Below, piece by piece: positions 1 to 64,000 of a stretch of DNA of 64,000 bases (positions within the stretch are counted from its first letter, which is position 1; each line of letters opens with the position of its first letter). The translations under genes were made by a program, and so were the position numbers. The stretch is from Corynebacterium suranareeae (GTDB taxonomy: Bacteria; Actinomycetota; Actinomycetes; Mycobacteriales; Mycobacteriaceae), in contig NZ_AP017369.1 of NCBI RefSeq assembly GCF_002355155.1, forward strand, positions 1,674,001-1,738,000. The letters run 5' to 3'. The notes beneath the pieces are model-generated. The model did not search any database. It was given only the letters and a program-made list of their open reading frames with translations, and was not told where the DNA came from.

Positions 1-508
1 ATTCATAAATATCGCCCACCGCAAGCACCGGACCATCAAGCTGCAAATCAGAAATGATCGAAATCAACCCTGCAGGCTTACCCACCACAAAATGCAACTG
101 ATCAAATAAATCAGCAACACCCCACTGACGCAGCACATCATGCACGCCATTTTCCGGGGCATTGGTAGCTAAAACCAACCGAGCATGACCTTTCAACGAG
201 GACAAAATATCCTTAATGCCCCGCACATGCTCAACAGGCGCTAAATCCGAGCCAAGCAACTTCCGGCTCTCGCCATAAGCGATCGACATCGTGCCATCAT
301 CAATCCCTAATTCCGACGCCAACTTAGCCACAATGTCATACCCATCACGGTAAATACTCTGACCATCGTCATAGCGTCGAAGCTCCCTGCGCACACGCTC
401 CAGAAAGTCCTTGGAACCCTCCGGTGCAACACACAATGCATATGCAAGGACAGGGCCATGACCAATGGCAAGCGTGCCATCGAAATCAAAAACAATACTG
501 GGTGTCAC
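1..508 (-). CDS. HAD-like phosphatase, C-terminus cut by window edge
   Basis: Haloacid-dehalogenase-type hydrolase, cytosolic, substrate unknown. The N-terminal nucleophile motif DFDGTLA lies about ten residues from the start. Motif II (LVLATNAPENG), the motif III lysine (VVGKPAG) and motif IV (VGDIYE) follow in order, so the fold is close to complete where the window ends. I chose the GTG at 508 because AAGGA stands seven bases upstream. In-frame ATGs at 550 and 553 have no such site, and a TATGAT -10-like box overlaps them. It lies downstream of the thiamin operon terminator and is probably transcribed separately. The phosphatase class is clear; the substrate cannot be read from the sequence. 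Confidence 0.85.
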   Translation of the reverse strand, partial: MTPSIVFDFDGTLAIGHGPVLAYALCVAPEGSKDFLERVRRELRRYDDGQSIYRDGYDIVAKLASELGIDDGTMSIAYGESRKLLGSDLAPVEHVRGIKDILSSLKGHARLVLATNAPENGVHDVLRQWGVADLFDQLHFVVGKPAGLISIISDLQLDGPVLAVGDIYE

Positions 509-647
509 AAAAAGATCCTTGGATCGGGAAGAAATGGACGATGCGTTCATCATAAAAGTATTTGATGAACACAACGTCCAACCTTGAGTGAACGATCAAT
601 GACACCTACATGAACACTTGCCCCAGCCCGACCCCACAGCTGCAAAA

Positions 648-691
648 GCGCGCCGGGCCACCTCCTAATTGACGGAGATGGCCCGGCGCGC
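648..691 (-). terminator. Strong intrinsic terminator after thiED
   Basis: A perfect 13-bp GC-rich stem (GCGCGCCGGGCCA with its complement) continues inward with one mismatch through CTCC/GGAG, giving about 22 pairs. On the minus strand it is followed by a TTTT run. It starts 17 bases after the thiED stop codon, as expected for the end of the thiM-thiED transcript. Confidence 0.85.
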
Positions 692-707
692 GGGTAGCCC
701 AGTTCAG

Positions 708-2933
708 TTAAATCCAACCGTGTCTGGTGGCTTGATCAAAGAATTCACGTTCATGAACTGAAGCGCTCAAGAATGCTCGAGCGGCATCGACGCGTTGTTC
801 AGAACCCGCATTTTCTAAGGCCTTTTCTAACCGGGCAATGGCAGCACGGGTTCCATTGATAAATTCTTCGCTGGAGTAGGTGTCAAGCCAGTCCTTGTAG
901 GGGTGATCTTCGTGGTTTTGTTCAGCTAGCATCAACCCGATTTCCGCGTAAAGCCAGTAGCAGGGCAGTACTGCAGCAACACCGCACACATAATCTTCTG
1001 TGTAGGTGCGCGCGATGAGGAAGTCGGTGTAGGCCATGGTGATATGCGATGGCGCGGATACTGTGGCTCCTGCCATGTAAGAGCGATGGAGTTCAGCTTC
1101 AACAACTAAACACTCCGCAGCGCTTTGTGCCCATTCGATTTGTGCCTGCGCATCGGGAGCGATCGAGGATAATCGGGCCAACGCTCTGGAGTATTGGGCA
1201 AGATATTGTGCATCTTGGTCAATGTAGAAATCGAACTCTGGGCGCCGGAGGGTGCCGTCGCCAAGCATGGTGATGAAGTCTGAACTGTTGATGCCCGCGA
1301 TGATATCGCCGCTTGCTTCCCACAGCGCGCGCGTGAATGGCCCGGCAGGTTCGATGCGTGGAGCTGGGCTTTTAACCGTCGATGGGGCAACGAAACTCGT
1401 TGCTGTTTGCCCATCTAGGCGCGGCGCTAAAAGGTGATCCCAGGGAGTGGTCTCAGCAGCTGAGAGCATGCGGCGAGTGAGGTGCCCGTGATCGACTGGT
1501 CCGTTTCCCGTGCCGACGTGGAGCTGGTCGGCGTGGCGCAGGGCTTCATTAAGCCAGCGTGTGGACCACTCAAGGGCTTTTTCAACGCTCTCACCGGTGG
1601 CAATTCGGGTGGCAAGAGCAGCGGACAGGGAACATCCGGTGCCGTGGGAATTGGTGGTGTTGACGCGCAAGTTTTCCACCTGGAATACCGAGCCATCTGG
1701 GCGAACGACTGCGTTATCTGCCAAAGCGCCAGTCAAATGCCCACCCTTGACGATAACGATGGTGTCATGCTCAGCAGCAAATGCTTGAGCCTGAGCAATT
1801 GCCTGATCCATCGTTGTGGCCGGCTGGCTATCGCACAATACGGCGAGCTCTGGGATGTTTGGGGTAACAACATCCACGTGGGCAGCCAGGCGACGCAAAG
1901 ATTCTTCAGCACTGGCATCAAGCAACCGGTCACCGCTGGTTGCGATCATCACCGGATCAAGCACCACCGGGCCGTGCTCACGGGAGCCCAACCAATGTGC
2001 CACCAGATCTACCGTGTCAGCAGAACCCAACATGCCGAGCTTGATGGCGTCGACCGTGACATCGGAAAAGACTGCATCAAGTTGTTCTTCCAAGAAAGTC
2101 AAGGGAGGAGTATGGATTGTGTTGACGCCGTGAGTATTTTGGGCAACCAACGAGGTGACCACACACATGCCATATCCACCACCTGCGGCAATAGATTTCA
2201 GGTCAGCTTGAATGCCTGCACCGCCTGTGGGGTCAGTGCCTGCAATAGATAGCACGCGTGGGGTAGAGGGGACGTCCACAAAAGCTCCTTGGAAAGCAGT
2301 TAGTAATTGGGAAGCGGCAACTGCAGGATCTGCAGCGGTCATAATTTCAGACACCACACATAGGCCGTCAATGTCAGTACCTGCAAGTTCAGCAGCATTG
2401 TCCAGCCCCACGCCTCCAATGGCAACAGACGCAATGCCGTGAGCTTTCGCCAGGGTTGAGATCTCCGCGATGCCTTCAACACCGAGTGCTGGTGCCGCAT
2501 CTGGTTTGGTAGCTGTAGAAGTCACGGGACCGATGCCAATCACATCGGGCAATGCCACATCAGCGGCTGCACATTGCGCAATCACCGTGCGCAGCTGATC
2601 TAAGTTTTCAATGCTCAACCCCAACTCAAGATTGGCGGGAAGCTGCCTTCGTGCCTGAATATAAGGTGTATCGCCTTGGCCAATGTGCAGATGAAGCCCC
2701 AGCTCAACCGCAATATCAAGGTAATCATTAACCACAAGCGATACCCCGCGGGCGTCACAGATTTCTTTTAGCTCCACAGCTGCTGCACGAACATCTTGTT
2801 TAGGGGAGTTTTTATCACGCAATTGCACCACGGATACCCCGCCTGAAATCGCGGCGTCCACGATTCCGGCAACGTTATCCGGCCCACCACCAAGATGCGG
2901 ATCTGTCACAAGGTATAAAGAAAAATCAGTCAC
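708..2933 (-). CDS. thiED: ThiE-ThiD-TenA trifunctional thiamin fusion
   Basis: A 741-residue protein with three thiamin enzymes in line. Residues about 1-215 are ThiE (thiamin-phosphate synthase: VQLRDK, GIGPVTSTATK, AIGGV). About 225-480 are ThiD (HMP/HMP-P kinase: GTDPTGGAGIQADLK and the anion-hole SHGTGCSLSAALA). About 530-741 are TenA (aminopyrimidine aminohydrolase, with the catalytic cysteine in VLPCYWLYAE and a C-terminal HEREFF). Together they would salvage degraded thiamin pyrimidine, phosphorylate it and couple it to the thiazole phosphate supplied by ThiM. The GTG at 2933 begins the ThiE homology and lies eight bases after the thiM stop; a longer reading from 2960 would overlap thiM. 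It is probably co-transcribed with thiM under the TPP riboswitch. All three active-site signatures look intact. Confidence 0.93.
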   Translation of the reverse strand: MTDFSLYLVTDPHLGGGPDNVAGIVDAAISGGVSVVQLRDKNSPKQDVRAAAVELKEICDARGVSLVVNDYLDIAVELGLHLHIGQGDTPYIQARRQLPANLELGLSIENLDQLRTVIAQCAAADVALPDVIGIGPVTSTATKPDAAPALGVEGIAEISTLAKAHGIASVAIGGVGLDNAAELAGTDIDGLCVVSEIMTAADPAVAASQLLTAFQGAFVDVPSTPRVLSIAGTDPTGGAGIQADLKSIAAGGGYGMCVVTSLVAQNTHGVNTIHTPPLTFLEEQLDAVFSDVTVDAIKLGMLGSADTVDLVAHWLGSREHGPVVLDPVMIATSGDRLLDASAEESLRRLAAHVDVVTPNIPELAVLCDSQPATTMDQAIAQAQAFAAEHDTIVIVKGGHLTGALADNAVVRPDGSVFQVENLRVNTTNSHGTGCSLSAALATRIATGESVEKALEWSTRWLNEALRHADQLHVGTGNGPVDHGHLTRRMLSAAETTPWDHLLAPRLDGQTATSFVAPSTVKSPAPRIEPAGPFTRALWEASGDIIAGINSSDFITMLGDGTLRRPEFDFYIDQDAQYLAQYSRALARLSSIAPDAQAQIEWAQSAAECLVVEAELHRSYMAGATVSAPSHITMAYTDFLIARTYTEDYVCGVAAVLPCYWLYAEIGLMLAEQNHEDHPYKDWLDTYSSEEFINGTRAAIARLEKALENAGSEQRVDAARAFLSASVHEREFFDQATRHGWI

Positions 2934-2940
2934 GGAAATC

Positions 2941-3747
2941 TTAAGCCTCACGCACATCAATCAACGAAGCCACGGTCTGCGCATCGACCTCATACAAGGC
3001 ATCAATAAACGCAACCGCGAAACTTCCTGGTGCTGTGGCTTTCTGCGCAGCGATCTGGCCAGCTGCTCCAATGTGGGCGTGTGCCGCCAACACAGCATCA
3101 TGCTCTGAAATCGATGAACCTACCACAGCACCCAAATAGGCGGCCGTTAAAGCGCCCAACGAACAACCCGTGCCAATCACCAGCTGCAACATGGGATCCC
3201 CAGAGCGCAACCATGTCACCCGGTCACCAGAAACAATAAGGTCCTGCTCCCCAGAAACCGCCACAACACCACCGGTGCGATTGGCCAACTGATGCGCCGC
3301 ATGCAGCGCTGCTTCCACCGAATCGGTCGCGTCTACGCCGCGCCCACCAGCACCCAGACCGGCAAGCGCCACGATTTCTGACGCGTTTCCACGAATTGCG
3401 GCTGGCTGCTTATCGACGATTCCCTCCGCATACTTAGTCCTCTCCGACAATCCACCCACAGCAACGGGATCCAGCACCCACGGTGTCCCAGCTTTTAGTG
3501 CGCCCTCAATGGCATTGGTCATTCCTTGGTACTGCTCAGTAGAGGGAGTACCTGCATTAATGAGCACTCCGTTTGCGATCGCGGCGAATTCTGCTGATTC
3601 AGCTGGAGTATCAACCATCGCAGGGGTAGCTCCCGCAGCAAGCAATACATTCGCGGTGACCTGCATGACCACAGAGTTGGTTAAACACTGAACAAGAGGA
3701 GTGTTTTGTCGAACAAGAGTTAAAGAATCCAAAAATGAGTTAGCCAC
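2941..3747 (-). CDS. thiM: Hydroxyethylthiazole kinase
   Basis: Phosphorylates 4-methyl-5-(2-hydroxyethyl)thiazole, giving the thiazole phosphate used by the ThiE domain encoded next door. The ThiM pattern is clear: [14 protein letters not shown] near the N-terminus, WVLDPVAVG in the middle and the [16 protein letters not shown] nucleotide/anion hole near the C-terminus. The start is uncertain. The ATG at 3759 has its A inside the last conserved base of the TPP aptamer and no room for a ribosome site. The in-frame GTG at 3747 has GAAGGG twelve bases upstream, which is part of the aptamer itself; I prefer 3747 (268 residues). thiED follows after a short gap in the same operon. Confidence 0.93.
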
Positions 3748-3758
3748 TTTAAAGGCCA

Positions 3759-3846
3759 TCCCTTCGCTAGTACGAGCTAGAGCAGGTTCAACGGGTGTTT
3801 TCTCAGCCTCTGGAAATTAAAATCCAGCAACGGCACCCCGTGCCTG
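3759..3846 (-). promoter_or_regulatory. TPP riboswitch (THI element) upstream of thiM
   Basis: Read on the minus strand, the conserved blocks of the thiamin-pyrophosphate aptamer appear in order: CGGGGTGCC (3840-3832), GGCTGAGA (3808-3801), ACACCCG (3797-3792), TGAACCTG (3790-3783), a CTAG/CTAG stem, and the closing GCGAAGGGA (3767-3759). The only purine-rich ribosome site for thiM is the GAAGGG inside this last block. Ligand binding should therefore hide it directly, without a separate expression platform. No terminator hairpin is seen between aptamer and gene. Confidence 0.93.
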
Positions 3847-4157
3847 CTAATCAGCCTAGCAAAGTGGACGTGTGTACTTTTCCACAGGGGCGGAGGGGCC
3901 GGCGGGTAACTCATAAGCGACAATGTGTTTGAATATTCACTACAAACTTGAGATTTCCGATGGATTGTGGTGGATTGTTGCATGTAACCATCCGTTAAAT
4001 GCAAAGTTTTGTTCGAATTAAAGGGGTGATGTCCTGTTTGTGGTGAGTTCTTGATCAGCACACCTTCAGGTTTCACATTTCCTCACGCGCACCGAAATGA
4101 TGCGGCCGATATAAACCGGACTTGGGTTAACTCGGCAAACCAGACCAATGCGCGTTA

Positions 4158-4416
4158 GCGTTTATCGCTTGTTTAAGGCTTCGAGTTTTTCAGATGAACT
4201 ATGGTGTGCATGAAGCCCTGAAAACCCGTTAGAAGCGCTTCTGGGGAGGTATGACTTTTCAGGTGTCGCACCAAAATGTGAGTGCGACCAAATCAGGAGA
4301 CCCAGAATCTGCAAAAACTTAAATGTTGGGTCTCTGTGTTTGGTAATGAGAGCGATACGCCAAACCAGGAGACCCACAAACGTCGAAAACGTGATTTCTG
4401 GGTCTCTGTGTTTGGT
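4158..4416 (+). repeat. Structured intergenic repeat, copy A
   Basis: One of four related elements in this window (see 18136, 21898 and 58713). It opens with TTTATCGCTTGTTTAAGG and carries the perfect dyad AGAAGCGCTTCT at 4231-4242, then GGGGAGGTATGACTTTT. Next comes a local stem GTCGCAC/GTGCGAC, and two hairpins at 4287-4344 and 4360-4416 built from ACCAAA..GGAGACCCA and TGGGTCTC..TTTGGT arms. It fills the gap between thiM and ndh. It closely resembles copy D and has no convincing coding capacity. Confidence 0.8.
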
Positions 4417-4595
4417 CTCACGCCGTCTCATGCCGCCAAGTGCACGAACATCAAAATCCACACCGGGGCATACAGCTATTTCAGCACTAATCTGGCTCAC
4501 GTCGGGATCGGATTTCACGTCTTTCTAACAAACACCGAAATGATGAGCGCACAGTTTCGCGTATGGGCACCTAAAAGATCGCCTTCTACAACAAA

Positions 4596-4625
4596 AGCGT
4601 GACTCCCCGTTAAGGAAGTCACGCT
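4596..4625 (-). terminator. Intrinsic terminator after ndh
   Basis: The stem AGCGTGACT/AGTCACGCT encloses an eleven-base loop. On the minus strand it is followed by TTTTGTTGTAG. It lies 25 bases beyond the ndh stop codon. Confidence 0.75.
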
Positions 4626-4650
4626 CGTTGCTTACTACAGAAAAGTAGAC

Positions 4651-6054
4651 TTACTTTCCGCCGAAACGCTGGTTGTCGCGCAGCTCGATTGGGAGATCTG
4701 CAGCGGCCTCTTCCAGCTCGTGTGCGTACTTAAGCATGGCAGTACGGGAGTGAAGCTGCTGGCGAGTGGTGGCCAGGTTCCAACGCTTACGGGACATAGC
4801 GTTAAGTCCCCAGCTGATGCCGGAAACGAAACGGTTGCGGAAGCCCACGAGGAACATGATGTGAACAGCCAACCACAGGATCCATCCGATGAAACCGGTG
4901 ACCTCAACCTTGCCCATCTTCACCACAGCGGAAAAGCGGGAAATGGTTGCCATGGAGCCCTTATCGAAGTAATCGAAAGCTTCGCGCTCAGTGTTGGAGC
5001 GGCCTTCGACCTCAGCTGCGATCTGCTCTGCAACATACTCACCACTCTGGATTGCTACCTGAGCAACACCAGGGAGGTTGTTGTAGTTCATCATGTCACC
5101 AACAACGAAGACGTTCTTGTGCTCGCCCACAGACAGGTCATCGTTGACCATCACGCGACCTGCGCGGTCAGTCTCAACGCCGGTTTGCTCTGCAATGAGC
5201 TTGCCCAGTGGGGAAGCAGCCACACCAGCGGACCAAATCTTGCAGAAGGACTCAATGGTGTGCTCTTCGCCGTCTTTGGTCTTGTAGGTAACCGAGGTGG
5301 CATCCACGTTGGTGACCATTGCGTTCAGGCGAACGTTAACACCGATCTTTTCCAGGGTGCGCTGAGCGTTACGGCCGAGACGCTTACCGAATGGAGGAAG
5401 AACCTGTGGTGCACCATCAAGCAAGATGATCTTTGCGGAGTTGGTGTTGAAGTTCTTGTACTCACCAGCAAGGGTGCGGTGTGCCATTTCAGCCAACTGA
5501 CCTGCAAGCTCAACGCCGGTTGGACCAGCACCAACAACAACGAAGGTGAGCAGACGCTCACGCTCAGCAGGATCTTCACAGATCTCAGCACGCTCGAAAG
5601 CGCCAATGATACGAGCGCGCAGCTCTAGAGCATCATCGATGGACTTCATGCCTGGAGCGAACTCAGCGAAGTGATCGTTACCAAAGTAGGATTGGCCTGC
5701 ACCAGCACCAACAACCAGGGAGTCATACTCGAAGACGCGGGTGAACTCACCGAGGGTAGCGGTCACGGTCTGGGACTCGACATTGATGTCGGTGACCTCA
5801 CCCTTGATGACGTTGACGTTTTCCTGGGAGCCCAGGATCTGTCGGGTTGAAGGTGCAATTTCACCAGAGGACAAGATGCCAGTTGCTACTTGGTACAGCA
5901 GTGGCTGGAAGAGGTGGTGATTTGTGCGGTCAATCAGAGTGACATCGACGTCTGCCTTGGCCAGGTTTTTAGCAGCAAAAAGGCCACCAAAACCGGAGCC
6001 GATGACGACGACGTGGTGACGGCCGCCTTCGGGGCGGGTTGGGTTAACTGACAT
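4651..6054 (-). CDS. ndh: Type II NADH dehydrogenase
   Basis: Non-proton-pumping NADH:menaquinone oxidoreductase of the respiratory chain, 467 residues, a peripheral membrane flavoprotein. An FAD-binding GSGFGG lies at residues 19-24. A second Rossmann motif, VVGAGPTGVELAG, is near residue 180 for NADH, and VFVVGDMM near residue 315 completes the FAD site. A hydrophobic, Trp-rich stretch (WILWLAVHIMFLVGF) close to the C-terminus is the likely membrane anchor. The start at 6054 (MSVNPTRPEGG) is preferred over a longer frame to 6162: it is preceded by GGAGA and places the first glycine motif at the usual distance. It is monocistronic, with a terminator downstream and a divergent gene upstream. 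Confidence 0.95.
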   Translation of the reverse strand: MSVNPTRPEGGRHHVVVIGSGFGGLFAAKNLAKADVDVTLIDRTNHHLFQPLLYQVATGILSSGEIAPSTRQILGSQENVNVIKGEVTDINVESQTVTATLGEFTRVFEYDSLVVGAGAGQSYFGNDHFAEFAPGMKSIDDALELRARIIGAFERAEICEDPAERERLLTFVVVGAGPTGVELAGQLAEMAHRTLAGEYKNFNTNSAKIILLDGAPQVLPPFGKRLGRNAQRTLEKIGVNVRLNAMVTNVDATSVTYKTKDGEEHTIESFCKIWSAGVAASPLGKLIAEQTGVETDRAGRVMVNDDLSVGEHKNVFVVGDMMNYNNLPGVAQVAIQSGEYVAEQIAAEVEGRSNTEREAFDYFDKGSMATISRFSAVVKMGKVEVTGFIGWILWLAVHIMFLVGFRNRFVSGISWGLNAMSRKRWNLATTRQQLHSRTAMLKYAHELEEAAADLPIELRDNQRFGGK

Positions 6055-6430
6055 ATTTGTCAAAGTCTCCTGATCGTGGATCTTAAAGCTTGTGCGGTCT
6101 GCAGTGAAAGGCGTGCAGCCGTTTAAGCGTTGTCGTGTTAAGCACGTGTACGCGTTAAACAATAGTACTTCCTACAGAAACAAACAGGATCGGGTCATGC
6201 TTTTCTGTCCGTTCGGAGAAAATCTTGCCGAATTCGCGCCCACTTTCAATAAGTATGCACGTTGGTATGGCATATGTCACGTCAAATGTCAGAACTTTTT
6301 ATTTGAGTCCGATTTATTGCGTTTCGACGCGCCTGCACCGCCTAATCAACACACGCAAGTACACTGCTTCTAGCAGCTAAATCCGCCGAAGATTTTCTTG
6401 GCTTTGATCCACTGGAGGTGCATAAAACGT
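6055..6430. other. Divergent intergenic region ndh / ufaA-like gene
   Basis: About 375 bp between two divergent genes, so it must hold both promoters. The middle (about 6240-6320) is rich in AT tracts. I see a GGAGG ribosome site at 6414-6418 for the plus-strand gene, but no operator, riboswitch or repeat that I can name. Confidence 0.4.
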
Positions 6431-7747
6431 ATGGCAGAGGCACGTTTGCGCCATCTTGAACCCATTGACGTGGAAGAGTGGCCTGGGGTGGCGTCAGTGC
6501 CTAACCTTGCGTTTTCAGGGGCGCGCGCAAGGCAAGCGGAATATCGCTTCGCTAAGGCGTGTAGCAACGCTGGCCTAGTTTTACTGGGCGATGACCCAGA
6601 TCTCATAATCGATCATGAGGAATTATTTTCACGTTTAGCAGCATCCGGGTGGCTCGGCTTAGCTGAAAGCTACATGGCAGGCGAGTGGCGCAGCGACAAG
6701 CTTGCCGACGTTTTGACCGCCCTTTTGGGGACTGGATTCAAACCCCGCGGCAAACTGTCGAGCGCATTCACCTTGCCAGGTCACGCCGTTGATACTGGTG
6801 GTGCATTACCTAATGAGCTTATTCGGCTAAGTTCTGGCGATGGGATGAGTGCCTTCGGTGGAATTTTTGCCTCTGGTGTTCCCACCACTTTGCGTACTGC
6901 AGTAAAAAGCTACGTGCCAGGTGCTGGCAAAAATAGAGAACCTGCATCACACTTTGTCGATATCACGAAAATCTCTGAACCGGTAGCCGTGGAACGTGAA
7001 GATTTAGGCGAAGCTCAACGTCGTGCAGCGTCATACTTGCTTGACTGTGCCAAGGTGAAGGCAGGAAGCCACGTATTGGAGTTTCCCAGCAGTGGTGGTG
7101 CTCTTGCTATTTTGGCAGCACGCCGACAAGCCACAGTAGATTCATTAACGGCGGATCCAGCACAAGTAGCTAGTTTGGAAGAAACATTCGTGCTTGCTGG
7201 AGTGGAAGAAGATATCCACATTGAGGTGATTCCACAAGCAATACCCACTCAGCGTGAATGGGGCGGGGCATATGACTCGATTGTCTCCATGGAAAAACTT
7301 GAAGTGGTAGGCAAGCATGGTTCCAAACGGTTTATCAAAGCAATAGACCGCATGTTAGCCACCGGTGGGAATGTCGCCTTCCAGTCTTTAGTTGCCACCG
7401 ACCAATGGGGTCCGGTGAGTACTGAGGCGATTTCTATGCTCAAGGCATATATCTGGCCGGCTCTGCACTATCCGACCGTTGATGAAGTACATCAGTTGGT
7501 TGATCGTGAATCCTCATTGCGCGTTGTTAAAGAAACTCACTTTAACGGACACTATCTAAAAAGCATCCAATTACAACGTGAAGTTTTTGAAGGCCAGATA
7601 CGCGAAGCGGCGGCAGATGGTTTTGATGCCGTCTACCGCCGCATGTGGGTGTTCCACTATGCGCTTATCGAAGCCCTGTTGCGATTGGGTTGCTTGGGTG
7701 CTGTGCAATTTGCATTGACGACAAGGAACCGAAGGGGGCGTCGATAA
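6431..7747 (+). CDS. ufaA: Cyclopropane-fatty-acid-synthase-like methyltransferase
   Basis: SAM-dependent methyltransferase of the CFA synthase/UfaA family, 438 residues. These enzymes modify the double bond of unsaturated phospholipid acyl chains. The layout matches: an N-terminal domain with GLAESYMAGEW near residue 80, then the methyltransferase core with YLLDCAKVKAGSHVLEF (about 210-225), an IVSMEKLEVVGKHG segment and the C-terminal YRRMWVFHYALIEALLR. The glycine loop reads EFPSSGGALA instead of the usual EIGxGWG, and the block after KLEVVG has diverged from GHEFW, so activity is less certain than the fold. The ATG at 6431 is chosen because GGAGG precedes it (twelve bases). It is divergent from ndh and convergent with the next transporter. 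Confidence 0.8.
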   Translation: MAEARLRHLEPIDVEEWPGVASVPNLAFSGARARQAEYRFAKACSNAGLVLLGDDPDLIIDHEELFSRLAASGWLGLAESYMAGEWRSDKLADVLTALLGTGFKPRGKLSSAFTLPGHAVDTGGALPNELIRLSSGDGMSAFGGIFASGVPTTLRTAVKSYVPGAGKNREPASHFVDITKISEPVAVEREDLGEAQRRAASYLLDCAKVKAGSHVLEFPSSGGALAILAARRQATVDSLTADPAQVASLEETFVLAGVEEDIHIEVIPQAIPTQREWGGAYDSIVSMEKLEVVGKHGSKRFIKAIDRMLATGGNVAFQSLVATDQWGPVSTEAISMLKAYIWPALHYPTVDEVHQLVDRESSLRVVKETHFNGHYLKSIQLQREVFEGQIREAAADGFDAVYRRMWVFHYALIEALLRLGCLGAVQFALTTRNRRGRR

Positions 7748-7754
7748 GCAAAAA

Positions 7755-7785
7755 TCTTTTAGACCTCTCGGAGGTCGTGGTTTTT
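7755..7785. terminator. Bidirectional terminator between convergent genes
   Basis: The hairpin GACCTC-TCG-GAGGTC (7762-7776) overlaps the last codons of the minus-strand transporter. It is followed by TTTTTGTTTT on the plus strand and by TAAAAGATTTTT on the minus strand. Confidence 0.6.
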
Positions 7786-9147
7786 GTTTTCCTTCATGGT
7801 TAGCACCGCGATAAACGTAATTGCGGTGACAATGATCAGGTAATAACCAACATAGGCTACTGAATACTCAGCTACCAGCCACGTTGCAATAAACGGGGCA
7901 ATAGCTGCACCGAGGATCGAAGAAACGTTATAAGCAATTCCTGAGCCAGTGTAGCGCACATTCGTGGGGAAAAGTTCCGGCAAAATAGCAGACATTGGCC
8001 CGAAAATGAGACCCATGATGCTCATGCCAGCAAACAGGAAAATAAAGACGGTAGTCTTGGTGGCCGTTTCAGGATCGAGCAACAAGTTAAACACCAACCC
8101 AAATCCAAGCAGCAACACCGAAGCCAGGGTGAGCGTGTTTTTACGGCCCCACACATCAGCCAACCAGCCGGACACTGGGATCATGATGGCAAAGAACACG
8201 ATCGTGGCCAGCTGCAACTGGAGGAATTCAAAATATGGGATTGACAGGCCAGTTCCCGCGCTGCGGTTGCCAATTCCATAAGACAAAATCCACGTGGTGA
8301 CCAAGTAGAACAAAGTGTACGTGGACAACATGATCAAAGTTGCCTGAACGACCGGACCAGGGGAAGTCTTAAACAGCTCTTTCAGTGGGGACTTAACTTT
8401 CTTGCCCTGATCTACTGCTTGTTTAAATACCGGAGTCTCCTCCAAGGAGAAACGCACCCACAGGCCAACGGCGATCATAAGGGCAGAAGACAAGAATGGT
8501 AGACGCCAGCCCCATGTCATAAACGCGCCTTGAAGATCACCGTCCTCATGAGCAAGGACTCCCACCAGAACCAGCATGAAACCATTAGCCAGGAAGAAAC
8601 CAAACGGCGCTCCTAGCTGAGGCCACATCGCCGCACGGGCACGGTGAGTATTTTCAGCATTTTCACCAGCTAGCAGTGCTGCGCCAGACCATTCACCACC
8701 AAGGCCTAGTCCCTGGCAAAAACGCATCAATGCCAGCAAGGCTGGAGCAATGATGCCTACCTGTCCATACGTTGGCAAGAAGCCAATCAAGATGGTGGCA
8801 ATACCCATGGTCAACAGTGAGCCAATCAATGTTGCTTTGCGTCCCACACGGTCACCGAAATGACCAAAGAGGATTGATCCCACTGGACGCGCCACAAACG
8901 CTAAGCCAAATGTTGCGAATGACGCCAACAAGTTCACTGTTGGATCATCATTGCTCGGGAAGAACAAACTAGGGAAAACAACAACAGCCGCGGCAGCATA
9001 GGCGTAAAAATCATAAAACTCGATAGTCGTGCCAATGGTGGAGGCTGCCGCAACCCGACGTTTGGTTTTCTTATCAATCACAAGAGTTGCTGACTGTCCA
9101 TCAGGGTCAGAGGGATTCAACTCCGTGGTGTGATCAGTTGTGGTCAC
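7759..9147 (-). CDS. MFS transporter, metabolite:H+ symporter type
   Basis: A 462-residue inner-membrane carrier with twelve predicted helices, of the MHS branch (relatives ShiA, KgtP, ProP and aromatic or organic acid carriers). The N-terminus FYDFYAYAAAAVVVFPSLFF and the loop signature FGHFGDRVGRKATL are characteristic, as is the central cytoplasmic loop with EETPVF. The substrate cannot be assigned from sequence. The start is a GTG at 9147 with GAGG nine bases upstream. The last codons form part of a terminator hairpin shared with the convergent methyltransferase gene. No neighbouring metabolic gene hints at the cargo. Confidence 0.88.
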   Translation of the reverse strand: MTTTDHTTELNPSDPDGQSATLVIDKKTKRRVAAASTIGTTIEFYDFYAYAAAAVVVFPSLFFPSNDDPTVNLLASFATFGLAFVARPVGSILFGHFGDRVGRKATLIGSLLTMGIATILIGFLPTYGQVGIIAPALLALMRFCQGLGLGGEWSGAALLAGENAENTHRARAAMWPQLGAPFGFFLANGFMLVLVGVLAHEDGDLQGAFMTWGWRLPFLSSALMIAVGLWVRFSLEETPVFKQAVDQGKKVKSPLKELFKTSPGPVVQATLIMLSTYTLFYLVTTWILSYGIGNRSAGTGLSIPYFEFLQLQLATIVFFAIMIPVSGWLADVWGRKNTLTLASVLLLGFGLVFNLLLDPETATKTTVFIFLFAGMSIMGLIFGPMSAILPELFPTNVRYTGSGIAYNVSSILGAAIAPFIATWLVAEYSVAYVGYYLIIVTAITFIAVLTMKENKNHDLREV

Positions 9148-9309
9148 GCGTTATCGCCTCACACAAAAATTAGATTCCAATAAATACTCCAGTGATATTT
9201 CCACAGGAGATTCTTAGAGTCAATCTCATGGACTGAGACGTTAATCGCCTAAATTTCACATAATGGGATTTCGGTCGCGTTGATGTGAGGAATTTTGGAT
9301 AAAGAAAAG

Positions 9310-9336
9310 CCCTGCACACACCAAGTGCATGCAGGA
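9310..9336 (-). terminator. Intrinsic terminator after phosphoribosyltransferase
   Basis: The stem CCTGCA/TGCAGG has a loop rich in A and C. On the minus strand it is followed by GCTTTTCTTT. It begins 15 bases beyond the stop codon at 9351. Confidence 0.65.
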
Positions 9337-9350
9337 CTCTTAGATAAAAA

Positions 9351-9827
9351 TTACTTAGAAGGCTCTACCGGAGGCAGTGTGGACCAAGGGAAGTTGATCC
9401 ACTTATCTGTTACACGCCACGCATATTCAGGCTGAAACACGCTGTGAGGCTTGTGGTAAATCACAGCAGTGCGTACTTCTTCAACCTGGTCGCCTAAGAA
9501 ATCACGAACCAACTCAAGAGTTTTTCCGGTATCGGCAACATCATCTGCAACAAGCACACGCATTCCCGAAAGATCAACAGCCTTCGGAGTTGGAGGCAAC
9601 ATCATTGGCTCCTCCAGGTGCTCTCCGATATCGGTGTAGAACTCAACATTTATTACCGATACATTCTTGATTCCCAGTGCGTATCCGAGTGCGCCACCGA
9701 TTAGAAGACCACCACGTGCAATTGAGAGCACGCAATCTGGCTTGTAGTCATCAATAATTTCTTGGGCCAGCTCCCGCATTGCTGTTCCGAACATCTCATA
9801 GGTCAGAATCTCGCGTTCCTCTGTCAT
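9351..9827 (-). CDS. Purine (xanthine/guanine-type) phosphoribosyltransferase
   Basis: A 158-residue type I phosphoribosyltransferase that would join a purine base to PRPP in salvage. The PRPP-binding motif VLVADDVADTGKTL (about residues 90-103) is complete, and SIARGGLLIGGALGYALG provides the flexible PPi loop. Its small size and C-terminal WINFPWS resemble xanthine-guanine enzymes more than HPRT or APRT, but base preference cannot be read safely. The ATG at 9827 has AGGA nine bases upstream. It is a single gene with its own terminator. Confidence 0.85.
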   Translation of the reverse strand: MTEEREILTYEMFGTAMRELAQEIIDDYKPDCVLSIARGGLLIGGALGYALGIKNVSVINVEFYTDIGEHLEEPMMLPPTPKAVDLSGMRVLVADDVADTGKTLELVRDFLGDQVEEVRTAVIYHKPHSVFQPEYAWRVTDKWINFPWSTLPPVEPSK

Positions 9828-9955
9828 GACTACATATCCTAGTCAATGAACCCCCAACATCTTGCAATGAGATGAATGCTTACTTGATTTCTGAACAACT
9901 CTATATAAAATCGTTAACGCCCAAGCAATAAAACTTGGTGCAACCGCTTCCATTT

Positions 9956-10120
9956 CGAAGGGGAGTAGTTCCACACAAAAACGGCATCCATCGTTTTTGT
10001 GGGAGGTATGTTCGACATACTGGAGCAAGTTTTCCTTGCACCCGGCATACCACCTGAGCAGGGATTTTAAAGTTCAGGCGAGCGAGACCTTCGGCGTACA
10101 CTTCGCCGGGGTCTATTTTT
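9956..10120 (+). promoter_or_regulatory. yybP-ykoY (Mn2+) riboswitch with overlapping terminator
   Basis: The 5' signature GGGGAGTAG follows CGAAGG (9956-9961), which pairs with CCTTCG (10088-10093) to close the aptamer; GCGAGCGAGACC is the 3' signature. The closing strand also belongs to an alternative hairpin, AGACC..CGGCG / CGCCG..GGTCT (10085-10114), followed by ATTTTTAT, which looks like an intrinsic terminator. The two structures exclude each other, so ligand should turn expression on. The mntP start lies about 30 bases downstream, as expected for a manganese-inducible exporter. Confidence 0.9.
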
Positions 10121-10148
10121 ATGCCCAGGCACGGCTCATAGGAGAACC

Positions 10149-10721
10149 ATGCCCTTTTTTCAAATCTTGCTGCTATCGATCGGTGTTGCTGCTGATGCGT
10201 TTGCATGCTCAGTTGTTCGCGGCACTGTCATTCGAGTAAACCTTTTAAAAAGAGCGCTCGTACTCGCTGGGATCTTTGGAGTATTCCAAGCTGCGATGCC
10301 TCTCATTGGGTGGTTTATCGGCCACTTTTTCGCCGGCATAACCTTTATTTCTGATGTTGATCACTGGATTTCCTTCGCTCTTTTAGGCGCAGTCGGGGTA
10401 AAGATGATCTGGGACGCCTTCCATCCTGATGAGGATGAAAGCGTCGTGGACGATGGCCGAATCCAATTTAAACCAGCCATCATTCTTGGATTAGCCACGA
10501 GCATCGACGCCCTGGCAGTAGGTATGGGACTCGCTTTCGTTGAAGTATCCATTATTCAAGTAGCGCTAGCCATGGGCGTTATAACCTTTGCTTTGTCTTT
10601 GGTCGGTGCCTGGATCGGGCATCATGGTGGAGGAAAGTTTGGCAAGTGGGCTACGATTCTGGGCGGAGTAATCCTCATTGGGATCGGTGCAAATATTGTT
10701 TTCGAGCATCTCAGTGCATAA
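10149..10721 (+). CDS. mntP: Manganese efflux pump MntP
   Basis: A 190-residue, six-helix inner-membrane protein of the MntP (DUF204) family, which exports Mn2+. The two family motifs with membrane aspartates are present: SIGVAADAFACSV near the N-terminus and LATSIDALAVGMGLAF in the second half, with a charged loop (HPDEDESVVDDGR) between the repeats. The ATG at 10149 has GGAG six bases upstream. It is the first gene after a yybP-ykoY riboswitch, which agrees with the assignment. The next gene follows after 25 bases and is probably co-transcribed. Confidence 0.93.
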   Translation: MPFFQILLLSIGVAADAFACSVVRGTVIRVNLLKRALVLAGIFGVFQAAMPLIGWFIGHFFAGITFISDVDHWISFALLGAVGVKMIWDAFHPDEDESVVDDGRIQFKPAIILGLATSIDALAVGMGLAFVEVSIIQVALAMGVITFALSLVGAWIGHHGGGKFGKWATILGGVILIGIGANIVFEHLSA

Positions 10722-10746
10722 TTAACTGCATAATTAGGGGGCATTA

Positions 10747-11733
10747 GTGAATCGGGTCGTTGACACCTGGGATAGATTTCAAATCCCGCTGTATATCACA
10801 GCCCTAATCGCGGGAGTTGTGGTGGGACTGCGTTGGTCTGGTTCTGCCGATATTTTCGAAGCTGCTATTAATCCATCGCTAATGGCACTCCTGTACGCCA
10901 CCTTTTTGGGCATTCCGCTTACTCGAGTTGGTGGAGCACTTAAAGATTTAAAGTTTCTTACTGTGCTGTTGGCGGTTAACTTTATCGCGGTGCCCATCGT
11001 TGCCTTTGTCTTAAGTAGGTTCATTGCCGGCAGTGACGCGCTCCTCGTTGGTTTTTTGCTTGTTGTGTTAGCCCCATGCATTGACTACGTGATAGTGTTT
11101 TCAGGTTTAGCAGGAGCAGCCCAGGAAAAACTGCTTGCGGCAACACCCATGTTGATGCTTGCCCAGATTGTATTAATCCCCGTTTTTCTGGCCCTTTTTG
11201 TAGGCTCAGACATCCTTGGTTCTATATCTTTTGGCCCCTTTGTAGAAGCGTTTTTCCTATTAATCATCATTCCACTTGTAGCAGCTGGAATAACTCAGTG
11301 GGTGGCGGGGAAGTGGCAGGTAGGACGCACTATTATGTCTGTCGCAGAGGCTATCATGGTGCCGTTGATGATGCTGACATTGTTCGTGGTCATTGCTTCA
11401 CAAGTAGAAGCAGTCAGTGATCAATTCACTCATATTGTTAAAGTTGTGCCATTGTATTTCACTTTCCTGATCGTGATGATTCCGGTCGGTTGTGGTTTGT
11501 CCAAACTCGGTGGACTTGGCGTTAAAGAAACACGAGCAGTTGTTTTTAGTGGAGCAACCCGCAACTCGCTAGTCGTGTTGCCACTCGCCTTAGCTCTTCC
11601 TGCTGGGCTAGAAATTGCGGCCGTCGTTGTGGTTACCCAAACCCTCGTAGAACTAATCGGCATGGTTATCTATGTCCGGATTATCCCCCTGATCTTCCCA
11701 AAAAGAAGACCTACAGCAAACTCTCAGGTTTAG
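10747..11733 (+). CDS. Acr3/bile-acid-symporter-superfamily transporter, atypical
   Basis: A 328-residue, ten-helix membrane protein related to the arsenite permease Acr3. The cysteine motif of helix 4 is kept (LAPCIDYVIVF, compare [11 protein letters not shown] in the true Acr3 at 54279). The helix 9 motif that carries the essential glutamate in Acr3 ([10 protein letters not shown]) reads GATRNSLVVL here, with no acidic residue. It is therefore a divergent branch whose substrate may not be arsenite. The GTG at 10747 is preceded by AGGGGG, 25 bases after mntP, placing it in the same transcript under the Mn riboswitch. Annotation as an arsenic transporter is possible from the family, but the sequence argues for caution. 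Confidence 0.75.
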   Translation: MNRVVDTWDRFQIPLYITALIAGVVVGLRWSGSADIFEAAINPSLMALLYATFLGIPLTRVGGALKDLKFLTVLLAVNFIAVPIVAFVLSRFIAGSDALLVGFLLVVLAPCIDYVIVFSGLAGAAQEKLLAATPMLMLAQIVLIPVFLALFVGSDILGSISFGPFVEAFFLLIIIPLVAAGITQWVAGKWQVGRTIMSVAEAIMVPLMMLTLFVVIASQVEAVSDQFTHIVKVVPLYFTFLIVMIPVGCGLSKLGGLGVKETRAVVFSGATRNSLVVLPLALALPAGLEIAAVVVVTQTLVELIGMVIYVRIIPLIFPKRRPTANSQV

Positions 11734-11818
11734 GGGAGTCGTGGAGCAGGACTGCGGGCTAAAGTGACATGGTTACTTAAAAATTGAACTAAACAAGAAG
11801 GGTGGAGGACCCAAGCAC

Positions 11819-12304
11819 GTGAGTCTTTCAAACAAAGCTAAAGGAATTGTTGCAGCAATCGTTGTGGTCTGGATCGCCGCAATGGCTGGAATGGTTGCAT
11901 ATGCTTCCGGAAACAGCGCTGATAAAACGTTCCCGACTGCTGGCGCATTAGAACAAACCGTCGCAGCATTTGATAGGCAGGGCCTGCAGATCTCTGCAGT
12001 TGCACTGGCAGATATTTATGGCGATGAGTACGTATCCGCAGCCATCCTGTGCGAAGGCACTCCAACCGCAACACTGGAACAATCCCTTGGCGTTGATCTT
12101 GCAGAGCTCAATCTAGATGAGTCCGGCATTCCTGCAGGTGTAAATTACTTAGCACTAGCCAACCAAGATGGGGAACTTGTCTACGACAAGATTGATCGCG
12201 CCAACGTAGATCTTTGTGCGACACCACTTAACGGGGCTTTCAGTGCGTACTCCTTGATGCCGATTGCCAAGGTTGGCGAGAGCTCTTGGGCAATCGCTGC
12301 CTAA
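11819..12304 (+). CDS. Exported or membrane-anchored protein, unknown function
   Basis: A 161-residue protein that I do not recognise. The N-terminus (SNKAKGIVAAIVVVWIAAMAGMVAYA) is a single hydrophobic segment with a positive N-side, acting as a signal anchor or a cleavable signal. The rest is acidic and extracytoplasmic, with only two cysteines (CEG and LCA), which could form a disulfide. The GTG at 11819 has GGAGG ten bases upstream. It lies about 85 bases after the Acr3-like gene and ends at its own terminator; whether it belongs to the same transcript is unclear. Confidence 0.75.
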   Translation: MSLSNKAKGIVAAIVVVWIAAMAGMVAYASGNSADKTFPTAGALEQTVAAFDRQGLQISAVALADIYGDEYVSAAILCEGTPTATLEQSLGVDLAELNLDESGIPAGVNYLALANQDGELVYDKIDRANVDLCATPLNGAFSAYSLMPIAKVGESSWAIAA

Positions 12305-12334
12305 CGTTTTTCCGGCGTCAACCTGCCACATCTT

Positions 12335-12374
12335 AGCCCGAGAAGACAATAAGTATTGTCCGATCGGGCTTTTT
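12335..12374 (+). terminator. Intrinsic terminator
   Basis: AGCCCGA..ACAAT / ATTGT..TCGGGCT forms a long interrupted stem followed by TTTTAC, 30 bases after the stop codon of the exported protein. Confidence 0.85.
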
Positions 12375-12508
12375 ACTACCTGTTTATCGGTCTAGTTTTG
12401 TCATGGTGACGTTATTGATATATGCCTAAGGGGCCGTGAGAAAGATGGAAAATGCGGGGAATCGTGGAAATTTGGATTATTCGAACAAGGTAGCCGATTT
12501 TGCCCATA

Positions 12509-12593
12509 TTTCGTCACAGAGGACATTTTGTCACATGGGGCGATTCGTCACGGTCGCCTTTACGTCACACGAGCGATTTCGTCACGGCGATCC
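12509..12593. repeat. Five-unit tandem array, 17-bp period, GTCAC core
   Basis: Five consecutive 17-bp units carry GTCAC at 12513, 12530, 12547, 12564 and 12581, an exact 17-base period. Each is preceded by a T-rich tetranucleotide (TTTC, TTTT, ATTC, TTAC, TTTC) and followed by eight variable, purine-rich bases. The period is not a multiple of three, and no gene covers the array. It lies between a terminator and the AlkD-like gene. It could be an iteron-like protein-binding array or an operator of the downstream gene. Confidence 0.85.
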
Positions 12594-12794
12594 CCTGAAA
12601 AGACCCAAGTGTAATTCTTAGGGAATCATTCCGTGGTCGGGCGTAGGTACCAGCGGTGGAAAAAATGCCCCAGATTCCAGACGGCATGGCTTGCGTAGAG
12701 AATCTATTCATTAGTTGATGGGTTGCGCCAAAACAAGGCAGGGTGCAGGGCATTGAACTGAACAGGAAATGATCTAAGGACGCAGGAGCTAATA

Positions 12795-12824
12795 ATGGGG
12801 CAGAACCCCTTCCCGCCAAAATGA
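12795..12824 (+). other. Possible nine-codon leader ORF
   Basis: A very short frame encodes MGQNPFPPK. It starts at ATG 12795 with a good ribosome site (CAGGAG, six bases upstream) and stops at 12822-12824, just before a palindrome and the next gene. The proline-rich peptide could be a leader whose translation matters. Chance cannot be excluded for nine codons. Confidence 0.3.
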
Positions 12825-12825
12825 C

Positions 12826-12839
12826 ATAATGTACATTAT
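12826..12839. promoter_or_regulatory. Perfect 14-bp palindrome ATAATGTACATTAT
   Basis: A complete dyad of fourteen bases in the upstream region of the AlkD-like gene, close to its possible starts. The size and symmetry suit a dimeric repressor operator. I cannot match it to a known corynebacterial regulator. Confidence 0.5.
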
Positions 12840-12891
12840 CGGACAATTATCTAAATCAGACCAGAACACGGGCGCTGGTAAGTTTAAGCCC

Positions 12892-13560
12892 ATGACTTCA
12901 AAGCTTGTTGAATCAACGCTTGCATCTCTTAAAGAACTTGAAGATCCAAAGATCCTCACCGTCAATGAGCGCCACGGCGATGATCATGCCGTGAACCTCA
13001 CCAAGCTTCGAGCTGTTGCCAAAGATTTGAAAAAGAACCAACCGTTAGCCCGTGAGCTTTGGGCAACCAATGACACAGTCGCACGGTTGGTCGCGTTGCT
13101 TATTTGCCGGCCTAAAGAGTTTAGTCAGGCTGAGCTCGACTCCATGATTCGTGAGGCACGTACACCGAAAGTTCTCGACTGGTTGATTAATTACGTTGTC
13201 AAGAAGAATCCGCATTGGAACGATCTTCGCATGCTGTGGCTTGAAGATGCAGCTGAAAATGTTGCTGCCGCTGGTTGGTCACTAAATACTCATGCGGTTA
13301 TCACCAATCCTGATGTTGTAGATGATTCAGCACTCCTTAACGCCATTGAAGCTTCAATGAAAAATGCCTTACCCCGCGCGCAATGGTCAATGAATGAATG
13401 TCTTGCGCAGATTGGTATCCATCGCCCTAAGCTTCGCGAACGTGCCATAGAAATTGGTGAGCGGCTAGAAGTTCTTAAAGACTATCCAACGCCACCTAAT
13501 TGCACCTCACCTTATGCTCCAATTTGGATAGCCGAGATGGTTCGTAGGCAAAACAAATAG
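12892..13560 (+). CDS. AlkD-like HEAT-repeat DNA alkylation repair protein
   Basis: A 222-residue all-helical protein resembling the AlkD/DNA-alkylation-repair family, which excises alkylated bases with a stack of HEAT-like helices. The pattern of paired helices is clear (ARELWATNDTVARLVALLIC, VLDWLINYVVKKNPHWNDLR, and NECLAQIGIHRPKLRERAIEIGERLEV before the C-terminal KDYPTPPNCTSPYAPIWI). Catalytic residues cannot be verified by eye. The start is uncertain: ATG 12892 fits the helical domain but has only a weak ribosome site, while an upstream ATG at 12829 lies inside a palindrome. Its 5' region is unusual (17-bp array, leader ORF, palindrome), suggesting regulated expression. Confidence 0.7.
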   Translation: MTSKLVESTLASLKELEDPKILTVNERHGDDHAVNLTKLRAVAKDLKKNQPLARELWATNDTVARLVALLICRPKEFSQAELDSMIREARTPKVLDWLINYVVKKNPHWNDLRMLWLEDAAENVAAAGWSLNTHAVITNPDVVDDSALLNAIEASMKNALPRAQWSMNECLAQIGIHRPKLRERAIEIGERLEVLKDYPTPPNCTSPYAPIWIAEMVRRQNK

Positions 13561-13797
13561 GTGTAATTCGGCACCTTAATTTCGTCACTCTGACGTTAAT
13601 TGCTTCGATTTGTACCCCCACAAAACTCCAGCTAGTCTTAGATTTTTCCATCATTTAAGGTAGCTTCACCCCGAATCCACGCCGAATTCCTGGCGCCTTT
13701 AAGGCGCTGACTGCCCCGCAGGCCTGGCATGGCTGGGGGCGTCGAAAAGCGCCCAGTGAAGCACCCAGATTTTGAAGTCCAAGTAAGAGAGATTTTT

Positions 13798-15306
13798 GTG
13801 TCATCGACAACTTCGGCCACTCCGCAGGAGCCTTTGAGCCCGACGGGTGTGCTTGCCTCGTTTAGATTTGCATTTAGTAGTCCGCGTCGTTTCCGAACCG
13901 AAGTTTTAGCGGGTCTTGTTGTTGCACTCGCGCTGATTCCGGAGTCTATTGCCTTTTCCGTTCTTGCTGGTGTGGATCCTAAAATGGGCTTGTTTGCCTC
14001 GTGCACCATGGCCATGACCATTGCTTTTACAGGTGGCAGGCCTGCGATGATTTCTGCAGCCACCGGCGCTGTGGCGTTAGTGATTGCGCCGGTTGTTCGG
14101 GATCATGGTGTGGAATATTTCCTGGCCACGGTTATTTTGGCGGGCATTATTCAAATTGCGTTGTCGCTGCTCGGTGTCGCAAAGTTGATGCGTTTTATCC
14201 CGCGTTCTGTCATGCTGGGATTTGTTAATGCACTGGCGTGTTTGGTGTTTTTTGCGCAGTTGCCGCATCTGATTGATGTTCCGTGGATGGTGTATCCGCT
14301 GTTTGCGCTGGGCATTGGCATCATGTTGTTCTGGCCGAAGCTGACCGCGGTGATTCCTGCTCCACTGATTGTGATCGTGGCGTTGACGGCGATCGTATGG
14401 ATTTTTGGGGTCAAGATTCCAAATGTCTCCGACCAGGGCGAACTCCCCTCTTCCCTACCTGAATTCTTGATCCCTAATGTTCCGCTCACCGTGGAAACAC
14501 TAAAGATTATTGGTCCTTATGCGCTAGGCATGGCGCTTGTCGGGCTCATGGAATCGCTGCTGACCGCCAAATTGGTTGATGATGTTACTGAGGTACACTC
14601 GGATAAATCCCGCGAAGCTGCAGGTCAAGGCATCGCAAATATCGTCACCGCATTTTTAGGCGGTATGGGCGGTTGCGCGATGATCGGCCAGACGATGATC
14701 AATGTGAAAAACTCTGGAGCTCGCACTCGCCTATCCACCTTCTTGGCCGGCGGATTCCTGCTGCTCTTAGTGGTTTTGCTTGGCGATGTCGTCGGCAAAA
14801 TCCCCATGGCTGCACTCGTGGCAGTGATGATTATCGTCTCTATCGACACCGCCGATTGGCATTCGCTGAACCCACGCACGCTGAAATTCATGCCGCTGAG
14901 TGAAACGATCGTCATGTTTGTTACGATCATCGCCACTCTCGCCACCGGAAACCTAGCTATCGGCGTGATCCTCGGAGTGCTTACCGCCATGATCATGTTT
15001 GCCCGCCGCGTGGCGCACCTTGTGTCCGTGGAAAAAACCACGACCAACAACATCAGCACCTACACCGTTAGGGGCCAACTGTTTTGGGCATCCTCGAACG
15101 ATATGGTGTACTCATTCGACTACTCCGACGAGGCTGATCAGATCATCATCGATCTTACCGCCGCAGAAATTTGGGATGCCTCTACGGTTGCCACGTTAGA
15201 CAGCATCATCCACAAATACGCCGCACGTGACAAAACCGTGGAGATCATTGGGCTTGACGGCCCCAGCCGCGATAGGCTTGAGCGCCTATCGGGCAAGCTG
15301 GGATAA
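13798..15306 (+). CDS. SulP-family anion transporter with STAS domain
   Basis: An inner-membrane carrier of about 502 residues in the SulP (SLC26) family, which moves sulfate, bicarbonate or dicarboxylates. The signature helix 1-2 region (VVALALIPESIAFSVLAGVDP) and GGMGGCAMIGQTMINVKNSG are diagnostic. The C-terminal STAS domain (from about residue 400) contains DLTAAEIWDASTVATLD. The substrate is not predictable from sequence; bicarbonate carriers of the BicA type share this architecture. The GTG at 13798 is chosen because the reading upstream of it lacks homology, though an in-frame ATG at 13729 exists. It is probably monocistronic. Confidence 0.88.
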   Translation: MSSTTSATPQEPLSPTGVLASFRFAFSSPRRFRTEVLAGLVVALALIPESIAFSVLAGVDPKMGLFASCTMAMTIAFTGGRPAMISAATGAVALVIAPVVRDHGVEYFLATVILAGIIQIALSLLGVAKLMRFIPRSVMLGFVNALACLVFFAQLPHLIDVPWMVYPLFALGIGIMLFWPKLTAVIPAPLIVIVALTAIVWIFGVKIPNVSDQGELPSSLPEFLIPNVPLTVETLKIIGPYALGMALVGLMESLLTAKLVDDVTEVHSDKSREAAGQGIANIVTAFLGGMGGCAMIGQTMINVKNSGARTRLSTFLAGGFLLLLVVLLGDVVGKIPMAALVAVMIIVSIDTADWHSLNPRTLKFMPLSETIVMFVTIIATLATGNLAIGVILGVLTAMIMFARRVAHLVSVEKTTTNNISTYTVRGQLFWASSNDMVYSFDYSDEADQIIIDLTAAEIWDASTVATLDSIIHKYAARDKTVEIIGLDGPSRDRLERLSGKLG

Positions 15307-15347
15307 AAAAAATTGCTTTTCGACGCACCCCTTTACCTGGTCAATCT

Positions 15348-15980
15348 TTAGGCAGCTTCAACTGATGCGGAGAATTCTCCAGAACCATCATCCAGCCAAC
15401 TGATTACTCCGGCGGTGAATTCCTGAGTCCAACCGTTAGTGGTTGCTTCTTCAGGACCCGTTGGAAGACCAACTGGGGCGGAAAGTCCACCTTCGCCGAT
15501 CCAGGTTTCACCGATCATGCCGACAAGTGGTTGTGCACCGCCCTCTTCTGAGTTGACGATATAACCTTCAGGGAACGTCACCAGCGTCTCACCATTTGCA
15601 CCTTCTTCTACAGATTCTGGGGTACTGAATCCTGCCGCATCTGCAGCGGTGACAACAGCAGTTGGGATGGTAATGGTAGATCCATTGGCGTCTTCTACTT
15701 CAGTGGTATCTCCTGCGGTGTCTTCTCCAGCAGAATCTGCACCGGAGGAATCGGACCCAGTGCCATCTGTGCTTTCAGATGTTTCTGCACTAGATGATTC
15801 GGTTGCATCGTTGAGTGCTGATCCTGCAGCAGAAGTTGCAGAGTTGGCAGCATCTGTTGCACTATCCACCGCTTCATCAGTGTCTGAGCAAGACGCAACA
15901 CCTAGTGACAGAGCAACGGCAGCGGTGCCTGCAAGAATACGAGTACGCATTTTCTTATTTCGAAGAGTAATCACGTTCAT
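15348..15980 (-). CDS. Ser/Thr/Asp-rich lipoprotein with LGFP-like C-terminus
   Basis: A 210-residue exported lipoprotein. The N-terminus is a lipoprotein signal with lipobox GVASC, followed by about 75 residues of low-complexity Ser/Thr/Ala/Asp/Glu linker, as in cell-wall proteins. The C-terminal half (GLSAPVGLPTGPEEATTNG with WTQEFTAGVISWLDDGSG) matches the spacing of the LGFP repeat found in corynebacterial wall-associated proteins. A role in binding or spacing on the envelope is inference. The ATG at 15980 has AAAGG just upstream; an in-frame ATG at 15950 is the alternative. It is convergent with the SulP gene. Confidence 0.8.
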   Translation of the reverse strand: MNVITLRNKKMRTRILAGTAAVALSLGVASCSDTDEAVDSATDAANSATSAAGSALNDATESSSAETSESTDGTGSDSSGADSAGEDTAGDTTEVEDANGSTITIPTAVVTAADAAGFSTPESVEEGANGETLVTFPEGYIVNSEEGGAQPLVGMIGETWIGEGGLSAPVGLPTGPEEATTNGWTQEFTAGVISWLDDGSGEFSASVEAA

Positions 15981-16123
15981 TGGCCTTTCTCGATGGGAAC
16001 ATCAACAAAGTCCATTGTGAGTAATTAACCTCAGTGAATTCCATTCTGCAGTGTGATCTTTAATACATAGAAATAGATCTGTTACCTTAATGAAACCTAG
16101 GAACACCACCACCTGCATAAACG

Positions 16124-16166
16124 AAACTCCCCAACACAGAGCAATTAACGCTGCGTCGGGGAGTTT
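16124..16166 (-). terminator. Intrinsic terminator of the YceI operon
   Basis: AAACTCCCC / GGGGAGTTT with additional CAG/CTG pairs inside. It lies seven bases beyond the stop of the small membrane protein gene and is T-rich on the minus-strand side. Confidence 0.75.
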
Positions 16167-16172
16167 TAAACT

Positions 16173-16364
16173 CTAAGTGTTGCGTTGTTTATCTACTTCA
16201 TCACGAGTTTTATAGGCAGTCCACAGCTGCCAACCACTCACGACAATCAACAAGACTCCGATGAGAACGAAAATCCACATTGATTCCCACAACACAAAAC
16301 CTGTGAAACCTACGAGCACAACGAGCCTGAACCAAAGGGCCGGAATCATCCGCGATGCCATCAT
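16173..16364 (-). CDS. Small two-helix membrane protein
   Basis: 63 residues with two hydrophobic helices (LWFRLVVLVGFTGFVLW and WIFVLIGVLLIVVSGWQLW) and a basic, charged C-terminal tail (YKTRDEVDKQR). Function unknown. The ribosome site GGAG sits inside the last codons of the YceI-like gene, nine bases before the start, so translation is probably coupled. Being last in the three-gene operon, it may help place or stabilise the membrane-anchored YceI protein; that is inference. Confidence 0.75.
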   Translation of the reverse strand: MMASRMIPALWFRLVVLVGFTGFVLWESMWIFVLIGVLLIVVSGWQLWTAYKTRDEVDKQRNT

Positions 16365-16367
16365 GGC

Positions 16368-17123
16368 TTATTTCTCCAATACGATTCGTACGTTGATTTC
16401 GCCGGTCTCATTAATCTTGGCTGCAATGAACTCTGGGGTTTCCACACCAAAATCAAGGCGGTTGATTTCAATATCGGACGCCACGACAACCTGGTCACCT
16501 GTACGAAGCACATTGAACGTTGGCTCAACTGCCTTGGTTTCGCCGTGGATTGTCAACTCTCCTGGGATAACTACCTGAGCAATGGTTCCAGTATCAGGAA
16601 GCTCGGAAAGATCAACCGAATCAGTAACCTCAAATGTTGCTTCTGGGTACTGGTCAGTGTGGAACAGTTTGGTGCGCACGTTGATGTCGCGCTTTTCCTG
16701 ATCGGTGGTGATATGCGTCATGTTCACCGTGATCAGACCAGACAGCAAAGTGTTATCCTCAATAACCACCTCTCCGTCAACGCCAGTGGTTGATCCGGAA
16801 GTGATTTTCTCCTCACCTGGAAGAATTTCAGCAAAAGTAAAACCAGCAGAAGTTGTGTTCGGAAGACTTCCCGGAACAACATCCCAGGTGCCATTCAAAT
16901 CAGTGGAAGCAGGTGCTGCGCCATCAGCCTTGATTCCTTCTGTTTTCACGCCAGGTCCCATGATGAGTTGGTACACAACTGGCCCAACTGCAACCGATGC
17001 CAAGCCCACGATGAGGATGACAAAAACAACGATAATCAAGGTCCGGTATTTGATTAGTGGGCTATCAGCACGACTTGAGTCGCCGACTGGTTTCTTAGGA
17101 CCATTTCCCTGCATGTTGCTCAT
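16368..17123 (-). CDS. Membrane-anchored YceI-like lipid-binding protein
   Basis: 251 residues. A short cytoplasmic N-terminus precedes one transmembrane helix (LIIVVFVILIVGLASVAVGPVVY). The extracytoplasmic part is a YceI-like lipocalin barrel, recognisable by LNGTWDVVPGS, TSAGFTFAEI, RTKLFHTDQYPEATFEV, IPGELTIHGETKAV and the closing DFGVETPEF and INVRIVLEK. YceI proteins bind polyisoprenoid or amphiphilic lipids. Most are secreted, so the anchor is a notable actinobacterial variation. Its ATG overlaps the TAA of the preceding zinc-finger gene (TAATG), and the next gene begins four bases after it ends, so the three genes form a tight operon. Confidence 0.85.
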   Translation of the reverse strand: MSNMQGNGPKKPVGDSSRADSPLIKYRTLIIVVFVILIVGLASVAVGPVVYQLIMGPGVKTEGIKADGAAPASTDLNGTWDVVPGSLPNTTSAGFTFAEILPGEEKITSGSTTGVDGEVVIEDNTLLSGLITVNMTHITTDQEKRDINVRTKLFHTDQYPEATFEVTDSVDLSELPDTGTIAQVVIPGELTIHGETKAVEPTFNVLRTGDQVVVASDIEINRLDFGVETPEFIAAKINETGEINVRIVLEK

Positions 17124-17494
17124 TACCTCAACTTCTCAATATTCCGAGCTAAATCCACCATCTCTTGGCACAGCTTCGCGATATCGCGAGCGTTCTCCCC
17201 TTCGTTGACAGCGGTAGCGATATCTTCGGCGGCGCACCTAAGTTCAAAGAGCGAGTCTTTGAGTTCGCTTGCCCGATCTGGGGACATAATCACTGCTTCG
17301 GCGGGAATACTTGTGCCAGAAACGTTGTTGCGTTGTTCGTAGGCACGTTGCCTACAAGCTTGGCTGCAGTATTTCCTCGGACGTCCCCTGCCTGTTGAGG
17401 CGACGTCTTTACCACACCAGGAACACTTCGGTGTTTGCTGGTTTGGGTTTAATTTCTGCACCTGTAACACCTTAGTCGATTGTCTCCCATACAA
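17123..17494 (-). CDS. Small zinc-finger protein with helical tail
   Basis: Up to 123 residues. A Cys4 finger (CSWCGKDV, a basic RGRPRKYC segment, then CSQACRQRAYEQR) occupies residues about 24-52. It is followed by an acidic helical region with heptad-like spacing (ELKDSLFELRCAAEDIA, ARDIAKLCQEMVDLARNIE). The RGRPRKYCS segment resembles nucleic-acid-binding zinc ribbons. The function is unknown; binding DNA or RNA is inference. The start is uncertain, because the first part lacks homology and may be too long. Its stop overlaps the YceI-like start, giving translational coupling, and it is divergent from rbpA. Confidence 0.7.
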   Translation of the reverse strand: MYGRQSTKVLQVQKLNPNQQTPKCSWCGKDVASTGRGRPRKYCSQACRQRAYEQRNNVSGTSIPAEAVIMSPDRASELKDSLFELRCAAEDIATAVNEGENARDIAKLCQEMVDLARNIEKLR

Positions 17495-17662
17495 CGATTC
17501 GAGGCTTTTCGCTATACTTGTAGGTCTGATCGCATTTCAAGGACACTTGTTTTGACTGCAGCGTGTCGTTAAATTTACACCCTTACGGGTAAACTGTGTG
17601 AGACGATTTCTTTTGCGGCTACTTGAAGGCCGCATCCTAGAGGGCAAAGGACTGATACCTAG

Positions 17663-18061
17663 ATGGCAGATCGCGTTCTTCGTGGCAGCCGCATGGGCGC
17701 CGTGAGCTATGAGACGGACAGGGACCACGATCTGGCTCCTCGCCAGCTCGTGAAGTACAAGACCGCAGACGGGGAAATTTATGAGGTCCCCTTCGCCGAT
17801 GATGCAGAAATCCCCGAGGAGTGGATGTGCAAGAACGGTAAGCTAGGCACCCTCATGGAAGGTGAGGGAGTCGAGTCCAAGCCGGTCAAGCCTCCACGTA
17901 CTCACTGGGATATGCTGCGCGAGCGCCGCTCAATCGAAGAGCTGGATGTGCTGTTGGAGGAGCGCATTGAAGCTCTGCGTAAGCGTCGTCGCAACGCAGC
18001 GAAACTGCTGAAGGCTCAGCAAGAAGCTGAAGAAGCAGAAAAGGCAGCTGAAGAGGCTTAA
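17663..18061 (+). CDS. rbpA: RNA polymerase-binding protein RbpA
   Basis: An actinobacterial RNA polymerase-associated protein that stabilises open complexes with principal sigma factors. The first 110 residues are almost textbook RbpA: MADRVLRGSRMGAVSYETD, the core domain with VPFADDAEIPEEW, the basic linker KPVKPPRTHWDMLRERRS and the sigma-interacting helix IEELDVLLEERIE. The C-terminus carries an extra run of about 20 Ala/Glu/Lys residues. The start ATG directly gives the conserved N-terminus. The 170-bp upstream gap contains the promoter and an inverted repeat around TTTACACCC/GGGTAAA. A strong terminator follows. Confidence 0.95.
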   Translation: MADRVLRGSRMGAVSYETDRDHDLAPRQLVKYKTADGEIYEVPFADDAEIPEEWMCKNGKLGTLMEGEGVESKPVKPPRTHWDMLRERRSIEELDVLLEERIEALRKRRRNAAKLLKAQQEAEEAEKAAEEA

Positions 18062-18079
18062 CTCTACATTCAGCTCAAT

Positions 18080-18118
18080 AAAAATATCTCGGTGTGACAT
18101 TCACACCGAGATATTTTT
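18080..18118 (+). terminator. Intrinsic terminator after rbpA
   Basis: A near-perfect stem (AAAATATCTCGGTGTGA and its complement, loop CAT) ends in a T5 run, 19 bases after the rbpA stop. Confidence 0.9.
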
Positions 18119-18135
18119 ACTTCGCTAAGCCCCGT

Positions 18136-18307
18136 ATAAAGCCTCGAATTTTTCGAATGAGTATTTGCATGGGTCCGACTCTAAAAACCTCTTAGAAACG
18201 ATTCTGGGGCGGTATGACTTTTGCAGGTTGCGGCCAGGATCGGAGCCTGACCAAACGTAGGTGCCAAGAATTCGGGTTCTTAAGGGTTCTTGGCACGTGT
18301 GTTTGGT
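18136..18307 (+). repeat. Structured intergenic repeat, copy B
   Basis: A shorter member of the family seen at 4158, 21898 and 58713. The head is present (GCCTCGAATTTTTCGAATGA, ACCTCTTAGAAACGATTCTG, GGTATGACTTTT). After 27 variable bases there is one hairpin, 18250-18307. Its outer arms ACCAAAC/GTTTGGT match the other copies, but its inner arms are TGCCAAGAA/TTCTTGGCA instead of GGAGACCCA/TGGGTCTC. Both sides have changed together. Confidence 0.75.
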
Positions 18308-18322
18308 TTACCCATCGCAGTA

Positions 18323-18378
18323 ACAAACAGGCGTGACAAAGATTCACCAAAATGGAAAATCTTGTCACGCCTGTCTGT
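18323..18378 (-). terminator. Intrinsic terminator after ppm1
   Basis: Long stem AACAGGCGTGACAA..GATT / AATC..TTGTCACGCCTGT, located 12 bases beyond the ppm1 stop on the minus strand. The downstream side carries TGTTTGTTAC. Confidence 0.75.
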
Positions 18379-18389
18379 TTTTTGGTTTC

Positions 18390-19202
18390 TTACAGCCAGG
18401 TGTTGCGCTTTTTGAAGTGCTTCCACTCATAGTTGAGCAGGCCGATCATTTCCTTGGTGAGTTCTTTCGCTTGGCCACCGCGGTGCTTCAATCCCCACTT
18501 GGTTACCTCGAAAAGGGAATCTTTGACAAAGCTGCCATCAAGTTTAGATTCACCGATCTCGCGTTCGGTGAAGGTGATAGGGACTTCGCGGACATCGAAG
18601 CCAAGCTCTACGGAACGGTACGCAATTTCAACTTGGAAAATGTAGCCAGCGTTGGAGAGCTGATCAAGGGGTAGGGCTTCTAGCACCGCACGTCGAAAAG
18701 CGCGATACCCTGCGGTCATGTCAGTTAAACCTGCGCCGAGTGCCGCGTTGATATAAACGTTGCCGCCCTTGGACAAGAACCAGCGGTTCTTTGGCCAATT
18801 GACCACCTTGCCGCCTGGCACGTAGCGGGAGCCGATGACCAGGTCGGCGCCGTTGTCGATCTCAGCGAGAAGCAAGTGCAGCTGCTCTGGTGCGTGGGAG
18901 CCGTCGGCGTCCATCTCACAAAGCACCTGGTAGTCGCGCTCAAGACCCCATTGGAAACCTGCCATGTATGCGGCACAGAGTCCGCCCTTGCCTTCGCGGT
19001 GCAGCACGAAGATGTGATCGTCAGCAGCGGCGAGTGCATCGGCGCGCTCACCGGTGCCGTCTGGGCTGTTGTCGTCAACGATGAGCACATGAACCTCAGG
19101 GGTGGCGGTGCGTACGCGGTCAACGATTAGCGGAAGGTTCTCCAGCTCGTTGTACGTTGGAATAATCACCAGCGTCGTATCATCTACGGCCTCACTGCTC
19201 AT
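18390..19202 (-). CDS. ppm1: Polyprenol-monophosphomannose synthase
   Basis: A GT2 glycosyltransferase, 270 residues, that moves mannose from GDP-mannose to polyprenyl phosphate. The product feeds lipomannan/lipoarabinomannan assembly and protein mannosylation. Seen: [16 protein letters not shown] (residues 12-27), the DDNSPDGTG loop, the metal-binding DADGSH (about 98-103) and GSRYVPGG. No membrane helices, as in the split corynebacterial enzyme. The lnt-like gene just upstream (31 bases) encodes the membrane partner; in mycobacteria the two are fused or adjacent. It lies in an fxsA-lnt-ppm1 operon with a terminator after it. Confidence 0.93.
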
Positions 19203-19233
19203 GGTGTTGTCCTCCTCGTCCCTACGGGACGTT

Positions 19234-20871
19234 TTATTTTGCTTTTCGACGATTTGTTGCTGCCTTCTTCGCAGGCACCTTCTTAACCCGCTGTTGTGCA
19301 GGCCGTGTGGATCCCTTGTCAGACTTTGAACGGCTATTCATTCGAACGGCGAATAATCCAGCTAATGTTCCAATGATAACCAACAGCAATTCAACATAGA
19401 AACCAACCCGCGCTGCAATGGTCACGGTGTCCTTAAGCGGAATGGATTCTGTCAAGGTGGCGGACTCGAAAATCCTGGTCCGTTGCGAAACGCTTCCATC
19501 AGGGTTCACGATGGCCGAAACACCCGATGTAGCTGCGACAACCACTGCCCTATCAAATTCGATGGCACGCATTCGACTCATGGCTAATTGTTGATAAGTC
19601 ATGTCGGTAAAACCGAAGGTTGCGTTGTTGGTGGGCGTGGTTAAAAATTCAGCCCCGTTGGCAATTGCGTCGCGGCCAGCGCGATCAAAAATGACTTCAT
19701 AACACGTCATCACACCGACGGTGACTGCCCTGCCTAAGTTTGCCGCGTTCATCGACACCACACCCGTGCCATCACCTGGCTGAAAATTACCCGCGGAATC
19801 TACATAGGGGGAAAAATTACGCAAGAATTCCCGGAATGGCATGTACTCGCCAAACGGTTGCAGGAACTTCTTGTTGTGATACTCGGTGGGGCCTTCAACA
19901 GGATCGAATACTTGCATGGTGTTTCGTGGACCAACCTCATCCACCGTAATGGTGCCCACCAAAATTGGGGCCTGGGCATGATCAACAGCGCCATCAATAA
20001 TTGCTCTGGCCTGGGCATCAGTAAACGGATTAACGTCTGAGGAGTTCTCTGGCCAAATAACCAGATCAACCTGCTGGTCTAACTTGAGGGTTTCGCGTGC
20101 ATGATTAGATAACACCGCACGGCGCTGCGCATTGAAATCCAACCCCATTCGAGGCACATTGCCCTGAATAGCTGCCACCTCAATACTGTCAGAGCTTGTG
20201 CCATCACGATCGATGTACAACGAAGAAACCGCACCGATCACCAGCACACTTGCTGTGACAATCACACCGGTTAGATGCTTTTTAGAGATAACCACCATGG
20301 CCACACCCACGGCAGCCAGCACGGTGGCAAAAGTAACAAACGCTACCCCACCCAGTGCCGCGAGATTAGCCAACGGACCATTGATTTGTCCCCACGCCAA
20401 ACGCACCCAGGCAAACCCATCAAAAGGCCATGAGCTGCGTAAATACTCCACAGCCACATACATTGCTGGGAATAAGAAAACCTTCCAATCCTTCCAACGA
20501 GCAATCGCCACGCCGAAGGCACCAAGGGCAATGGAATAAAGAGCCTCAACCACTGACAATGCGATGTAGGGTAACGAGCCAACAAACTCACCAATCCACG
20601 GCAACAGCAACAAATACGCCACCAAACCATGAACAAATCCCAGCAGCATGCCCTGCGGGATTGTTGGCCCAACTGATACCCGCTGTAAAAACGGCACTGG
20701 TTCGTTTTTTCTCCGCCGTTTCGGTGGAGTTCCAATACTCCACGGAGCAAGAGAAGCAAAAAATAATGCGATGCCAACGATACCGGCGATAAACCACCCG
20801 ATCGGTTCATTAGACGCATAGACAAAAAGCCCGCCCATAGCAGCAAGGGCGAGCCGGACAAGCAGTGTCAC
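19234..20871 (-). CDS. lnt: Apolipoprotein N-acyltransferase (Ppm2-type)
   Basis: A 545-residue inner-membrane enzyme that adds the third acyl chain to the N-terminal cysteine of lipoproteins. Several N-terminal helices are followed by an extracytoplasmic nitrilase domain with the catalytic triad: Glu in VIWPENSSD, Lys in [15 protein letters not shown] and Cys in [11 protein letters not shown]. One helix and a very basic tail ([16 protein letters not shown]) close the protein. The C. glutamicum homologue has been described both as Lnt and as the Ppm2 membrane partner of Ppm1. The GTG start at 20871 touches the fxsA stop codon directly, indicating coupled translation. Confidence 0.92.
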
Positions 20872-21459
20872 TTATTTCTCACCATCGGATTCATCTTTAG
20901 GCTTAGTAAAGTCCTCCGGCTTAAGGTCAGAGGTCCATGCTTGGATCTCTTCCTCATCAATCACAATATTTTCTTTCGGGTGTTGCTGTGCAGTGTCACC
21001 GAAAGCAGCTCCGAAATTTCCATACGAGGCCTGGGTGCGGTAGCCATTGACGGCTTCAAAACCACGCACACCGAGGTTTTCGATCGCACGACGCAAACGC
21101 TTAGCCAACATCGTGCGGATCAATGCTCTCGTCGGTGCGAAAATTAACAACAAACCGACAATCGACGACACGAACCCTGGCATCGCCACCAAAATCGCAC
21201 CAGCTGCGGTCAAACCAACATTACCGGCGATAGCCCCAGGACTCCCCTGCCCCGACGCTTGATGAATGGCGGCACTTTTACTAATGCGACGAAGTTCCAC
21301 ACCGGCAAGAAGAAGTCCGCCGATAAAAAACAATGCGAGGAGACCCAAAGCCCAGCCGAAACCGAGCCACATGACGACACCAATGAAGGCGAGGATCTCA
21401 ATGATGAAATATGGGATTGCTATTGCTGCAGGCACATGCCCCACCTTACCTTTTGACAC
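20872..21459 (-). CDS. fxsA: FxsA family membrane protein
   Basis: 195 residues. The FxsA domain lies in the first 125: three or four hydrophobic helices (IPYFIIEILAFIGVVMWLGFG, LALFFIGGLLLAG, GAILVAMPGFVSSIVGLLLIFAP) and the conserved basic loop RTMLAKRLRR. The C-terminal 60 residues are acidic and probably cytoplasmic. E. coli FxsA counters F exclusion of phage T7; its role here is unknown. Its fixed place before lnt and ppm1 in actinobacteria suggests an envelope function. An internal GTG at 21435 with GGTGGGG just upstream is a plausible alternative start. Confidence 0.85.
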   Translation of the reverse strand: MSKGKVGHVPAAIAIPYFIIEILAFIGVVMWLGFGWALGLLALFFIGGLLLAGVELRRISKSAAIHQASGQGSPGAIAGNVGLTAAGAILVAMPGFVSSIVGLLLIFAPTRALIRTMLAKRLRRAIENLGVRGFEAVNGYRTQASYGNFGAAFGDTAQQHPKENIVIDEEEIQAWTSDLKPEDFTKPKDESDGEK

Positions 21460-21573
21460 AGATCAAATGATTAATGGATCCCTGTGAGCGAGAAAAATAT
21501 TGTGTGTCGGGTTCCTGACAACTTCAGATTGGCGCTTTGTGAAGTTTTGGTCGCTAGTGCTTATCTGATTAGG

Positions 21574-21687
21574 GCGACTTCTTAACAGGTGACTTCACGT
21601 GGTCGACTTCCCTCGGCGATGGGCTGATTTCGCAGTGATGTCGCCTCTTAAGAAGTTGAGCACGTGAAGTCGCTAATGTGAAGTCGC
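21574..21687. repeat. Long inverted repeat with CACGTGAAGTC arms
   Basis: The left arm (21574-21601) and the right arm (21661-21687) are complementary over their outer eight (GCGACTTC) and inner eleven bases (GACTTCACGTG), with a mismatched centre, and enclose about 59 bases. The GTGAAGT word also occurs singly just outside. It lies between fxsA and the lipase gene, with no reading frame. Confidence 0.65.
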
Positions 21688-21729
21688 GCTATAGTACTTG
21701 TGCAGCTACGCCTTGGGGTTTTCTTTAAG

Positions 21730-21870
21730 TTCGAGATCACACTTTCGAGACCTCGCACTCAATTTCTTAACTGCGAGACCGCTAGGAAAATCACCAAAAA
21801 CCGCGGGAAATTGAGCTTATGAAATTGAGTTCAAGGTATTGAGCTTGAGAACTCGACACCGTGAAATCGA
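21730..21870. other. Intergenic stretch with repeated GAAATTGAG
   Basis: CTCAATTTC at 21758 faces two direct copies of GAAATTGAG at 21807 and 21821, fourteen bases apart. A further TATTGAGCTTGAG follows at about 21837, and CTCGAGATC-like words nearby. No gene is visible. The arrangement allows several alternative hairpins. Confidence 0.45.
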
Positions 21871-21897
21871 ACATAAGAAACCACTGCGGGCATGAGG

Positions 21898-22150
21898 TGT
21901 TTATAGCTTGTTTAAGGGCTCTAAGTTTTCGGATGAGTGTTTGTATCGTCTGCAGACCAAAAAGCCGTTAGGCGCGATTCTGTGAGGTCACTTTTCCTGG
22001 CCTCTTTGAGCTGTTTTTCGTCTCACTTCACCTGGTGACCAAACACGCTTCGGGAAAAGCAATTCTTGGTCAAATACGCCCATATCTAGGACTGTAAACT
22101 TCATCTGCTGACCAAGAATCCCTTGTTCTACCTATGGATTTGGTCAAATA
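21898..22150 (+). repeat. Structured intergenic repeat, copy C (most divergent)
   Basis: Shares the head of the family (TTTATAGCTTGTTTAAGGG, GGATGAGTGTTTGTAT) and a weakened dyad, AGGCGCGATTCT, at 21970-21981. The ATG of the other copies is CAC here, but GGTCAC and GTGACC form the middle stem instead. The tail holds several GACCAA/TTGGTC pairs, including TTCTTGGTC with GACCAAGAA and GATTTGGTC at the end. The lipase stop codon lies about 67 bases further on. Confidence 0.65.
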
Positions 22151-22216
22151 TGACGGGTTTCAGATACTGCCCCACTTAGAACCACCAGAACTGCACATAG
22201 GAAAGTCAAGCGGCAC

Positions 22217-23533
22217 TCAGACAAGGCGATCCATTAACCATCCTGAGTACTTTTGTAAGTTTCTGAAATACGGACCGAAGTGGTTTATGCCTGTTCGCCC
22301 TGGGACTCGCGGTGCACGGGATTCATGCCAGGTCAACTGTGCTCCCTTGTCGGACCACTCATCACGCAGTGTCTTAATGGGCTCAATTGGGATGACATCG
22401 TCATGCTGAGAACCCCAGAGCAGCACGGGGATGTTTGGTGCGATCCTGCCTAGTTTTTGTTTCTTAAATTCGGCGACTACAAGTGGTAGATCATCAAGGA
22501 TGGTTGCTAACGGTTTCCTTGAGTTAGTCCACGACGCAGTAGAGGTATATCCACTGGTCAAAAGGGATCCTCCCGCGCAGCTGGTGATATTTTTCAGCAC
22601 ATCTCTTTTGCCGCGTTCATTTAGAACTGGAGAGATTTCATTGAACATCTCGACAGAACTCGCACCGAGTCCGGCAATCGCATAGGCAATAACCCCGGTG
22701 AGTAGGCCGCCGTCGACGGTGTCCAACACGCGAAAAAGGTCTACCGGTGGGGCTCCCACTACAGCTGCCTGCGGGCGCACGGTTGGGGCATAATCTGGCA
22801 ATTGTGCAGCCCAGCCGGTGGCTCCACCACCTTGGGAAAATCCCCACAGACCAAGTGGTGCCTCCGGTGAAAGGCCGAGCTGATAGGAGGCGAGGACGGC
22901 GTCGAGAAGCGATTTAGCTGCGGTGATGGAATCGCAATAGTATTGGATGCCGGCAATGGGGTCGCGGGGGTAATCGGTAAATACTACGTCTAGTCCGTGG
23001 GCTAGAAACCAGAGGATTACTGGGAGTTCGTAGGCGATTATGGCATCTAGTGGTTTGTCGTAGAAGGCGTTGAGTCCGATCGCGCAGGTATGTGAGGGGT
23101 CGCAGTGTTGGGCGACTCCTTGGGTGGATGGCGCCATGGCAATAACTGGGCGTGTGCCGTATCGCCAAGGCCTGCTGGAAAATAGGGCAGCGCCGGTTGC
23201 GGTGATTGCTCTCCCTGCGGAATCGCCAGTAATGTATTCAAATCGGTAGGAGCTTGCCGGGTTTGGTTCGCCGCGTGCGCCGAGCACTTTCAAGGGAGCA
23301 GCATTGACTACCGTGCCGTGTTCAAGGCCGGGCACTCGAACTGCCGCTCCGAAATCTGGCACATCCTCAAAACCAGGTGCTCGCCCGGGCCGGGGAGACA
23401 GTCCCACGATGCGCCGAAATACGGCTCCACTTCCCTGCTGGATGAGGGGTAAAACTGTCCGCCGCCAAGCATCACATGACCCGGCGCGCCAGACCTGTGT
23501 GTCGTTGAGGTTGGTGTAGCCCATATCGGCCAC
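22217..23533 (-). CDS. Secretory-lipase-family alpha/beta hydrolase
   Basis: 438 residues with the layout of the LIP (secretory lipase) family. The nucleophile elbow GFSQGGG lies about residue 235, an aspartate in WGSQHDDVIPIEP near 380 and a histidine in GINHFGP near 420. Conserved cysteines (CDPSHTC, YYCDS, ITSCAGG) suggest disulfides and an exported protein. Yet the N-terminus available from the GTG at 23533 has no signal peptide, and only 29 bases separate it from the divergent cobG-like gene. Either the protein has lost its signal or it acts in the cytosol. Triacylglycerol or ester hydrolysis is inferred from the family. Confidence 0.8.
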   Translation of the reverse strand: MADMGYTNLNDTQVWRAGSCDAWRRTVLPLIQQGSGAVFRRIVGLSPRPGRAPGFEDVPDFGAAVRVPGLEHGTVVNAAPLKVLGARGEPNPASSYRFEYITGDSAGRAITATGAALFSSRPWRYGTRPVIAMAPSTQGVAQHCDPSHTCAIGLNAFYDKPLDAIIAYELPVILWFLAHGLDVVFTDYPRDPIAGIQYYCDSITAAKSLLDAVLASYQLGLSPEAPLGLWGFSQGGGATGWAAQLPDYAPTVRPQAAVVGAPPVDLFRVLDTVDGGLLTGVIAYAIAGLGASSVEMFNEISPVLNERGKRDVLKNITSCAGGSLLTSGYTSTASWTNSRKPLATILDDLPLVVAEFKKQKLGRIAPNIPVLLWGSQHDDVIPIEPIKTLRDEWSDKGAQLTWHESRAPRVPGRTGINHFGPYFRNLQKYSGWLMDRLV

Positions 23534-23562
23534 AGTAGTGTGCGCAGGTTAGGATTACGCGC

Positions 23563-24339
23563 ATGTCTAGTGATGTGGTTTTTCAGTCTGTTTCTGTTGA
23601 TGCGGGTGTGTCTGTGGGGACGGTTCATTTTCCGGCGGGGCGTGTGGGGGCGTCTGAGTGGGAGATGTTGGCAGATGTTGCTGAGTCGCAGGGTGATGGT
23701 GTGATTTATGTGACGTCTTCTGCGCAGTGTCAGGTGCGTGGGGGTTCGTTTGTTGAGTCTGCGCCGTGCGCGACGGTGGTGGCCACGCCGGGGCATTTTG
23801 TGTCGCTTGCGCGTGAGATTGCGGGCGCGGTGCGCCGCGATTTTTCGGTGGGGTTGGATGCTGGTGACGGCGCGATTTTAAGGCAGCGCTTTGATGTGGG
23901 TTTTTTGCTTGTCGACGCCTCCTTCCACTTAATTCTCAACGGCACGCCTACTGGTTTTGCTGTTGCACCGGATGAGGTGGTTGAGGTGGCGCATGGTTTG
24001 GCTAAGACTCCAGAGTTGTCGATGGAGGGTGTCGCTGGTTTATGTACTCCAGTGGCGCCTGTAGCTTTACCTAAGCCACAGGGCAATCCAGCGCCGATTG
24101 GGTGGTTGGAACATGACGGCGTGGTGAATTTGGGTGCGGGTATTCCAGGTGGTCGGGTTGAGGCTCGTTTGGCTCGGTTTATTGCCGTTATTGAAGCGGA
24201 GACAACTATTACCCCATGGAATTCGTTGATCATTCATGATTTGCATGAAGTTGTTGCAGAACAGGTGGTGAAGGTCCTTGCACCGATGGGGTTAATCTTT
24301 GATGCTAATTCACCGCTTCTGGAGTCACCGGCTTTGTAA
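23563..24339 (+). CDS. cobG: CobG-like remnant (precorrin-3B synthase homologue), degenerate
   Basis: 258 residues where a working CobG has more than 350. Two ferredoxin-like half-repeats of the nitrite/sulfite reductase fold can still be followed (TVHFPAGRVGASEWEMLADVA.. TSSAQCQVRG, and the second from WLEHDGVVNLGAGIPGGRVEARLARF). The siroheme/4Fe-4S cysteine pattern is missing. Monooxygenase activity on precorrin-3A is therefore unlikely. The reading frame itself is open, with AGGA before ATG 23563. The 3' end overlaps the convergent cobL end by 35 bases. It looks like a decaying cobalamin gene, or a protein kept for another use. Confidence 0.7.
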   Translation: MSSDVVFQSVSVDAGVSVGTVHFPAGRVGASEWEMLADVAESQGDGVIYVTSSAQCQVRGGSFVESAPCATVVATPGHFVSLAREIAGAVRRDFSVGLDAGDGAILRQRFDVGFLLVDASFHLILNGTPTGFAVAPDEVVEVAHGLAKTPELSMEGVAGLCTPVAPVALPKPQGNPAPIGWLEHDGVVNLGAGIPGGRVEARLARFIAVIEAETTITPWNSLIIHDLHEVVAEQVVKVLAPMGLIFDANSPLLESPAL

Positions 24340-25585
24340 CCCGCCATTGGTGCACATCTGTGTCGTCGATGCGGATGTGTTTGATGATCCCGCCGTGTTG
24401 TTGCTGGAGTGTATGCAATAGTGCGGTGGTTTCTGCTGTGGTGGCGTGCGCGATGAGTTTTCCTCCGGGGCGCAGCATCATCCATGCGGTTTCAGGAACC
24501 AGATCGATGTTTAAACCTTTGTTGATGAAGATGGCGTGTGGGCTTGCTGATTCTGGTCCTTGCACATATCGGATATCTTTCAGCGTTTTTGGCGATAACG
24601 TATCTTTGACACTCAGGGTGGATACTCCCATGGTGCGGGCATTTCTTAGGCTTTGATCAACCATGGAGCCAAAACTAATCGCGTGAGCTTTATTGCCGGC
24701 AGCTCTAAGCCAATCGCAGGCGATTGCTGCTCCGGGATCACCACATGTCCACAGCATTTGCCCCTGGAGAGGTTCTAATGCGGCCACAGTTAGTGATCGA
24801 AGATCTTCATCTAACACATCGCCTTCAAAGCGAGGCTTTGGCAAAGCAGTCCGGGTTCCAACAGCAATCACATTTAACACCGACACTGCAGCTGGTGGAT
24901 TGTTGGCTGTACCATGGGCGATCTCCTCATCAGTACTACCTAGATCACTCAACACAGTAAGTGGTGTCTCCCCTAGCCCGAGTTCGTTTAATAACTTAGC
25001 TACCTGCACCGCACTAAATTCATCTTTGCCCAGGACAAGGAATTGTGCGCCTGATTCAATAATGGGGATCAGCGCTTCGATGGGTTCATGCCCTAAAGAG
25101 ACAACTCGGGTGCGATTAACCGTCCACCCCAACCGGGCACACGCTAGAGAAGCCGAAGAAGCCGCTGGAATAACAGTGAGGTTATCGATGCCCAGCACTC
25201 GCACCATTGCTGTGCCCACGCCATAAAATAGTGGGTCGCCTGATGCTAGAACAGCGACATGGGTGCCTTGAAACTCTTTAAATAAGGTGTCTAGATCAGG
25301 CCGTTTGGTATTTCCCGGCCAAGGGCGACGCTCTGCCTTGATCTCATCGGGCACAAGGTTTAATTGGCGCCACGAACCGATGATCACAGAGGCACGTCGT
25401 AAAGCTTGCTGCGCTTTAAGGCTTAAGCCTTCAAAGCCATCAGTGCCAATGCCAATTAGCGTTATTGATTCCGCAGGCTCCCTAGGCGCTGTTGCCTGGG
25501 CAGGATACTGGGAATCACCAACTATTGCAAAGTGGCTGCGCTCTTGACCTGGAGCAGAGTCGGGTGTTGACATCGGTTGGCTCAT
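24305..25585 (-). CDS. cobL: CobL, precorrin-6Y C5,15-methyltransferase (decarboxylating)
   Basis: Two-domain cobalamin-pathway methyltransferase of about 426 residues. The N-terminal CbiE part has LIGIGTDGFEGLSLKAQQAL, ASGDPLFYGVG and IPAASSASLACARLGW (about residues 45-150). The C-terminal CbiT part has LWTCGDPGAAIACDWLR in place of the usual GxGxGS methyltransferase loop, then HAIFINKGLN. The second glycine motif has drifted (CGDPGA), so CbiT activity is doubtful. The start (GTG 25591 or ATG 25585) gives a 40-residue N-terminal extension without homology. Few other cobalamin biosynthesis genes are nearby, so the role is uncertain. Confidence 0.8.
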   Translation of the reverse strand: MSQPMSTPDSAPGQERSHFAIVGDSQYPAQATAPREPAESITLIGIGTDGFEGLSLKAQQALRRASVIIGSWRQLNLVPDEIKAERRPWPGNTKRPDLDTLFKEFQGTHVAVLASGDPLFYGVGTAMVRVLGIDNLTVIPAASSASLACARLGWTVNRTRVVSLGHEPIEALIPIIESGAQFLVLGKDEFSAVQVAKLLNELGLGETPLTVLSDLGSTDEEIAHGTANNPPAAVSVLNVIAVGTRTALPKPRFEGDVLDEDLRSLTVAALEPLQGQMLWTCGDPGAAIACDWLRAAGNKAHAISFGSMVDQSLRNARTMGVSTLSVKDTLSPKTLKDIRYVQGPESASPHAIFINKGLNIDLVPETAWMMLRPGGKLIAHATTAETTALLHTLQQQHGGIIKHIRIDDTDVHQWRVTKPVTPEAVN

Positions 25586-25626
25586 AACCACTTATTGTAG
25601 ACAAACACCCTGATCCGTCCTGTGCT

Positions 25627-26367
25627 TTAACGAGGCATCTTCCGCCACAGTGGTCGGGGAACCATCCGCATGATCCAAGCCAAAACCCGAAGGCGTCCAG
25701 GAATCCACACGGTAGTGCTCTTTTTCTTCGTGGTATAGGCATCTACTACTGCCTTGGCTACATCGTGTGGATACACCGACATCGGTGCAGGCTTCATTCC
25801 GGTTGTCATAGAACCAATCACAAAGCCAGGACGCGCGATGATCATCCGCACGTGTGATCCATGCAAAGCATCGGCTAAACCTTGGCAAAAGGCATCAAGT
25901 CCTGCTTTGGTGGATCCATACACATAGTTCGCCCGGCGCGCCCGCCACCCAGCGATGGAAGAAAACGCCACGATTGCCGCCGGAGTAGTTTGTACGCGGA
26001 GCTCATCGGCTAAAACAGTCAGCATAGATACTTGAGCTGTGTAATCTACCGTGGCGATCGTCGTGGCGTGTGCTTCATCAGATTCTGCTTGTTCTTGGTT
26101 TCCTAGGATGCCAAAGGCCACCACGGCAAGGGAGATCTCCCCTGCTAGGTTTTTGGCCTTTTTCACAAGCTCACGGTGAGTACCTAGTTGGGTGGCATCA
26201 AAATGCAGCACATGAACAGACGTTGCACCGAGCTTGTTCAGATCAGCTACCAAAGCGCTTGTTGCCTCTGGTCGACGAGCCGCTAAAACAATATCGTGGC
26301 CTGCACAGGTAAGGGTGGCTATTTCACCTGCGATATCAGAGGTCGCCCCAATCAGCAGAATGCTCAA
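25627..26367 (-). CDS. DprE2-like short-chain dehydrogenase
   Basis: A 246-residue SDR. The nucleotide loop is LIGATSDIAGE, the catalytic serine lies in FSSIAGW and Tyr/Lys in YVYGSTKAG. The sequence GWRARRANYVYGSTKAGLDAF and the C-terminal IMRMVPRPLWRKMP closely resemble DprE2, the reductase that completes decaprenylphosphoryl-arabinose, so this is probably a paralogue acting on a related substrate at the membrane. The start is inferred as TTG 26367, preceded by AAAGGA; its TTGA overlaps the pepQ stop by three bases, which indicates translational coupling. In M. tuberculosis a similar SDR also sits beside cobL. Confidence 0.82.
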   Translation of the reverse strand: MSILLIGATSDIAGEIATLTCAGHDIVLAARRPEATSALVADLNKLGATSVHVLHFDATQLGTHRELVKKAKNLAGEISLAVVAFGILGNQEQAESDEAHATTIATVDYTAQVSMLTVLADELRVQTTPAAIVAFSSIAGWRARRANYVYGSTKAGLDAFCQGLADALHGSHVRMIIARPGFVIGSMTTGMKPAPMSVYPHDVAKAVVDAYTTKKKSTTVWIPGRLRVLAWIMRMVPRPLWRKMPR

Positions 26368-27503
26368 CGCAGTTCCTTTGGCTGGTTGTTTAAGGTCTCG
26401 CACCCATCTTCGGTGACAACCACGATGTCTTCAATGCGTGCACCGTGGTGACCTTCAATATAGATGCCGGGCTCAATGGAAAATGCCATGCCAGGTTCTA
26501 ACACGAGTGAGTTACCCGCCATAATGAAGGGCTCCTCATGGGTAGATAGACCAATGCCGTGTCCAGTGCGGTGGATGAAGTACTCACCGTATCCTGCTGC
26601 AGCAATATGATCACGAGCTACCGCATCGACAGATTCTGCGGTTACACCAGGGCGAACATGAGCAACGGCAGCTAGCTGTGCTTCGTAGAGCACCTGGTAG
26701 AACTTGGTGAATTCTTCATCTGCGTCCTCAGGGTTGCCGCCCACGACGTAGGTGCGTGTGCAATCAGAGTGGTAGCCCGGTCCAAAAGTACCTCCGATAT
26801 CCACGACAACGATATCGCCGTTGCGCAGCACTCGATCAGAGAAACTGTGGTGCGGGTTTGCACCGTTTTCAGCTGAACCCACGATCACGAAGTCCACCTC
26901 GGAGTGTTCTTCGAGGATCAGATCGTTTAATTGGGCTGCTACGTCTGCCTCAGTGCGTCCTGCTTCAAGAAGCCCTGGAACTTGAGCGTGTACCCGGTCA
27001 ATGGCTGCACCGGCGCCGCGCAGCTGATCGATTTCTGCCTCGTCTTTAGAGACAAAGAGTTCTTTCAATACCTCTACTGCCAGTTCCATGCGGCACGTTG
27101 ATCCCACCAAGTTGTGGATCGGAATGAGGTGATCTGCCGTAATCGAGGAACCAATACCCAGTGCGGTGACTGTTGAAACACCAAGTGCTTTTACTGCCAA
27201 CTCATGGGCATCATCGCCGTCAACCCAACCAGCCACGTTAATCTCCAAGTCAGGGATCGCAGATAGTGCCAGATCTCCTCGGTCAACGGCTGGGAGGATG
27301 ATGGTTGCTGTACCTGTAGCGGGGACAACCAACGCAGTGAGACGCTCATGGGTGGAGATCCAACTACCAGTGAGATAGGCAAGTTCTGCGCCGGTGCCAA
27401 TGATTAAACCATCTAGACCAGCAGTGCGTGCACCTTCTTGAGCACGAGCAAGACGTGACGCGTACACCGATGATGGGAAATTACTTGTTGAAGGGTCACT
27501 CAT
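26364..27503 (-). CDS. pepQ: Xaa-Pro peptidase, M24 family
   Basis: A 379-residue cytosolic metallopeptidase cleaving X-Pro bonds. A creatinase-like N-terminal domain (to about residue 150) precedes the pita-bread fold. All five metal ligands are visible: Asp/Asp in VVVDIGGTFGPGYHSDCTRTY, His in IHRTGHGIGLSTHE, Glu in FSIEPGIYI and Glu in ARIEDIVVV. The ATG at 27503 (MSDPSTSNFP) is chosen over a longer reading to 27542 because AGGG stands upstream and homology begins there. It is the first gene of a pair with the DprE2-like SDR and diverges from the trypsin-like gene. Confidence 0.92.
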   Translation of the reverse strand: MSDPSTSNFPSSVYASRLARAQEGARTAGLDGLIIGTGAELAYLTGSWISTHERLTALVVPATGTATIILPAVDRGDLALSAIPDLEINVAGWVDGDDAHELAVKALGVSTVTALGIGSSITADHLIPIHNLVGSTCRMELAVEVLKELFVSKDEAEIDQLRGAGAAIDRVHAQVPGLLEAGRTEADVAAQLNDLILEEHSEVDFVIVGSAENGANPHHSFSDRVLRNGDIVVVDIGGTFGPGYHSDCTRTYVVGGNPEDADEEFTKFYQVLYEAQLAAVAHVRPGVTAESVDAVARDHIAAAGYGEYFIHRTGHGIGLSTHEEPFIMAGNSLVLEPGMAFSIEPGIYIEGHHGARIEDIVVVTEDGCETLNNQPKELR

Positions 27504-27532
27504 AATGTTTAACCCTAGTAGCCTTAACAGGT

Positions 27533-28174
27533 GTGCGATCAAACCACACTGTCAGAATCAAATCTGCTGGAAGCTATGCCAGCGGTCTGTTGATCACGAA
27601 AAAGCATGTCACAGACACCTTCGCTCCTTCTATGACATCTATTTCAGAACGGGCAACGTACATCCTCACGGCGGATCACTTTCTGCGCAGCTGTTCCAAA
27701 GTCATCTACATCAGGGGCCAAAACTTCACGGCTACTGCCACAACAAGTTTGTCCGTGTTTGGCACAGATCTCGGTTTGATCAAATTAGACGGTAAAGCAC
27801 CAACAATGCCGCTTCCGCTTATTACAGACAAACCACTTCATGTGGGAAGTAAAACCATCACGTACGGTTTCGGTGGGCAGCCTTCAGCCACCACCCCTAA
27901 GGAAATCCATGGGCGGGTGATCTCTACAATCCCCTACGGTGTATCAAGAAATCGCATCACCAGAGTCCACCACGGTGTTTTGATCTATAACTCGCCGGAA
28001 AAGGCCGTTAAGGGTGATTCCGGTGGACCAGTGCTGGTTGATGGCCGTGTGGCTGGAATCCAATCAATGATCTCTGACCCCGGTGGCTTTAACACCGGGG
28101 TGGCAACCGCTGCGACATTAACCCAGCACTTACCCGCGCTGGCTCACGCCATGGACTTATTAGAGCACAACTAA
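27533..28174 (+). CDS. Trypsin-like serine protease without signal peptide
   Basis: 213 residues with the chymotrypsin-fold triad in order: His in ILTADHF (about residue 49), Asp in FGTDLGLIKLDG (about 79) and Ser in KGDSGGPVL (about 162). The N-terminus reads RSNHTVRIKSAGSYASGLLIT and begins almost at the mature protease core, with no export signal. Family members in actinobacteria are normally secreted. The GTG start is only 29 bases from the divergent pepQ start. The gene may have lost its 5' part when the neighbours were joined, or may be leaderless and cytosolic. It ends seven bases before the helY stop (convergent). Confidence 0.72.
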   Translation: MRSNHTVRIKSAGSYASGLLITKKHVTDTFAPSMTSISERATYILTADHFLRSCSKVIYIRGQNFTATATTSLSVFGTDLGLIKLDGKAPTMPLPLITDKPLHVGSKTITYGFGGQPSATTPKEIHGRVISTIPYGVSRNRITRVHHGVLIYNSPEKAVKGDSGGPVLVDGRVAGIQSMISDPGGFNTGVATAATLTQHLPALAHAMDLLEHN

Positions 28175-28181
28175 CAAGCCT

Positions 28182-30971
28182 TTAAGAACCAATAGCTACA
28201 ACGCCGCGCCTAATAGCATCAATCGCCTGACGAGCAGCTCTCGTGGTGTCATCTTGATACGCAGTTTTGGCCACTTGTTCAAGAAGATCAATAACTTGGC
28301 GGCACCAACGCACAAAATCACCAGGGGTTAATTCCGCACCGTTTTCAGCTGCAGCAGCCATGCAATATCCCAGTGGCGCACCCGATGCCCACTGGTGGAT
28401 AGCGGTAGCAAAACCAGCCTCAGGCTGGCGGGTAATAGGAAGTCGGTGACGACGTTCATCTTCTACCAACTCACCCCAAATCCGTTCCACACTGTTCATA
28501 GCATCAGCCATGTTTTCAGTAACGGCCTGCGCTTCCCCACCAGTTTCCCGACGGTTTTCAAACGTACACATGCTCACCACACCAGCAAGCTCTGCAGGAT
28601 CAAGGTTGTCCCAAATGCCACGCTTGAGACATTGCGCCACCAACAGATCTGCCTCACTGTGGATTTTTGCCAAACGCTCGCCTTCATCAGTGATCACTGG
28701 GTTATCTGGATCTGTGTAATCCACATAATCCATTTCACTCAACAACGACAAGATGCGCTCAAAGGTCCTACCCAGAGTCTCCTTGGCTTTATCCACATTG
28801 CCCGTCAACCGAGCCAAATCACGTTCTTTACGGATCATGCGTTCCGCCGTACGCGCTAGGTGCTCACGATCAGGCCAATGATGTGCCTCATGATCTCTGA
28901 TAGCAGCACGCAACTTCGTCACTGTCGCATTCGGGCGAACCCTAGCAAACTCCCGCATCTTATTGGGGCGTTTGAAATGCTCACGGCGGAACAGCTCCTG
29001 GACGCGCCGGGCATTGCGGCGTGGTTCCTCAATGGCATGGCGTGGAAGACGCATGTGACCAATGGTGATCGGAGGATTGGTAAATGATTCTGCATCTACG
29101 CGTCCTGACCATCCAGATTCAGTAGTCACCCACGGGCGTGGATCTCTGCTTTGATTAGCAGGTGTCATCACCACAGCAAGAATTGGTCGTTTTCTACCCG
29201 GCATGGCAATAACATCACCGATTTGCAGCTTGGATAACACCCGAACGGTTTCTACCTGGCGATCTGCAATGCTTTGTTTGCGGTTGAGTTTTTCTTCTTC
29301 GTTAAGTTCACGCCGCAGCTGCATGTAATCAAGGAAGACGTCCACTGCATCTTGATCTTCACGTACCGCAGGGTTGGTGGCAGCAATTTCTTTGTTTAAT
29401 TGCGCACGCAGTTCTGCCACTTTGGCTTCTGCACGTTCAATTTCTCGGACATCGCCCACCACTGATCCATCGGCTTGGAACTGTGCGAAGGATTTTTCCA
29501 AAAGGCGCAACGAGGGCTCATAACCAATGGTTTTCAACAAGTTGACCGACATGTTGTAGCCCGGTTGGAAAGTAGAAATTAGTGGATAGGTACGCGTTGA
29601 GGCAAGACCTGCCACCCAGCGAGGATCAAGTGCTGGTGACCACTGCACCACCGCATTGCCCAAGGTATCGATCCCTCGTCGACCCGCACGGCCAGTCAGC
29701 TGTGTGTATTGGCCTGGGGTGAGATCCACATGGCCTTCACCATCAAATTTGACCATCTTTTCCAATACGACAGTGCGCGCTGGCATGTTGATACCCAAGG
29801 CCAACGTTTCAGTAGCAAATACCGCGCGAACAAGACCTTTAACAAAAAGCTCTTCTACGATATGTCTAAAAGCTGGAAGCATACCTGCGTGGTGGGCTGC
29901 AAAACCTCGCATTAATGCTGCACGCCACTGCTTGAAGTTGAGTACTTGAAGGTCTTCTTCAGGGATACCCACCACACCGGCGTCGACAATGCGGGCAATT
30001 TCTTCTGATTCTGCCTGATCTGTGAGAACTAATTTAGAACGTAAACACTGATACAGCGCGCCATCACATCCAGCTCGAGAGAAGATAAACGTGATCGCCG
30101 GCAGCATATTAATACCTTTGAGGATGCTTAACACTTCTGGCCGACCAAGAGGCCTGTGTCGATCTTGTTCGCGTGGTTTACCTGTTCGGTGATCCTGTTT
30201 ATCGCCTTTACTGCGCGCGCGGAATCCCTCGCCAGAACGATACGCTGCGCGTCCCTGTTCACTTTGTTTGCTGTTGAGGCGATCAATCGTTGCCTCAAGT
30301 TCTTTATTCACCCGACCATCAGTACCTGGTTCAAAAAGTGGCATGACTTTGCGCTGCACCATCATGTACTGATCAAGTGGCACTGGGCGGTGATCAGTGA
30401 CAATGACGCGGGTATCACCACGGACAGTGGTGAGCCATTGCCCAAACTCTTCGGAGTTGGACACAGTGGCTGATAGCCCGATGATGTTAACCGAATCATC
30501 CAAATTCAAGATGACTTCTTCCCACACCGCGCCACGGGAGGCATCAGCAAGGAAGTGGATTTCATCCATGACCACATGGCTTAGGCGCTCTAACGCAAAA
30601 GATCCGGCATAAATCATGTTGCGCAGCACTTCGGTGGTCATCACAACGATATCCGCATCGTGGTTAATGGAGACATCACCGGTGAGCAAACCCACGGCAT
30701 CTGATCCGTGTTTGGCCACTAAATCGTGGTACTTCTGGTTGCTGAGTGCTTTGATCGGGGTGGTATAAAAACACTTTGTCCCCCGCGATAGAGCGAGGGA
30801 CACTGCGAACTCACCAACAATTGTTTTGCCCGCGCCGGTGGGCGCACATACTAAAACACCGTGGTCTTCTTCCACAGCCTGGCAGCCTTTGATCTGGAAA
30901 TCGTCCAAATCAAAGCCCAGGTCTGCGACAAACTCTGAAAGGTGGGTGCCCTTTTCGGCAGAAAAACTCAT
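28182..30971 (-). CDS. helY: Ski2/Mtr4-like superfamily 2 helicase HelY
   Basis: 929 residues. Walker A is CAPTGAGKT (about residues 40-48), followed by TTPIKALSNQKY (Ia), MDEIHF (II), GLSATVSN (III), FIFSRAGCD (IV) and QLTGRAGRRGID (VI). The long C-terminal part resembles the DSHCT region of RNA helicases that feed the exosome. A role in RNA turnover is inferred from the family. An insertion rich in Arg/Lys/Glu (about 240-275) separates the RecA domains. The ATG at 30971 has GGAGG immediately upstream. It lies 25 bases after tatC and is probably the last gene of the paf-tat transcript. Confidence 0.9.
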   Translation of the reverse strand: MSFSAEKGTHLSEFVADLGFDLDDFQIKGCQAVEEDHGVLVCAPTGAGKTIVGEFAVSLALSRGTKCFYTTPIKALSNQKYHDLVAKHGSDAVGLLTGDVSINHDADIVVMTTEVLRNMIYAGSFALERLSHVVMDEIHFLADASRGAVWEEVILNLDDSVNIIGLSATVSNSEEFGQWLTTVRGDTRVIVTDHRPVPLDQYMMVQRKVMPLFEPGTDGRVNKELEATIDRLNSKQSEQGRAAYRSGEGFRARSKGDKQDHRTGKPREQDRHRPLGRPEVLSILKGINMLPAITFIFSRAGCDGALYQCLRSKLVLTDQAESEEIARIVDAGVVGIPEEDLQVLNFKQWRAALMRGFAAHHAGMLPAFRHIVEELFVKGLVRAVFATETLALGINMPARTVVLEKMVKFDGEGHVDLTPGQYTQLTGRAGRRGIDTLGNAVVQWSPALDPRWVAGLASTRTYPLISTFQPGYNMSVNLLKTIGYEPSLRLLEKSFAQFQADGSVVGDVREIERAEAKVAELRAQLNKEIAATNPAVREDQDAVDVFLDYMQLRRELNEEEKLNRKQSIADRQVETVRVLSKLQIGDVIAMPGRKRPILAVVMTPANQSRDPRPWVTTESGWSGRVDAESFTNPPITIGHMRLPRHAIEEPRRNARRVQELFRREHFKRPNKMREFARVRPNATVTKLRAAIRDHEAHHWPDREHLARTAERMIRKERDLARLTGNVDKAKETLGRTFERILSLLSEMDYVDYTDPDNPVITDEGERLAKIHSEADLLVAQCLKRGIWDNLDPAELAGVVSMCTFENRRETGGEAQAVTENMADAMNSVERIWGELVEDERRHRLPITRQPEAGFATAIHQWASGAPLGYCMAAAAENGAELTPGDFVRWCRQVIDLLEQVAKTAYQDDTTRAARQAIDAIRRGVVAIGS

Positions 30972-30996
30972 ACCTCCAAGGGTACCTGGCTAGGTC

Positions 30997-32025
30997 CTAG
31001 AGCACGTCACCGAAGTCCGCGCGCCCGGGTTTATAGCTTATCGACGCCTGCCCACCTGGCTTTTGCATCTGCGAAGGCTCTACTGCCTCTGGGGCTTCGA
31101 CTGGACTTGGTGCGTCTTCTCCACCAGAAGATACATCCAACGGGGACGCCGAAAGGTCATCGCTGTCCAACCACTCGGGACGATTCTTCACGCGACGTTT
31201 GTCATTGATTCGGCAGAATTGGATCGCCAACTCCACTAGAACTGTTAGTGATAGCGCCAGAACCAACATGGTGAATGGATCTTGACCAGGGGTCATAAAC
31301 GCGGCGAAGACAAACAAAATCATGATGATCATGCGGCGCTTATCTTTAATGGCGTCATATGGAAGGATACCCACCACGTTGAGCATGCCGATGACGAGCG
31401 GGACCTCGAAACTCACACCGAAGATCGCCAGCAAGGCAAGAAGGAACCCGAAGTATTTATCACCGGTTAGTGCCGCTGCCTGAGTATCGCCACCAATGGT
31501 GAGCAAGAATTCCAGGCCGTACGCCACCACAAAGTACGCAAGAACAGCACCACTGACAAACAACAGCACGGCAATGGTGACGAAGATGGCGGTGTATCGG
31601 CGCTCGTTTTTCATCAAACCTGGGGTGATAAATCCCCACAGTTGACTAAGCCAAATCGGGGATCCTAGAACCATTCCCACTAGTGCTGCTACTTTCAGGC
31701 GAAGCATGAAGGGATCAAAAGGGCCGGTGGCAAGCAAACGGCATTCTTCTGAGTCACTCATGGCCCAGCGGGATTCAGCAGGCAAAGAACAATACGGATC
31801 CCTGAGCAATTCACCTAATGTAGGGATTTGCCACACGGAGGTGTTGTACCAAATAAAGCCAATGATGGTACCAACCAAGATGCCGGCAAGCGCGATGAGC
31901 AGGCGGCGTCGAAACTCTTTGATGTGCTCGACAATGGTCATCTCCCCTGTGGGGGATCTCTTCTTCTTTTTAGAAATTTTCCTCCGGGGGCGTTTCACCA
32001 CTGCGGAGCTTTGTTGTTCAGCCAA
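30997..32025 (-). CDS. tatC: Sec-independent translocase TatC
   Basis: The receptor subunit that recognises twin-arginine signal peptides, six membrane helices. Diagnostic segments are MTIVEHIKEFRRRLLIALAG, the periplasmic region with SPIWLSQLWGFITPGL and FGVSFEVPLVIGMLN; the Glu of SFEVP is the conserved functional residue. About 25 basic residues (KRPRRKISKKKKR) precede the core and about 60 Pro/Ser/Glu-rich residues follow it. The start is uncertain: TTG 32025 has AAGGA almost touching it, and an internal ATG at MTIVEH is the alternative. It is downstream of tatA. Confidence 0.93.
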   Translation of the reverse strand: MAEQQSSAVVKRPRRKISKKKKRSPTGEMTIVEHIKEFRRRLLIALAGILVGTIIGFIWYNTSVWQIPTLGELLRDPYCSLPAESRWAMSDSEECRLLATGPFDPFMLRLKVAALVGMVLGSPIWLSQLWGFITPGLMKNERRYTAIFVTIAVLLFVSGAVLAYFVVAYGLEFLLTIGGDTQAAALTGDKYFGFLLALLAIFGVSFEVPLVIGMLNVVGILPYDAIKDKRRMIIMILFVFAAFMTPGQDPFTMLVLALSLTVLVELAIQFCRINDKRRVKNRPEWLDSDDLSASPLDVSSGGEDAPSPVEAPEAVEPSQMQKPGGQASISYKPGRADFGDVL

Positions 32026-32129
32026 TTCCTTGAACGTCCTACCTGCGGTTTTATGTACAGACTACGACGCACCGCAACAAAAGGTAGCTGTTACGGTGCG
32101 ATGATTTTTAGGCAAAGAAAAACTTTTAC

Positions 32130-32459
32130 CTATGCAGAACGGTTTGGGTCCTCGTAGTTCTGACGGTAATCAGGGGTCTGTGGCTGCTGAGGATTCTGCA
32201 CCTGCTGACCCTGGTAGTGCTGCTCAAAGTTGGGCTGCTGTACAGGCTGAGGAGGCTCGATCTGGTTTGGGGCAACCTGGTTTTGAGGCTGCTGCTGTTG
32301 TTCTGGGGTCTCGTTGTCTTTGTTCATCTCTTTGACTTCAGACTTGAAGATGCGCATGGAACGGCCGATGGAACGTGCCGCATCTGGCAGTTTCTTTGCG
32401 CCAAACAGCACGATGATCAACAAAACGATGATCGCAATTTCCCAAGGTCCTAGGGACAT
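32130..32459 (-). CDS. tatA: Sec-independent translocase TatA
   Basis: 109 residues. A single N-terminal helix (PWEIAIIVLLIIVLFG) meets the FGAKKLPDAARSIGRS hinge and amphipathic helix typical of the pore-forming TatA. The second half is an unusual Gln/Asn/Pro-rich tail (QQQQPQNQVAPNQ and similar), as in other corynebacterial TatA proteins. The ATG at 32459 gives the expected MSLGPWE start. It lies between pafC and tatC on the same strand. Confidence 0.93.
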   Translation of the reverse strand: MSLGPWEIAIIVLLIIVLFGAKKLPDAARSIGRSMRIFKSEVKEMNKDNETPEQQQQPQNQVAPNQIEPPQPVQQPNFEQHYQGQQVQNPQQPQTPDYRQNYEDPNRSA

Positions 32460-32565
32460 GTGGTCTACTCCAAATTCACATTAAACAAGCTTGTTCATTT
32501 CTGGAAAAGTGGGGTGTCCGTATTATCCAGGAATGAAACCCTTGCACATTGGTTGTTGTTGGGTC

Positions 32566-33549
32566 TTACTCTACGTCAAGATCATACGCCGACAAACCGC
32601 TAAAAGCCTTTTGGTTTATACATTTTTGAAGATCTTCAGGACTAGTTACTTTTAAATGCTCAGCATGGCCAATCGCGAAACGGATGAACCAGCCCCTCGA
32701 AAGCAACGGGAAGTTAACTGTGTACCAGCTGAATCCATCACCGTCTTGGATGGGCTCACTATCTTCAGCAACATCCATGGCCATGTAATTCGCCAGCCAC
32801 ATTGCGTCCTCACGCAGCAACAATGTGGCAACATCGGAGGCTTTAGCAAAGTCGAATGGATCATCAGTTGATACCGCAGCTCCGCGTTTGGGGCGTATTG
32901 CTTTGCTGTCAAGAAGCACGATGTTGTGGATGCGATCAAGCCTAAAGGTCCGCCAATCGTTTTCAGCTTCTTCCCAGGCTTTGATGTAGGTTTCGCCTTC
33001 ATGGGTGAAAATATGTGCTGGGCTCACCTGCCTCAATCTGGTGCTATCTGATCGGTGGGAGTGGTATTCAAAGCTCACCTGCTTGGCCACATCCATGGCT
33101 TCACGGATAACTTCTAAAATTTCTGCGCCTTGGTCTTCACCGGTGGAATCAAAAACGGTGGAGGAATACTCCCCCATGATTGCGCGCAATTTATTGGCCG
33201 CAGAGATAACGGCGTCTTGTTTGGCCAACCCAGGTAAAGATTCCAAGGATTCTAACGTCAAAAGCAGCACACCGGCTTCGGTGGGTGTAAGGCGCAAAGG
33301 TTTGTCCATGCCTTGGGCATTGTGGACTTTGACCTCTTTGTAATCAAGGTCTAATTCAACCAAGTCACCTGGAAAAAGCCCCGGAAGACCACACATCCAC
33401 AGTCTGTTTAGATCCTCCATGATTTGGGTGGAGGGTTGTCCCAAATCACGAGCAGCCTCCATGACGGTTCGGCCTTTATGCCTGGTGAAATAGGGCAATA
33501 AATTAAGCTGACGGGCCAGGTCACTGACTTTATTTGATGATTTCGCCAT
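32566..33549 (-). CDS. pafC: PafC, WYL-domain transcription regulator
   Basis: 327 residues. An N-terminal winged helix (residues about 5-60) is followed by a WYL-type ligand-sensing region (VSFEYHSHRSDSTRLRQVSPAHIFTHEGETYIKAW; the signature appears as TYIKAW) and a C-terminal WCX-like part. With PafB it forms the PafBC activator of the RecA-independent DNA-damage response in mycobacteria. The gene starts four bases after pafB, so the two are made together. It belongs to the pup/paf block. Confidence 0.88.
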   Translation of the reverse strand: MAKSSNKVSDLARQLNLLPYFTRHKGRTVMEAARDLGQPSTQIMEDLNRLWMCGLPGLFPGDLVELDLDYKEVKVHNAQGMDKPLRLTPTEAGVLLLTLESLESLPGLAKQDAVISAANKLRAIMGEYSSTVFDSTGEDQGAEILEVIREAMDVAKQVSFEYHSHRSDSTRLRQVSPAHIFTHEGETYIKAWEEAENDWRTFRLDRIHNIVLLDSKAIRPKRGAAVSTDDPFDFAKASDVATLLLREDAMWLANYMAMDVAEDSEPIQDGDGFSWYTVNFPLLSRGWFIRFAIGHAEHLKVTSPEDLQKCINQKAFSGLSAYDLDVE

Positions 33550-33552
33550 GTC

Positions 33553-34530
33553 TTATGCCACCTCGTTGATAGCTGCACGCAGTAGCGCTACGACATCTTC
33601 AACAACATCCTGAGGCTCTAGCACAATGGCTTCAGGTGCATGGGCTGCTGCAGTGCGCACCAACCAATCACGATCAACATCGCTAAAATGCCATGTGTTA
33701 TCTACTCCCTCGACCCCTGCGGCGCGCAGTTCCACTGCGCGGTCCGGTGTGATGCGTAGGGTAGCGTCGATAAGCATGCTTTTGGTGCGCAGTTGGGCGC
33801 GTACTAGGTCTTGGAGGTTGGTGCCCTCGGGCATGGGGTGCGTGGATTCTGCGCCGAGCGTGATGTCGCTGATGCGGGTGATGCGGAATGTGCGTGGCGA
33901 TTGGCGGTCTAAATCGAATCCGACCAGGTAAATGCGATCGCGCTCAGGCACCAGCCCCCACGGATCCATGTGCCTGATGGTCGCGGGATCAGTCAGCGAG
34001 CGCCGGTAGTTAAAGCTAATTTGCTTGCCGACGTGCCTAGCCTTGATGATCGCGTCCAAGGTTTTCGCGGATAAAGACCCCAAATCACCGGCGTTGGTAA
34101 TCGCCGTGGAGGTAGACAGATCACGCTGCGCACCGGCTGCCGCCAACTTGGTCCAGCCCGATCGCGCGAACGCGCCGAGCTCTTGGTTTTGCCCCATCTC
34201 CCCCGCCATGCCCAACACCGCGGCCTCATCTGGGGTGAATTCAACCTCGGGAAGCTGATAGGAATCTTGCGCGAGGCGGTATGCCTGTTGACCTTCAGCC
34301 ACACCTGAGGTGACCATGAACTGTTCAATCGGCACGCCTACCCTGCGCAAATAGGCGAAATCGCGCTGGAGTTTCTTTCTAAATGCGGTATCGGAAAGGC
34401 CTTTATAATCACCGACATTGTCCCTAATCCACGCTTGGGTGAGAAACTTCCGGGAGTAGGAGTTGGCGCTTAAAAACGCAAACGTCAAATTAATCTGACG
34501 CTCGAGATCTTCCTTCCGATCCGACATCAA
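33553..34530 (-). CDS. pafB: PafB, WYL-domain transcription regulator
   Basis: 325 residues, paralogous to PafC. The N-terminal helix-turn-helix covers about residues 1-80 (LERQINLTFAFLSANSYSRKFLT). The WYL segment is ISFNYRRSLTDPATIRHMDPWGLVPERDRIYLVGFD, and a C-terminal domain follows. As the partner of PafC it would activate DNA-repair genes upon damage. It follows pafA with a short gap and is joined to pafC by three bases. The start MMSDRKEDLER has a second ATG directly after the first. Confidence 0.88.
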   Translation of the reverse strand: MMSDRKEDLERQINLTFAFLSANSYSRKFLTQAWIRDNVGDYKGLSDTAFRKKLQRDFAYLRRVGVPIEQFMVTSGVAEGQQAYRLAQDSYQLPEVEFTPDEAAVLGMAGEMGQNQELGAFARSGWTKLAAAGAQRDLSTSTAITNAGDLGSLSAKTLDAIIKARHVGKQISFNYRRSLTDPATIRHMDPWGLVPERDRIYLVGFDLDRQSPRTFRITRISDITLGAESTHPMPEGTNLQDLVRAQLRTKSMLIDATLRITPDRAVELRAAGVEGVDNTWHFSDVDRDWLVRTAAAHAPEAIVLEPQDVVEDVVALLRAAINEVA

Positions 34531-34551
34531 GGCCTCCGAAGAACAAGCGGT

Positions 34552-36000
34552 CTAACTGCGATAGCTGTCCGCATTAACGGTCATATACTCAATCAACTGA
34601 TCAACCTCGGAGTTCTCCACGGCAAAAGGATCCCCTAATTCCACAGATTGCGGCTCCGGACGATTGACCTTGTGACGCATCCAATCGACAGTCACAGGTA
34701 CTCCCAGACTATCCGCAGTTTTAAGGATCCGCCCGCGTAAATGAGCCCTTGTTGTTTCAGGTGCAGTATCAATGGCAGCTGCAATGGCTTCATCGGTAGT
34801 CCAGCGCTTAATCATGCCCCGGTTTTGCAGCACGCTAAATAAGCCTCTACCTGGTCGAATATCGTGATAAGTCAAATCCACTTGGGCAAGTTTTGGATCA
34901 TCCAAATCCAAATTCCCGCGCTGAATGAAACGATCAATCAGCTTCTTTTTAATTACCCAATCGATCTCAGTATCCACGTCGCTGAAATCACCAGATTCGA
35001 TGGCTCGAAGCATTCTGCCCCACAGATCCACAACGCGGGACATTTCCTCATTAGAGGTGCCGGAAACCTCTGGTTCGGGGCGCTCGGACAACCACTGGAC
35101 GGCATGCTCGAAAACCACCTGCTGGATCTGCAAGGCAGTCATCGTGGTGCCATCTTTCAGCTGCAAAACAGTAGAGCCAGTGGCATCGCGAGAAATCTCA
35201 CGAATGGAGGCAATATCATTGGCCAACTCCAAATTGGGCAATTCGAAATCAGCCTCGATCATCTCTAACACCAACAGCGTGGAGCCAACCTTCAACGCAA
35301 TGCTTGGTTCTGCCATATTGGCATCACCGACAATGACGTGGAGTCTGCGATAAGAGTGAGAATCCGCATGCGGTTCATCACGGGTGTTAATGATGGGGCG
35401 CGATCTAGTTGTAGCACTTGATACGCCTTCCCATACGTGATCAGAGCGCTGCGAAATACAGTAACCCAAGGGAAACGTTTCACCTTTATCCGCAGGATTG
35501 GGGTGATGGATCCTGCCTGCGCCACAAATTAGCTGACGTGTAATCAAAAACGGCATCAACCTTTTACCCAATGCCTTAAGCGGCATGGAGCGGCCCACAA
35601 GGTAGTTTTCGTGGCAGCCATAGGAGTTACCTACGGAATCGACATTGTTTTTAAACAGGTACACCTGCCCTGCAATGCCTTCTTTCGCCAACGTTTTCTC
35701 AGCATCAAAAGCCATGCGATCTGCGATAACATCACCAGCTTTTTCCACGTTGATCAGCTGAGTTAAGTTATCGCATTCCGCGGTGGCATATTCCGGGTGG
35801 GAACCCACATCAAGATACAACCTAGAACCATTGGGAATGAAGATATTTGAACTGGAATATTTCTCCACGATGGGACGAAACATTGTTCGTGCAATCTCAT
35901 CCGGGCGAAGCTTTTTAGTATCACCATCTACAAAGGTGATGCCATACTCCGTTTCAATGCCCATGATCCTGCGGGTTAATGCGGACTCCACGGTACTCAC
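34552..36000 (-). CDS. pafA: Pup ligase PafA
   Basis: A 482-residue carboxylate-amine ligase of the glutamine-synthetase-like fold that joins the C-terminal glutamate of Pup to lysines of target proteins. The N-terminal motif RRIMGIETEYGITF holds the catalytic Mg-binding glutamates, and NTRDEPHADSHSYRRLHVIVGDANM is the conserved active-site block around residue 210. The GTG at 36000 lies five bases after the pup stop codon. In proteasome-bearing relatives prcB and prcA occupy this place, and here they are absent. Confidence 0.95.
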   Translation of the reverse strand: MSTVESALTRRIMGIETEYGITFVDGDTKKLRPDEIARTMFRPIVEKYSSSNIFIPNGSRLYLDVGSHPEYATAECDNLTQLINVEKAGDVIADRMAFDAEKTLAKEGIAGQVYLFKNNVDSVGNSYGCHENYLVGRSMPLKALGKRLMPFLITRQLICGAGRIHHPNPADKGETFPLGYCISQRSDHVWEGVSSATTRSRPIINTRDEPHADSHSYRRLHVIVGDANMAEPSIALKVGSTLLVLEMIEADFELPNLELANDIASIREISRDATGSTVLQLKDGTTMTALQIQQVVFEHAVQWLSERPEPEVSGTSNEEMSRVVDLWGRMLRAIESGDFSDVDTEIDWVIKKKLIDRFIQRGNLDLDDPKLAQVDLTYHDIRPGRGLFSVLQNRGMIKRWTTDEAIAAAIDTAPETTRAHLRGRILKTADSLGVPVTVDWMRHKVNRPEPQSVELGDPFAVENSEVDQLIEYMTVNADSYRS

Positions 36001-36005
36001 AGTGA

Positions 36006-36200
36006 CTATTCGCCACCCTTTTGCACGTAGGAACGAACAAATTCTTCAGCGTTGTTTTCCAGTAGCCCATCAATTTCATCCAGCAAGCTGTCTACGCCTT
36101 CAGTGTTGATTTGAACCTGTCCGGAGGCCTGTGCGGAGTCCTCAGCATAATCATCTTCACGTCCGCCGCCACCCATGATTTGGGTTTGCTTCGCGTTCAC
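36006..36200 (-). CDS. pup: Prokaryotic ubiquitin-like protein Pup
   Basis: 64 residues, mostly disordered, with the helical segment used for docking (VDSLLDEIDGLLENNAEEFVRSYVQ) and the C-terminus KGGE. The last codon is Glu rather than Gln, so Pup is ready for ligation by PafA without deamidation. The protein is tagged onto lysines; with no proteasome, tagged proteins are handled by the ATPase ARC or are depupylated by Dop. It is flanked directly by pafA (downstream) and dop (upstream, 233 bp gap). Confidence 0.97.
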   Translation of the reverse strand: MNAKQTQIMGGGGREDDYAEDSAQASGQVQINTEGVDSLLDEIDGLLENNAEEFVRSYVQKGGE

Positions 36201-36433
36201 TTAAACTCACTCTCCTGCCGTAAATCGGTCCTTCTGAGAATTGACTGCCTTTTTTAAAAGCATTCGATCCTCATCCACACCATGCAACAAACTAATACTT
36301 AACGTTAATCCATCACACGTTAGCGCCGTCACATGGGTGCTTCATAGCGGTTTGGCTCACCCCTGAGGTGATTCTAGGGATAACCCTTAAGCGGATTACC
36401 CCCTAAACATTAACTCAGGCTACCCTAAATAGT
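36201..36433. other. Gap between dop and pup
   Basis: 233 bp without a gene. It must hold any promoter specific to pup. It contains AT-rich words and a GGGATAACCC/GGATTACCCC pair of direct-repeat-like sequences, but no hairpin or operator that I can name. Confidence 0.35.
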
Positions 36434-37969
36434 CTAAATGCCGGTGAGTGGGGTCAGTTCGTGGCTTTCCAACCCATCGAGTAGCTGATCAATGGACTGA
36501 GAAGTTTCCACCAACTCCCCTACTTTTTCCCTGGTCAATCCATCAAGACCACTGGTGTGTACCCGGTACTCTCTCGCTGTGGAGTTAGCGACAATTAGCG
36601 ATTCCCAGTTCGCGGCAAGCACGGAGTCGCCGAATTTATCCATCACGCGACCACGGAAATATGCCCTGGAATCCTGCGGAGGTGTCGCTGCAGCAGCGGC
36701 GATATCTTGCGCACTGCACAGTGTGACCATTCGACCTTTAGACACAAGTGCATGATAAAGACTCTTATGTGGATCAATATCGCTGTATTGCAAATCGATC
36801 AGATACATCTTGGGATCACTGATAGATAGACCGCGTGCCTCAAAGGATTTAATAAGCGCGAGTTTGGCTGTCCAATCAAGCAGATGGCTAGTAGACAGCG
36901 GATCCTGGCCAAGCAGATCAAGCACTTCGTTCCACTGGGTAACAACGCGTTGTTCCACCTCAGATTCAGCAAAGGAGCGCACTTTATCCAAGTAGCCCCG
37001 CAAGATTTCAAGGGCTGAAAGCTCAGTGCCATTCGCCAATGTCAAACGGTGTGTCAGGCTTAAGTCATGAGAAACCTTGGATACTTCTTTCACTGCATTT
37101 TTGAGTGTGAATTCAGTAAAATCCACACCAGCTTCAATGGCATCAAGCACCAATGAAGTCATGCCGAACTTTAGGAAGTTTGCCGTCTGCGACATATTTG
37201 CATCGCCAATGATCACATGCAGGCGTCCCCAGTGGTCAGGATCTGCATGTGGCTCATCACGGGTGTTGATAATGCCACGGTTGAGTGTGGTTTCCAGTGA
37301 AATTTCTTGCTCAATATAATCTGCGCGCTGGCTAATTTGGAATCCGGGCTTATCACCTTGTTGGCCTAGTCCCACACGTCCAGCCCCAATGATTACTTGT
37401 CGGCACACAAAAAACGGGATCAATGCTTGGGCCAATACATCAAAATCGGTGTCGCGGGCATAGCGATAGTTCTCATGCGAACCATAACTAGCACCTTTGC
37501 CATCGACATTGTTTTTATAGATTTTCAGCGGCGGGCATGGATCATGTCCATCCAATACAGAGCGGTTTTGGCTGCTAAAACCAGCGACATCAGCCACAGC
37601 TTGGAGCAAAATATGATCTCCTGCTGCGTCATAAACCATGGCATCCCAGGCATTGGTGACTTCTGGTGAGGAGTACTCCGGGTGCGCGTGGTCCACATAA
37701 AAGCGGGCACCATTGGGCACAAACACGTTAGCTACACCAATGGCATGAGGGTCAACCACAGGTGCTTGGTGATAACGGCGAAGATCAAACCCTCGGGTAT
37801 CTCGCAGGGGAGATTCCTGAGCATAATCCCAGCGCACCCGGTGTTCACCGAAACCACGTGCGGTGGAATAGGCAACAACGGCATGTGTGGAGGTGACAAT
37901 TGGGCTTAACAGTGGAGCCGACGGTGTGGAGATACCGTATTCGGTCTCTGACCCCATAAAACGCGCCAT
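36434..37969 (-). CDS. dop: Depupylase Dop
   Basis: 511 residues, homologous to PafA. The N-terminal motif is RFMGSETEYGIST, the Dop loop follows (residues about 35-75, PLLSPIVTSTHAVVAY region), and the shared active-site block is NTRDEPHADPDHWGRLHVIIGDANM. It hydrolyses the isopeptide bond between Pup and substrate. Deamidation of Pup is not needed here because Pup ends in Glu. The ATG follows the arc stop codon without a gap (TAA then ATG), with GGAGG eleven bases upstream inside arc, so the two are translationally coupled. Confidence 0.95.
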   Translation of the reverse strand: MARFMGSETEYGISTPSAPLLSPIVTSTHAVVAYSTARGFGEHRVRWDYAQESPLRDTRGFDLRRYHQAPVVDPHAIGVANVFVPNGARFYVDHAHPEYSSPEVTNAWDAMVYDAAGDHILLQAVADVAGFSSQNRSVLDGHDPCPPLKIYKNNVDGKGASYGSHENYRYARDTDFDVLAQALIPFFVCRQVIIGAGRVGLGQQGDKPGFQISQRADYIEQEISLETTLNRGIINTRDEPHADPDHWGRLHVIIGDANMSQTANFLKFGMTSLVLDAIEAGVDFTEFTLKNAVKEVSKVSHDLSLTHRLTLANGTELSALEILRGYLDKVRSFAESEVEQRVVTQWNEVLDLLGQDPLSTSHLLDWTAKLALIKSFEARGLSISDPKMYLIDLQYSDIDPHKSLYHALVSKGRMVTLCSAQDIAAAAATPPQDSRAYFRGRVMDKFGDSVLAANWESLIVANSTAREYRVHTSGLDGLTREKVGELVETSQSIDQLLDGLESHELTPLTGI

Positions 37970-39553
37970 TTAAATTACTACCTCCACGTGAGAAACTTGT
38001 TTGCCTTGACGTCCGGTGATCCTGGACCATTCATCTGGGTTTGAAGTATTAGGCAGGTCTTCGCTTTGCTGGTTTTCCTCATCAATGGCTTGGATTAATT
38101 GCTCCGCAGTAAGTCCAATGCTGGTGCCCTCAATGTGAGCTTTAATCGCAGCTTTTTTGGCACGGTCAACAATATTGGCAATCATCGCGCCAGAGACAAA
38201 GTGGTGGTAATTCAGTGTTTCTACTGAACCATCAATAAGCGTTAAACGCACATAGGGACGCGGGGTAAACAGGTGCTCCACTGCGCGATCAATGAGCTCC
38301 TCAGCAGGTTGCGCCAGCGGAATGGAGTCATTGATATAACGGGTGAAGATATCGTGAGCACCCTGCTTGTTGGGGCGGTTGATGCGGATCTTGATATCGA
38401 GGCGGCCTGGGCGCAAAATAGCCGGGTCAATTAATTCCTCGCGGTTGGTTGCACCAACAACAATGACATTGGATAAATCTTCCACGCCGTCTAGTTCTGC
38501 GAGCAATTGTGGCACCACAGTGGTTTCCATATCAGAGCTCACACCTGAGCCGCGAGTACGGAAAATTGATTCCATCTCATCAAAGAAAATTATGACAGGG
38601 CGACCATCCCCGGCTAGCTCACGGGCGCGTTCAAAAATCACCCGGATCTGACGCTCAGTTTCACCCACATACTTATTAAGCAGCTCTGGACCTTTAACGT
38701 TGATGAAATAAGACGTTCCGGTCTCCCCAATGCGCTTAGCCAAAGAATTAGCCACAGCCTTGGCAATTAGCGTTTTACCGCAACCCGGAGGGCCATACAG
38801 CAGCACACCTTTAGGTGGATGCAAGTTATAGGACCGGTACATCTCAGGATGCAAAAATGGCAGCTCAACGGCATCTTGGATTAATTCAATCTGCTCATCC
38901 AAACCACCAATATCCTGGTAGGACACATCCGGCGCTTCTTCCAGAGCAAGCCTGGAGATCTCTGTTTTGGCAATCGCCTCAAAAGCGTAGCCCGCTTTGC
39001 GGTCAACAAGCAGGGTGTCACCGGGGCGCGGCAGCTTTGCGGTGCGATCCATTAAAGGCCCAGCAAGCTTTACGACGCGCTCCTCCCCCGACCTATCCGA
39101 CACCAAGGCACGATCCCGGCCGATCATCTCCATCAACGTGGCTAATTCACCTGTTTGCTCAAAGTCACAGGCCTCAAGGACTTGATTGCCCTCCCCCAAA
39201 CGAACTTGCACACCTGGCATAAGATCAGCAGCACACAACATGGGAGAAACTGCAACCCGCATGCGACGTCCACCCGCAAAGATCTCTGCATTGGAGCCAT
39301 CTTTTGAACTCTCGAGGAAGGTGCCATACACCGACGGTGGCTGCGCCATATCTTCTAGCTGCGAAAACAGAACGGACAACTTATCCCGAGAAGATTTCAG
39401 CATCTCCGCCAACTTAGAGTTACGTGCCCCAAGGTCTGAGTTGGTGCGTTTGAGCTGACGCACCTCATCAGATAACCGAGTTAATTCCTCCCGGTTAAAA
39501 TCACTAAAGGAGTTAGAAGCTGAAGAATTAGTTGGTGAACTCATGTTCACCAC
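37970..39553 (-). CDS. arc: AAA ATPase ARC (Mpa homologue)
   Basis: A 527-residue hexameric AAA unfoldase. An N-terminal coiled coil (about 15-60) binds Pup, then two OB domains, then the AAA module with Walker [14 protein letters not shown], Walker [10 protein letters not shown] and the arginine-finger region [11 protein letters not shown]. The C-terminus ends [11 protein letters not shown] and lacks the Gln-Tyr-X tail that opens the mycobacterial proteasome gate, which agrees with the absence of prcBA. The start is GTG 39553/39550 or ATG 39544; AAGGG upstream fits the GTGs best. First gene of the arc-dop-pup-paf block. Confidence 0.94.
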
Positions 39554-39586
39554 TCTAACCCTTTAGAAGCTTTTAACCCGGTGTTT

Positions 39587-40423
39587 TTATCGGCGTGCTT
39601 TGCGTTGCGGGCGTGGAGGCTCCACACCATCAGCCAACCGCCTGGTCAACACCAAAAACGCGGTGTGGGCGTTCATGCGGTGCTCAGGGCGAGTAGCTAA
39701 CCCCTCCACCTTCCAATCACGAACCAAAGATTCCCACGCGCGTGGCTCGGTAAAGCACTTTTGCTCGCGAATACCTTCCATAACCTTCATCAGCTGCGGC
39801 ACGGTAGCCACATAGGTCATGAACACACCACCTGGAATGAGGAGATCTTTGCAGGTCTCCAGCATTTCCCACGGCTCGAGCATATCCAAAATAATGCGAT
39901 CCACAGGTCCACCGAGATCATCAACGGTTACTTCCTTGAGATCTCCCAAACGAGGATCCCAGGTAGCTGGACGCTCACCGAAGTACTCCTCGACGTTCGA
40001 TACCGCGTACTCCAAATGATCCTCTCGGATTTCATAGGAGATCACATTGCCTTTTTCACCCACAGCACGCAGCAACGCCATAGACAGCGCACCTGATCCT
40101 GCACCTGCTTCCAGCACCCTAGCACCTGGGAAAATATCTCCCTCGACCAAAATCTGTGCGGAATCCTTTGGGTAAATAACAGCCGCGCCGCGAGGCATGC
40201 TCAACACATGGTCGACCATAAGGTGGCGGAAGCACAGATAATCAGACCCCATGGTTGACTGCACAACGGTGCCTTCGTCTGCACCGATGATGTCATCGTG
40301 TGCAATTTGTCCGCGGTGGGTGTGGTAGGTGGTGCCTGGTTCCAAAATGATGGTGAAATGGCGTCGTTTAGCGTCGGTGAGCTGAACGCGGTCGCCAGCT
40401 TGGAACGGACCTGAGTAGGGCAT
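39587..40423 (-). CDS. trmI: tRNA (adenine-58-N1)-methyltransferase TrmI
   Basis: 278 residues. An N-terminal beta domain (FQAGDRVQLTDAKRRHFTIILEPG) typical of TrmI precedes the Rossmann methyltransferase with SAM loop VLEAGAGSGALS (about residues 105-116) and ISYEIREDHLEYA. It methylates A58 in the T-loop of tRNA. The C-terminal RPQRKARR is basic. The ATG at 40423 is preceded by GAGGGC. It lies just upstream of arc, as in mycobacteria, and may share the transcript. Confidence 0.93.
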   Translation of the reverse strand: MPYSGPFQAGDRVQLTDAKRRHFTIILEPGTTYHTHRGQIAHDDIIGADEGTVVQSTMGSDYLCFRHLMVDHVLSMPRGAAVIYPKDSAQILVEGDIFPGARVLEAGAGSGALSMALLRAVGEKGNVISYEIREDHLEYAVSNVEEYFGERPATWDPRLGDLKEVTVDDLGGPVDRIILDMLEPWEMLETCKDLLIPGGVFMTYVATVPQLMKVMEGIREQKCFTEPRAWESLVRDWKVEGLATRPEHRMNAHTAFLVLTRRLADGVEPPRPQRKARR

Positions 40424-40459
40424 GTGCCCTCACTTTCTCTTCGTGCTTGTAACTCGGCG

Positions 40460-41722
40460 TTAATTTACCAGATAGGCTTCCAAGGCTTGTTCAAACCACA
40501 TCAGATCCTTAATTCCAGCCATTTCACGTGCCGAGTGCATCGACAACAACGGGATGCCCACATCAACTGAATCAATACCCAATCGGGTTGCGCTGATCGG
40601 CCCGATCGTGGACCCACAAGGCACATCATTGTTTCCAGCGAACACCTGATGAGGCACACCCGCGATCTGACATGCACGAATCCACATACCAGAGGTCACC
40701 GCATCAGAGGTGTAGCGCTGATTGGCATTGACTTTTAGAACAGGACCTTTGCCAATGATGGGATAGTTCACCGGATCATGCTTTTCTGGGAAATTCGGGT
40801 GAATGGAATGGGCAGCATCAGCAGACACCATTGATGACCGATTAAACATTCTGCGGCGCTCATCTTCATCAGCCCCCAATGCTCGCGCCGTGCGATTGAG
40901 AACATCTTCTAGAAGTGGCCCTGCTGCCCCTGATGCGGAATTACTGCCTACTTCTTCATGGTCAAATGCAGCCATCACTAAAATATCTGAGCCTGCATCT
41001 TCAGACTGTGACGCAGCGATAAGCGCAGTCATTGATGGATGAACGCTACTTAAATTATCCAGCCGGCCAGAGGCTAAGAAATCCCCATGCGCACCAAACA
41101 CTTCCGCGTCCTGGGTGGCAACGGTAATCAGATCATGGCTGATAATATCTGCAGGTTCCACACCAGCTGCGCCAGCGATCACATCCATGATGGATACGTC
41201 TGGTTCACCAACCGCAAACACCGGCTGGAGATGACGTTGAGGATTCAATGTCAATTGTGAATTCACAGTGCGATCCAGGTGGATAGCCACATGCGGGATA
41301 CGTAAAATCGGGCCGGTATTGACAAGCTTGACGGACCCGTCGGCAAGCACAATGCGGCCTGCTAAGGCCAGCTCCCTATCCAGCCAGCTCGCGAGAATGG
41401 GGCCGCCATAGACCTCCACGCCCGCCTGCTGCCAACCATGGGAGGAGAGATCACCGCTGGGTTTTAACTTAAAACCAGGAGAATCCGTGTGTGAACCGAT
41501 GATACGGAACCCGGATTCCGGTGATGCGTCTTCTGGCACCCACCACGCCACGACTGCTCCCCCGCGAACGCTCACGTGCCCTCCAGGGCGGGCATCCCAT
41601 TCATCGGTATCTTCCTGACGAATGAACCCCTCATGGATCAACCTGCGTTCCACCGCCGCAGCCGCATGGTATGAACTCGGGCTTAGGGCAATAAAACTTA
41701 AAAAATCGTCAGTTACATGCAT
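40460..41722 (-). CDS. pepC: M18-family aminopeptidase
   Basis: A 420-residue cytosolic zinc aminopeptidase related to aspartyl aminopeptidase. Metal ligands are visible in order: His/Asp in GSHTDSPGFKLKPSG, Asp in ASGRLDNLSS, Glu-Glu in AFDHEEVGSNSASGA, and the final His in SMHSAREMAG. It removes N-terminal residues in peptide turnover. The ATG at 41722 (MHVTDDFLSF) begins the homology. No ribosome site is seen, so it may be leaderless. A longer reading to 41803 runs into the divergent promoter. It is divergent from the RecB-like nuclease gene. Confidence 0.9.
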   Translation of the reverse strand: MHVTDDFLSFIALSPSSYHAAAAVERRLIHEGFIRQEDTDEWDARPGGHVSVRGGAVVAWWVPEDASPESGFRIIGSHTDSPGFKLKPSGDLSSHGWQQAGVEVYGGPILASWLDRELALAGRIVLADGSVKLVNTGPILRIPHVAIHLDRTVNSQLTLNPQRHLQPVFAVGEPDVSIMDVIAGAAGVEPADIISHDLITVATQDAEVFGAHGDFLASGRLDNLSSVHPSMTALIAASQSEDAGSDILVMAAFDHEEVGSNSASGAAGPLLEDVLNRTARALGADEDERRRMFNRSSMVSADAAHSIHPNFPEKHDPVNYPIIGKGPVLKVNANQRYTSDAVTSGMWIRACQIAGVPHQVFAGNNDVPCGSTIGPISATRLGIDSVDVGIPLLSMHSAREMAGIKDLMWFEQALEAYLVN

Positions 41723-41804
41723 AGGACAAGGGTAGCCAAAATTCCGGCCCTGGCGCAGGGCTTTGTTTTGATGTCCCACAAAGACGATAAGGTAGGAAAC
41801 CATT

Positions 41805-42641
41805 ATGACCAGCCCAGTAGAACCGCCCCAAAAGAAACCCCGCCCGTTAGCACTATCCCCATCGCGCGCCGGGGATTACCAACAATGCCCATTGCTCTAT
41901 CGTTTTCGCGCGATTGATCGTTTGCCAGAACCTAAGACCGTTGCCCAGGTCAAAGGAACATTAGTGCATGCAGTGTTGGAATATATGCACAAATTGCCAC
42001 GGGAGGAACGTGACTATCCGGCAATGGTTAAGCGTTTAAAACCAACCTGGGCGCAGATGTGTGAAGAAGACGAGGAACTTTTAGAGCTCGTTCCAGAAGA
42101 GGACCTTTATGATTTTCTCGTGGAATCTCGTAGTCTGTTGCGCGGCTATTTTGAGATGGAAAACCCACAAGGCTTCGACGCCACCGAATGCGAAATGTAT
42201 GTAGACACCATTTTGCCCAATGGCGTGCCAGTACGTGGATTTATTGACCGGGTCGACACCGCGCCCACCGGCCAGGTTCGCGTCGTTGACTACAAAACCG
42301 GCAAAAAGCCAAAACCTCAATGGAGCCAACAAGCACAGTTCCAAATGCTGTTTTACGCCTTGGTGTACTGGAGAATGTTCAATGAAATCCCAGCACAACT
42401 GCGGTTAATGTATTTAAAGGTTAATGACTCAATGTTTCTAACCCCCTCCCGGGAACAGTTAGAATATTTCGAACGTGACCTGGGAGAGCTGTGGGCGAAG
42501 ATTGAAATGGACGGCAAAGCTGGCCATTTTCGAACAAAAACTTCCAAGCTGTGTGGCTGGTGCCCGCATCAGTCATTGTGCCCAGAATTTGGTGGAGTAC
42601 CACCGGAATACCCTGGTTGGCCTGGCAGTACTGCTGACTAG
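41805..42641 (+). CDS. RecB-type Fe-S nuclease
   Basis: A 278-residue stand-alone PD-(D/E)XK nuclease of the RecB/Cas4-like group. The active site is in VRVVDYKTGKKPK (about residues 160-172) with an upstream GTLVHAVLEYMH. A first cysteine (YQQCPLLYRFR, about residue 26) and three near the C-terminus (CGWCPHQSLCPEF) would hold a 4Fe-4S cluster. Actinobacteria keep this gene beside trmI and the paf block. The biological substrate is unknown; a role in DNA end processing is inference. ATG 41805 is the natural start. Confidence 0.85.
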   Translation: MTSPVEPPQKKPRPLALSPSRAGDYQQCPLLYRFRAIDRLPEPKTVAQVKGTLVHAVLEYMHKLPREERDYPAMVKRLKPTWAQMCEEDEELLELVPEEDLYDFLVESRSLLRGYFEMENPQGFDATECEMYVDTILPNGVPVRGFIDRVDTAPTGQVRVVDYKTGKKPKPQWSQQAQFQMLFYALVYWRMFNEIPAQLRLMYLKVNDSMFLTPSREQLEYFERDLGELWAKIEMDGKAGHFRTKTSKLCGWCPHQSLCPEFGGVPPEYPGWPGSTAD

Positions 42642-42852
42642 CCTAGTCCTGAGTCAACCCAAAGGTTGATATTTCGACGTTTGCCAAAATGACTAGGGTA
42701 AATGCAGGTTAGGGACGCTTTACCTGTGTTGCGTGGAATTCCTGCAGGATTATTCTTTAAGTAGAACCTCTCCCAAAAGTTCTTTTTATAAGTTTTTCCA
42801 AAATTGCAGGATCTCAGCAATCGGGATCCCATGATCCACGAAAGGAGTGTTC

Positions 42853-43113
42853 GTGGTAGCTCCGCAGCCCCGGAAACCGCAACACCCGGGTCAGATTTTA
42901 AGCGAAAGATTCCTATTACCCCGCGGAATCAGTCATTACGATCTGGCCAAAACCCTCCACATCACAGAATCCACGATTACTAATTTTGTGGAAGGAAGGA
43001 CAGATCTCACCATCGGTCTAGCCGTCCGTCTTTCGCGCATATTTGATCTCAGCACCCAGGAATGGATTGCCCTACAAAGGTCTTTTGATCAGGCATATCG
43101 CCGATCAGCTTAA
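42853..43113 (+). CDS. Orphan HigA/VapI-like DNA-binding protein
   Basis: About 86 residues. The HigA-type pattern is clear (HPGQILSERFLLPRGISHYDLAKTL, TESTITNFVEGRTDLTIGLAVRLSRIF, STQEWIALQRSFD). It is a helix-turn-helix repressor of the kind paired with HigB toxins. The GTG at 42853 is preceded by AAAGGAG (five-base gap), and an in-frame GTG lies two codons upstream. No HigB-like gene lies on either side: the upstream 200 bp is non-coding and a terminator follows. It is therefore either a solitary regulator or an antitoxin whose partner is lost or remote. Confidence 0.82.
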   Translation: MVAPQPRKPQHPGQILSERFLLPRGISHYDLAKTLHITESTITNFVEGRTDLTIGLAVRLSRIFDLSTQEWIALQRSFDQAYRRSA

Positions 43114-43124
43114 TCCCCTTTTCA

Positions 43125-43154
43125 ACCCACAGCTTTTTGCTGTGGGTATTTTTT
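43125..43154 (+). terminator. Intrinsic terminator after the HigA-like gene
   Basis: ACCCACAGC-TTTTT-GCTGTGGGT followed by ATTTTTTG, twelve bases after the stop codon. Confidence 0.9.
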
Positions 43155-43213
43155 GTCCATTAACTGCCCAATAGCGATATCTCCCCCTGTGCTTTTGAGG
43201 TGTCTTCATAGAA

Positions 43214-43250
43214 AAAATCCCCACTGTTGATTAACTCAACGTGGGGGTCT
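43214..43250 (-). terminator. Intrinsic terminator after the MFS gene
   Basis: CCCCAC..TTGA / TCAA..GTGGGG, with AAAAAAT on the left that reads as a T run on the minus strand. It lies about 50 bases beyond the transporter stop. Confidence 0.75.
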
Positions 43251-43296
43251 TTACTTCAAGAAACCGCTCCTAGCACTGTGGCGGTGAAGTATTTAC

Positions 43297-44508
43297 CTAG
43301 TGGCGAGAGTGTTTTCTTAAAGTTGCTACATAGAATGCGAAAGCAACGACAATCACCGCTGCCAATGTTGCGTACATGACGTTATACCCGGTGACTGTTA
43401 CCAAGCTGCCAAGCAAAATTGGGCCCAAGCCAATGCCAATATCGGTAAACAGGAACAGTGTGGAAATTCCGGAACCAACTTGATTGTGTGGAACTGAATC
43501 AACTGCAATTGCCTGAGCGGCCGGCATGATGGTGCCATATCCCAAACCGGTTAATGCGCCAGCGACAACAATGTGCCAGTCTTCAGTAGCTAGAGCCATT
43601 AAAACAAGTGCTAGGCCAAAGCTGACTAATCCGAAGTAGATAACTGGGTTAGCTCCGTGCTTGTCTTGAATTCGTCCAAGGAAAAAGCGCATGCCCAGCA
43701 TGGCTACGGCGTATGCAATGAAGAATAGGCCAGCGCCGGTGGTGAGGTTGTTTTCTTGGGCGAATCCATTGAGGAAGGTAATAACACCGGCATAGGCAAG
43801 GCCGACAGCGAGCATGAAAAATCCGATGAGCATGACCGATGGGTGGACAACTGTCTTAATTGACCAGGCTGGCTTAGCTCCGTTTTTTTCTGAAGTTTTA
43901 AGGTGTTCAGGTTTGCGAATGCAGAATGTAAGGACAAGACCAAAAACACTTGTTGCAGTGGTGATCCAGAACAAGGTGTTGTAGCTGAATTCATCAATAA
44001 CAAAGAGGGCAACAGCTGGTCCAAATGCTGTAGCTAAGGTTGAACCTAAAGCAAAGTAGCCTGTACCTTCCGCCCTACGGCTTGGAGGAATTACCGACTG
44101 AACCAATGCCATGACTGCCGTAGAGGCAAGTGAATAGGAAAAACCGTGGATCAGTCGAACGACGATGAGGGTTGATAGTGAGGCAGCAGGGATATAAAAC
44201 AGTGATGCTACCGTGCCCAAGGCAACGAAAATGAGCAGGATTTGCTTCTTACCAAAGCGATCAGCTGCCCATCCAGCAAAAATTCGGGCGACAGTTGCAC
44301 CGACAACGAAAGCACTGGCAGCAAAGCCACCTGCAGTTTCCGATACAGCGAAACTCTTCATCGCATAAAGCGCCATGACCGTAACTAGGAAATAGAAGCT
44401 TAGGTACTGGGTGAGGTTAACCAGCCAACCCAGAATGAAAGTTGCGGTAAACAGAGGCGTTGATTGCGAGTTGTGTGGTTTGATGTCCGTTCGTGCGGTT
44501 ACTGCCAC
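43297..44508 (-). CDS. MFS exporter, twelve helices
   Basis: A 403-residue inner-membrane carrier of the DHA1 drug-exporter-like branch. The A motif is GWAADRFGKKQILL after helix 2, and the second half has FLGRIQDKHGANPV and GLGYGTIMPAAQAIAVD. The substrate is unknown. The ATG is at 44508 with AGGAGG just upstream. The upstream region contains two dyads (44551-44580), suggesting a local repressor, but no regulator gene is adjacent. Confidence 0.85.
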   Translation of the reverse strand: MAVTARTDIKPHNSQSTPLFTATFILGWLVNLTQYLSFYFLVTVMALYAMKSFAVSETAGGFAASAFVVGATVARIFAGWAADRFGKKQILLIFVALGTVASLFYIPAASLSTLIVVRLIHGFSYSLASTAVMALVQSVIPPSRRAEGTGYFALGSTLATAFGPAVALFVIDEFSYNTLFWITTATSVFGLVLTFCIRKPEHLKTSEKNGAKPAWSIKTVVHPSVMLIGFFMLAVGLAYAGVITFLNGFAQENNLTTGAGLFFIAYAVAMLGMRFFLGRIQDKHGANPVIYFGLVSFGLALVLMALATEDWHIVVAGALTGLGYGTIMPAAQAIAVDSVPHNQVGSGISTLFLFTDIGIGLGPILLGSLVTVTGYNVMYATLAAVIVVAFAFYVATLRKHSRH

Positions 44509-44550
44509 GTAGTCCTCCTATGCGATTGGGGTGTAAAAAAATTATTAAAA

Positions 44551-44580
44551 TTCAAAAATTGAAAGAATACTTTAAGTATT
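44551..44580. promoter_or_regulatory. Two adjacent dyads upstream of the MFS exporter
   Basis: TTCAA-AAA-TTGAA (44551-44563) is followed after two bases by AATACTT-T-AAGTATT (44566-44580). Both are perfectly symmetric with a short centre, about 45-70 bases before the start codon, where an operator or promoter is expected. Confidence 0.5.
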
Positions 44581-44720
44581 ACCCTATTGCATTGTACAAA
44601 AGTGCAGGTTAAACGTAAAGTAATGTTCCAATAACCCCAATCCACAACAAAATAGACTCATGTCACACTGCCCCCTTGGATATCATTACCGAATGCGTCC
44701 GAAAGCGTCGAGCAAAAAAT

Positions 44721-44756
44721 TGAACCCAACGGCTGCAATCAGCGCCGTTGGGTTCA
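44721..44756 (-). terminator. Intrinsic terminator after aspA
   Basis: A 13-bp perfect stem, TGAACCCAACGGC with its complement, loop TGCAATCAGC; 34 bases beyond the aspA stop. The flanking minus-strand sequence is ATTTTTTG. Confidence 0.85.
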
Positions 44757-44790
44757 TTAAGGAAACTAAAACTTCCGTTAGTTCTCCAGA

Positions 44791-46371
44791 TTAATTTTCT
44801 AAGTACAGCTTTCCTCGGAAAATTGGGTGCATGAGGTTTTGCTTGGATAGCACGGTGTCCAAAGTCTTTTCATCCATCAACTTTTTCTCCAGGATAAGAT
44901 CACGCACTGACCGGCCAGTCTCAGCTGCTTCTTTACCGATTTCATCACCAATATCGTGGCCCAAGAACGGGTTGAGGTAAGTGATGATACCGATAGAATT
45001 ATCAACATACGCTCGGCACACATCAGCGTTCGCCGTTATTCCTACCACGCACTTTTCACGAAGCGTTTTTGCAGCATTGCCCAAAATACGCAGTGATTGG
45101 AACAAAGACTCACCAATGACAGGTTCCATCACATTCAGCTGCAATTGGCCAGCTTCCGCTGCCATGGTCACGGTGAGATCATTACCAAATACCTTGAAGC
45201 ACACCTGGTTAACCACTTCAGGGATAACCGGGTTCACCTTTGCCGGCATGATTGATGAACCGGCCTGGCGTGGTGGAAGGTTAATCTCATTAAGACCAGC
45301 ACGAGGACCCGACGACAGCAACCTAAGATCATTACAAATCTTGGACAACTTCATGGCAGCGCGCTTTACAGCTGAGTGAGCATGCACATACGCACCAGTA
45401 TCGGAGGTTGCTTCAATGAGATCGCGCGCTGATTTCATCTCCAAGCCAGTTACTTCAGACAAAGCAGCTACGACCTGGTGGCGGTATCCAGCAGGAGTGT
45501 TAACTCCTGTTCCAATGGCTGTAGCACCAAGGTTTACTTCCAATAGGCGGCGTGCAGCTTCACGCAAGACGGCTTGTTCTTCAGCCAAGTTGTGTGCAAA
45601 GGCTTGGAATTCTTCACCAAGGCTCATTGGCACGGCATCTTGCAGCTGAGTGCGACCCATCTTGATGATGTCGACGAACTCATTGCCCTTCTCGCGGAAA
45701 GCAACCTGCAAATGGTCAATCTCTGAAATCAGAGTTTGCAGACCCGCATAGATACCCAATCGGAAACCTGTTGGGTAAGCATCGTTGGTGGACTGGGACA
45801 TGTTGACATCATCCATGGGGTGCAGAACGTGGTATTCGCCCTTTTCATGTCCCATGTACTCCAATGCGAGGTTTGCCACCACCTCATTGGTGTTCATGTT
45901 TAAGGAGGTGCCAGCACCACCCTGGAACACGTCAATTGGGAATTGATCCATGCAGCGTCCCTCAACCAAAATCTGATCACACGCCCACACAATCGCTTCT
46001 GCCTTATCCGCTGGCAAGGTGTGTAGACGACGGTTGGCTAGCGCAGCTGCCTTTTTCACCTGAACCATGCCACGAATGAAGTCTGGAACGTGGTTGATGG
46101 TGGTGCGTGAGATTTGGAAGTTATCGACGGCACGTAAGGTGTGCACGCCGTAATAAGCATGAGACGGAACCTCAAGCTCCCCGAGAAGATCCGATTCAAT
46201 ACGGAACTTCTTGGCTGCAGCGGGTTTTGCCTTGCTCGTAGCTGTCGATTCCGATGCGCTGTCTGAAGACTGCGTTTCTTTGCTGGCGATGTGGTTCTCG
46301 CCGTTCACAACATCCTCGGCTTTTGCCTCATTTTTAGTTTCAGCTGAAGATTTGCTGCTCGTCCTAGACAT
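44791..46371 (-). CDS. aspA: Aspartate ammonia-lyase
   Basis: 526 residues, deaminating L-aspartate to fumarate and ammonia. The fumarase/aspartase signature [11 protein letters not shown] is present (about residue 370), as is the catalytic region [16 protein letters not shown] [12 protein letters not shown]. The first 55 residues form a disordered Ser/Lys/Glu/Ala-rich extension not found in most aspartases; the enzyme proper begins at [10 protein letters not shown]. It is downstream of hisG with about 110 bp between and has its own terminator. Confidence 0.93.
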
Positions 46372-46482
46372 GTACTGCCTCTCACAAGTTGATGGAAATC
46401 ACAATGGTGCTTTGGATAATCCTACGTACATGTGAGAGGCAGTGTGGAACTTCCCCCTACATTTTCGGGGGTAGTTTTAAAA

Positions 46483-47328
46483 CTAAATGCGAGCGATACG
46501 GATTTCTGAAGCCAAGATAGCTTCCGCTCCATGTCCAGCGAGCTTATCCATGATGGCGTTTGCTGATCGACGTGGCACCATTGCGCGCACTGCCACCCAA
46601 TTATCACGAGCCAGCGGCGACACCGTAGGACCGGATAGACCTGGAGTTACTGCAGTTGCAGCATCGAGGTTGTCGCGGTCGACGTTGTAATCCAACATGA
46701 GGAAATTTTGCGCGTGCAAAATACCTTGAATTCGACGCAACAGGATCTGTTGTTCTGGAGTTACTTTCTCTTCCTTGCGTCCAACGATGACAGCCTCTGA
46801 CGTACACAGGGCTTCACCAAACGGTGCAAGGCCCTGCTGGCGCAACGTCCGACCGGTAGACACTACATCGGCAATAGCATCTGCCACACCAAGTTTGATA
46901 GAGACCTCTACCGCCCCATCCAGGCGGAGCACCTCAGCCGACAGGCCGCGGGCTGCAAGGTCATCGCGCACAAGGTTGGGATAAGAGGTAGCAATACGCT
47001 TTCCATCAAGCTTTTCAATGCTCCATTCCTGATCAGCAGGAGCTGCATAGCGGAATGTGGAGGAGCCGAAGCCTAGGGATAAAACCTCGTGGACATCCGC
47101 ACGAGAATCACGGGCCAAGTCACGGCCTGTGATACCTAGATCGAGCTGTCCACCCGCAACGTAGATGGCGATATCTTTAGGACGGAGGAAGAAAAACTCA
47201 ACGTTGTTTGCTTCATCAAAAACGTTTAAGGATTTGGAATCTCCACGGCCTGCGTAACCTGCCTCAGAGAGGATTTCCATGGCACGCTCAGACAGCGAAC
47301 CTTTGTTTGGTACAGCGATTTTCAACAT
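46483..47328 (-). CDS. hisG: ATP phosphoribosyltransferase, long form
   Basis: A 281-residue first enzyme of histidine synthesis, joining ATP and [20 protein letters not shown] begins the catalytic domain, and [18 protein letters not shown] is the PRPP-binding region (about residues 150-170). The C-terminal 75 residues are the regulatory ACT-like domain that binds histidine, ending [15 protein letters not shown]. It follows hisE by 16 bases. The pair is separated from the main his operon, as in other actinobacteria. Confidence 0.95.
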
Positions 47329-47344
47329 GATTGCTTTAAAACTC

Positions 47345-47608
47345 CTACAGGTTCTTGTAGATATCTTCTGGCTTCAGGCCGCGAGCAACCATGATGACTT
47401 GAGTCCAATAAATAAGCTGGGAGATTTCTCCAGCTAGCTCTTCATCGGTTTCATACTCGGCTGCAATCCAGACCTCTCCGGCTTCTTCGATGACCTTCTT
47501 ACCCAGATGATGGATACCTTTATCTAAAGCAGCCACAGTTCCAGAGCCCTCGGGGCGGGTCTGAGCACGGTTAAGAAGTTCTTCGTACAGCGAGTCAAAT
47601 GTCTTCAC
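47345..47608 (-). CDS. hisE: Phosphoribosyl-ATP pyrophosphatase
   Basis: An 87-residue alpha-helical pyrophosphatase converting PR-ATP to PR-AMP. The motif with acidic metal ligands, [32 protein letters not shown], covers the middle. The GTG at 47608 ([12 protein letters not shown]) is chosen because GGAAGAA lies eight bases upstream and the family starts there; a longer frame to 47629 has no support. It precedes hisG in the same transcript. Confidence 0.93.
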
Positions 47609-47694
47609 TCGGTACATTCTTCCACACAACAGTTATCAATGTGTGTTTGGGGGAGGATATTATCCAGGTTCTTAATCTCCTGCCCCACCAGCTT

Positions 47695-48390
47695 TTATTT
47701 CACGACCCCTGCTGGTTCGATATCGTGATACCACTGAGTGACCATGTCGGCGGTCACTCCTTCAAACGTGTTGGCTCCATGCAAAGATCTTAAAGCGACC
47801 ACTCCAGCAGGTGCTTCGACTTCTTCTGGATGAAGTCCGATAACCCGACAGCCTGCGGTAACAGCTCCAAGCATGCCGTTGTAGGAATCTTCAAAGACAA
47901 GGCACTCTGAAGGATCAAGACCTACACGTTTAGCAGCTTCCAAATACATGTCCGGAGCCGGTTTAGGGGATGGAACTTCATCGCCTGCAATAGAACCAAT
48001 GAAAAATTCATCTCCTACCGCTGCAACCGAACGCGTTGCTAATTCTCGCTCGGTGTTGGTGGTCACCAGCATGGGAATGCCTAAGGCTTTAAGCTCCGCA
48101 AGTAGCTCGGTTACGCCAGGGTTTGGGACGAGGGATTCGTCGAAAAGCTCATGGACGCGGGCGAACATGCCCGCCCTGTAGCGCTCATAGTCAGCGTCGC
48201 TCAACGTTATGCCTGCGTGCTCTGCGCATAAGCGCATAGTGCGCGGCAGGCTCGAGCCGACGGTGAGTTCCCGCAGTTCCGGGGTAAGCCTGCGACCCAT
48301 GGCTTCACTGAGCTCATAGGTGGCAATGCCCCACTGTGGCTCAGAATCCACCATCGTGCCGTCCATATCCCAGAAAATAGCCTTAATCAT
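47695..48390 (-). CDS. HAD-superfamily phosphatase
   Basis: 231 residues of the beta-phosphoglucomutase/phosphoglycolate-phosphatase type. FWDMDGTMVDSEP contains the nucleophile, LVTTNTERE is motif II, SPKPAPDMYLEAA carries the lysine and LVFEDSYNGMLGA the acidic motif IV. The helical cap lies at about residues 16-85. The substrate is unknown. It sits between metH and hisE on the same strand, a place kept in related actinobacteria, but no functional link is evident. Confidence 0.87.
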   Translation of the reverse strand: MIKAIFWDMDGTMVDSEPQWGIATYELSEAMGRRLTPELRELTVGSSLPRTMRLCAEHAGITLSDADYERYRAGMFARVHELFDESLVPNPGVTELLAELKALGIPMLVTTNTERELATRSVAAVGDEFFIGSIAGDEVPSPKPAPDMYLEAAKRVGLDPSECLVFEDSYNGMLGAVTAGCRVIGLHPEEVEAPAGVVALRSLHGANTFEGVTADMVTQWYHDIEPAGVVK

Positions 48391-48445
48391 GCCGTCAACC
48401 TTAGTGAATATGGCACGATCTGCAATCTTTAGGAAATGCTAAGTG

Positions 48446-51400
48446 CTAGACATTAAAGTACTTAGCTTCTGGGTGATAGAGCACAAAAGCATCCGTGGAT
48501 TGCTCGGGATGCAATTGAAGTTCCTCAGACAATTCCACGCCAATGCGCTCTGGCTCAAGTAATTCAACCAACTTGATGCGATCTTCCAAGTTCGGGCACG
48601 AGCCATATCCAAAGGAGAAACGCGCACCGCGATAATCCAAGTCGAAGAACTTGGTTTTATCTTCTGGATCAAAATCAGCCACTGACCCACCATCGTTCAG
48701 TGTTAATTCGCTGCGCACACGCGAGTGCCAGTACTCAGCCAAAGCTTCAGTCAACTGCACACCGATACCGTGAACTTCAAGGTATTCACGGTATTCATTA
48801 GCGGCAAAAAGCTCATTGGCAAAGTCTGCAATCGGATTGCCCATGGTCACCAACTGGAATGGCATGACATCTACTTGGCCGTCTTTAATAGCCTGCTCAC
48901 GGGGACGAATAAAGTCTGCGATACACAAGAACCGGCCACGCTGCTGGCGAGGGAAATTAAAGCGCATTCGTTCAGGCGCCTGCGGATCAGCAGATTCCAA
49001 AATGACCACGTCATCGCCTTCAGCGACTGCTGGGAAATATCCGTAGACCAACGCAACATGGTCCAAAATACCTTCAGCTTTCAACCGATCAAGCCAATAA
49101 CGCAAACGTGGTCGGCCTTCGGTTTCCACCAAATCTTCATAGGAAGGGCCTTCTCCGCCACGGGTAGATTTCAGACCCCACTGCCCCATGAACAGCGCGC
49201 GTTCATCGAGGTTGCCCAAGAATTCCGCCAAAGGCAAGCCCTTGACAATGCGGGTTCCCCAGAAAGGTGGGGCAGCTGTTGGCGTATCAGTGGATACATC
49301 AGAGCGCTCAGGGACTACAACAGGTTCTGCATTGGCTTTACGCTCTGCAGCGATCCGACGCGAACGTTCATTACGAGCTTTGCGCTCCGCTTTCTTTTTC
49401 GCCTGCTCAATCGCTTCTGGAGAATCCGGATCTAAACCTTCACCGCGCTTTTCCGCCATGACCTCATCCATGAGACGCAAACCTTCAAAGGCATCACGGG
49501 CATAGTAGACATCGCCTTCATATACCTCATCGAGATCATTTTCCACGTAGGTACGAGTCAATGCGGCGCCACCCAAGATCACTGGGTAATTAGATACCCC
49601 CGCATTGTTCATTTCTTCGAGGTTTTCTTTCATCACCACGGTGGACTTCACAAGAAGCCCAGACATGCCAATAACATCGGCGTTGTGTTCTTGCGCAGCT
49701 TCGAGCATGGCAGAAATCGGTTGCTTGATACCTAGATTGATCACGTCATATCCGTTGTTGGACAAGATAATGTCAACTAGGTTCTTACCGATATCGTGGA
49801 CATCGCCTTTCACCGTGGCAATGACCATTTTTCCTTTTCCAGCTGCCTGCGCAGTGCCGGACGCTTCGGCTTCTTCCTCCATAAACGGCTCTAAGTAGGC
49901 CACCGCAGTTTTCATTGTTTCTGCGGATTGCAACACGAATGGCAACTGCATTTGGCCGGAACCAAAGAGCTCTCCCACTGTCTTCATGCCATTGAGCAAG
50001 TCTTCATTGATAATCGCAATCGGAGACTTTTCTTTCATGCCGGCTTCCAGATCATCTTCGAGGCCGTTTTTATCCCCATCGATGATGCGTTGGGCTAGAC
50101 GTTCAAACAGTGGCATGGCCGCCAGCTGCTCTGCGCGGGCATCTTTAGCATCTGCGGCAGACACACCTTCAAACAGCTGCATGAATTCCTGCAAAGGATC
50201 ATAATCTTCTGCGCGGCGGTCGTAGACCATATCCAACGCCACTTCGCGTTGACGTTCATCAATGCGGTTCATCGGCAAGATTTTGGAACTGTGCGCGATA
50301 GCAGAGTCCAATCCAGCTTCAATGCACTCATGAAGGAATACTGAGTTAAGGACCTGGCGTGCAGCGGGGTTAAGGCCAAAGGAAATATTGGACAAGCCCA
50401 AGGTGGTGTGAATGTCCGGGTAGCGCTTCTTCAGTTCCCGAATGGCCTCAATTGTTTCAATACCATCTCGTCGGGTTTCTTCCTGACCAGTTGAAATGGG
50501 GAACGTCAAACAATCCACTACGATGTCTTTGATCTCTAGACCATAGGTGCCGGTGATATCGGCAATGAGACGCTCTGCGATGCGGACCTTATGCTCTGCG
50601 GTACGCGCCTGGCCTTCCTCATCAATGGTGAGTGCAACAACAGCAGCACCGTGTTGTTTTACCAAACGCATAATGCGCTGGTACCGAGAATCCGGGCCAT
50701 CACCATCTTCAAAGTTGACGGAGTTAACAATGCTCCTGCCACCTAAGTGCTCAAGACCAGTTCGGATAACTTCCGGTTCGGTGGAGTCAATCATAATCGG
50801 CAAAGTGGAACTGGTAGCCAACAACGATGCCAGTTGCGCCATATCAGCAGTGCCATCTCGTCCCACGTAATCCACACAAAGATCCAGCATGTGTGCACCA
50901 TCGCGGGTTTGCTGCTTGGCAATATCCACGCACGTTTCCCAATCGCCAGACAGCATTGCCTCACGGAATGCCTTGGAGCCATTTGAGTTGGTGCGCTCAC
51001 CGATCATGGAAATACCAGTTTCCTGGGACAGTGGCACCGAGGTGTACAGCGATGCGACAGAGTCCTCTTCCTCCACCTCGCGGGAAGCCTGCTCAACAGG
51101 GCCTGCAGGGATCTTGGTTAGCGTGGAGGTTTCCTGCTCTGGAACACCCACCACCGCGTCGCGGACCGCACGGATGTGCTCAGGTGTGGTGCCACAGCAA
51201 CCACCTACCATGGACAGGCCGTATTCGGAGACGAATCCAGCCAGCGCCTGCGCCAAATCCTCAGCCTCAAGTGGGTATTCTGCACCGTTTTTACCCAGGA
51301 CAGGAAGACCTGCGTTAGGCATCACCGACACAGGAATATCGGCGTGCTTGGACAGGTAACGCAGGTGCTCGCTCATCTCATCTGGGCCGGTGGCGCAGTT

Positions 51401-52111
51401 CAGACCAATCATGTCGATACCCAGTGGCTGCAGCGCTGTCAACGCGGCACCGATCTCAGAACCCATGAGCATGGTGCCGGTGGTCTCTACGGTGACGTGG
51501 CAAATAATGGGCAAGAATGTATCAAGTTCAGCCATGGCATCTTGAACGCCGTGAACCGCAGCCTTGACCTGAAGCAAGTCCTGAGCAGTCTCAATCAAAA
51601 AGGCATCGCCACCACCGTCAATGATGCCAAGCGCTGCTTCCTTGTAGTGCCCACGCAAATCTGCATACGGTGCATGGCCCAACGATGGAAGCTTCGTTCC
51701 AGGTCCCAGGGAACCAACCACGAAACGCCGCATGCCGTTTCGGCCCGGCCCCATCTCATCAGCCACTTCCCTAGCCACTGCAGTGCCCTTGTAGGCAAGC
51801 TCACGGCAACGATCAGCGATGTCATAATCCGCCAAGTTCGGCAGGTTGCAACCAAAAGTATTGGTCTCAACCAAGTCAGCTCCCGCCTCAAAGTAGGCGC
51901 GGTGAATCTGCCTCAACACATCAGGGCGGGTGTCGTTGAGAATCTCATTACACCCCTCCAAATCAAGGAAATCCTTTTCCACGTCCAGGTCAAAGCCTTG
52001 GAGCTGGGTGCCCATGGCGCCGTCGCCGATCAACACATGGTTTGCCAACGCATCCAAAAATTCGGAGGAATGTGCGTTGTTGTGGGCTGGTGAAGTAACT
52101 GAAGTAGACAT
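48446..52111 (-). CDS. metH: Cobalamin-dependent methionine synthase
   Basis: 1221 residues with all four modules. The homocysteine/zinc domain (about 20-330) has GLNCATGPDEM and the zinc cysteines of VGGCCGTTPEH. The folate domain (about 360-640) starts at ISMIGERTNSNGSKAF. The B12 domain has the base-off histidine in TVKGDVHDIGKN near residue 765. The C-terminal AdoMet reactivation domain has FSFGYGSCPNLEDR. It transfers methyl from methyl-THF to homocysteine. The enzyme needs cobalamin although the nearby cob genes look decayed, so uptake is presumed. No cobalamin riboswitch fits in the 107-bp upstream gap. Confidence 0.96.
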   Translation of the reverse strand: MSTSVTSPAHNNAHSSEFLDALANHVLIGDGAMGTQLQGFDLDVEKDFLDLEGCNEILNDTRPDVLRQIHRAYFEAGADLVETNTFGCNLPNLADYDIADRCRELAYKGTAVAREVADEMGPGRNGMRRFVVGSLGPGTKLPSLGHAPYADLRGHYKEAALGIIDGGGDAFLIETAQDLLQVKAAVHGVQDAMAELDTFLPIICHVTVETTGTMLMGSEIGAALTALQPLGIDMIGLNCATGPDEMSEHLRYLSKHADIPVSVMPNAGLPVLGKNGAEYPLEAEDLAQALAGFVSEYGLSMVGGCCGTTPEHIRAVRDAVVGVPEQETSTLTKIPAGPVEQASREVEEEDSVASLYTSVPLSQETGISMIGERTNSNGSKAFREAMLSGDWETCVDIAKQQTRDGAHMLDLCVDYVGRDGTADMAQLASLLATSSTLPIMIDSTEPEVIRTGLEHLGGRSIVNSVNFEDGDGPDSRYQRIMRLVKQHGAAVVALTIDEEGQARTAEHKVRIAERLIADITGTYGLEIKDIVVDCLTFPISTGQEETRRDGIETIEAIRELKKRYPDIHTTLGLSNISFGLNPAARQVLNSVFLHECIEAGLDSAIAHSSKILPMNRIDERQREVALDMVYDRRAEDYDPLQEFMQLFEGVSAADAKDARAEQLAAMPLFERLAQRIIDGDKNGLEDDLEAGMKEKSPIAIINEDLLNGMKTVGELFGSGQMQLPFVLQSAETMKTAVAYLEPFMEEEAEASGTAQAAGKGKMVIATVKGDVHDIGKNLVDIILSNNGYDVINLGIKQPISAMLEAAQEHNADVIGMSGLLVKSTVVMKENLEEMNNAGVSNYPVILGGAALTRTYVENDLDEVYEGDVYYARDAFEGLRLMDEVMAEKRGEGLDPDSPEAIEQAKKKAERKARNERSRRIAAERKANAEPVVVPERSDVSTDTPTAAPPFWGTRIVKGLPLAEFLGNLDERALFMGQWGLKSTRGGEGPSYEDLVETEGRPRLRYWLDRLKAEGILDHVALVYGYFPAVAEGDDVVILESADPQAPERMRFNFPRQQRGRFLCIADFIRPREQAIKDGQVDVMPFQLVTMGNPIADFANELFAANEYREYLEVHGIGVQLTEALAEYWHSRVRSELTLNDGGSVADFDPEDKTKFFDLDYRGARFSFGYGSCPNLEDRIKLVELLEPERIGVELSEELQLHPEQSTDAFVLYHPEAKYFNV

Positions 52112-52218
52112 TGTGTAGACAGCTTAGTACGGATTAGACAATTCCCGAACTTTTCATTCGCAATTCATTTTCAACGCCGCCTAAGCAACACAGGTAAAGC
52201 GCCACTAGTCTCGGTCGC

Positions 52219-52791
52219 ATGACTGACTCCACTCCGCAAGGCTCAACACCAGGCATGTCCCCTGAAGCTATCCTCAACGGCACCGGAAAGCCGTGGGAGG
52301 AGTGGCTAAAATTGCTTGACGACGTAAAAGCCACCTCTTGGACTCACACCCACATCGCAAAGCACATCGTGGACAACTTTGATGTCAGCGGCTGGTGGGC
52401 TCAAGGCATCGCGATTGGTTATGAATACGAACGTGGCATGCGCAAACCCGGGATGACCAGCGATGGGTTCGCGGCCAATGCCTCCAAAACCCTTAACCTG
52501 CCGGTCGAAAAAGTGTGGAAGCTCTTCGGAGACGATGACCTGCGGGCGCAGTGGCTCGATCCCGCACTAATTGAGAAAACTTCCGCCACCGAACCTAGAA
52601 CATTCAATGCCAAATGGTTGGCCGATGATTCTCGGATCAGTGTTAACTTCACGTCCAAAGGCGACAACAAGTCCAGCTTCGGCATCCAACACCGACGTCT
52701 GCCTAACCAAGACAGCATCCCAATCATGAAAGCATTTTGGAAAGAACGCATCGCTGCATTAGTTGAGGTGTCAAAACAATTTTCGCTTTAA
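52219..52791 (+). CDS. DUF4287/SRPBCC-like protein
   Basis: 190 residues. The N-terminal part (SPEAILNGTGKPWEEWLKLLDDVKATSWTHTHIAKHI, WWAQGIAIGYEYERG) is a DUF4287-type helical module. The C-terminal part (NLPVEKVWKLFGDDDLRAQWL, SRISVNFTSKGDNKSSFGIQHRRLP, MKAFWKERIAAL) resembles an SRPBCC/AHSA1 fold. The function is unknown; AHSA1-like domains bind hydrophobic ligands. It is divergent from metH and convergent with the arsenic-locus flavoprotein. Confidence 0.82.
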   Translation: MTDSTPQGSTPGMSPEAILNGTGKPWEEWLKLLDDVKATSWTHTHIAKHIVDNFDVSGWWAQGIAIGYEYERGMRKPGMTSDGFAANASKTLNLPVEKVWKLFGDDDLRAQWLDPALIEKTSATEPRTFNAKWLADDSRISVNFTSKGDNKSSFGIQHRRLPNQDSIPIMKAFWKERIAALVEVSKQFSL

Positions 52792-52813
52792 CATTAAGTT
52801 CTTAGCCTTCAAA

Positions 52814-53839
52814 CTATTTAACGACTTTGCCGACTGACGCGGCAATCTCTTTGGCTGCTCGCTTGGCATAAAGCCCGACCCCTGTGATAGTCGCAGAGCC
52901 AGGTCCCGTCCAATCTCCGTAGCCTACTAAATAAAGACCAGGAACCTTTGGTTGTCCGTGTTTGAGAAGTTGACGAACTGGCCTAATCGCCGGCCGAAAC
53001 CCTGTGCACCAAATTAGGTGGTCTGCACGTATCTCGTCGAGTGACCCAAACATCGGAGTGGCAAATAGCTTTCCGGAGTCTCGAGCCCTGCGCACCTCCG
53101 GAAGCATGACAATGTCGCCGAGCTCGGAATCTGGCCCTGGGTCACGTTCACCTCGTTGAATAGCAAGAGCCCTCAAACGGTTACGCCTAAACAATTCCCT
53201 TCCATCAATGTCATCTGGCATCCACCGTGGTTTATCGCGGGTGAACCATGTCACCTCACTCACTTCACTCAGCTCTGCTGCAATTTGAGCACCGGAATTT
53301 GCACCTCCAACGATTGCAATGCGTTGACCTACGAAGGGGTGAACGCCCGGATAATTTGACGAGTGCCAATGAGTTCCAGAGAATTTTCCCGGAAAAGTTG
53401 GGACAAATGGCGCCGACCAAGTACCGGTAGCGGAAACGACGTTTTTAGCTATCCAGGATCGAGTTCCAGATTGTAAATGAAAGACACCATTTACAAAATC
53501 AACCTTATCTACAGAAACTGATCGACTAACTGGAATTTCATAACGCCGTTCATATTCCGTCAGATAATCTACGACATGAGATGATGGTGGAAACCCGTCA
53601 AATTTGGGCATCGGCCAACCTGGAAGATTAGAAAAATCTGAAGTCGAAAACAAATGCAGCGAAGGCCACACATGCAGCCATGCACCTCCGGAGGCAGGTT
53701 GGTCATCCAAAATCAGAGTCTGCACTCCTGCGCGCATGAGATAATAAGCGGTAGCCAGGCCAGCTTGGCCTCCACCAATTATTACAGCTTCGTAATGGTC
53801 ATGATCGTTTCCGGCGCCTTCAGTTTGCAAATGACTCAT
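52814..53839 (-). CDS. Flavin monooxygenase-like protein of the ars locus (ArsO-type)
   Basis: 341 residues with two nucleotide folds: FAD motif IIGGGQAGLATAYYLM (about residues 20-35) and NADPH-type IVGGANSGAQIAAEL (about 175-190), then LIWCTGFRP near the C-terminus. The sequence belongs to the single-component flavoprotein monooxygenase group that includes ArsO genes of bacterial arsenic operons. It follows arsR by eleven bases on the same strand, so ArsR would control it. Its substrate is unproven; oxidation of an arsenical or a thiol is inference. Confidence 0.82.
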   Translation of the reverse strand: MSHLQTEGAGNDHDHYEAVIIGGGQAGLATAYYLMRAGVQTLILDDQPASGGAWLHVWPSLHLFSTSDFSNLPGWPMPKFDGFPPSSHVVDYLTEYERRYEIPVSRSVSVDKVDFVNGVFHLQSGTRSWIAKNVVSATGTWSAPFVPTFPGKFSGTHWHSSNYPGVHPFVGQRIAIVGGANSGAQIAAELSEVSEVTWFTRDKPRWMPDDIDGRELFRRNRLRALAIQRGERDPGPDSELGDIVMLPEVRRARDSGKLFATPMFGSLDEIRADHLIWCTGFRPAIRPVRQLLKHGQPKVPGLYLVGYGDWTGPGSATITGVGLYAKRAAKEIAASVGKVVK

Positions 53840-53850
53840 CCTAATTCCAT

Positions 53851-54198
53851 TCAGCCGATCTGCAATACCGTTCGCAATTCCGCAAATAATTCCGGCCGTA
53901 CTCGATGCAACACCACACGACCTTCAGGCACTCGTTCCAAAAATCCTGCCTCAGTCATCTTTTTAAGATGATGTGAGATTGTTGGTTGGCTAAGACCCAT
54001 TAAGTCCGTGAGTTCATTAACACTTACAGGCCCGCACCCTCCCGCAGCCAGCTGAGACAGAATCCGTAGACGGACTGGGTCGCCCAACACCTTAAACAGA
54101 TCGGCATAGTGTTCAGATTCATCACTGGACAGGGGTCCCGTAGCAAGGGTGCAACACTCGGTTGGATTGGCTAATTGAATTGTGTGGAGAGTGGTCAT
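53851..54198 (-). CDS. arsR1: Arsenite-responsive repressor ArsR
   Basis: 115 residues, SmtB/ArsR family. The winged helix is DPVRLRILSQL..VSVNELTDLMGLSQPTISHHLKKM. Cysteines occur at 15, 16 and 55 (ECC and GGCGP), the triad reported for the atypical As(III) site of C. glutamicum ArsR1, rather than the ELCVC helix-3 site of E. coli. The ATG at 54198 fits that numbering; a longer frame to 54345 would cross the operator. It diverges from acr3 across a 10-bp-arm inverted repeat. Confidence 0.94.
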   Translation of the reverse strand: MTTLHTIQLANPTECCTLATGPLSSDESEHYADLFKVLGDPVRLRILSQLAAGGCGPVSVNELTDLMGLSQPTISHHLKKMTEAGFLERVPEGRVVLHRVRPELFAELRTVLQIG

Positions 54199-54220
54199 AA
54201 ATCCACTATATATTGACGAA

Positions 54221-54252
54221 TGTCGATATTGAAAGTATTTTGAATATCGACA
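54221..54252. promoter_or_regulatory. Probable ArsR operator between arsR and acr3
   Basis: Perfect inverted repeat TGTCGATATT-N12-AATATCGACA in the 80-bp divergent promoter region, overlapping the expected promoters of both transcripts. The size and position suit a dimeric ArsR repressor. That ArsR binds here is inferred from the context. Confidence 0.75.
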
Positions 54253-54278
54253 GGTATCAATATACCGAAAGGTGTCGC

Positions 54279-55391
54279 ATGACAAACTCAACTCAGACGC
54301 GGGCCAAGCCAGCCCGAATCTCATTTCTTGATAAATACATTCCACTTTGGATTATTTTGGCGATGGCGTTTGGGCTATTTTTAGGCCGGAGCGTTTCGGA
54401 ACTCTCAGGCTTTCTAGGCGCAATGGAAGTCGGAGGGATCTCCTTGCCAATCGCTTTAGGCCTCCTTGTAATGATGTACCCACCGTTGGCCAAAGTTCGG
54501 TATGACAAAACTAAACAAATTGCCACTGATAAGCATTTGATGGGCGTGTCACTCATTCTCAATTGGGTGGTGGGTCCTGCCTTAATGTTCGCGCTAGCTT
54601 GGTTGTTCCTCCCAGACCAACCGGAATTACGAACCGGCCTGATTATTGTAGGACTCGCACGATGTATTGCGATGGTCTTGGTTTGGTCTGATTTATCCTG
54701 TGGAGACCGCGAGGCTACAGCAGTTCTCGTAGCCATTAATTCAGTTTTTCAAGTCACAATGTTTGGTGCACTTGGCTGGTTCTATCTGCAAGTTTTACCA
54801 TCCTGGCTAGGATTACCAACTACCACCGCTCGATTCTCTTTCTGGTCAATTGTGACTTCGGTTTTGGTGTTCCTCGGAATACCTCTACTTGCTGGAGTTT
54901 TCTCGCGAATTATTGGCGAAAAGATCAAGGGACGTGAGTGGTATGAACAAAAGTTCCTTCCGGCAATCTCTCCATTTGCACTAATCGGTCTGCTTTATAC
55001 GATCGTCTTGTTGTTTTCATTGCAAGGGGATCAGATCGTCTCTCAACCATGGGCTGTAGTTCGTCTCGCGATACCATTGGTTATCTATTTCGTTGGAATG
55101 TTTTTCATTTCACTCATTGCGTCAAAACTATCTGGCATGAACTATGCAAAGTCTGCATCCGTCTCTTTCACTGCAGCTGGCAACAATTTTGAACTTGCGA
55201 TTGCGGTGTCGATCGGAACGTTTGGCGCAACTTCTGCACAGGCTATGGCAGGAACTATCGGTCCCTTAATTGAAATTCCTGTACTTGTCGCCTTGGTCTA
55301 CACCATGCTGTGGCTGGGCCCCAAACTATTCCCGAATGACCCCACACTGCCACCAGCAACTCGCCCTAACAGCCAAATCATCAACTCATAG
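54279..55391 (+). CDS. arsB1: Arsenite permease Acr3
   Basis: A 370-residue, ten-helix As(III)/H+ antiporter. The helix 4 cysteine ([11 protein letters not shown]) falls at position 129 and the helix 9 glutamate ([10 protein letters not shown]) at 305, the two residues shown to be essential in C. glutamicum Acr3. This fixes the start at ATG 54279, preceded by GAAAGG; the upstream reading from 54213 covers the operator. It is the first gene of the acr3-arsC1-arsC1' transcript, which should be induced by arsenite through ArsR. Confidence 0.96.
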
Positions 55392-55407
55392 CAAAGGAAA
55401 CAATCTC

Positions 55408-55830
55408 ATGATTGATCAACCTTCCGTCCTCTTCGTTTGCGTCGGCAACGGAGGAAAATCACAAATGGCCGCAGCGTTGGCTAAAAAACATGCCGGAGAT
55501 GCTCTTGAAGTTCATTCAGCGGGCACCAAACCAGGTACGAAGCTAAATCAACAGTCCCTTGAGTCCATTGCTGAAGTTGGAGCTGATATGTCTCAAGGAT
55601 TTCCTAAGGGTATTGACCTGGATTTAATCAGGCGAGTAGACCGCGTTATCATTCTTGGCGCCGAAGCTCAGCTAGAAATGCCTATTAATGCGAATGGCAC
55701 ATTACAACGTTGGTTAACTGACGAACCGTCCGAACGTGGAATCGAAGGTATGGAGCGCATGAGACTGGTCCGAGATGATATTGATGCTCGAGTTCAAAAC
55801 CTCATTGCTGAACTAACTCAAAACGCGTAG
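55408..55830 (+). CDS. arsC1: Arsenate reductase, mycothiol-type single cysteine
   Basis: 140 residues of the low-molecular-weight phosphatase-like arsenate reductase group. The phosphate loop [13 protein letters not shown] has the nucleophile cysteine at residue 11. The conserved arginine of the C-X5-R loop is lysine here, as I recall for the other mycothiol-dependent ArsC of this species. No second cysteine is present, so reduction should proceed through mycothiol and mycoredoxin. The ATG has AAAGGA upstream. It lies 16 bases after acr3. Confidence 0.9.
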
Positions 55831-55905
55831 TTGCTTTCTAATCTCTCCCATCTCCGACACCGCTAGATCTATTGGTTTCTCCGCAAAATCTTCGAAAGGA
55901 AGATC

Positions 55906-56547
55906 ATGACCGAGCAGGCTGCCCCAAACTTGCACACCAATATTTTGAACCGTATCGCAAATGAACTGGCGCTGACGTATCAAGGAGTTTTCTCTTCAGA
56001 AACTATCAACCGCTATGTTTTTGAATCGTATGTGTCCTTAGCACGGACAGCAAAAATTCGTACCCACCTGCCAATTCTGGCCGAGCGTTTTGCTAAAGAC
56101 CGGCCACACGCGCTTGCGGTAGCTGAAGAAAAGGTCATTTCACCTGTGCCTCAGGTCCTATTCGTTTGCGTTCACAATGCAGGTCGTTCACAGATTGCTT
56201 CAGCTTTGTTGTCTCACTACGCCGGAAGTTCTGTGGAGGTACGTTCTGCCGGTTCTTTACCTACTTCTGAGGTTCACCCACTGGTTTTGGAAATCTTGTC
56301 AGAGCGAGGCGTAAACATTTCTGCTGCTTTTCCGAAGCCACTAACCGATGATGTTGTTCGCGCGTCTGACTATGTCATCACAATGGGCTGTGGAGATGTG
56401 TGTCCGATATATCCAGGAAAACACTATTTCGATTGGGAACTCACTGATCCGTCTGATGAAGGTAGAGAAAAGATACAGGAAATAATTGAAGAAATTGATG
56501 GTCGAATCCGCGAGCTTTGGAAGAGTATCCAAGCAACGCAAAATTAA
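55906..56547 (+). CDS. arsC1': Three-cysteine arsenate reductase with N-terminal helical domain
   Basis: 213 residues. The first 75 form a predicted three-helix bundle (ILNRIANELALTYQGVFSSETINRYVFESYVSLA) used for dimerisation. The ArsC domain follows with FVCVHNAGRSQIASALL (catalytic Cys88) and the recycling pair Cys162/Cys166 in MGCGDVCPIYPG. The three-cysteine layout indicates thioredoxin coupling, in contrast to the neighbouring ArsC1. The ATG at 55906 has GGAAG upstream. It closes the operon, and a strong terminator follows. Confidence 0.93.
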   Translation: MTEQAAPNLHTNILNRIANELALTYQGVFSSETINRYVFESYVSLARTAKIRTHLPILAERFAKDRPHALAVAEEKVISPVPQVLFVCVHNAGRSQIASALLSHYAGSSVEVRSAGSLPTSEVHPLVLEILSERGVNISAAFPKPLTDDVVRASDYVITMGCGDVCPIYPGKHYFDWELTDPSDEGREKIQEIIEEIDGRIRELWKSIQATQN

Positions 56548-56592
56548 GAAATCAGGAGCCTGATAAGTTTCACTGCTCTACTTAAACCGTTA

Positions 56593-56628
56593 TCGAGCCT
56601 CACATAGGGAAACTATGCGAGGCTCGAT
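56593..56628 (+). terminator. Intrinsic terminator of the ars operon
   Basis: TCGAGCCTC-A-CATAG / CTATG-C-GAGGCTCGA: fourteen pairs with one mismatch and loop GGAAA, followed by a short T-rich run. It starts 46 bases after arsC1'. Confidence 0.85.
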
Positions 56629-56665
56629 TGCTAGTTGGTTAAGCAGAAAGTGAATTCTCCAACAA

Positions 56666-56699
56666 AAGCGCCACCCCAGCCTCGACCGGAATGGCGCTT
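56666..56699 (-). terminator. Intrinsic terminator after the acidic protein gene
   Basis: AAGCGCCA / TGGCGCTT with an 18-base loop. On the minus strand TTTTGTTGG follows. It lies about 18 bases after the stop at 56717. Confidence 0.75.
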
Positions 56700-56716
56700 A
56701 AAAACTCCATTGAGCT

Positions 56717-57097
56717 TTACTCAAACTCAGGAAATGCTTCAACTGATAGATCATCAGCACCGGTTTGCTTTGCAGCATCAAACATCAGTTGTGAGATTTC
56801 CTCTTTTTCTTCAGGCTCAACAACTGCACCGTGATACTTAGTATTGAATTTCTCAAGCTCATCAAGGGTGCTCTGAGCAGCAGCGTTAACCGCTTCCAAA
56901 TCAGGTGAATCACCGATCTTGTCGAGTGAATCTAGGTACTTTTCCAAAATGGAACGAAGCTCTGGCAAGGCTTTGATATCAAAAGGTTCATCCCAAAATT
57001 CCTTTTCATCCTCTTTGAGGTATGAGCCTGTAGCAAACTCTTCAAGCGTGGAGATGAATTCATCGACGGAAGGCTGGAACGTGGTGCGAATGGTCAT
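56717..57097 (-). CDS. Acidic protein of unknown function
   Basis: 126 residues, very acidic and lacking cysteine, probably all helical (VDEFISTLEEFATGSYL, LPELRSILEKYLDSLDKI, AVNAAAQSTLDELEKFN, EEISQLMFDAAKQTG). I do not recognise a family. The ATG at 57097 has AGGAA upstream, and a terminator follows, so it is a genuine gene. It lies 24 bases after mshC on the same strand and may be partly co-transcribed with it. Confidence 0.75.
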   Translation of the reverse strand: MTIRTTFQPSVDEFISTLEEFATGSYLKEDEKEFWDEPFDIKALPELRSILEKYLDSLDKIGDSPDLEAVNAAAQSTLDELEKFNTKYHGAVVEPEEKEEISQLMFDAAKQTGADDLSVEAFPEFE

Positions 57098-57121
57098 AAG
57101 ATGTATTGTTCCTGAAATCCT

Positions 57122-58384
57122 CTAGAGCTGCACGCCCAGCAGTGCATCAATGGCTGCAACCACGATGTTTCCTACCTCCGTGAACTCCGTGGCCGGGGTC
57201 GAGGTGTCGATACCTGCTGCCCAAGCATCGATCGCTGCCAGTACACCAGGGGTATCTAAGTCAGCCGAAAGGTGCTTTCGAAGCTGATCGACCACCGCGA
57301 TTGCCTCTTCCCTATTGGTGGCATGCCGTGCAGCGTCCCGCCAAGTAGCAAGACGATTTTCTGCAGTGCTTAAGCTTTCAGCATTCCAATCACGGTTTCC
57401 CCGGTAATGATTGGCAAATACACCTAGTCGAATCGCGCCGGGCTCATGCCCTGCGGCAGTAAGCCTTGATACGAATTCCAGGTTACCCAGTGATTTGGAC
57501 ATTTTTACGCCATCTTGGGAGATCATTCCTGCATGGACATAGTGCTTTGCCATTCGTTCCACACCGTGTGCGGCTTCAGCATGTGCTGCGGAAAACTCAT
57601 GGTGAGGGAAGATTAGATCGGAGCCACCACCTTGGATGTCAAAAGTGTGGCCCAAACGGTTGGTAGCAATTGCTGAACACTCAATGTGCCAACCAGGGCG
57701 ACCAGGGCCAAATGGTGATTCCCAACTTGGTTCACCCTCACGGGCTGCACGCCAGAGGAGAGCATCCATGGGGTTTTTCTTACCGGGGCGTTCTGGGTCG
57801 CCACCGCGTTCTGCGAAAAATTCCGCCATCGTGGCTGCATCATAATTTGATTCATAACCAAATTTATCGGTGGCGTTGATTGATGCATACACATCTGGGT
57901 ATTCGGGGTCATCCACGATGTAGGCGGCTCCCTCGTCGAGAAGCGTTTTTACCATCTCAATTACTTCATCGATGGACTCGATCGCACCGATGTAGTCCTT
58001 CGGCGGGATGATACTCAATGCTTCCATGTCGCTGCGGAATAAATTGATCTGGCTGGTGCCTAATTCGCGCCAGTCAACGCCATCGCGAGCGGCGCGCTCA
58101 AACAAAGGATCATCCACGTCAGTGATGTTCTGTACGTAATGAACATCGTGATCATTGTCCAGAAGAATGCGGTAAATCAGATCAAAAGCAAGGTATGTCG
58201 CCGCATGCCCCAAGTGTGTGGAATCGTACGGAGTAATGCCACACACATACATTCCAACTGGTACATCGGAGCCACTTGGTGGAGTTTCAACCAGGCGCAC
58301 TTCCTGATCTGCAGTGTCGAATAGTTCCAAAGGCACTGGGGTGCCAGCCAGAGCAGGTATTTCAGGGGTAGGCCAAGAATGCAT
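57122..58384 (-). CDS. mshC: Cysteine:glucosaminyl-inositol ligase MshC
   Basis: A 420-residue mycothiol biosynthesis enzyme, derived from cysteinyl-tRNA synthetase, joining Cys to GlcN-Ins. The zinc cysteine and HIGH-type motif lie in [19 protein letters not shown] (about residues 45-63). The second zinc ligands are in WHIECSAIA and [11 protein letters not shown], and KMSKSLGN near residue 290 is the KMSKS loop. The anticodon-binding domain of CysS is missing, which separates it from the synthetase. Mycothiol is also the reductant of ArsC1 encoded nearby. Confidence 0.95.
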
Positions 58385-58712
58385 GGGTTTTACTCTATCT
58401 TCTTTCCGTAATTATTTCCGCGACAAGCTAATTGTCCGCCTTAACGTTTAATTGAGGTGGCAAATACGACTGCGGATGAATACACGTTTCAACAACCTAT
58501 GAAATTTTAAATGTCACCTCGGACTTCAACCCGAAGCCCTAGGAAGCTATTCCCAACTAGTGCCAAACTCTCCCCCAACTGTTGTTTAGATCGTTTACGG
58601 GATCAGATTTCAATCGGTGTCCAGACAACAAGTACTCCTGCAGGATTTACGCTTCCAAAGAGGAAAATTTTCCGCACTAGAATGAGCCAAATCAGGTTAA
58701 AAGAGCACGAGG
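58385..58712. other. Intergenic region upstream of mshC
   Basis: About 330 bp between the mshC start and repeat copy D. It must contain the mshC promoter. An open frame of 91 codons on the plus strand (58511-58786) crosses into the repeat and has no ribosome site or family resemblance. Nothing else is recognised. Confidence 0.4.
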
Positions 58713-58970
58713 CGCTTACGGCTTGTTTAAGACCTCGAGATTTCCACATGAGTATTTGTATCAACCAGGCTTCGAAAACCTCTTAGAAGCGCTTCTGGGG
58801 AGGTATGACTTTTGGGCTTGGAGGTCAGGAATCTAGCCCGACCAAACCAGGAGACCCAGAATCTTCAAAATCTTAAATGCTGGGTCTCTGAGTTTGGTAT
58901 CGAGCGCGATAAAGCAAACCAGGAGACCCACAAACGTCAAAAACGTAATTTCTGGGTCTCCTGGTTTGGT
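58713..58970 (+). repeat. Structured intergenic repeat, copy D
   Basis: Nearly the same layout as copy A. The head GCTTGTTTAAGACCTCGAG is followed by the dyad AGAAGCGCTTCT at 58785-58796 and GGGGAGGTATGACTTTT. After exactly 27 bases (with a GGGCT/AGCCC stem) come hairpins at 58841-58898 and 58915-58970. The second has a perfect 16-bp stem, CAAACCAGGAGACCCA with its complement. Confidence 0.8.
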
Positions 58971-59106
58971 CCCACCCGGTCACACCGAGTTCCACCGTGA
59001 CTTACACAGCCTCAAGCAATCCCGAGCGGTCTCCTCCACACAAATCCACACAAATCCACACACATGACCTTCAACCAGAGCCAAAACAACCTCAAAACCC
59101 AAAGAA

Positions 59107-59133
59107 AAATCCGCCACTCAACGCGGCGGATTT
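59107..59133 (-). terminator. Intrinsic terminator after uppP
   Basis: AAATCCGCC / GGCGGATTT, nine pairs with a nine-base loop, 20 bases beyond the stop; TTTCTTT follows on the minus strand. Confidence 0.85.
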
Positions 59134-59152
59134 CCAAACCAGAGCACAACGC

Positions 59153-60034
59153 TTATGGATTCAACAGTCCCAGCGCTAGAAGAAGCATGACCAACAGACC
59201 TGCGGGGATTCGGTAGGCGGCGAACCAGCTGAAGGAGTGGTTTGCTACGAATTTCATCAGCCACGCAATGGAAATATAGCCAACAACAAAGGCCACCAAG
59301 GTACCTACTGTGAGTTGCAGACCAGAGGCAGCTTGACCGGAACTTGGCGCAAAGGCATCGGGCAGGGAGTACAGACCTGAACCAAGTACTGCAGGGATGG
59401 CGAGCAGGAAGGAGAACTTGGTGGCTACTTCACGTTTGAGGCCTAGGAACAAACCAGCTGAAATGGTTCCGCCGGAGCGGGATACGCCTGGGATGAGTGC
59501 GAGGCACTGTGCAAGTCCCATGATGATGGCGTCTTTCATGGTGAGTTTGTCGTAGTCGCGTTCTTTTTTGCCCATTTTTTCCGCCAGGATGAACACCAGT
59601 GAAAACAGGATCAGCACTGTCGCGGTGATCCACATGTTTCGCAGTGCGTCACGGATGAGGTCTTTGCCTACCACGCCCAAGATGACCACGGGGATGGTGG
59701 CGACGATAATCATCCAACCCATGCGGTATTCAAATCCGCGGCGTTCTTTGTTGAATACGCCAGCGAACCAGCCGGTGATGATTTGCCAGATTTCTTTAGC
59801 AAAAAACACCAGCACGGCGGCTTCGGTACCTAGTTGAACAACTGCCGTAAAAGATGCACCGGCATCGGCACCCCAGAACAGCTCGGAGATGATTCTAAGG
59901 TGTCCACTAGAGCTGATGGGCAGGAATTCTGTGAGGCCTTGAACAATGGAGAGCACAATGGTTTGTACCCAGCCAATACTTTCGGTGGCAGCAGGTTCTG
60001 TTGCTGCGGCTAGGAGGGATATCTCTTCATTCAC
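59153..60034 (-). CDS. uppP: Undecaprenyl-diphosphatase UppP (BacA)
   Basis: An integral membrane enzyme of about 293 residues that dephosphorylates undecaprenyl diphosphate, recycling the carrier for cell wall synthesis. Both active-site regions are present: [18 protein letters not shown] near the N-terminus and [18 protein letters not shown] in the second half. Seven or eight helices are visible. The GTG at 60034 starts the family homology; a longer frame up to 60232 is antisense to the divergent gene and is not supported. No strong ribosome site is seen. Confidence 0.92.
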
Positions 60035-60077
60035 CCGATCTACCGTACTACTTTGCAACCTCAGTAGTGTGGTGGGC

Positions 60078-61028
60078 GTGAAACAGCGAATGGTCGGTTC
60101 AAGTGGTTTGCGGGTGTCCAGGCTTGGTTTGGGCACCTCAACATGGGGCTCGGGCACCGAGCTGGCTGAGGCAGGCGATATTTTTAAGGCTTTTATTAAT
60201 GCCGGTGGCACGCTTATCGACGTCTCCCCCAACTACACCACCGGCGTTGCCGAAGAAATGCTCGGCACGTTGTTAGATGGGCAATTCTCCCGGTCGGCTG
60301 TTGTTATCTCTTCCAGTGCTGGTGTGAATCCCGCGCTGCCTTTGGGCCGTCGGGTGGATTGTTCTCGTCGGAATTTGATTGCGCAATTAGATGTCACCCT
60401 CAAAGCGCTGAACACCGATTATTTGGATTTGTGGTCTGTGGGCTATTGGGATGAAGGTACTCCCCCACATGAGGTTGCCGATACGTTGGATTATGCCGTG
60501 CGCACCGGCCGTGTTCGGTATGCGGGTGTGCGTGGTTATTCTGGGTGGCAGTTGGCAGTTACTCATGCTGCATCCAATCATGCAGCTGCCTCTGCACGTC
60601 CGGTGGTGGTCGCGCAGAATGAATACAGCCTGCTGGAACGTCGCGCGGAGCAAGAACTTCTTCCGGCCACGCAGCATTTGGGCGTGGGCTTTTTTGCGGG
60701 TGCACCATTGGGGCAAGGTGTTTTGACTGCTAAATACCGCTCGGAGATTCCTCAAGATTCCAGGGCTGCTTCCACAGGTCGTGATGCGGAAGTCCAAAGC
60801 TATTTGGACAATCGTGCCCGCACTATCGTCGATGCACTGGATACTGCAGCCAATGGTTTAGGGATTAGCCCTGCTGTCACAGCCACCACCTGGGTGCGCG
60901 ATCGTCCTGGGGTTACTGCAGTTATCGTCGGTGCCCGCACCCATGAGCAACTGTCGCATCTTCTTGAGGCAGAATCAGTGATCTTGCCAACACCAATTAC
61001 TCAAGCTTTAGATGATGTCTCCCTGTGA
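60078..61028 (+). CDS. Aldo/keto-reductase-fold protein lacking catalytic Lys and His
   Basis: 316 residues with the TIM-barrel pattern of the AKR family ([57 protein letters not shown]). Of the usual Asp-Tyr-Lys-His tetrad, Asp and Tyr remain ([11 protein letters not shown]). The lysine position reads VVISSSAG and the histidine position WSVGYWD. It may therefore be a non-enzymatic member or use another chemistry. The GTG at 60078 gives the conserved start (ATG 60090 also fits). It diverges from uppP, and the LppL-like gene follows after 37 bases. Confidence 0.83.
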
Positions 61029-61065
61029 GTTGGTCTAGGTGCATTCACTGGTAATCTGAAGCCTT

Positions 61066-62091
61066 GTGAATATGCGCCGTCGATCCCGTATGTCCCGTTT
61101 GCTTCCTGCCACAGCTTTGGTGGCCTCAACTGCACTTCTTTTAAGTGCATGTACGCAAGGGGTTACGGATTCCCCAGATATGGGCAAGGCCACTCCTGCG
61201 GTCTCTCCTGCAGCAAACAATCCCGATGGTCAGGTCATTGAGTTTGGCAATATCACTGACATGGAAGTAGCTGATGGTGACATCCTCGGTGTGCGCACTG
61301 AAGACTCCCTTGCTATTGGTACTGTCTCGGACTTCGAGGCGGGAAGCCAGGTGGAACTGGGCGTCGATAAGCAATGCGGGGATCTGACCGCAACCGGCGG
61401 CACTTTCGTGCTGCCCTGCGGTGATGGTGTTTATTTGATTGACGCCAAGGATCCGGATTTGGATCAGTTGCACGCCACCGAGAAGCCAGTCACAGTAGCA
61501 GCCTTGACTAGCGATAATCAATTGCTGGTGGGCAACGACGAAGATGAAGAACTTACTATTTACCGCGACGGCGAAGATCCTGAAACGTTTTCTGTAGCTG
61601 CGCCGAACACGCAGCTCATTGCGGTTCCAGTAATTGATCGCCATGATGCGGTTGTACGCACCTGGAATGACAACACCACGATCCAAGATGTGGACTACCC
61701 CAATGATCGTGAAGGCGCGACTTTGCGCGTTGGGCTTGGCGTGGGCCAAATGGCCGGCGGCGAGGACGGCCTGCTGGTGGTCTCTGATGCACTGGGTGGT
61801 CAGATTGCCATCTACAACGCCGACGATGTCATCCGCCTCCAAATGACCGCACCCACCGATGACAACCCATGGGGTGTTGCCTGGGATTCCAGCAATGCAC
61901 TGGCATGGATTACTTCTTTGAGTGAAAACACCCTGGTTGGATACAAAATCTCCGAGGGCGTGCCGGAGGAACAACAGCGACTCAACACCATCGCCGACGC
62001 CCAAAACCTCGTGGTACTCAGCGATTCCACCCTCGTCGTTGCTTCTGCAACCGGCAACGGCATCCAAATTATCGACAACCCAGCATCCTAG
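61066..62091 (+). CDS. Lipoprotein resembling mycobacterial LppL
   Basis: A 341-residue exported lipoprotein. A basic N-terminus and hydrophobic core ([15 protein letters not shown]) end in the lipobox LSAC (cysteine about residue 29). The rest shows repeating beta-strand units ([75 protein letters not shown]), consistent with a beta-propeller. Its position directly before pyrD matches LppL in M. tuberculosis, whose function is unknown. pyrD starts eleven bases downstream, so the two are co-transcribed. Confidence 0.85.
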
Positions 62092-62102
62092 AGAGAAGAA
62101 AC

Positions 62103-63218
62103 ATGAGCAAGCAATCTCCCGCCCGTAAGCTGCGTCAAAACGTCTACGATGCAAGCCTCAAAGTAATGTTCACTTTGCGCCCCGAACGCATCCACGGGCT
62201 GATGAACAAAGCACTCGGAGTTGTTGACGGCGTCGCACCGCTTAACCGCACCATGCAAAAAGTAATCGCAGTCCATGATGATTCCCTGTCGCAAGAAGTG
62301 TTTGGGGTTACTTTCCCACGCCCTCTTGGATTAGCTGCAGGTTTTGATAAAAATGCCTCGATGGCTGATGCCTGGGGAGCTGTTGGCTTTGGATACGCCG
62401 AGCTAGGCACCGTAACCGCATCACCACAGCCTGGAAACCCAACTCCTCGCCTTTTCCGTCTGCCTGCCGATAAGGCAATTTTGAACCGCATGGGATTCAA
62501 CAACCTTGGCGCTGCAGAGGTGGCAGGCAACCTGCGGAACCGGAAATCCTCTGATGTCATTGGCATCAACATCGGTAAAACCAAAGTGGTTCCCGCTGAA
62601 CATGCCGTTGATGACTACCGCCGTTCTGCATCTTTGTTAGGTGATCTTGCTGATTACCTGGTTGTCAACGTGTCCTCCCCAAACACACCGGGTCTACGCG
62701 ACTTGCAGGCCGTGGAATCTTTGCGACCAATCCTTGCTGCTGTCCAGGAATCCACCACCGTCCCAGTTTTGGTGAAAATTGCACCAGATCTCTCGGATGA
62801 AGATATCGATGCTGTGGCTGACCTCGCGGTAGAGCTCAACCTTGCTGGAATCGTGGCCACCAACACCACCATTTCCCGCGAAGGCCTCAACACGCCTGCA
62901 AGTGAAGTTGAAGCCATGGGTGCCGGTGGAATCTCCGGTGCTCCAGTAGCCGCACGATCCTTGGAAGTACTCAAGCGCCTCTACGCACGTGTGGGTAAAG
63001 AGTTGGTATTGATCTCTGTCGGTGGCATCAGCACCCCCGAGCAAGCGTGGGAACGCATCACCTCCGGCGCAACTTTGCTCCAGGGTTACACCCCCTTCAT
63101 CTATGGTGGTCCCGATTGGATCAGGGATATCCACCTAGGTATCGCCAAGCAGCTGAAAGCTCACGGTCTGCGCAACATCGCTGACGCTGTGGGCAGTGGC
63201 CTGGAGTGGAAGAACTAA
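62103..63218 (+). CDS. pyrD: Dihydroorotate dehydrogenase (quinone), class 2
   Basis: A 371-residue membrane-associated flavoprotein oxidising dihydroorotate with menaquinone in pyrimidine synthesis. The N-terminal helices ([14 protein letters not shown]) mark class 2. The catalytic serine lies in [15 protein letters not shown], with FMN contacts in [29 protein letters not shown] and [14 protein letters not shown]. The ATG has GAGAAG upstream and follows the lipoprotein gene in one transcript. Confidence 0.96.
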
Positions 63219-63586
63219 ACAGATCAAACCGTTTTTAAGTCTCTACTTGAGTCTTAGCAGCGAACAGACTGGCCTGCCGAGATCTTGAATTCTTTGCCGG
63301 TTTTGGAAGCCTCTGACCAGTCAATATGCACAGCCCACATACCGCAGAGTGTTTTCGATGAGAGGCACTCAGCAGTTTTCGGTTCTACGGTTTACGATTC
63401 ATCCATAGATAAAGCAAACGGAAACAACCTAGTGCCGTAGTCAAATACTATTAAGGTGAATGGGCCTGACTTCTGCGTCTACTTTCCAGGGGTCGGACCC
63501 GGTGCCAGGAAGGTCATCAAGCTGTGTTTTCAAAAGCCCTCGTCCTTAGTAGTGAGGAAGAATCAATTGATTTAATCGAGGTTGGC
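63219..63586. other. Convergent gap between pyrD and the response regulator
   Basis: About 370 bp. No strong terminator is evident; a short direct match GGGGTCGGACCCGGTGCC region around 63490-63505 can fold. A 32-codon open frame (63524-63622) overlaps the regulator end but lacks homology. No RNA gene or repeat was recognised. Confidence 0.35.
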
Positions 63587-64000
63587 TCACACGAGAGTAT
63601 CGTTTCCTCCGGTTTGGTGTAGATCCCCTAACTTTCTCCGCGATATGATAACTAACTTCAAACGATTACTTACGTTGAATCGTTGCATCAGTCTAGTCAC
63701 TGATTTCTTCGTTGTGGTTTGGGCAATATTTAGGTCTTGCGCGATCTCCTCATTGGTTTTTCCCATATGTAGAAGAGTTAGAACTTGGCGATCGCGGTAT
63801 GGCAGTGCGTCGAGTTGAACGTCCTCGAAGTTATCTATATATTTTCGTAGCGCTGTAGCTGCTTCTGGAGAAATAGTAGTGCCATCACTAGCAGCGGCGC
63901 GAACAGCAGCAATAATTTGTTCTGATGAGGAACTTTTCAAGACGAACCCAAACGCACCATTATGGAGCATTTCTAACATTGTATGGTCATCGTTGAAGGT
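63587..64000 (-). CDS. NarL/LuxR-type response regulator, N-terminus cut by window edge
   Basis: The last 137 residues of a two-component regulator. The receiver end (GAFGFVLKSSSSEQIIAAVRAAASDG, with the conserved lysine in VLKSS) and a LuxR-type helix-turn-helix (LPYRDRQVLTLLHMGKTNEEIAQDLNIAQTTTKKSVTRLMQRF) are intact. The reading remains open to the window end, where TFNDDHT precedes MLEML, so the phosphorylated aspartate lies outside. The partner kinase is probably further right. Target genes cannot be predicted. Confidence 0.88.
   Translation of the reverse strand, partial: TFNDDHTMLEMLHNGAFGFVLKSSSSEQIIAAVRAAASDGTTISPEAATALRKYIDNFEDVQLDALPYRDRQVLTLLHMGKTNEEIAQDLNIAQTTTKKSVTRLMQRFNVSNRLKLVIISRRKLGDLHQTGGNDTLV

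Follow-up and report, generated by a model that had tools for sequence, protein, structure and literature searches.

Four intergenic copies and their anatomy

We analyzed a stretch of 64,000 nucleotides from the Corynebacterium suranareeae chromosome (the window), in which a structured element had been predicted to occur four times. The ordered set of sequence blocks said to define the element was present in all four copies when the sequence was read. A covariance model of the head of the element (R1; 136 positions, built from 36 copies including window copies 1, 2, and 4 and excluding copy 3) matched the window at exactly four places, those reported (E 6.4e-31 to 3e-12). The places were right and some of the extents were not. 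Copy 1 is larger than was given, and the second palindrome of copy 2 lies beyond the end first assigned to it. The description of hairpins closed by ACCAAA/TTTGGT does not fit copy 3, which belongs to another subfamily with GACCAA...TTGGTC palindromes (Table 1).

Table 1. Positions in the window of the four copies, their parts, and associated features.
Feature	Position	Strand	Basis
Copy 1 (rank 25), type A core	4158..4416	+	Sequence; R1 match at 4158-4293, E 6.4e-31
Copy 1 parts	head 4158-4293; palindrome 1 4287-4344; palindrome 2 4360-4416	+	Sequence
Copy 1 degenerate 5' IS1634-type end (CCGGACTTGGGTTAAC)	4116..4131	+	3 mismatches to CCCGACTTGGGTCAAT
Copy 1 degenerate 3' IS1634-type end (ATCTGGCTCACGTCGGG)	4490..4506	+	4 mismatches to ATTTGACCCAAGTCGGG, equal to the limit used
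Copy 1 possible left target duplication	4071..4102	.	Partner ~4513-4545; 24-nt piece against 4522-4545, 79%
Copy 2, type C	18122..18380	+	Sequence; R1 match at 18122-18256, E 7e-23
Copy 2 parts	head 18122-18256; palindrome 1 18250-18307; palindrome 2 ~18324-18380	+	Sequence
Upstream repeat modules of copy 3 (GAAGTCGC and GAAATTGAG motifs)	21529..21896	+	Shared with other type B copies
Copy 3 (rank 71), type B	21897..22145	+	Sequence; R1 match at 21897-22044, E 3e-12; type B alignment
Copy 3 parts	head 21897-22044; GACCAA...TTGGTC palindromes 22037-22071 and 22110-22145	+	Sequence
Copy 4, type A without IS ends	58712..58970	+	Sequence; R1 match at 58712-58847, E 3e-28
Copy 4 parts	head 58712-58847; palindrome 1 58841-58898; palindrome 2 58914-58970	+	Sequence

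The flanking duplication of copy 1 is only suggestive, its local alignment score of 18 falling within the null range. A TPP riboswitch (RF00059, 58.4 bits) lies just upstream of this copy, at 3741-3850 on the minus strand. Copy 2 has CCAAACRYACGTGCCAAG at 18251 and its inverted partner at 18289. Upstream of copy 3, palindromic clusters of the GAAGTCGC/GAAATTGAG motifs (21529-21890) recur in other copies of type B and in some of type C, similar sequence is present in a gap of the carrier genome G197, and the clusters look like a second dispersed repeat family. Copy 4 (rank 43) has a predicted RNA fold of -106.4 kcal/mol (z -6.7); its 5' end identity is 0.71, barely above the shuffled maximum of 0.65, and its 3' end is at background.

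The core common to all types is about 270 bp long and consists of a head, a variable stretch, and then one or two palindromes. Within the head, of about 100-140 nt, the conserved blocks are GTTTAAG, GAATGAGTATTTGTAT, and CTTAGAAGCGNTTCTG. By palindrome motif, 117 copies from the C. suranareeae genome that were read with their flanks fall into 65 of type A (ACCAAACCAGGAGACCC), 29 of type C (ACCAAACATACGTGCCAAG), and 19 of type B (CTGGCGACCAAG), with four unplaced. With a minimum of 12 paired positions among the outer 16, two palindromes were found in 56 type A copies and one in eight, and in type C two in seven copies and one in 18; the search pattern does not suit type B. On average 16.5 of the 18 outer positions of the best palindrome are paired in type A (n = 64) and 15.8 in type C (n = 28). 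The shuffled control gave a palindrome candidate in four of 117 stretches (mean 9.75 paired). The sequence of the palindromes differs between subfamilies and genomes while their pairing is kept. Paired columns co-vary between types, for example from A-T to C-G, with 97% paired, and a mutual-information scan placed complementary co-variation chiefly in the palindromes. Types also swap palindromes: in rank 73 a head of type C is combined with palindromes of type A, and rank 86 has one of each. In type B, homology between copies reaches about 300 bp upstream of the head. Two type B copies, ranks 78 and 106 (G000:C1:1756192 and 1539322, G000 being the C. suranareeae genome), are nearly identical for some 800-900 bp upstream and share the same end point; this stretch is possibly an IS adjoining or within the element.

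Distribution in the genus and gene neighborhoods

To the question of copy number, the prediction that four copies in the window meant many in the genome proved correct. The genome consists of one contig of 3,537,507 bases, in which R1 gave at least 145 matches at E<=0.1 and at least 135 at E<=0.001 (150 of 832 first-look candidates scored). A BLAST search with copy 4 gave at least 40 long matches, all 40 of the candidates scored (out of 112) having matched. The 117 copies read with flanks come from the 145. None lies inside a gene as defined by our own simple gene caller, in keeping with the prediction; the element is a dispersed, structured, high-copy intergenic one. The shared orientation noted for the four copies holds locally in the window; genome-wide, 58 copies read on the plus strand and 59 on the minus strand. 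No replication-strand bias was found among the copies.

Beyond C. suranareeae, a scan of other Corynebacterium genomes found the element by R1 in four of 241. At E<=0.01, with 150 candidates scored per genome, there were at least 35 matches in G197, at least 38 in G176, nine in G179, and one in G166. Under stricter filters, R1 had no match in 237 of the 242 genomes of the genus. It had none in 150 other relatives either, which we read as a sampling miss because R1 found four carriers among the 241 genomes of the genus. An exact 22-mer of the head was absent from a genome contig set in which records close to the window may be missing, and we therefore do not take this as a sign of species specificity. 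Plasmids and phages gave no DNA match to the element. Foreign copies that were read follow the same plan with other palindromes, such as GAGAGTGCCCACGG in G176. In that genome, locus L253 has two tRNA matches of equal score near a core copy (122-207 and 297-382, 175 bases apart).

Some insertions are common to different species (L243 with rank 59, L247 with rank 48, L266 with rank 80, L270 with rank 75, and L244 and L245 with rank 60). Other shared gaps hold copies in the same orientation with different palindromes (L250 and rank 56, L272 and rank 49, L265 and rank 72, L262 and rank 14); L250 is the G197 equivalent of the copy 2 gap and also holds a head. In a further group the orientations are opposite (L248 and rank 65, L257 and rank 66, L260 and rank 7, L256 and rank 20, and, by one flank only, L268 and rank 54). 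A second match of L256, to rank 98, keeps the orientation. In C. suranareeae, ranks 20 and 98 are two cores in opposite orientation within one gap, L144 (G000:C1:1571771-1572208). The four gaps that keep orientation and differ in palindromes suggest that concerted evolution or conversion of the palindromes may also occur. We prefer independent insertion into favored gaps, since other gaps hold opposite orientations, and this explains both patterns.

For 94 copies both neighboring genes were called, the other 23 being without two neighbor calls. These copies lie in 49 convergent, 40 tandem, and five divergent gaps; the window control for gap types is small, with four of 33 gaps convergent.

Type A copies with IS1634-type ends

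The original prediction held that the element resembles no IS. This is true of the core and fails for type A as a whole element. The outer end CCCGACTTGGGTCAA or its inverse, missed by the earlier reader, is found in 31 of the 65 type A copies. Searching outside the limits set by that reader and allowing up to four mismatches, we found the 3' end ATTTGACCCAAGTCGGG in 26 and the 5' end CCCGACTTGGGTCAAT in 16; 11 copies have both and 34 have neither. Across the genome, the 3' pattern at up to two mismatches occurs at 29 sites, against one for the reversed control, and a head is present at 28 of them, L043 being the exception. Type A copies with both ends in 5'-to-3' order span about 0.4-0.65 kb with no transposase gene inside. 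Types B and C have one such end motif among their 48 copies. Apart from this motif, IS1634-type ends are absent from types B and C, from the 34 type A copies, and from the 30 foreign copies read, and at up to two mismatches the end pattern was not found in carriers G176, G179, and G166.

An 18-nt end search (up to two mismatches) matched 18 of the 242 genomes of the genus. Ends like those of type A border IS1634-family ISs in other Corynebacterium, complete in two genomes and partial in a third. On a Corynebacterium faecale plasmid (NZ_CP047205.1, G044:C2) they flank a 1674-bp element present in two identical copies and annotated as 'IS1634 family transposase', with a 474-aa product that scores 364 bits to NF033559 (cut-off 100). 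The two copies have no long flanking duplication, which counts against a MITE origin of type A. G200 has a 1667-bp element with matching ends, a 369-bit transposase, and a target duplication of 38 bp in which 37 positions are identical, and in G173 one end alone lies beside a 311-bit piece of a transposase. A 321-bp element in G018 has both ends around a different interior, and R1 found no core in that genome, nor in G044 or G046. G018 also has a 43-bp element that is little beyond two IS1634-type ends (L323, G018:C11:48648-48690).

The type A ends score 44 and 41 against the C. faecale IS ends in order and 28 and 30 when crossed, with shuffle maxima of 34, 36, 30, and 31. Past nucleotide 17 the scores (27 and 18) do not exceed those of shuffled sequences (maxima 34 and 25), and the subterminal homology suggested by GTGCCG and CATATTG, which the elements have in common close to their ends, therefore comes from a side-by-side view of four elements.

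Long direct repeats run up to the type A ends in several copies: 77-79 bp (rank 33), 61 bp (rank 15), 40 bp (rank 4), 27 bp (rank 5), and 25 bp (rank 2), with longer and less clear repeats at ranks 30 and 9. A first test had placed eight of 30 copies above the 99% point of the null, one of them (L011) an internal repeat. When the 26 copies with a 3' end were compared with 650 cross-pairings, six exceeded the 99% point and two exceeded every null value; four repeats begin exactly at the 3' end. Target duplications of the IS1634-family kind are thus present at several type A copies, and the 20 of 26 without a significant repeat count against the MITE reading. At rank 17, 866 bp in C. suranareeae face 1 bp between the aligned flanks in G197, and this insert looks like two adjacent elements, one of type B and one of type A.

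The matching ends of IS1634-family ISs and the long duplications that can flank copies argue that type A is an IS1634-family MITE carrying the core. On this model, CCCGACTTGG would be cut by an IS1634-family transposase supplied in trans, the element would insert between widely staggered target nicks, and a long target duplication of variable length would be left. Such a transposase presumably moved type A and was lost from the genome later. In C. suranareeae no IS1634 transposase scores above the cut-off (there are just two weak matches, of 27.8 and 23.4 bits), the G200 transposase has no match at E<=10, and no autonomous partner for type A was found in the same genome. MITEs commonly have lost their autonomous partner. 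Carrier G166 has an IS1634-family transposase relic with stops, 56-62% identical to that of G200 (L327, G166:C1:591604-592684).

Type A has the same terminal inverted repeats as the IS1634 (IS1549) family members of C. faecale, G200, and G173, and differs from them in lacking a transposase gene and in having the core as its interior. According to the part of PMC2266710 that treats the family, the usual duplication is 5-6 bp, unlike the long ones of type A, and IS1549 and IS1634 themselves make duplications of 8-514 bp, long and variable as in type A; for these, the paper adds, nobody had put forward a mechanistic model. A table in PMC3852290 lists MITEs of IS1634-family ISs for Methanosarcina barkeri and M. 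acetivorans, likewise non-autonomous, of the same IS family, and in tens of copies. At about 247-249 bp in that table, they contrast with type A, which has a conserved interior shared with copies that have no ends and for which the genome yielded no partner IS.

Overall, we put a probability of about 0.75 on a mosaic, non-autonomous mobile family in which type A is an IS1634-type MITE around a shared core, moved in trans. The MITE explanation reaches only those type A copies that have ends; types B and C and the foreign copies do not share the same terminal inverted repeats. An identity with the ends of a known transposon, which the original prediction named as grounds for refuting it, was found for type A as a whole element and not for the core. 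The claim of no likeness to an IS is refuted for type A because its outer ends match those of the IS1634 family, and the core is spared because so many type A copies, nearly all of types B and C, and the three carriers have no such ends. The original interpretation is thus partly supported.

Origin of the core and significance

Two readings of the core as a familiar kind of sequence find little room. REP/BIME repeats, which a RAYT tyrosine transposase mobilizes, resemble it in being high-copy intergenic palindromes of mosaic order and lineage-specific sequence, and the dispersed extragenic palindromes by which they are recognized are present here. In the REP/BIME/REPIN literature they likewise appear as dispersed, mosaic, and high-copy; the present element differs from them in its long conserved head, its larger palindromes, and the lack of a Y1 transposase in its carriers. 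A search for Y1_Tnp (PF01797) was negative in all five carrier genomes, and a control search was positive in five of 14 known genomes; the lack of the Y1 (HUH) transposase from all five contradicts mobilization by RAYT and makes this reading extremely improbable. A retro-element encoding its own reverse transcriptase was also rejected, as PF00078 is absent from C. suranareeae, G197, G176, and G166 and present in G179, leaving the three high-copy carriers with none. That the head is a structured RNA family (a riboswitch or small RNA) or a decayed gene is very unlikely too. ORFs of 91-118 aa overlap the window copies, and in many copies the head translates as VYRLFKASSF... in a frame with 28 stops against 69 and 103 in the other frames (38 type A copies) and 30 against 52 and 115 (42 others). 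Despite these fewest stops, the codon-position entropies are equal (1.015, 0.988, 0.983), without codon periodicity, and a present-day coding remnant was rejected on that ground. RNAalifold gave the head six pairs, none with compensatory changes, and since co-variation is mainly in the palindromes a structured RNA head was rejected as well. At the gathering score the sole Rfam match in the window is the TPP riboswitch, elsewhere than the copies; at E<=1 on ten loci, the only matches with a gathering score are tRNAs, all of them outside the cores.

Copies without ends could be old elements that lost them, a core that moves by itself, or a core kept for a function, given their end, identity, and edge data. 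Scoring of 56 type A copies gave 29 in which neither end rose above background; their core identities to a consensus derived from copies with a 3' end are 0.70-0.95. If all copies were once transposons with ends, of IS1634 type or other, and the core is immobile alone, erosion of the ends in old copies would account for the highest core identity being in copies with ends, for the correlation of 0.66 between core and 3' end identity, and for the end motif still held by six of the 29. Type B copies, with long flanking repeats at other ends (51 bp at rank 87, 53 bp at rank 83, weaker at ranks 96 and 89; four of 19 above the 99% null), imply that other vehicles existed. Such decay is possible and somewhat doubtful: background ends lie beside cores of 0.87-0.90 identity (ranks 22, 26, 34, and 32), even allowing that the consensus comes from copies with 3' ends, type C copies often cease to be homologous to one another at the boundaries of the core, carriers G176, G179, and G166 lack the end pattern, and the 30 foreign copies have no flanking repeats. 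The wide flanking-repeat test was also negative for type C and for type A copies without ends, and short duplications at the core edges exceeded the 99% null in none of the 34 such type A copies and in one of 29 type C copies (rank 117). For lone cores, the divergence of G197 is too high to place the edges of empty sites exactly. Tentatively, and as a serious candidate, the core may itself be the mobile element, with no known mover: its head conserved and its palindromes renewed per lineage, it would multiply without IS ends and occasionally board unrelated ones, IS1634-type in A and others in B. A host function, with selection keeping the core as ends erode because its palindromes block transcription in both directions between convergent genes, is unlikely. 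The excess of convergent over divergent gaps, the even orientation in tandem gaps (21 against 19), the pairing kept across types and genomes, and a different stem-loop in the G197 gap matching rank 45 agree with it, as does a T-run after the last palindrome in five of 25 type C copies, above the 3.2% of background 8-mers. The T-run occurs in just two of 64 type A copies, however, and the copies as a group lack the stem-loop followed by a T-run of an intrinsic terminator. Copy 2 comes just after a stem-loop and T-run that follow the upstream gene, the conserved head is left unaccounted for, and the control for convergent gaps is small. Purifying selection on insertions would also yield a convergent excess, which on the mosaic mobile reading would reflect the survival of insertions that spare promoters.

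The core has no Rfam match and no description that we located; the IS1634-family MITE is a known kind, of which type A is a fresh variant. The open-access full text searched, outside which most subscription papers lie, held no description of the element. Two term matches in a C. glutamicum small-RNA paper (PMC4046766) concern matters other than such repeats, and the matching passages of two stem-loop surveys (PMC2267715, PMC1590033) name C. diphtheriae but say nothing of C. glutamicum. Several insertions with differing duplication lengths in one genome bear on the long duplications of IS1549 and IS1634, for which the cited part of PMC2266710 has no model. More than 100 copies of such size are likely to pose recombination and assembly hazards in strain work. 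If G197 is, as we take it to be, the C. glutamicum ATCC 13032 reference, then an intensively studied producer of amino acids carries the family in its chromosome. If the core is mobile by itself, it would combine a conserved interior with changing ends, the opposite of what is usual for a MITE.
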